14,141 nucleotides of DNA, taken from the NCBI GenBank assembly GCA_903909415.1, contig CAIVVS010000104.1, forward strand, positions 1 to 14,141, in the 5' to 3' direction. Positions 1 through 14,141 of the stretch are shown here, in pieces. Position numbers and translations under genes: made by a program. The DNA comes from an uncultured Pseudomonadota bacterium. GTDB lineage: Bacteria > Pseudomonadota > Gammaproteobacteria > Burkholderiales > SG8-39. Positions within the stretch are counted from its first letter, which is position 1; every line of letters starts with the position of its first letter. The notes beneath the pieces were generated by a model that saw only the letters and a list, made by a program, of their open reading frames with translations, was not told the origin of the DNA and made no database searches.

Positions 1-1
1 C

Positions 2-490
2 ATCCTCGCGGACAAGGACCCGGAGAAGCGCGGTCGCGAGATTGAGATAAAGCTGGTGGCGCGGTTGCGCAAGCACCTGGGCAATCCCAAGTTCACCGCG
101 TTGGGCGAGAGGCTGGAAAAGATCCGCGAGCGCCATGAACAGGGCGTGTTAACCAGCCTGCAGTTTCTCAAGGAAATCCTTGAGCTGGCGAAGGAAGTTG
201 TCGAGGCAGAGAATCAGTCAGACCCGGAAGAAGAACGCGACCGCGCCAAGGAGGCGCTGACCGAGCTGTTCAACCAGGCCAAGAACGGCAACACCCACAT
301 CATCGTCGAGCGCGTCGTCTCGGACATCGACGAGATCGTGAAGAAGGTCCGCTTCCCTGACTGGCAGCACACCTCTCAAGGCGAGCGTCTGGTGCAGAAG
401 GAGCTCAGGCGGACCTTGCTCAAGTACAAGCTGCACACCGACCAGGATCTGTTCGACAAGGCCTACGGGTATATCAGGCAGTACTACTGA
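2..490 (+). CDS. hsdR: Type I restriction enzyme R subunit, C-terminal part (partial)
   Basis: The frame is open from the first complete codon at the window edge to the TGA at 488-490, so this is the last 162 residues of a longer protein whose start lies outside. The end of the protein carries the arrangement typical of type I HsdR C-termini: a helical, charge-rich stretch, then DIDEIVKKVRFPDWQ, then a block reading ELRRTLLKYKLH and an aromatic terminus YGYIRQYY. In the family this helical domain contacts the methyltransferase core (HsdM/HsdS), while the nuclease and DEAD-box translocase domains lie further N-terminal, here outside the window. The full enzyme cuts unmodified DNA after ATP-driven translocation. 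The gene ends only six bases before the stop of the convergent gene at 497-1519. The hsdM and hsdS genes are not visible and would be expected upstream. Confidence 0.88.
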   Translation: MLADKDPEKRGREIEIKLVARLRKHLGNPKFTALGERLEKIRERHEQGVLTSLQFLKEILELAKEVVEAENQSDPEEERDRAKEALTELFNQAKNGNTHIIVERVVSDIDEIVKKVRFPDWQHTSQGERLVQKELRRTLLKYKLHTDQDLFDKAYGYIRQYY

Positions 491-496
491 ATACTC

Positions 497-1519
497 TCAC
501 CCTTGCCCGCGCCTTTTGTCGTCTCCGTCGCTGGTCTCGATCAATATGACCGATACGCCGCCTTCGGGGAGGTCGTTTGGCCCGTCTGGTGGGTTGTCAC
601 CGTTTTCGTTGTGAAAGCGGGAAAAAGTGTCTGGTCGGAAGTTGGTGTCGGACTTCCACGACCGGGAGGTTCCGTCCAGCCGTGCGAACAAATTTGGACC
701 GTTTAATCTACTTTTTCCGCTAATTGCCAGTTGGCGCTTTCGTGAAAACGTCTTCATCGCGGCGTATTCGAGGAGGTCCCAAATGACTGTTGTCCAACCG
801 TCAGATGCGGTTGCGGCGTGCTCTCCAAATTCCCTTCCGCTACGCGCCATCATTAGGTCGACGAGCTCGCTGGAAAGTGCATTCGAGATGTGCAGTGAGT
901 AATCCGTAGCAGCGACGCCCATGCAAAACGTGCCGGACATGCCAGAAATCCCGCTAGAGGGATCCTCTGGCGGGCGCGGGTCGATGAGCAAGTACTGTGC
1001 GCCCAGGTGTCGTTGCTTTGGCATGACGTCTCGAGATAAGCCGTTTAGACGTCCCGAGCCAACATAGGTGAATCTTGGCCAGCCCAAATAGAGTTTAAGT
1101 TGGTGGTATTCCGAATGCGGAACCACATGAGTCATTTCGCTGGACTTCTTTGCTTGTAGTAAAAGCGCCCGTCGCGTTGTTGGTCCGGTACTCGGCGAAT
1201 GAATGTGCGCGAATAGAACGTCGCCCAACTCGCAAGCCCCGCTGGTATGACGGACACGGGGTCGCCCGTGGCAAAACACGGAAGTTGTCGAAACTCGAAA
1301 CCCATGGGGAGCTAGAAAGAGTTGCAGCGTTTGCCCAATTTGCCTGGCCCCTTGCAACACGAGCATGGCAATGATGTCGGGTTCTTCAGGAGCGAATGCA
1401 GGACCACGCTTGGTGCGAGTGGTCATCCATGCCAATCTGGATGAGTACGCAATGCTGCTCTCAATACTGCTGATCAACGCCGCCCGGTTCGTTTGCAGAA
1501 TTTTGTCGGGGGTCAGCAT
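497..1519 (-). CDS. Hypothetical protein, possible PD-(D/E)xK nuclease
   Basis: This 340-residue protein belongs to no family I can name. The ATG at 1519 is the first good start. Base composition is visibly less GC-rich than in the neighbours and codon use is less biased to G/C third positions, which suggests recent transfer. An acidic patch followed by a hydrophobic helix (EEPDIIAMLVLQ, about residues 45-56) comes before a stretch with E97, D100 (CELGDVLF), then a hydrophobic strand ending LLLQAKK with Q122 and K124. The order Glu-Asp-(Gln)xLys resembles the core of Mrr-like and other restriction-endonuclease-fold proteins, in which Q can replace the second acidic residue. The C-terminal 60 residues are polar and likely disordered. 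It lies tail to tail with hsdR, six bases apart, which fits a defence island. The coding call is fairly safe; the nuclease idea is inference. Confidence 0.72.
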   Translation of the reverse strand: MLTPDKILQTNRAALISSIESSIAYSSRLAWMTTRTKRGPAFAPEEPDIIAMLVLQGARQIGQTLQLFLAPHGFRVSTTSVFCHGRPRVRHTSGACELGDVLFAHIHSPSTGPTTRRALLLQAKKSSEMTHVVPHSEYHQLKLYLGWPRFTYVGSGRLNGLSRDVMPKQRHLGAQYLLIDPRPPEDPSSGISGMSGTFCMGVAATDYSLHISNALSSELVDLMMARSGREFGEHAATASDGWTTVIWDLLEYAAMKTFSRKRQLAISGKSRLNGPNLFARLDGTSRSWKSDTNFRPDTFSRFHNENGDNPPDGPNDLPEGGVSVILIETSDGDDKRRGQG

Positions 1520-1560
1520 GAAACGGCGCGGAATATCCGAGGGTCTGAAGTGAAAGCTGG

Positions 1561-1806
1561 TTAGCTTGCTTCGCCAAACAACCCCAACTGACTAGCCCCA
1601 TGCGCCACCGCCTGCTCGACCATGCGCTTGGCCTCCTCCAGCGTCTTGCACGCGCCGCTGTGGGTGCCTGTCTGCCATTGGTACAGGCCGCCTGAGTCCT
1701 TGCCGCCCAGGGACACCCAGCCGATCTTCTCCTTGCCGCGCCAGTAGCCGTGGGTCTCGAAGCCGCGCTCCCAGAAGGGCTTGGGGGATTTTTTTCTCGT
1801 CGCCAT
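1561..1806 (-). CDS. Small conserved-looking hypothetical protein, 81 aa
   Basis: Unrecognised protein with a basic N-terminus (MATRKKSPK), then a glycine- and tryptophan-rich segment (W12, W22, W30, W44) that looks like a small antiparallel sheet, then one amphipathic helix around residues 55-68. There is no membrane segment or signal peptide. The G/C-rich third positions match the chromosome rather than the lower-GC gene downstream, so it probably belongs to the native backbone. The ATG at 1806 has no Shine-Dalgarno sequence, but TAGAAT (minus strand, 1818-1813) sits six bases before it and could be a -10 element giving a leaderless message. If the neighbouring modules are insertions, this gene was originally next to yqaA. 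Confidence 0.65.
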   Translation of the reverse strand: MATRKKSPKPFWERGFETHGYWRGKEKIGWVSLGGKDSGGLYQWQTGTHSGACKTLEEAKRMVEQAVAHGASQLGLFGEAS

Positions 1807-1812
1807 GGCGGG

Positions 1813-1818
1813 ATTCTA
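1813..1818 (-). promoter_or_regulatory. Candidate -10 element for the 81-aa gene
   Basis: On the minus strand the hexamer is TAGAAT, a 5 of 6 match to TATAAT, and its last base is six bases from the ATG at 1806. No good -35 is seen at 16-18 bp. Transcription starting seven bases downstream would begin on the start codon itself. Confidence 0.35.
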
Positions 1819-1865
1819 ACTAGGCGGTTGTTTGGGTGCAGGGGCCCGCGTGGCGGGAGGGCGGG

Positions 1866-1894
1866 GTTCGTCCTTCGACAGGCTCAGGACGAAC
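1866..1894. repeat. Dispersed intergenic palindrome
   Basis: Two perfect 9-base arms, GTTCGTCCT (1866-1874) and AGGACGAAC (1886-1894), enclose an 11-base loop. The same kind of element (GTTCGTCC ... GGACGAAC with TTCGACAGGCTCA inside) is familiar as a dispersed repeat in intergenic regions of many proteobacteria. It lies upstream of the 81-aa gene in a gene-free stretch and may form a hairpin in RNA read from either side. There is no T-run after it. Confidence 0.7.
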
Positions 1895-1936
1895 GGGATG
1901 GGACGGTCCCGGAACAGCACTAAGCGCGGGCCGTGC

Positions 1937-2079
1937 CTTCATGTCACCCCATGCACCACGACCGCATAGCGCATGAACCGCCCGATCGCCTGCCACAGCA
2001 GGCAGGGCAGCGCGCCCACCTTGAGCCAGCCCGCCGCCAGCACCAGGCCGTCACCGATGATCGGCACCCAGGCCATTAC
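1937..2079 (-). pseudogene. Detached 3' end of the yqaA-like gene (direct-repeat copy 1)
   Basis: This segment repeats 3394-3536 in the same orientation, with 139 of 143 positions identical by my alignment (differences at 1942, 2007, 2062 and 2077). It holds the last 46 codons and stop of the yqaA-like gene, plus two bases after the stop, but no 5' part, so it cannot be expressed as the protein. Read in the yqaA frame, three of the four differences are synonymous; the fourth changes Ser to Pro. That pattern points to a diverged allele of a working gene rather than to a decaying tandem duplicate. The copy and its partner bracket the HTH/nucleotidyltransferase module. It accounts for most of the gene-free stretch 1807-2139, together with the palindrome at 1866-1894 and the operator at 2110-2130. 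Confidence 0.88.
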
Positions 2080-2104
2080 CGGCGACCCGGCTGGAGAGAG
2101 CCTC

Positions 2105-2133
2105 TTGCGCTATTCGCGAATCGCGAATAGCAT
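2105..2133 (+). promoter_or_regulatory. Candidate promoter of the HTH/nucleotidyltransferase module
   Basis: TTGCGC (2105-2110) and TAGCAT (2128-2133) are separated by 17 bp, and six bases follow before the ATG at 2140. The -35 match is modest, the -10 match is 4 of 6, and there is no Shine-Dalgarno sequence. The palindrome at 2110-2130 fills the spacer, so a bound repressor would block polymerase. Confidence 0.4.
2110..2130. promoter_or_regulatory. Palindromic operator of the HTH/nucleotidyltransferase module
   Basis: The perfect 10-base arms CTATTCGCGA (2110-2119) and TCGCGAATAG (2121-2130) flank a single central A. The site ends nine bases before the ATG of the winged-HTH gene. That protein is the obvious candidate to bind it and repress its own operon, as antitoxins commonly do. 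Autoregulation is inferred from position. Confidence 0.65.
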
Positions 2134-2139
2134 ACGGCC

Positions 2140-2661
2140 ATGATCCTCAAACCCCAAGACGTCCTCATCCTCCTGAAGCTCGTCGCCCTGGGTGACGAAC
2201 CTTGGACTTACCAACGTCTGGCGGTGGAACTGTCCATGAGCCAGTCCGAGGCGCACGCGGGTGTGCGCCGGGCGGTCGCCGCGCGACTGATGACCGACAC
2301 CAACACCATGGATGGTCGTCCCGTTATGCCGGCATTGGAGGAGTTTCTGGTACACGGCGTGCGCTATGCCTATCCACCCGAGCGCGGGGCGCTTACGCGC
2401 GGCATGCCCACCGGCTACGCCGCCCCGCCGCTGGACACCCAGATCGTTCAGGCCGGGGATCCACCGCCTGTGTGGCCCTGGGCCGAGGGGACGGTGCGAG
2501 GCTATTCCCTTTCCCCCTTGTATCCGTCCGTGCCGGTGGCGGCGTCCCGTGATTCGCGGCTGTATGAGTTGCTTGCGCTGGTGGATGCCATCCGCGATGG
2601 CCGGGCGCGCGAGCGCAGCCTTGCGATCAAGGCGCTGGGCACGAAGCTGAAGTCCGCTTGA
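2140..2661 (+). CDS. Winged-HTH protein, putative antitoxin/repressor
   Basis: The 173-residue protein starts at the first ATG after the palindromic operator. Residues 3-50 form a MarR-like winged helix-turn-helix (DVLILLKLV, then TYQRLAVELSMSQSEAHAGVRRAVAARLM), in which the SMSQSEAHAGVRRA segment would be the recognition helix. A proline-rich linker in the middle (PPPVWPW) leads to a C-terminal helix around residues 140-173 (LYELLALVDAIRDGRARER). The gene shares one base with the next gene (TGATG, stop 2659-2661, start 2661), so the two are translationally coupled. In AbiE-type and related pairs, a winged-HTH antitoxin precedes a nucleotidyltransferase toxin, and this pair has that layout, although the protein is not clearly AbiEi itself. 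The likely role is DNA-binding autoregulator and possible neutraliser of its partner. Confidence 0.75.
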   Translation: MILKPQDVLILLKLVALGDEPWTYQRLAVELSMSQSEAHAGVRRAVAARLMTDTNTMDGRPVMPALEEFLVHGVRYAYPPERGALTRGMPTGYAAPPLDTQIVQAGDPPPVWPWAEGTVRGYSLSPLYPSVPVAASRDSRLYELLALVDAIRDGRARERSLAIKALGTKLKSA

Positions 2662-3359
2662 TGGACCAGAATGATCCGAACGTCGAACTCCTCACGCTGA
2701 TGGCGCAAGCGCTGGGGGAATTGCGGGATCAATTCGTGTTCGTAGGTGGGTGTGCAACTGCGTTGCTGGTTACCGACCCGGCTGCGCCACGCGCGCGTCC
2801 CACGCAGGACGTGGACGCCGTGGTCGGCGCCGTGTCCTTGCCGGACTACCACCGTATTGGCCAGGCATTGCGCGGTCGAGGTTTCACGCAAACCGTGGAG
2901 GGTGGCGAGCCACCGTATCGGTGGACGCACGCCGGCATGAAACTGGATGTCATGCCTGTTTCGGGCGCAGTGCTCGGGTTCACCAATCCCTGGTACGAGC
3001 CGGCCATGCGCGATGCCCGGCCCTTCGAACTGGCACCGGGTGTGGCAATCCGCCTCGTTACTGCACCGCATTTCATCGCAACCAAGCTGGTTGCATTCCA
3101 GGATCGCGGGTGTGGCGACTACCTTGAAAGTCACGACTTGGAAGACGTGCTTTCCGTCGTGGACGGGCGTCCCGAACTGGTCGACGAGTTCGCCCGGGCC
3201 GATCCCGATCTGCGTGCCTACGTCTCGGGCATATTCCAGGGGCTCCTCGCGAACGATGGATTCCTGAACGCGCTACCGGGCATCATCATCGGGGGGGGAC
3301 CCGCCGGACGTGTGCCCGTGGTCATCGCCCGCATGCAGGCAATTGCCACAGAGGGCTGA
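2661..3359 (+). CDS. Nucleotidyltransferase-fold protein, AbiEii-like putative toxin
   Basis: I start this 232-residue protein at the ATG at 2661, which overlaps the upstream stop; a TTG at 2658 is also in frame. The nucleotidyltransferase signature is clear: FVFVGGCATALL with the glycines at 29-30, then a strand holding D50 and D52 (TQDVDAVV), and a third acidic residue D96 in KLDVMP. Further on, a segment with K142 in IATKLVAFQDRG followed by HDLEDVL resembles the conserved basic and acidic block of AbiEii/DUF1814 enzymes. Toxins of this class transfer nucleotides onto tRNA or other acceptors and stop growth. With the upstream HTH gene it makes a compact two-gene module, bracketed by the 143-bp direct repeat. 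The fold is well supported; a toxin role comes from family and context. Confidence 0.78.
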   Translation: MDQNDPNVELLTLMAQALGELRDQFVFVGGCATALLVTDPAAPRARPTQDVDAVVGAVSLPDYHRIGQALRGRGFTQTVEGGEPPYRWTHAGMKLDVMPVSGAVLGFTNPWYEPAMRDARPFELAPGVAIRLVTAPHFIATKLVAFQDRGCGDYLESHDLEDVLSVVDGRPELVDEFARADPDLRAYVSGIFQGLLANDGFLNALPGIIIGGGPAGRVPVVIARMQAIATEG

Positions 3360-3393
3360 ATAGGTCGCCCGCCCCACGCCGCCAAGTCGGTCG

Positions 3394-3536
3394 CTTCAGG
3401 TCACCCCATGCACCACGACCGCATAGCGCATGAACCGCCCGATCGCCTGCCACAGCAGGCAGGACAGCGCGCCCACCTTGAGCCAGCCCGCCGCCAGCAC
3501 CAGGCCGTCACCGATGATTGGCACCCAGGCCATCAC
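3394..3536. repeat. 143-bp direct repeat, copy 2 (3' end of yqaA)
   Basis: This is the partner of 1937-2079, offset by 1457 bases and same orientation. It begins two bases beyond the yqaA stop codon and runs 46 codons into the gene. Identity falls away abruptly after 3536. The intact gene uses this copy. Confidence 0.88.
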
Positions 3537-3845
3537 GAGCGCCGGTGCGCCCAGCCTGGCGATGCGCTCGCGCGCCGCTTGCTGGCCCGCCGACCCGGCG
3601 CCGTCCCTGTGCCCGATACGCATGCCCAGCCAGCGGCCGATCGCCCAGGTGCTCATGCCGCCGGCGGTGTTGGCCACGGTCGCCACAAGCAGCGCCGCGC
3701 CCTGGCCGCCGGGGTGGGCCAGCACGTAGGCGGCCAGCGCCGCCTCGGAGGGCAGCGGCACCACGGTGGCCGCCAGGAACGCCGCCGCCCCCACCGACCA
3801 CAACCCGCCCTCCGCCCCCACCAACCAACCCGGAAACCCGTCCAT
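3396..3845 (-). CDS. yqaA: YqaA-like DedA/SNARE-associated family membrane protein
   Basis: I chose the ATG at 3845, giving 149 residues; the open frame continues to a TTG at 3881, but that stretch lies in the 51-bp repeat and is not protein-like. The protein matches the E. coli YqaA layout and length. An N-terminal membrane segment carries FLAATVVPLPSEAALAAYV. A second hydrophobic segment with GGMSTWAIGRWLG and a polar loop follow. The C-terminal part has WVPIIGDGLVLAAGWLK and the hallmark IGRFMRYAVVV. Members are inner-membrane proteins related to DedA flippases; YqaA itself has no settled function. It is flanked on both sides by modules bracketed by direct repeats. Its 3' end is duplicated at 1937-2079, and sequence just upstream of the ATG is duplicated at 5682-5732. 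Confidence 0.82.
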   Translation of the reverse strand: MDGFPGWLVGAEGGLWSVGAAAFLAATVVPLPSEAALAAYVLAHPGGQGAALLVATVANTAGGMSTWAIGRWLGMRIGHRDGAGSAGQQAARERIARLGAPALVMAWVPIIGDGLVLAAGWLKVGALSCLLWQAIGRFMRYAVVVHGVT

Positions 3846-3863
3846 GCCGGGCAGTCTAGGGGT

Positions 3864-3914
3864 GGAATTGCTGCAGTGCAAGCAAAAACCTCAATAAAAA
3901 CAGCGATATAGCTT
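3864..3914. repeat. 51-bp direct repeat flanking hipBA, left copy
   Basis: This segment is identical to 5682-5732 at 50 of 51 positions (A at 3896 against C at 5714), same orientation, offset 1818. It begins 18 bases upstream of the yqaA start codon, so it holds part of that gene's 5' region. Inside it is the near-palindrome AGCGATATAGCT (3902-3913). Confidence 0.9.
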
Positions 3915-3943
3915 TTTGGACGGCTGCCTAACGATGGCCAAGA

Positions 3944-3963
3944 ATCCGCACGATCAGAAGGAT
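3944..3963. promoter_or_regulatory. HipB-type operator O1
   Basis: ATCC (3944-3947) and GGAT (3960-3963) are separated by 12 bases. Its left half, GAATCCGCACGAT, is identical to that of the second site. The E. coli HipB operator has the form TATCC-N8-GGATA; here the half-sites are kept but the spacer differs. Confidence 0.6.
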
Positions 3964-3994
3964 ACTGGGGCAAAGAAAGGGGTTGGTTAGCTGA

Positions 3995-4014
3995 ATCCGC
4001 ACGATTACACGGAT
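3995..4014. promoter_or_regulatory. HipB-type operator O2
   Basis: ATCC-N12-GGAT again; AATCCG and CGGATT make a perfect 6-base inverted repeat. It lies 51 bases after O1 and 51 bases before O3 in left-edge terms (3944, 3995, 4045 give steps of 51 and 50). Confidence 0.65.
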
Positions 4015-4044
4015 TGTTTGCAAGCTGGCCTGAACTGGCCCAGA

Positions 4045-4064
4045 ATCCTCATAAACGTGAGGAT
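4045..4064. promoter_or_regulatory. HipB-type operator O3, adjacent to hipB start
   Basis: This is the most symmetric of the three sites: AATCCTCA and TGAGGATT form a perfect 8-base inverted repeat around TAAACG. It ends within five bases of the hipB ATG, where bound HipB would block transcription start or initiation of translation. A weak promoter, TTGCAA (4018-4023) and CAGAAT (4041-4046), overlaps its left arm. Confidence 0.7.
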
Positions 4065-4069
4065 TTGCC

Positions 4070-4336
4070 ATGAAGATACCCATCGACAACGCGGCGGCCA
4101 TCGGCAAGGTGGTGCGCGCAAGCCGCAAGGCCCAAAGGATCAGGCAGGACGATGCCGCCGGCAGCATCGGCGTCAGCGAGAACTTCCTTGGTAAGGTCGA
4201 ACGCGGCAGCGGGGCTGTGCAATGGGCCAAGCTCTTCCAGGTCCTTGAAGGGCTTGGCATTCAGGTCATGGTGGATGTGCCCGAAGGCGTCGCCGCGTAT
4301 TTGAACGATCCTGGGAACGGCAGGGACAAGCCGTGA
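4070..4336 (+). CDS. hipB: HipB-like XRE-family antitoxin
   Basis: This 88-residue protein begins at the ATG next to operator O3; no Shine-Dalgarno sequence is present. Residues 11-66 form a Cro/C1-type helix-turn-helix, with IRQDDAAGSIGVSENFLGKVERG carrying the helix-turn-helix, LGKVERG being the usual end of the recognition helix, and a closing helix LFQVLEGLGIQVMV. In the family HipB binds DNA as a dimer, holds HipA inactive and represses its own operon; the three operators upstream fit that. The stop codon overlaps the start of hipA by four bases (GTGA at 4333-4336), giving coupled translation. The short C-terminal tail is polar, as in E. coli HipB, where it is a protease target. Confidence 0.88.
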   Translation: MKIPIDNAAAIGKVVRASRKAQRIRQDDAAGSIGVSENFLGKVERGSGAVQWAKLFQVLEGLGIQVMVDVPEGVAAYLNDPGNGRDKP

Positions 4337-5652
4337 GCAGCCGCTTCCTGCGTGCGTTCATCAACCGGGTTGAGGTCGGCAACCTGCAGGAGGTGGGCGG
4401 CCTCTGGAGCTTCGAGTACTCGGGAACCTGGCTGGCCGACCCCCGGCGCTTCGCACTCAGTCCCCACCTTCCGCTGAAGGCTGAGCGTTTGGTGGACGGC
4501 GCAAGCCAGCGGCCAGTGCAATGGTATTTCGACAACCTGCTGCCGGAAGAAGGGCAACGCGTCTTGCTCGCCGGTGACGCCAGGCTGGACAAGGCGGATG
4601 CCTTCGGGTTGCTCGCCTGGTACGGGGCGGAGTCGGCAGGGTCGTTGACCTTGTTGCTGCCGGACGCCGCGCCACAGGTCCCCGAGCCCCTGCGCGCCTT
4701 GCCGGACGATGCCTTGGAGCAACGCATCCGCCAGCTGCCCAAGGCACCGCTGACGCATGCGGCAATCAAGCGCATGTCCCTGGCCGGCGCGCAGCACAAG
4801 CTGGCGGTCGTCCTGCGGGACGGCGCGCTGTTTGAACCTGCTGGCGCGACGCCGTCGACCCATATCCTGAAGCCCGACCACCCGGATGCGGACTACCCCC
4901 ATTCGGTGATCAATGAATGGTTCGTGATGCGCCTGGCCGAACGGCTCGGCCTGGATGTGCCCGGCGTGCACCGGCGCTATGTCCCATCGCCGGTGTACGT
5001 GGTCGATCGCTTTGACCGGATTGAGGATGGCAGAGGCTGGCATCGGCGGCACGTGATCGACGCCTGCCAACTGCTGGGATTGGACCGCAACTTCAAGTAC
5101 AGCCAGGGCAGCATGGAAAGCCTGGCTGCATTGGCCAACGCTTGCCGCAGCTCGGCTGTGGCCCGGGCGCGGCTGTTTGGCTGGCTGGTGTTCAATGTGC
5201 TGGTTGGCAACGGCGACGCGCACCTGAAGAACCTGAGTTTTCTGGTTTCCCACGAAGGCGTCCAGCTGGCTCCGTTCTATGACCTGCTGAGCGTGGCCGC
5301 CTATGAATCCGCCGCGTTTGCCAAACGGGGTTGGCCGTCAGAGGCCCCATTACAAGCACGACTGGCCTGGCCTATCCTGGGTGCGCGCCGCTTCTCGGAC
5401 CTCCACCGCACGCTCATGCTGGAGGCTGGTGCGGCATTGAACCTGTCCAAGGGAACGGCTGAGCGCCTGCTGGAGAGCCTGCGCAGCCGCGTCTTCCACG
5501 AGGCCGAGGCACTGTACGCCGAGGTCGAAGCCGACAATGCCCGGCTCGCAGCTACGCGCGGCGAGCTCGCGGCAACGATGGCGGGGGAATCCCGTTGCCT
5601 GCGGGCCATCGTGCACACCGTCATCAAGGACATGGCCAGGCAAATCGCCTGA
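4333..5652 (+). CDS. hipA: HipA-like serine/threonine kinase toxin
   Basis: The protein is 439 residues, essentially the length of E. coli HipA, and begins with a GTG overlapping the hipB stop. The N-terminal couple-HipA domain (about residues 5-110) ends before the kinase part. Kinase landmarks are all present: the phosphate loop SLAGAQHK at 149-156, including the serine at the place autophosphorylated in E. coli HipA; the ATP-binding K180 in HILKP; E195 in INEWF; the catalytic loop NGDAHLKN at 293-300 with D295; and the metal-binding D317 in FYDLLS. HipA enzymes phosphorylate glutamyl-tRNA synthetase or other synthetases, halting translation and promoting persistence. No frameshift or missing residue is visible, so it should be active. 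The hipBA unit is bracketed by the 51-bp direct repeats. Confidence 0.93.
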   Translation: MSSRFLRAFINRVEVGNLQEVGGLWSFEYSGTWLADPRRFALSPHLPLKAERLVDGASQRPVQWYFDNLLPEEGQRVLLAGDARLDKADAFGLLAWYGAESAGSLTLLLPDAAPQVPEPLRALPDDALEQRIRQLPKAPLTHAAIKRMSLAGAQHKLAVVLRDGALFEPAGATPSTHILKPDHPDADYPHSVINEWFVMRLAERLGLDVPGVHRRYVPSPVYVVDRFDRIEDGRGWHRRHVIDACQLLGLDRNFKYSQGSMESLAALANACRSSAVARARLFGWLVFNVLVGNGDAHLKNLSFLVSHEGVQLAPFYDLLSVAAYESAAFAKRGWPSEAPLQARLAWPILGARRFSDLHRTLMLEAGAALNLSKGTAERLLESLRSRVFHEAEALYAEVEADNARLAATRGELAATMAGESRCLRAIVHTVIKDMARQIA

Positions 5653-5664
5653 GGAAGGCCGTCG

Positions 5665-5683
5665 CCGGGCCTGGATGGCCCGG
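5665..5683 (+). terminator. Candidate hairpin terminator after hipA
   Basis: A perfect 7-base stem, CCGGGCC (5665-5671) and GGCCCGG (5677-5683), encloses a 5-base loop 12 bases after the hipA stop. No T-run follows, so termination would be Rho-assisted or weak. The right arm runs two bases into the 51-bp repeat. Confidence 0.4.
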
Positions 5684-5732
5684 AATTGCTGCAGTGCAAG
5701 CAAAAACCTCAATCAAAACAGCGATATAGCTT
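5682..5732. repeat. 51-bp direct repeat flanking hipBA, right copy
   Basis: This is the partner of 3864-3914. The distance between left edges is 1818 bases and the pair encloses only operators, hipB, hipA and the hairpin. After 5732 the two copies diverge at once. Confidence 0.9.
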
Positions 5733-5856
5733 GTTTTCGGGCATTTTCTCGCGCTACCCTGTTCGCTGGCGCTCCCTCGCGGGCGCCCCAGCCCGGGGGC
5801 CAGGCCGGGCCGCAGCAGCAGGTCTCCAGACGATGACGACGAACGGAGGGCATGCC

Positions 5857-6024
5857 ATGCGCAAGGCAAGGATGAAGGCGGCACGCAAGGTCGAGGTCCA
5901 GGTACGCGGGGCCATCAAGGCGCTGGCGCTAGCCGGCACCGTCCGGCGCGGCGTTCCCGCGCTGCGACGCGCAGTCGTGGCCACGCGCAGGCCGGCGCAC
6001 GCGAGGCAGCGCGCCGCGCACTGA
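5857..6024 (+). CDS. Small, strongly basic hypothetical protein, 55 aa
   Basis: I place the start at the ATG at 5857, because GGAGGG (5845-5850) lies six bases before it and the longer frame upstream runs through repeat and hairpin sequence. The predicted protein is 55 residues, rich in Arg, Lys and Ala, with one central hydrophobic helix (AIKALALAGTVRRGV) and no acidic residues beyond a single Glu. It resembles small nucleic-acid-binding or simply basic proteins of unknown role; I recognise no family. A GC-rich hairpin follows the stop. The stretch between the 51-bp repeat and this gene (5733-5850) holds only GC-rich inverted repeats, for example GCCCGG/CCGGGC at 5791-5810. Coding status is plausible, not certain. 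Confidence 0.42.
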   Translation: MRKARMKAARKVEVQVRGAIKALALAGTVRRGVPALRRAVVATRRPAHARQRAAH

Positions 6025-6028
6025 ATTA

Positions 6029-6052
6029 GGGGCGGGGCGCTTGCGCCGCCCC
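6029..6052. terminator. GC-rich hairpin between convergent genes
   Basis: GGGGC-GG-GGCGC (6029-6040) can pair with GCGCCGCCCC (6043-6052) around a TT loop, leaving a 2-base bulge. It sits between the stop of the 55-aa gene and the stop of the DUF2283 gene, where a bidirectional terminator is expected. T-tracts are lacking. Confidence 0.4.
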
Positions 6053-6062
6053 GACTGCCAGG

Positions 6063-6260
6063 TCAGGCGGCGACTTGCTCGTAGGAGAACTGGGGAATTC
6101 CCGCGCGCTGTGACGCGTGTTCCACCGTGATCGCGCAGACGTTGCCTTGCGCGTCGAGGTCGAGCACGGTGTTCTCGTCCAGGTCGCGCGTTTCCGTGAC
6201 TGCGGCGTCCTTGAACTCGATGTGCAGCGTGTCGGTGTCTTCGAAGTAGCGGATTCTCAT
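6063..6260 (-). CDS. DUF2283 domain protein
   Basis: This 65-residue protein shows the DUF2283 pattern over its whole length: an opening strand RIRYFEDTDTLHIEF, then a strand pair with DLDENTVLDLDAQGNVCAITVEHAS. The fold is a small beta-rich domain of unknown biochemistry. The start ATG overlaps the stop of the upstream 78-residue gene by four bases (ATGA on the minus strand), so the two are coupled. Tiny overlapping pairs with DUF2283 as second gene are common in accessory regions and behave in their distribution like toxin-antitoxin modules; whether this pair acts that way is not known to me. Confidence 0.82.
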   Translation of the reverse strand: MRIRYFEDTDTLHIEFKDAAVTETRDLDENTVLDLDAQGNVCAITVEHASQRAGIPQFSYEQVAA

Positions 6261-6493
6261 GGCACGAACCTTCGATCGAAGAATGCATTGTGGACCGTTT
6301 CCCCGTCGGGGAGAAGCACCACCCGGAGGTAGCGGTTATCCGCGTCAGGGATGGGGGCCCACCGCCTGATTCTCCCGTCGGCTTGGATGACTTCCCGGAC
6401 CGGATCACGGACCACTAGCTCGATCCAGGAGTCCTGAATGCCCGTCCGGTCGGGTCGAACGCGCAACGCCTCAAAGTAGCGGGTCGTTTTCAC
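6257..6493 (-). CDS. Small partner of the DUF2283 gene, 78 aa
   Basis: The frame opens with GTG at 6493. The protein starts MKTTRYFEALRVRPDR, contains RIRRWAPIPDADNRYLRVVLLPDGETVHNAFFDR and looks like a short alpha helix followed by four beta strands, a shape seen in DUF4258- and RelE-like small proteins. I do not assign it firmly to either. The conserved-looking C-terminal TVHNAFFDR could hold active-site residues (His, Asp, Arg). It precedes and overlaps the DUF2283 gene, and an 8-base inverted repeat at 6495-6522 abuts its start, as in autoregulated two-gene modules. Confidence 0.75.
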   Translation of the reverse strand: MKTTRYFEALRVRPDRTGIQDSWIELVVRDPVREVIQADGRIRRWAPIPDADNRYLRVVLLPDGETVHNAFFDRRFVP

Positions 6494-6494
6494 C

Positions 6495-6522
6495 GACCAA
6501 ACCTAGCACATCCTGTTTGGTC
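6495..6522. promoter_or_regulatory. Inverted repeat abutting the DUF2283 module start
   Basis: The perfect arms GACCAAAC (6495-6502) and GTTTGGTC (6515-6522) flank a 12-base centre. The site begins one base upstream of the GTG start at 6493. A weak promoter reading leftward can be fitted over it: TTGGCG (6529-6524) and TAGGTT (6505-6500), 18 bp apart. Position suggests an operator; a hairpin in a short leader is the alternative. Confidence 0.5.
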
Positions 6523-6590
6523 CCCGCCAAAGGCTTCCCCAGCGAAAGGCGGGGCGCTATGCTGCGGCTTCGATCTCGCCGGGAGCCCGC

Positions 6591-7139
6591 ATGAAATCCA
6601 TCAAGCACGCCGTCGCGCCGGAACTGCGCGACGTTCCCCTGGAAGACCTGATCAAGACGCGCGTGGCGCGCTTCAAGGAGATCCCGGGTGACTGGGACGC
6701 CTTCGCCGACTCGCAGGTGGAGGGGCGCAAGCGCGGCCAGCACCGCTTCATCGGCGCCGGCGGCTCGGGCAAGCACGACCCCAATGCCATCCCCGCCGGC
6801 AACTTCACGCTCAGCATCATGCAGGTGCCCCCGGGCCAGGGCGGCTCGGCGCACACGCACGAGATCGAGGAGGCCTTTTTCGTGCTCGACGGCGTGCTCA
6901 CCGTGTTCTTCGAGGATGCGGCGGGCAAGCGTGTGTCCACCAAGCTCGGCAAGTGGGAGGCCGTGTCCTGCCCGGCCGGCATCCTGCACGGCTTCGAGAA
7001 CGAGGGCACGGTGGACGTGTACATGCAGACCTTCATCGGCTCGGGCAAGCCCGGCCCGGTGGGCTATGCCGACGAGGCGATCTACGCCGAGGAAACGCAG
7101 CGCCTGGCCGCTCGCAAGGGCGAGACGGCCAAGGCCTAG
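6591..7139 (+). CDS. Cupin-domain protein
   Basis: The start ATG has GGGAG at 6581-6585, five bases upstream. The 182-residue protein has a single cupin barrel. Motif 1 reads GGSAHTHEIEEAFFVLDG with metal ligands H88, H90 and E94 and the closing G101; motif 2 reads CPAGILHGFEN with H133. All four usual metal ligands are thus present, so a metal-dependent enzyme or sensor is likely. The N-terminal 65 residues precede the barrel and are charged. Such small cupins accompany aromatic or organic-acid catabolic genes, and the two genes downstream are of that type, but palindrome repeats separate them, so a shared operon is doubtful. The substrate is unknown. Confidence 0.85.
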   Translation: MKSIKHAVAPELRDVPLEDLIKTRVARFKEIPGDWDAFADSQVEGRKRGQHRFIGAGGSGKHDPNAIPAGNFTLSIMQVPPGQGGSAHTHEIEEAFFVLDGVLTVFFEDAAGKRVSTKLGKWEAVSCPAGILHGFENEGTVDVYMQTFIGSGKPGPVGYADEAIYAEETQRLAARKGETAKA

Positions 7140-7150
7140 GCCTGGGCATC

Positions 7151-7300
7151 GTCATTCCCTCGAAAGCGGGAATCCAGCGACTATCGCCAACGACACTGGA
7201 TCCCCGCTTTCGCGGGGATGACATGACTGTGTAGTCGAGATATCCCGAATTTGACCCTCGCACCCCATGCCGTCATTCCCGCGAAAGCGGGAATCCAGCG
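7151..7300. repeat. Three-unit palindromic repeat block, left
   Basis: Three 29-base units built on ATTCCC-N8-GGGAAT occur here: 7151-7179 forward, 7194-7222 inverted and 7272-7300 forward. The inverted unit has the variant ATCCCC core. The core resembles the dRS3 type of dispersed repeat described in Neisseria and similar REP-like elements of other betaproteobacteria. The first two could pair to a long hairpin after the cupin gene and serve as its terminator. It fills the gap between the cupin gene and the Bug receptor gene. Confidence 0.88.
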
Positions 7301-7340
7301 GCGTTCCGAACACCCCGAACCCGTGACCAGGAGCCCCACC

Positions 7341-8318
7341 ATGAATCCGATGCGTTGGCTGATCTGCGCAGCACTGTCCCTCACCCCGGCCCTGGCGCAC
7401 GCCCAGGCCGACGCCTTCCCGTCGCGCCCGATCCGCTTCATGCTGCCCTTCGGACCGGGCGGCACGGCCGATGCGCTGGCGCGCGTGATCTCGCCGCGCC
7501 TCACCGAGATCTGGGGCCAGCAGATCGTGATCGAGAACCGTCCCGGCGGCGGCGGCATCCTCGGCATGGAGGCGGCGCGCACCATGCCCGCCGACGGCTA
7601 CAACTACGTGCTGGTGGGCAACAGCGCGGCGGCCTCCGAGGCCATCTACCCCAAGCTGAACTACGACTTCCGGCGCGACTTCCTGCCGGTGTCCATCTCC
7701 ATCTCCTCGCCGATGCTGATCGCGGTGAACGCCGCGTTCCCTGTGAACAACTTGCAGGCCATGGTGGTGGCGCTGCAGGCCGAGCCCAACAAGCGCAGCT
7801 ACGGCTCCTGCGGCCAGGGCAGCGCGCACCAGCTCGCCATGGAGCTGCTCAAGCACGAGCTCAAGTTCGGCCTGACCCACGTGCCGTACAAGGGCTGCGG
7901 CCCGGCGACGCTGGCGGTGGTGTCCGGGCAGATCGACGTGGTGGTCGGCGCCACCGCATCGCTGATGCCGCACGTGCGCGCCGGCAAGCTGCGCGCGATC
8001 GCCGTCACCTTCGACCGTCGCTCGCCGTCCAACCCCGACGTGCCCACCGTGGCCGAGTCGGGCGGGCCGCGCACCAAGTCGTTCTCGGTGGACAACTGGT
8101 ACGGCTTCATGGCCCCGGCCGCCACGCCGCGTGACATCGCTGCGCGCGTGGGCCGCGACATCAACCGCGTGCTCGCCATCCCCGAGGTGCGCGAGCGCCT
8201 CGCCCCGGCGGGCATCGACGTGCGCACCGGCGACGGCGCCGCGCTGCTGGAGGCCTACCTCGCCGACCTGCGCCAGTTCAAGGTCGCGGTGGACGCGGCG
8301 CAGATCAAGCCGGATTAG
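7341..8318 (+). CDS. Bug/TctC-type periplasmic substrate-binding receptor
   Basis: The ATG at 7341 follows AGGAG (7329-7333) at a good distance; the frame extends further up only through the repeat block. The 325-residue product begins with a signal peptide (hydrophobic 5-18, cleavage after AHA at 19-21). The mature protein opens with the Bug signature FPSRPIRFMLPFGPGGTADALAR and later has VIENRPGGGG, NKRSYGSCGQGSAHQLAMEL and THVPYKG, all in the family order and length. Bug receptors bind carboxylates or aromatic acids in the periplasm, some feeding tripartite TctAB transporters. No tctA or tctB is present in this window, as is usual for orphan Bug receptors of Burkholderiales. It is followed 67 bases later by the dihydroxyphthalate-decarboxylase-like gene in the same direction. 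Confidence 0.93.
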   Translation: MNPMRWLICAALSLTPALAHAQADAFPSRPIRFMLPFGPGGTADALARVISPRLTEIWGQQIVIENRPGGGGILGMEAARTMPADGYNYVLVGNSAAASEAIYPKLNYDFRRDFLPVSISISSPMLIAVNAAFPVNNLQAMVVALQAEPNKRSYGSCGQGSAHQLAMELLKHELKFGLTHVPYKGCGPATLAVVSGQIDVVVGATASLMPHVRAGKLRAIAVTFDRRSPSNPDVPTVAESGGPRTKSFSVDNWYGFMAPAATPRDIAARVGRDINRVLAIPEVRERLAPAGIDVRTGDGAALLEAYLADLRQFKVAVDAAQIKPD

Positions 8319-8385
8319 TTCCCGCCACACCCAGCCTGCGCGGGGCCGCCAGCTCCGCGCCGTCATCCCATCCCGGAGAAACACG

Positions 8386-9378
8386 ATGTCCGCACTACGC
8401 CTGACCATGGGCTGCACCAACTATGACCGTACCCGCGCGGTGTTCGATGGCCGCGCGCCCATCGAGGGCGTGGACCTGCTGTCGCTGGCTCTCGCCCCGG
8501 AGGAGGTGTTCCATCGCGCGTTCAAGTTCCGCGAGTTCGACATCACGGAACTGTCGCTGTCCAGCCACACGCTGATGACCGCGCGCGGGGACTCCGAGTA
8601 CATCGGCCTGCCGGTGATCCTGTCGCGCGTGTTCCGGCACTCGGGCATCTACATCCGCACCGACCGCGGCATCAAGAGCCCGGCAGACCTGAAGGGCCGG
8701 CGGGTGGGCGTGCCCGAGTACCAGATGACGGCCAATGTCTGGATACGCGGCATCCTGTCGGACGACTACGGCGTGCGTGCCCAGGACGTGCAGTGGCTGC
8801 GCGGCGGGCTGGAGGAGCCCGGGCGCGGCGAGCGCGCGCCGCTCACCCTGCCCGATGACATCAAGGTGGAGCAGGTGGCCGACGACAAGACCCTGTCGCA
8901 GATGCTGGCCGACGGCGAGATCGACGCGCTGATCACGGCGCGCGCGCCCACCTCGTTCCGTCGCGGCGCGCCCAACGTGGACCGCATGTTCCCGCAGTAC
9001 CGCAAGATCGAGGAGGAGTACTACCGCCGCACCAAGATCTTCCCGCCCATGCACATCATGGGCGTGCGCCGCAGCCTGGCCGAGCAGTACCCGTGGCTGC
9101 CGGTGAGCATCTACAAGAGCTTCCTCAAGGCGCGCGACATCGCGCTGGAGGAACTGGAGGAGATCGCCTACTACTTCGTGATGCTGCCGTGGGCGCTGGA
9201 CGACTACAAGAAGGCGCGCGAGGTGATGCCCGACGACTACTGGGCCTACGGCCTGGAACCCAACCGCCACACGCTGGAAACCTTCTGCCGCTTCCACCAC
9301 GAGCAGGGCATCTCCAAGCGCCTGGTCGCGCCGGAGGAGCTGTTCGCGGAGTCGACGCTGGAGCTCAGTAAAGTCTGA
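8386..9378 (+). CDS. 4,5-dihydroxyphthalate decarboxylase-like protein
   Basis: I start at the ATG at 8386 with GGAG at 8375-8378; upstream codons of the long frame overlap the Bug gene and are not protein-like. The 330-residue protein matches the Pht5/4,5-dihydroxyphthalate decarboxylase family from end to end: LRLTMGCTNYDRTRAVFDG, ITELSLSSH, IGLPVILSRVFRHSGIYIRTDRG and SPADLKGRRVGVPEYQMTANVWIRG. The fold is that of periplasmic binding proteins (NMT1/THI5-like), but no signal peptide is seen, so it should be cytosolic. True activity in most family members is unproven; many may bind or decarboxylate other ring acids. Pairing with a Bug receptor suggests uptake and first-step processing of an aromatic or heterocyclic acid. 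Confidence 0.87.
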   Translation: MSALRLTMGCTNYDRTRAVFDGRAPIEGVDLLSLALAPEEVFHRAFKFREFDITELSLSSHTLMTARGDSEYIGLPVILSRVFRHSGIYIRTDRGIKSPADLKGRRVGVPEYQMTANVWIRGILSDDYGVRAQDVQWLRGGLEEPGRGERAPLTLPDDIKVEQVADDKTLSQMLADGEIDALITARAPTSFRRGAPNVDRMFPQYRKIEEEYYRRTKIFPPMHIMGVRRSLAEQYPWLPVSIYKSFLKARDIALEELEEIAYYFVMLPWALDDYKKAREVMPDDYWAYGLEPNRHTLETFCRFHHEQGISKRLVAPEELFAESTLELSKV

Positions 9379-9386
9379 GGTCTGCC

Positions 9387-9541
9387 GTCATTCCCGCGAA
9401 GGCGGGAATCCAGCGACTTTCAGGGCGACAAACGACACTGGATCCCCGCTTTCGCGGGGATGACAGGTCTCTGTGGAAACACGTACCTCGTGTGATCCTC
9501 GCACCGCATGCTGTCATTCCCGCGAAAGCGGGAATCCAGCG
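9387..9541. repeat. Three-unit palindromic repeat block, right
   Basis: This block repeats the plan of 7151-7300: units at 9387-9415 (forward), 9436-9464 (inverted) and 9513-9541 (forward). The step from second to third unit is 77 bases against 78 in the left block. The spacer keeps CCTCGCACCGCATGC (9497-9511), one base different from the left block. It therefore looks like a second copy of one composite element. Confidence 0.88.
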
Positions 9542-9597
9542 TCGTTCCCATCCCCGCGAGGCGCGGGCCGCCAGGGGCACCAAACCCCCCGCTGCGC

Positions 9598-9603
9598 GAT
9601 AAT
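9598..9603 (+). promoter_or_regulatory. Candidate -10 element of ilvA
   Basis: GATAAT matches TATAAT at 5 of 6 positions and lies 12 bases before the first ATG at 9616. There is no convincing -35 and no Shine-Dalgarno sequence, so the leader would be about six bases. Confidence 0.4.
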
Positions 9604-9615
9604 CCGCGTTCCCCC

Positions 9616-11205
9616 ATGAAGCCCGCCATGAAAAAGATCGATTACCTCGAGCACATCCTGCGCGCCCGCGTCTACGACGTCGCGATCGAGACGCCGCTGG
9701 AGCTCGCGCCCAACCTGTCGGCGCGCATCGGCAACCGCGTGCTGTTGAAGCGCGAGGACATGCAGCCGGTGTTCTCCTTCAAGCTGCGCGGCGCCTACAA
9801 CAAGATGTCGCAGCTGCCCAAGGACAAGCTCGCGCGCGGCGTGATCTGCTCGTCGGCTGGCAACCACGCGCAGGGCGTGGCGCTGGCGGCGCAGAAACTC
9901 AAGTGCGACGCGCTGATCGTGATGCCGGTCACCACGCCGCAGATCAAGGTGGACGCGGTGCGCGCGCGCGGCGCGACCGTGCTGCTGCACGGCGATTCGT
10001 ATTCGGATGCCTACGTCCACGCGAAGAAGCTGGCGCGCACCAAGAAGCTCACCTTCGTCCATCCCTACGACGACCCGGACGTGATCGCCGGCCAGGGCAC
10101 CATCGGCATGGAGATCCTGCGCCAGGCCTCCAGCGTGCCCGGCCAGAAGGCGCCGATCGACGCGGTATTCGTCGCCATCGGCGGCGGCGGGCTGATCTCG
10201 GGCGTGGCCTCCTACATCAAGCGCATCGACCCGCGCATCCGCATCATCGGCGTGCAGCCCTTCGACTCCGACGCGATGCGCCAGTCGCTCAAGGCCGGCC
10301 GGCGCATCGAGCTCGACCACGTGGGCCTGTTCGCCGACGGCGTGGCCGTCAAGCTGGTGGGCGAGGAGACCTTCCGCATCTGCCGCGAGCTGGTGGACGA
10401 GATCGTGCTGGTCGGCACCGACGAGATCTGCGCCGCGATCAAGGACGTCTTCGAGGACACGCGCTCCATCCTCGAGCCGGCCGGGGCGCTGGCCATCGCC
10501 GGGGCCAAGAAGTACGCCGAGCGCACCAAGCGCAAGCGCGAGACCTACGTGGCGATCGCCTGCGGTGCCAACACCAACTTCGACCGGCTGCGCTTCGTCG
10601 CCGAGCGTGCCGAGGTGGGCGAGCACCGCGAGGCCATCCTCGCCGTCACCATCCCCGAGCGCCCCGGCAGCTTCAAGACGTTCTGCGCCACGCTGGGTGC
10701 GCGCAACGTCACCGAGTTCAACTACCGCATCGCGGATTCCACCGACGCGCATGTCTTCGTCGGCGTGGGCGTTGCGAACCGCGCGGCGACCGGAACCCTG
10801 GTGCGCACGCTCACGCGCGCCGGGCTGAAGACGCTCGACCTGTCCGACGACGAGATGGCCAAGCTGCACGTGCGCCACATGGTCGGCGGGCATGCGCCGG
10901 CGGCCGTGGGCCGCGCCAAGGGAGCCGCGGGACGGAGCAAGCGCGCGATGCACAACGAGCTGCTGTACCGCTTCGAGTTCCCCGAGCGCCCGGGCGCGCT
11001 GATGAAGTTCCTGGGCGCGATGCGCTCGGACTGGAACATCAGCCTGTTCCACTACCGCAACCACGGCGCCGACACCGGGCGCGTGCTGGTGGGCATGCAG
11101 GTGCCGCGCGGCGAGATGGACGCCTTCCGCGCCTTCCTGCAGCAGCTCGGCTATCCGTACGTGGACGAGACGAGGAACCCGGCGTACCGGTTGTTCCTCG
11201 GCTAG
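9616..11205 (+). CDS. ilvA: Threonine ammonia-lyase, biosynthetic
   Basis: The enzyme converts threonine to 2-oxobutanoate, the first committed step to isoleucine. I start at the ATG at 9616 (529 residues); a second ATG at 9628 is possible, and the frame further upstream is repeat sequence. The PLP lysine is K56 in SFKLRGAYNKM, the substrate loop is SAGNHAQG at 80-87, and the phosphate cradle is GGGGL at 189-193. Two ACT-like regulatory repeats follow, the first around AVTIPERPGSFKTF and the second around YRFEFPERPGALMKF with ISLFHYRNHG, so feedback control by isoleucine and valine is expected. Between them lies an Ala/Gly/Lys/Arg-rich stretch roughly 15 residues longer than in E. coli IlvA. 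Its TAG overlaps the stop of the opposing RHH gene. Confidence 0.95.
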   Translation: MKPAMKKIDYLEHILRARVYDVAIETPLELAPNLSARIGNRVLLKREDMQPVFSFKLRGAYNKMSQLPKDKLARGVICSSAGNHAQGVALAAQKLKCDALIVMPVTTPQIKVDAVRARGATVLLHGDSYSDAYVHAKKLARTKKLTFVHPYDDPDVIAGQGTIGMEILRQASSVPGQKAPIDAVFVAIGGGGLISGVASYIKRIDPRIRIIGVQPFDSDAMRQSLKAGRRIELDHVGLFADGVAVKLVGEETFRICRELVDEIVLVGTDEICAAIKDVFEDTRSILEPAGALAIAGAKKYAERTKRKRETYVAIACGANTNFDRLRFVAERAEVGEHREAILAVTIPERPGSFKTFCATLGARNVTEFNYRIADSTDAHVFVGVGVANRAATGTLVRTLTRAGLKTLDLSDDEMAKLHVRHMVGGHAPAAVGRAKGAAGRSKRAMHNELLYRFEFPERPGALMKFLGAMRSDWNISLFHYRNHGADTGRVLVGMQVPRGEMDAFRAFLQQLGYPYVDETRNPAYRLFLG

Positions 11206-11435
11206 TACTTGGTCAGGCCAAGGCGTTGCCTGATTTGCTGCAGGCTAGTGGTCTGGCCCCGGCATTTGCGTGCCTCGAGTACCGCACGGTAATCGTCGGT
11301 ACCCTTTAGGAAATGGGCAAGGGCATCCAACACCAACTTGGCTCGCGACTTGCGGGACCGGCGAGCGGCTTTGGAAAGGGCTTCTGCCATTTCGGCGGGG
11401 AGTTGTAACTCCAGCAGGTGCGGCTTGGAACGCAT
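11202..11435 (-). CDS. Orphan ribbon-helix-helix (CopG/Arc-like) antitoxin-type protein
   Basis: The 77-residue protein has an N-terminal ribbon-helix-helix: strand LLELQLP, helix AEMAEALSKAARRS, turn KSR and helix AKLVLDALAHFLKG (residues 6-45). A C-terminal segment (YRAVLEARKC to LGLTKY) would be the toxin-binding part in an antitoxin. No toxin gene follows: the stop codon overlaps that of ilvA in a CTAG at 11202-11205. It may be a leftover antitoxin or a stand-alone repressor. It starts at the ATG at 11435, with a near-consensus promoter immediately upstream and no Shine-Dalgarno sequence. Confidence 0.8.
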   Translation of the reverse strand: MRSKPHLLELQLPAEMAEALSKAARRSRKSRAKLVLDALAHFLKGTDDYRAVLEARKCRGQTTSLQQIRQRLGLTKY

Positions 11436-11441
11436 AAGCGG

Positions 11442-11470
11442 ATTAGATCTACTGAACCTTGCGCAGTCAA
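11442..11470 (-). promoter_or_regulatory. Promoter of the RHH gene, probably leaderless
   Basis: On the minus strand TTGACT (11470-11465) and TCTAAT (11447-11442) are each 5 of 6 matches to the sigma-70 hexamers with an ideal 17-bp spacer. Six bases separate the -10 from the ATG, so transcription should begin at or next to the A of the start codon. An imperfect 8-base inverted repeat, GAACCTTG (11454-11461) and CAAAGTTC (11468-11475), overlaps the -35 and spacer and could be an operator. Confidence 0.62.
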
Positions 11471-11492
11471 AGTTCGGGTAACTACAAGCGGA

Positions 11493-12524
11493 TCAGAACC
11501 GTACTCCAGGGAAGGCCGCTCCCGCCGCCAGCCCGGCGATGTACAGCCAGCCGAAGCGCCGGTTGTGCACCAGGCAGGCGCGGTGGAACCAGAGCGGCCA
11601 GCCGACGTAGCCGGCGGGCGCGCTCGCGGGACGCGGGGCGCGCAGGGTCGCCATCGCGCGCGCGCCCAGGGGCGCGGCGGCCAGCACCGCCAGCGCAAAG
11701 GGCGTGAGCTGCCCCAGCGCCACCAGCACCAGGGTCACCGCGTACATCGCGCCCAGCAGCACCACGTTCAGGCTGCGCGCGCGCGCCTCGCCCAGCACCA
11801 CGGGCAGGGTGCGGATGTCCTTGCCGGTGTCGAACTCCATCTGGTCGATGTGCTTGCCCACCAGGATGGTCATCACGCCCAGGCCGTAGGGCAGCGATGC
11901 CCACATCACCTCGGCCGACACCGTGCCGGTGATCATCGCGTGCGCCCCGCCTATCATCAGCGGGCCCCAGACGATGAGCGTGGCGACTTCCCCCAGGCCG
12001 ATGGACTTGAGTGGCACCGGCGCGGCGTCGTACCACCACATCAGCGCGATGCCGGCCGCGGCGAAGCCCGCCGCGGTCCAGCCGCGCTGGACGATGAACC
12101 AGGCGCAGATCGACAGGCCGATGACGGCCAGCACGATGAGCCCGCCGACGATCACGCGCGGCTCGATGGTGCCGCCGGCCAGCGGGTGCACGGTGTAGCG
12201 CATGCGCGGGGAGTCGGGCGTGTCGTGCCCGCGCTTCCAGCCCACCCAGTCGTTGGACAGGTTGCTCACCATGTGCGCCACCACCAGGCCCACCATCACC
12301 AGCACGAACGCGAGGACGTCGAACTTCCGGTCCGCCAGCGCGAACAGCCCGGCGATCAGCGCCGCCTGCGCCGAGATCACCAGGATGATGGAGCGTGCGG
12401 CGTAGAGGAACTTCGATACCGGGTCCAGGCGCCGGACTTCGTCGGCGGCCGGCCGGTAGAAGCCGGTGAAGGCGCCCAGCCAGAGGGCGATGCGGGAACG
12501 GTCGTGGACCGTGTGCTGGGTCAT
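11493..12524 (-). CDS. UbiA-family prenyltransferase, MenA-like
   Basis: The 343-residue integral membrane protein has eight to nine hydrophobic segments. The first aspartate-rich motif is SNLSNDWVGWKRGHD (N88, N91, D92, D101) in the loop after the second segment. The second lies around residues 224-240, HIDQMEFDTGKDIRTLPV, with D227, D232 and D236. Between them YDAAPVPLKSIGLGE (165-179) resembles the YTAPP...GLGE element of MenA rather than UbiA. The family transfers a polyprenyl chain from its diphosphate to an aromatic acceptor; MenA makes demethylmenaquinone. The acceptor here is unproven and no other menaquinone genes are in view. The start lies four bases after the doxX stop, so the two are one operon. 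The 340-residue length exceeds E. coli MenA because of an N-terminal extension of about 30 residues and a polar C-terminal part. Confidence 0.85.
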   Translation of the reverse strand: MTQHTVHDRSRIALWLGAFTGFYRPAADEVRRLDPVSKFLYAARSIILVISAQAALIAGLFALADRKFDVLAFVLVMVGLVVAHMVSNLSNDWVGWKRGHDTPDSPRMRYTVHPLAGGTIEPRVIVGGLIVLAVIGLSICAWFIVQRGWTAAGFAAAGIALMWWYDAAPVPLKSIGLGEVATLIVWGPLMIGGAHAMITGTVSAEVMWASLPYGLGVMTILVGKHIDQMEFDTGKDIRTLPVVLGEARARSLNVVLLGAMYAVTLVLVALGQLTPFALAVLAAAPLGARAMATLRAPRPASAPAGYVGWPLWFHRACLVHNRRFGWLYIAGLAAGAAFPGVRF

Positions 12525-12528
12525 CGCA

Positions 12529-13119
12529 CTAGCCTGTCCTGTGGCCGGCTTTCCCGTCGCTGAACAGCCCGCTTCTGTCCCACGGCGTGCCTGCGTTGGC
12601 GAGCAGCCAGCGGTCCAGGCCCCACCAGCCGGCGGTCTTCCAGGCGAGGAGGAGGAGGATCGCCAGCGGCAGCAGCACGCCGTTGACGCTGGCGGTGCCG
12701 GCCATGATGAAGTTCCAGTTCATGAAGCCGCCCGCGAAGGCCGCGAGCGGGGTTAACGCGCCCAGCAGCAGCGCGATGCCGATGGCGAACTCGCCCACCA
12801 TGATCATCTTGGCGAACCAGACGTGCGAGTCGCTGGCGATCAGCGCCTCGATCAGCGCGCGGTACCAGTCGAATGCGATCGCCGGGCGCGCCGGTGGCGG
12901 CGGGATGACCACGGCCTTGGTCCAGAATCCCTTCACCGCCATGCCGGTCTCGGTCCAGGCCTTGGAGTGCAGCTTCTCGAACGCCGGCTCCAGCCACTCG
13001 TAGGCGAGGTACAGGCGCACGATGAGCCAGACCCATGCGTAGCGCAGGTCGTTGAACAGCGCCGTCAGCAGCGGCGGGTCGGAAAGGTCGGTGCTGCCCA
13101 GCCTGGTGGTGGAGCCCAT
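12529..13119 (-). CDS. DoxX-family membrane protein
   Basis: I chose the ATG at 13119, which is preceded on the minus strand by AAGGA; the longer frame upstream is intergenic. The 196-residue product shows the DoxX/DoxD plan: a first membrane helix with RLYLAYEWLEPAFEKL (35-50), a periplasmic-size loop, then KMIMVGEFAIGIALLLGALTPLAAFAG (104-130), GGFMNWNFIMAGTASVNG and a fourth hydrophobic helix LPLAILLLLAW, ending with WWGLDRWLL. Related proteins are subunits of a thiosulfate:quinone oxidoreductase in archaea, but most bacterial members are uncharacterised. Its tight coupling with a quinone-type prenyltransferase and a predicted FNR/Anr box upstream suggest a redox or quinone-linked role. 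That role is inferred. Confidence 0.87.
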   Translation of the reverse strand: MGSTTRLGSTDLSDPPLLTALFNDLRYAWVWLIVRLYLAYEWLEPAFEKLHSKAWTETGMAVKGFWTKAVVIPPPPARPAIAFDWYRALIEALIASDSHVWFAKMIMVGEFAIGIALLLGALTPLAAFAGGFMNWNFIMAGTASVNGVLLPLAILLLLAWKTAGWWGLDRWLLANAGTPWDRSGLFSDGKAGHRTG

Positions 13120-13183
13120 GGCGCGTCCTTCGGATAGGGGGTTGGCACGGTTTCCAAGGTAAGCCCGGGGGCCGGCGGCCGGT

Positions 13184-13197
13184 TTGACCCATGTCAA
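13184..13197 (-). promoter_or_regulatory. FNR/Anr/Dnr-type box upstream of doxX-ubiA
   Basis: TTGAC-CCAT-GTCAA is a perfect palindrome and fits the family consensus TTGAY-N4-RTCAA exactly. Its centre is about 71 bases upstream of the doxX ATG. With the activating spacing of 41.5 bases, the start of transcription would fall near 13149 and a poor -10, TACCTT, lies at 13161-13156. The stretch 13120-13358 holds no gene, only this site and the marR promoter. On the other side the box is about 168 bases from the marR ATG. Confidence 0.5.
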
Positions 13198-13321
13198 GCC
13201 GGCGCGACACGACGCAGCGGCTTCGCGGCGACCGGACCCGGGAGCGCCGCGGTGTGGCCGGACGAGTACCCGGGCGAAACGCCGGCCCGCGGCGCCGGCC
13301 GGCGTTTTGCCGCGCCGCGCC

Positions 13322-13351
13322 TTGACAGCCATGCGACGGGCGTGGACTAAT
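13322..13351 (+). promoter_or_regulatory. Promoter of the marR-type gene, probably leaderless
   Basis: A perfect TTGACA (13322-13327) is followed after 18 bp by ACTAAT (13346-13351). Seven bases then lead to the ATG at 13359. No Shine-Dalgarno sequence is present between them. Confidence 0.62.
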
Positions 13352-13368
13352 AGTCAGTATGCTAACTA
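13351..13368. promoter_or_regulatory. Imperfect palindrome over the marR start codon
   Basis: TAGTCAGTATGCTAACTA reads the same on both strands at 14 of 18 positions, and its centre falls within the ATG at 13359-13361. MarR proteins bind imperfect palindromes of about this length, so it is the likely autorepression site, placed to cover the transcription start. Confidence 0.5.
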
Positions 13369-13985
13369 ATCAGCCGCAGCATGGCGCGCAGCACGACATC
13401 TGGGACCGTCCCGGTTACCTGGTGCGCCGGCTGCACCAGATCCACGTCGGCCTGTTCCTCGGCCGCGTCGCCGCGGGCAAGGTCACGCCCACGCAGTACG
13501 GCCTGCTCAGCATCCTGGTCGCCCGTCCCAACATCGACCAGCTCACCATCGGCGGGGAGCTGGGCCTGGACCGCGCCAATGTCGCGGACATCCTCAAGCG
13601 GCTGGAGTCGCGCAAGCTGGTGACCCGCGTGGTCGATCCGCAGAACCGCCGCAGGAAGCTGTGCCTGGCCACCGCGAAGGGCGCGGAGTTCGTGCGCCGC
13701 TACCAGCGCGAGATGCAGGCCTCGCAGGACCAACTGCTCGCGCCGCTGCTGCCGGCCGAGCGCGAGGTGTTCATGGACCTGCTGGCGCGCCTGGTCGAAG
13801 GCAACAACGAAACCACCCGGACCGCGCTGCGCCCCGGCGGCATCACCCTGGGTGCCGGCCGGCGCCAGCGGGAAGCCGCCTCGCGCAGGACCGCGGCCCG
13901 GCGCGCCGGCAGGCCTGCCGCGGCGACCGAGGCGGCGCAGGCCAAAGCCGCGATCCGCCCCGCGACCCGAGATCACGCGACCTGA
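13359..13985 (+). CDS. MarR-family transcriptional regulator with basic C-terminal tail
   Basis: The 208-residue protein has the MarR winged helix across about residues 15-145: a first dimer helix YLVRRLHQIHVGLFLGR, then TPTQYGLLSILVARPNIDQLTIGGELGLDRANVADILKRLESRKLVTRVVDPQNRRRKLCLATAKGAEFV containing the recognition helix (DRANVADILKRLE) and the wing (DPQNRRRKL), then the second dimer helix. MarR proteins usually end there. Here about 55 more residues follow, dominated by Ala, Arg, Gly and Pro and resembling histone-H1-like tails. It lies divergent from doxX-ubiA and directly upstream of the dihydroorotate-dehydrogenase-like gene, so either may be its target. Ligands are probably small aromatic compounds, as for many MarR proteins; this is family knowledge only. 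Confidence 0.9.
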   Translation: MLTNQPQHGAQHDIWDRPGYLVRRLHQIHVGLFLGRVAAGKVTPTQYGLLSILVARPNIDQLTIGGELGLDRANVADILKRLESRKLVTRVVDPQNRRRKLCLATAKGAEFVRRYQREMQASQDQLLAPLLPAEREVFMDLLARLVEGNNETTRTALRPGGITLGAGRRQREAASRRTAARRAGRPAAATEAAQAKAAIRPATRDHAT

Positions 13986-14016
13986 GCACCCGAACACCGT
14001 TCGTACACCAACGATT

Positions 14017-14031
14017 CCGCCCGCAGGGCGG
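14017..14031. other. Short GC hairpin between marR and the next gene
   Basis: CCGCCC (14017-14022) and GGGCGG (14026-14031) form a 6-bp stem with a 3-base loop, 19 bases upstream of the strong AGGAGG at 14051-14056. It could uncouple expression of the two genes by processing or weak termination; no T-run follows. Confidence 0.3.
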
Positions 14032-14063
14032 GGCACCACGATCACACCCTAGGAGGAAACACC

Positions 14064-14141
14064 ATGGCTGACATGTCGGTTGAGTTCTGCGGCATCAAGT
14101 TCAAGCACCCGGTCATCATCGCGTCGCTGGAGACCACCAAC
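14064..14141 (+). CDS. Dihydroorotate-dehydrogenase-like protein, N-terminal part (partial)
   Basis: Only the first 26 codons are in the window. The ATG at 14064 follows a perfect AGGAGG (14051-14056). The residues read MADMSVEFCGIKFKHPVIIAS and then LETTN. This start, with a short strand, G-I-K-F-x-H-P and a following hydrophobic strand, is the opening of the FMN-barrel family of dihydroorotate dehydrogenases, which includes PreA of the dihydropyrimidine dehydrogenase complex. The rest of the protein is needed to tell these apart. Being just downstream of the MarR gene, it may head an operon under that regulator. Confidence 0.6.
   Translation, partial: MADMSVEFCGIKFKHPVIIASLETTN

What the first reader, a model, noticed from the sequence alone, without database searches (positions are those of the whole stretch)
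1937..3536. HTH/nucleotidyltransferase module bracketed by a 143-bp duplication of the yqaA 3' end
The last 46 codons and stop of the yqaA-like gene occur twice, at 1937-2079 and 3394-3536, same orientation, 139 of 143 identical, with the module between. Three of the four differences are silent in the yqaA frame, so the copies look like alleles that diverged while coding. This is the result expected if incoming DNA carrying its own yqaA 3' end plus the module recombined into the gene, restoring the reading frame and leaving the old end behind. There is no integrase in the 1.3 kb enclosed, so either homologous recombination or a helper enzyme in trans would be needed.
Basis: partly seen in the sequence, partly recalled or inferred. 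Interest (0 to 1): 0.75.

Follow-up and report, generated by a model that had tools for sequence, protein, structure and literature searches.

The report
Defence gene pair between duplicated gene ends
A small two-gene module of a candidate phage-defence type sits between two copies of the tail of a neighbouring membrane-protein gene, and comparison with relatives suggests that the module came in on foreign DNA that re-ended the gene and left its old tail behind.

Summary
The repeat is real: 139 of 143 bp, same orientation, around 1.3 kb. The enclosed pair matches PADLOC's candidate defence system PDC-M21: an HTH-like protein and a MenT/AbiEii-like nucleotidyltransferase. The predicted empty site exists: in 27 relatives with both genes on one contig, yqaA lies beside the small gene at 1561-1806, and in 23 the gap is 22-282 bp. 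Each of 73 relative loci with a yqaA end (44 genomes) shows one end; the window shows two. The orphan end lies beside the old neighbour and keeps Pro, as two of the closest proteins do, where the intact gene has Ser. Some other M21 loci have related layouts: a Rieske gene end (L260), a remnant with an msrB end (L200), a tRNA-Cys end beside an integrase fragment (L273). Differences between coding copies favour third codon positions, 24 of 37. Bracketing is only modestly enriched: 7 of 66 loci against 11 of 335 gene-bounded controls, and not at 200 bp. Best reading: incoming DNA carried its own gene end. The process is of a known kind.

The parts
3396..3845 (-). intact yqaA-like gene (VTT/DedA family membrane protein, 149 aa from the ATG)
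   Evidence: Pfam VTT_dom 1.5e-7, just under the curated cut-off; some homologues are named YqaA
3394..3536 (-). copy of the repeat that forms the end of the intact gene (last 46 codons, stop and 2 bp)
1937..2079 (-). orphan copy of the yqaA end, next to the old neighbour gene
   Evidence: position matches the single yqaA end in relatives
2080..2107 (.). junction between the orphan end and the module's upstream region
2108..2132 (.). palindrome CGCTATTCGCGAATCGCGAATAGCA just upstream of the first module gene, a possible operator
   Evidence: inverted repeats with arms of at least 7 bp upstream in 48 of 64 M21A genes, window included; no shuffled control was run
2140..2661 (+). M21A: HTH-like protein of 173 aa, likely regulator or antitoxin
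   Evidence: PADLOC PDC-M21A 9.6e-46; profile match to a transcriptional regulator, 2d1h, E 0.0035; confident model, but no PDB fold match at E 0.001
2661..3359 (+). M21B: nucleotidyltransferase of 232 aa, likely toxin or effector
   Evidence: PADLOC PDC-M21B 1.1e-61; Pfam AbiEii 1e-5; invariant G29, G30, D50, D52, D96 in 15 aligned sequences; fold nearest MenT1, 8an5, E 1.8e-7
1561..1806 (-). small conserved gene that follows yqaA in relatives
3864..3917 (.). sequence upstream of yqaA, proximal copy of the repeat around HipBA
5682..5735 (.). distal copy of the same sequence, behind hipA
4070..4336 (+). hipB-like HTH gene
   Evidence: Pfam HTH_31 1.1e-5, just under cut-off
4333..5652 (+). hipA-like gene
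   Evidence: Pfam HipA_C 2.6e-51

Best explanation
The M21 pair entered on incoming DNA that carried its own yqaA 3' end in front of it. The incoming gene end recombined with the resident yqaA, so the resident 5' part now reads into the incoming end. The other side of the incoming piece was joined inside the resident yqaA, which left the resident's own last 46 codons and stop behind the module, next to the old neighbour gene. Shown: the repeat, its edges, the single-ended order in relatives, and the orphan's position. Inferred: that the intact gene's end is the incoming one, and that joining was anchored by homology on one side and largely non-homologous on the other. The module itself most likely works as a toxin-antitoxin or abortive-infection pair: an HTH protein that controls its own promoter through the palindrome and restrains a nucleotidyltransferase. 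That function is inferred from family and fold only.
For: Single yqaA end and yqaA-g1561 adjacency in relatives, including G423, whose ilvA fragment (residues 8-302) is 85-87% identical. The orphan has Pro, as do P0122 and P0123; the intact gene has Ser, as does P0121. The outer repeat edge lies at the stop codon in the window and in the stop codon of a Rieske gene in another genome, L260, with the same relative orientation of gene, module and orphan; in L260 only about 10 bases remain beyond that edge before the contig ends. Third-position excess in copy differences over five loci, 24 of 37; binomial P 9e-5 against one third, 4e-4 without the window. One-sided homology that leaves displaced parts behind has been proposed for V. 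cholerae T6SS modules (PMC5361080, passages seen). The enclosed DNA is mostly the two genes.
Against: In the window alone only four sites differ, so three silent of four could be chance. Against a mixed null (orphan drift plus purifying selection on the intact gene, third-position fraction set by my own estimate at 0.47) the pooled bias has P 0.02, or 0.04 without the window; with only the Rieske and msrB cases against one third P is 0.014. Two of the five pooled repeats (hsdM, transposase) could be paralogues. No M21B match lay on the contig of a yqaA match in the 98 family genomes, of which 58 had yqaA, so no donor was seen. The model needs a donor in which M21 already sat behind yqaA, and leaves that first step unexplained. 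Silent-site polarity is not resolved.
Confidence: 0.55

Rival explanations
1. Site-specific integration at a gene 3' end: the repeats are attL and attR, the element supplied a replacement gene end, and the integrase was lost or acted in trans, as when e14 integrates in icd.
For: e14 leaves a 163-bp duplicated icd end and provides a new one (PMC6379469, passages seen), close to 143 bp here. One M21 module lies between copies of a tRNA-Cys 3' end with an integrase fragment beside it (L273; Pfam Phage_integrase 4.7e-4, below its cut-off). Outer edges at stop codons fit.
Against: No integrase in the 1.3 kb. The targets differ from locus to locus, so different integrases would be needed. In the four relatives with other cargo between yqaA and the small gene, the seven longer ORFs scanned gave CoA-transferase, TctC and enoyl-CoA hydratase families or nothing, and no integrase. 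The enclosed DNA is mostly the two genes, not an obvious decayed island.
Confidence: 0.25
2. Insertion with long target duplication, as described for restriction-modification genes: the module inserted and duplicated the resident gene end; the copies were identical at first and drifted apart.
For: The same pattern has been reported for restriction-modification genes with long and variable duplications (Nobusato 2000, not read; cited in PMC3031569 and PMC1643837, passages seen). Duplication lengths and targets vary here too.
Against: Drift in an orphan end should hit all codon positions alike; the pooled differences do not, though the support is moderate under the softer null. In the window three of four differences are silent.
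Confidence: 0.15
3. Assembly or mixture artefact joining two strains' yqaA ends.
For: The window has no held whole genome, and the nearest copies of M21B (99%) and yqaA (100%) come from contigs of 929 and 766 bases.
Against: The inner junction shows no overlap that would drive a misjoin, and a like architecture occurs in an unrelated assembly, L260.
Confidence: 0.04

Closest known systems
Insertion with long target duplication of restriction-modification genes (Nobusato et al. 2000; not read, seen only as cited in PMC3031569 and PMC1643837)
   Same: small self-preserving module bracketed by long direct copies of local sequence, variable targets
   Different: here the cargo is PDC-M21 and the copies look like diverged alleles rather than fresh duplicates
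e14 integration in icd and other gene-end att sites (PMC6379469, passages)
   Same: gene end duplicated, element side restores the gene, old end left as a fragment of similar length
   Different: e14 is a prophage that integrates site-specifically; here no integrase lies inside and the insert is 1.3 kb
Homology-facilitated illegitimate recombination proposed for orphan immunity arrays in V. cholerae (PMC5361080, passages)
   Same: anchor in a conserved part, displaced old 3' part left behind the new module
   Different: there the displaced genes are effectors and immunity genes of the same system; here the host gene is an unrelated membrane-protein gene and its end is nearly unchanged
PDC-M21 (PADLOC candidate) and AbiE/MenAT toxin-antitoxin pairs
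   Same: HTH-like protein plus MenT/AbiEii-like nucleotidyltransferase in a two-gene operon
   Different: M21A matched no Pfam family, AbiEi included, and neither gene matched an NCBIfam model at E 0.01; function untested

Membership tests
PDC-M21 candidate defence system | adjacent PDC-M21A and PDC-M21B genes | tested here: met
   E 9.6e-46 and 1.1e-61; an M21A match accompanies M21B in 65 of 67 loci, window included
PDC-M21 candidate defence system | protects against phage | not testable with these tools
   no experiment; a search for the term 'PDC-M21' in the held papers found none
AbiE type IV toxin-antitoxin | AbiEii/MenT-type nucleotidyltransferase with GG..DxD..D | tested here: met
   Pfam AbiEii 1e-5, MenT1 fold match, invariant residues; the motif itself is recalled
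AbiE type IV toxin-antitoxin | AbiEi antitoxin partner | tested here: not met
   no Pfam family for M21A, no PDB fold match at E 0.001 or better
Integrase-driven island at a gene end (e14 type) | gene end duplicated, old end left at the far side | tested here: met
Integrase-driven island at a gene end (e14 type) | integrase gene in the element | tested here: not met
   only the two M21 genes inside
Insertion with long target duplication | relatives lack insert and duplication, single target copy | tested here: met
   relatives are of the same family, not close strains
Insertion with long target duplication | copies derive from one resident sequence | tested here: inconclusive
   third-position bias speaks against it, moderate after a stricter null

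The most novel reading that the evidence does not exclude
PDC-M21 pairs move as integrase-less units made of a captured host-gene end plus two genes, entering beside the same gene in a new host by its own homology and leaving the resident end behind, so that a defence pair uses ordinary host genes as landing pads.
Probability: 0.12. Interest if true: 0.7.

Novelty: new member of a known kind. Interest (0 to 1): 0.45.

Why it matters
How small defence and toxin-antitoxin pairs move without any recombinase of their own is an old question. Orphan gene ends beside such modules record the target of the move, and codon-position bias in the copies offers a simple way to tell incoming alleles from fresh duplications on genome data.

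Tried and rejected
Rejected: simple tandem duplication (M21 is single and lies between the copies; relatives have one end). Rejected: chance (E 5e-65). Tried: a general rule for HipBA; 0 of 20 fetched HipA loci of the family were bracketed, against 3 of 381 controls (the 20 were higher-scoring matches, from 38 of 98 genomes with any match, and some contigs were short), so the bracketed HipBA of the window is not shown to be typical. Tried: strong enrichment of repeats around M21; the crude count was 7 of 32 against 35 of 248, sliding intervals gave 8 of 67 against 36 of 2611 (Fisher P 6e-5 without the window), but gene-bounded controls reduced it to 7 of 66 against 11 of 335, P 0.017, at 400 bp to 3 of 66 against 5 of 384, P 0.10, and at 200 bp to 2 of 66 against 5 of 399, P 0.26. 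Tried: polarity of the silent differences; unresolved. Tried: the one genome-contig scan with yqaA gave one distant locus. Plasmid searches with M21B gave 114 records, all under 60% identity, and with yqaA 14 records, all under 60%. Tried: the empty site for the Rieske case; the family of G785 held 3 genomes, and the other two had matches of at most 39% identity. Reading L200 as a clean msrB duplication was given up: the repeat also holds the 5' end of another gene, of which three copies lie around an AbiE pair and the M21 pair, and the right-hand copy reaches the contig end, so an intact msrB was not seen.

Of 76 genomes with any M21B match (9 of 98, 35 of 399, 32 of 369), 66 loci were fetched; short fragments were mostly left out. 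Of the 8 bracketed loci, 3 (L273 tRNA, L277, L213) were left out of the codon-position count because the repeat is not, or not clearly, protein-coding.

Full report
The observation. The last 46 codons and stop of the yqaA-like gene occur at 3394-3536 (in the intact gene) and at 1937-2079 (alone), 139 of 143 bases identical. Identity stops two bases past the stop codon on the outer side and at an internal site on the inner side. Three of four differences are silent and the fourth is Ser in the intact gene and Pro in the orphan end.

The enclosed module. Between the copies lie 1314 bp, mostly taken by 2140-2661 and 2661-3359. The first matches PADLOC PDC-M21A (9.6e-46), the second PDC-M21B (1.1e-61) and, weakly, Pfam AbiEii. 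A predicted structure of M21B (mean pLDDT 89) is closest to the MenT1 toxin (E 1.8e-7), and the sequence profile finds the same PDB protein (E 0.00035). G29, G30, D50, D52 and D96 are invariant in 15 aligned relatives. M21A gives a confident model without a clear PDB match, and its profile finds a transcriptional regulator at E 0.0035. A palindrome stands just upstream of M21A in the window, and inverted repeats stand there in 48 of 64 cases, without a control. Function as a toxin-antitoxin or abortive-infection pair is inference.

The empty site. The window has no held genome. Its nearest sampled relatives are in the family of G330, 98 genomes, with ilvA up to 79% identical over nearly the full length and 87% over a fragment. 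There yqaA is followed by the small gene found at 1561-1806 in the window, and ilvA often lies on the other side. From the tables, 27 genomes have yqaA and that gene on one contig; in 23 the gap between the matches is 22-282 bp and in 4 it is 0.9-2.6 kb. The longer ORFs in those 4 gaps gave CoA-transferase, TctC and enoyl-CoA hydratase families or no match. In the window 130 bp separate that gene from the orphan end, which is in the empty-site range. A search for the yqaA end in the fetched loci found one in each of 73 loci from 44 genomes and two in the window. The four sites with other cargo have no second yqaA end, so they are not swap sites of the predicted kind.

Which end is old. Two of the closest proteins, P0122 and P0123 (78-79% identical), have Pro where the orphan has Pro and the intact gene Ser; P0121, identical to the window protein over 149 residues, has Ser. 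More distant relatives vary at that site (Ala 34, Pro 15, Ser 9 of 76 distinct matches) and do not settle the silent sites.

Other M21 loci. I fetched 66 further M21 loci, of 76 genomes with any match. Seven of the 66 are bracketed by direct repeats within 800 bp. L260: 186 bp, 97%, the last 62 codons of a Rieske ferredoxin gene, with the outer edge in the stop codon (only about 10 more bases are held there) and the same relative layout as in the window: the intact gene faces M21B, the orphan lies upstream of M21A; one change in the orphan turns a His of a recalled Rieske motif into Pro. L200: 186 bp, 85%, a remnant of one gene's 5' end plus the msrB 3' end, with the right-hand copy cut by the contig end; an AbiEi/AbiEii pair next to it is bracketed by a further copy of part of that remnant. 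L273: 54 bp, 98%, the 3' end of tRNA-Cys with a weak integrase match beside it; here the intact tRNA lies on the M21A side. L197: 45 bp, 82%, an hsdM 5' end. L256: 536 bp, 98.5%, part of a Y1 transposase gene. L277 and L213: repeats without a clear gene. Against gene-bounded control intervals in the same loci the enrichment is 7 of 66 to 11 of 335 (P 0.017), and it is not significant at 400 bp (3 of 66 to 5 of 384) or at 200 bp (2 of 66 to 5 of 399). The other 59 of 66 loci show no such repeat by this test.

Alleles or duplicates. In the five loci with protein-coding repeats, window included, 24 of 37 coding differences fall in third positions, 9 in first and 4 in second. Against one third, P is 9e-5, and 4e-4 without the window; with the Rieske and msrB cases alone it is 0.014. 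Against my estimate for a drifting orphan plus a constrained intact gene (0.47), P is 0.02, and 0.04 without the window. This favours copies that diverged as coding alleles before they met, that is, incoming DNA with its own gene end, but not beyond doubt.

Mechanism. I favour one-sided homologous joining with a non-homologous junction on the M21A side (0.55). A lost or trans-acting integrase (0.25) and insertion with long target duplication (0.15) remain possible; the tRNA-Cys case suggests that at least one M21 module travelled with an integrase. Known parallels are e14 in icd with a 163-bp end (PMC6379469, passages), long target duplications around restriction-modification genes (PMC3031569 and PMC1643837, passages; the original 2000 paper was not read), and displaced 3' parts explained by homology-facilitated illegitimate recombination in V. 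cholerae (PMC5361080, passages). Direct repeats flank 10-18% of small variable segments in the species studied in PMC2884548 (passages), so repeats alone are not rare.

Second bracket. HipBA at 4070-5652 is bracketed by copies of the sequence just upstream of yqaA (52 of 54 bases). yqaA is thus flanked on both sides by toxin-antitoxin-like pairs, each with a copied yqaA border. Among 20 other HipA loci none was bracketed.

Verdict. Real, correctly read in outline, and part of a minority pattern around PDC-M21. The process is of a known kind; the examples and the allele test are the added part.

Noticed in passing
window 3864-3917 and 5682-5735: HipBA is bracketed by a 54-bp direct repeat (52 of 54) taken from just upstream of yqaA; weaker similarity reaches into the first yqaA codons, and the distal copy reads SNSGP as P0121 does.
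   Followed up: partly
window 7147-7318 and 9383-9559: REP-like repeats (GTCATTCCCGCGAAAGCGGGAATCC) stand on both sides of a TctC gene and an NMT1-like gene (7341-9378), a third bracketed block.
   Followed up: no
L200 1393-6177: An AbiEi/AbiEii pair and an M21 pair stand in a row, separated and bracketed by copies of the same remnant sequence, which suggests stepwise accretion.
   Followed up: partly
window 2108-2132: Palindrome just before M21A; TATTCGCGAATA-type or TTTCGAAA-type palindromes precede a number of other M21A genes (no control).
   Followed up: partly
window 497-1519: 340-aa gene on the - strand without a match in Pfam, NCBIfam or PADLOC at the thresholds used.
   Followed up: no
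window 2-490: Gene end that resembles, from recall only, the C-terminal part of a type I restriction subunit R; Pfam gave no match.
   Followed up: no
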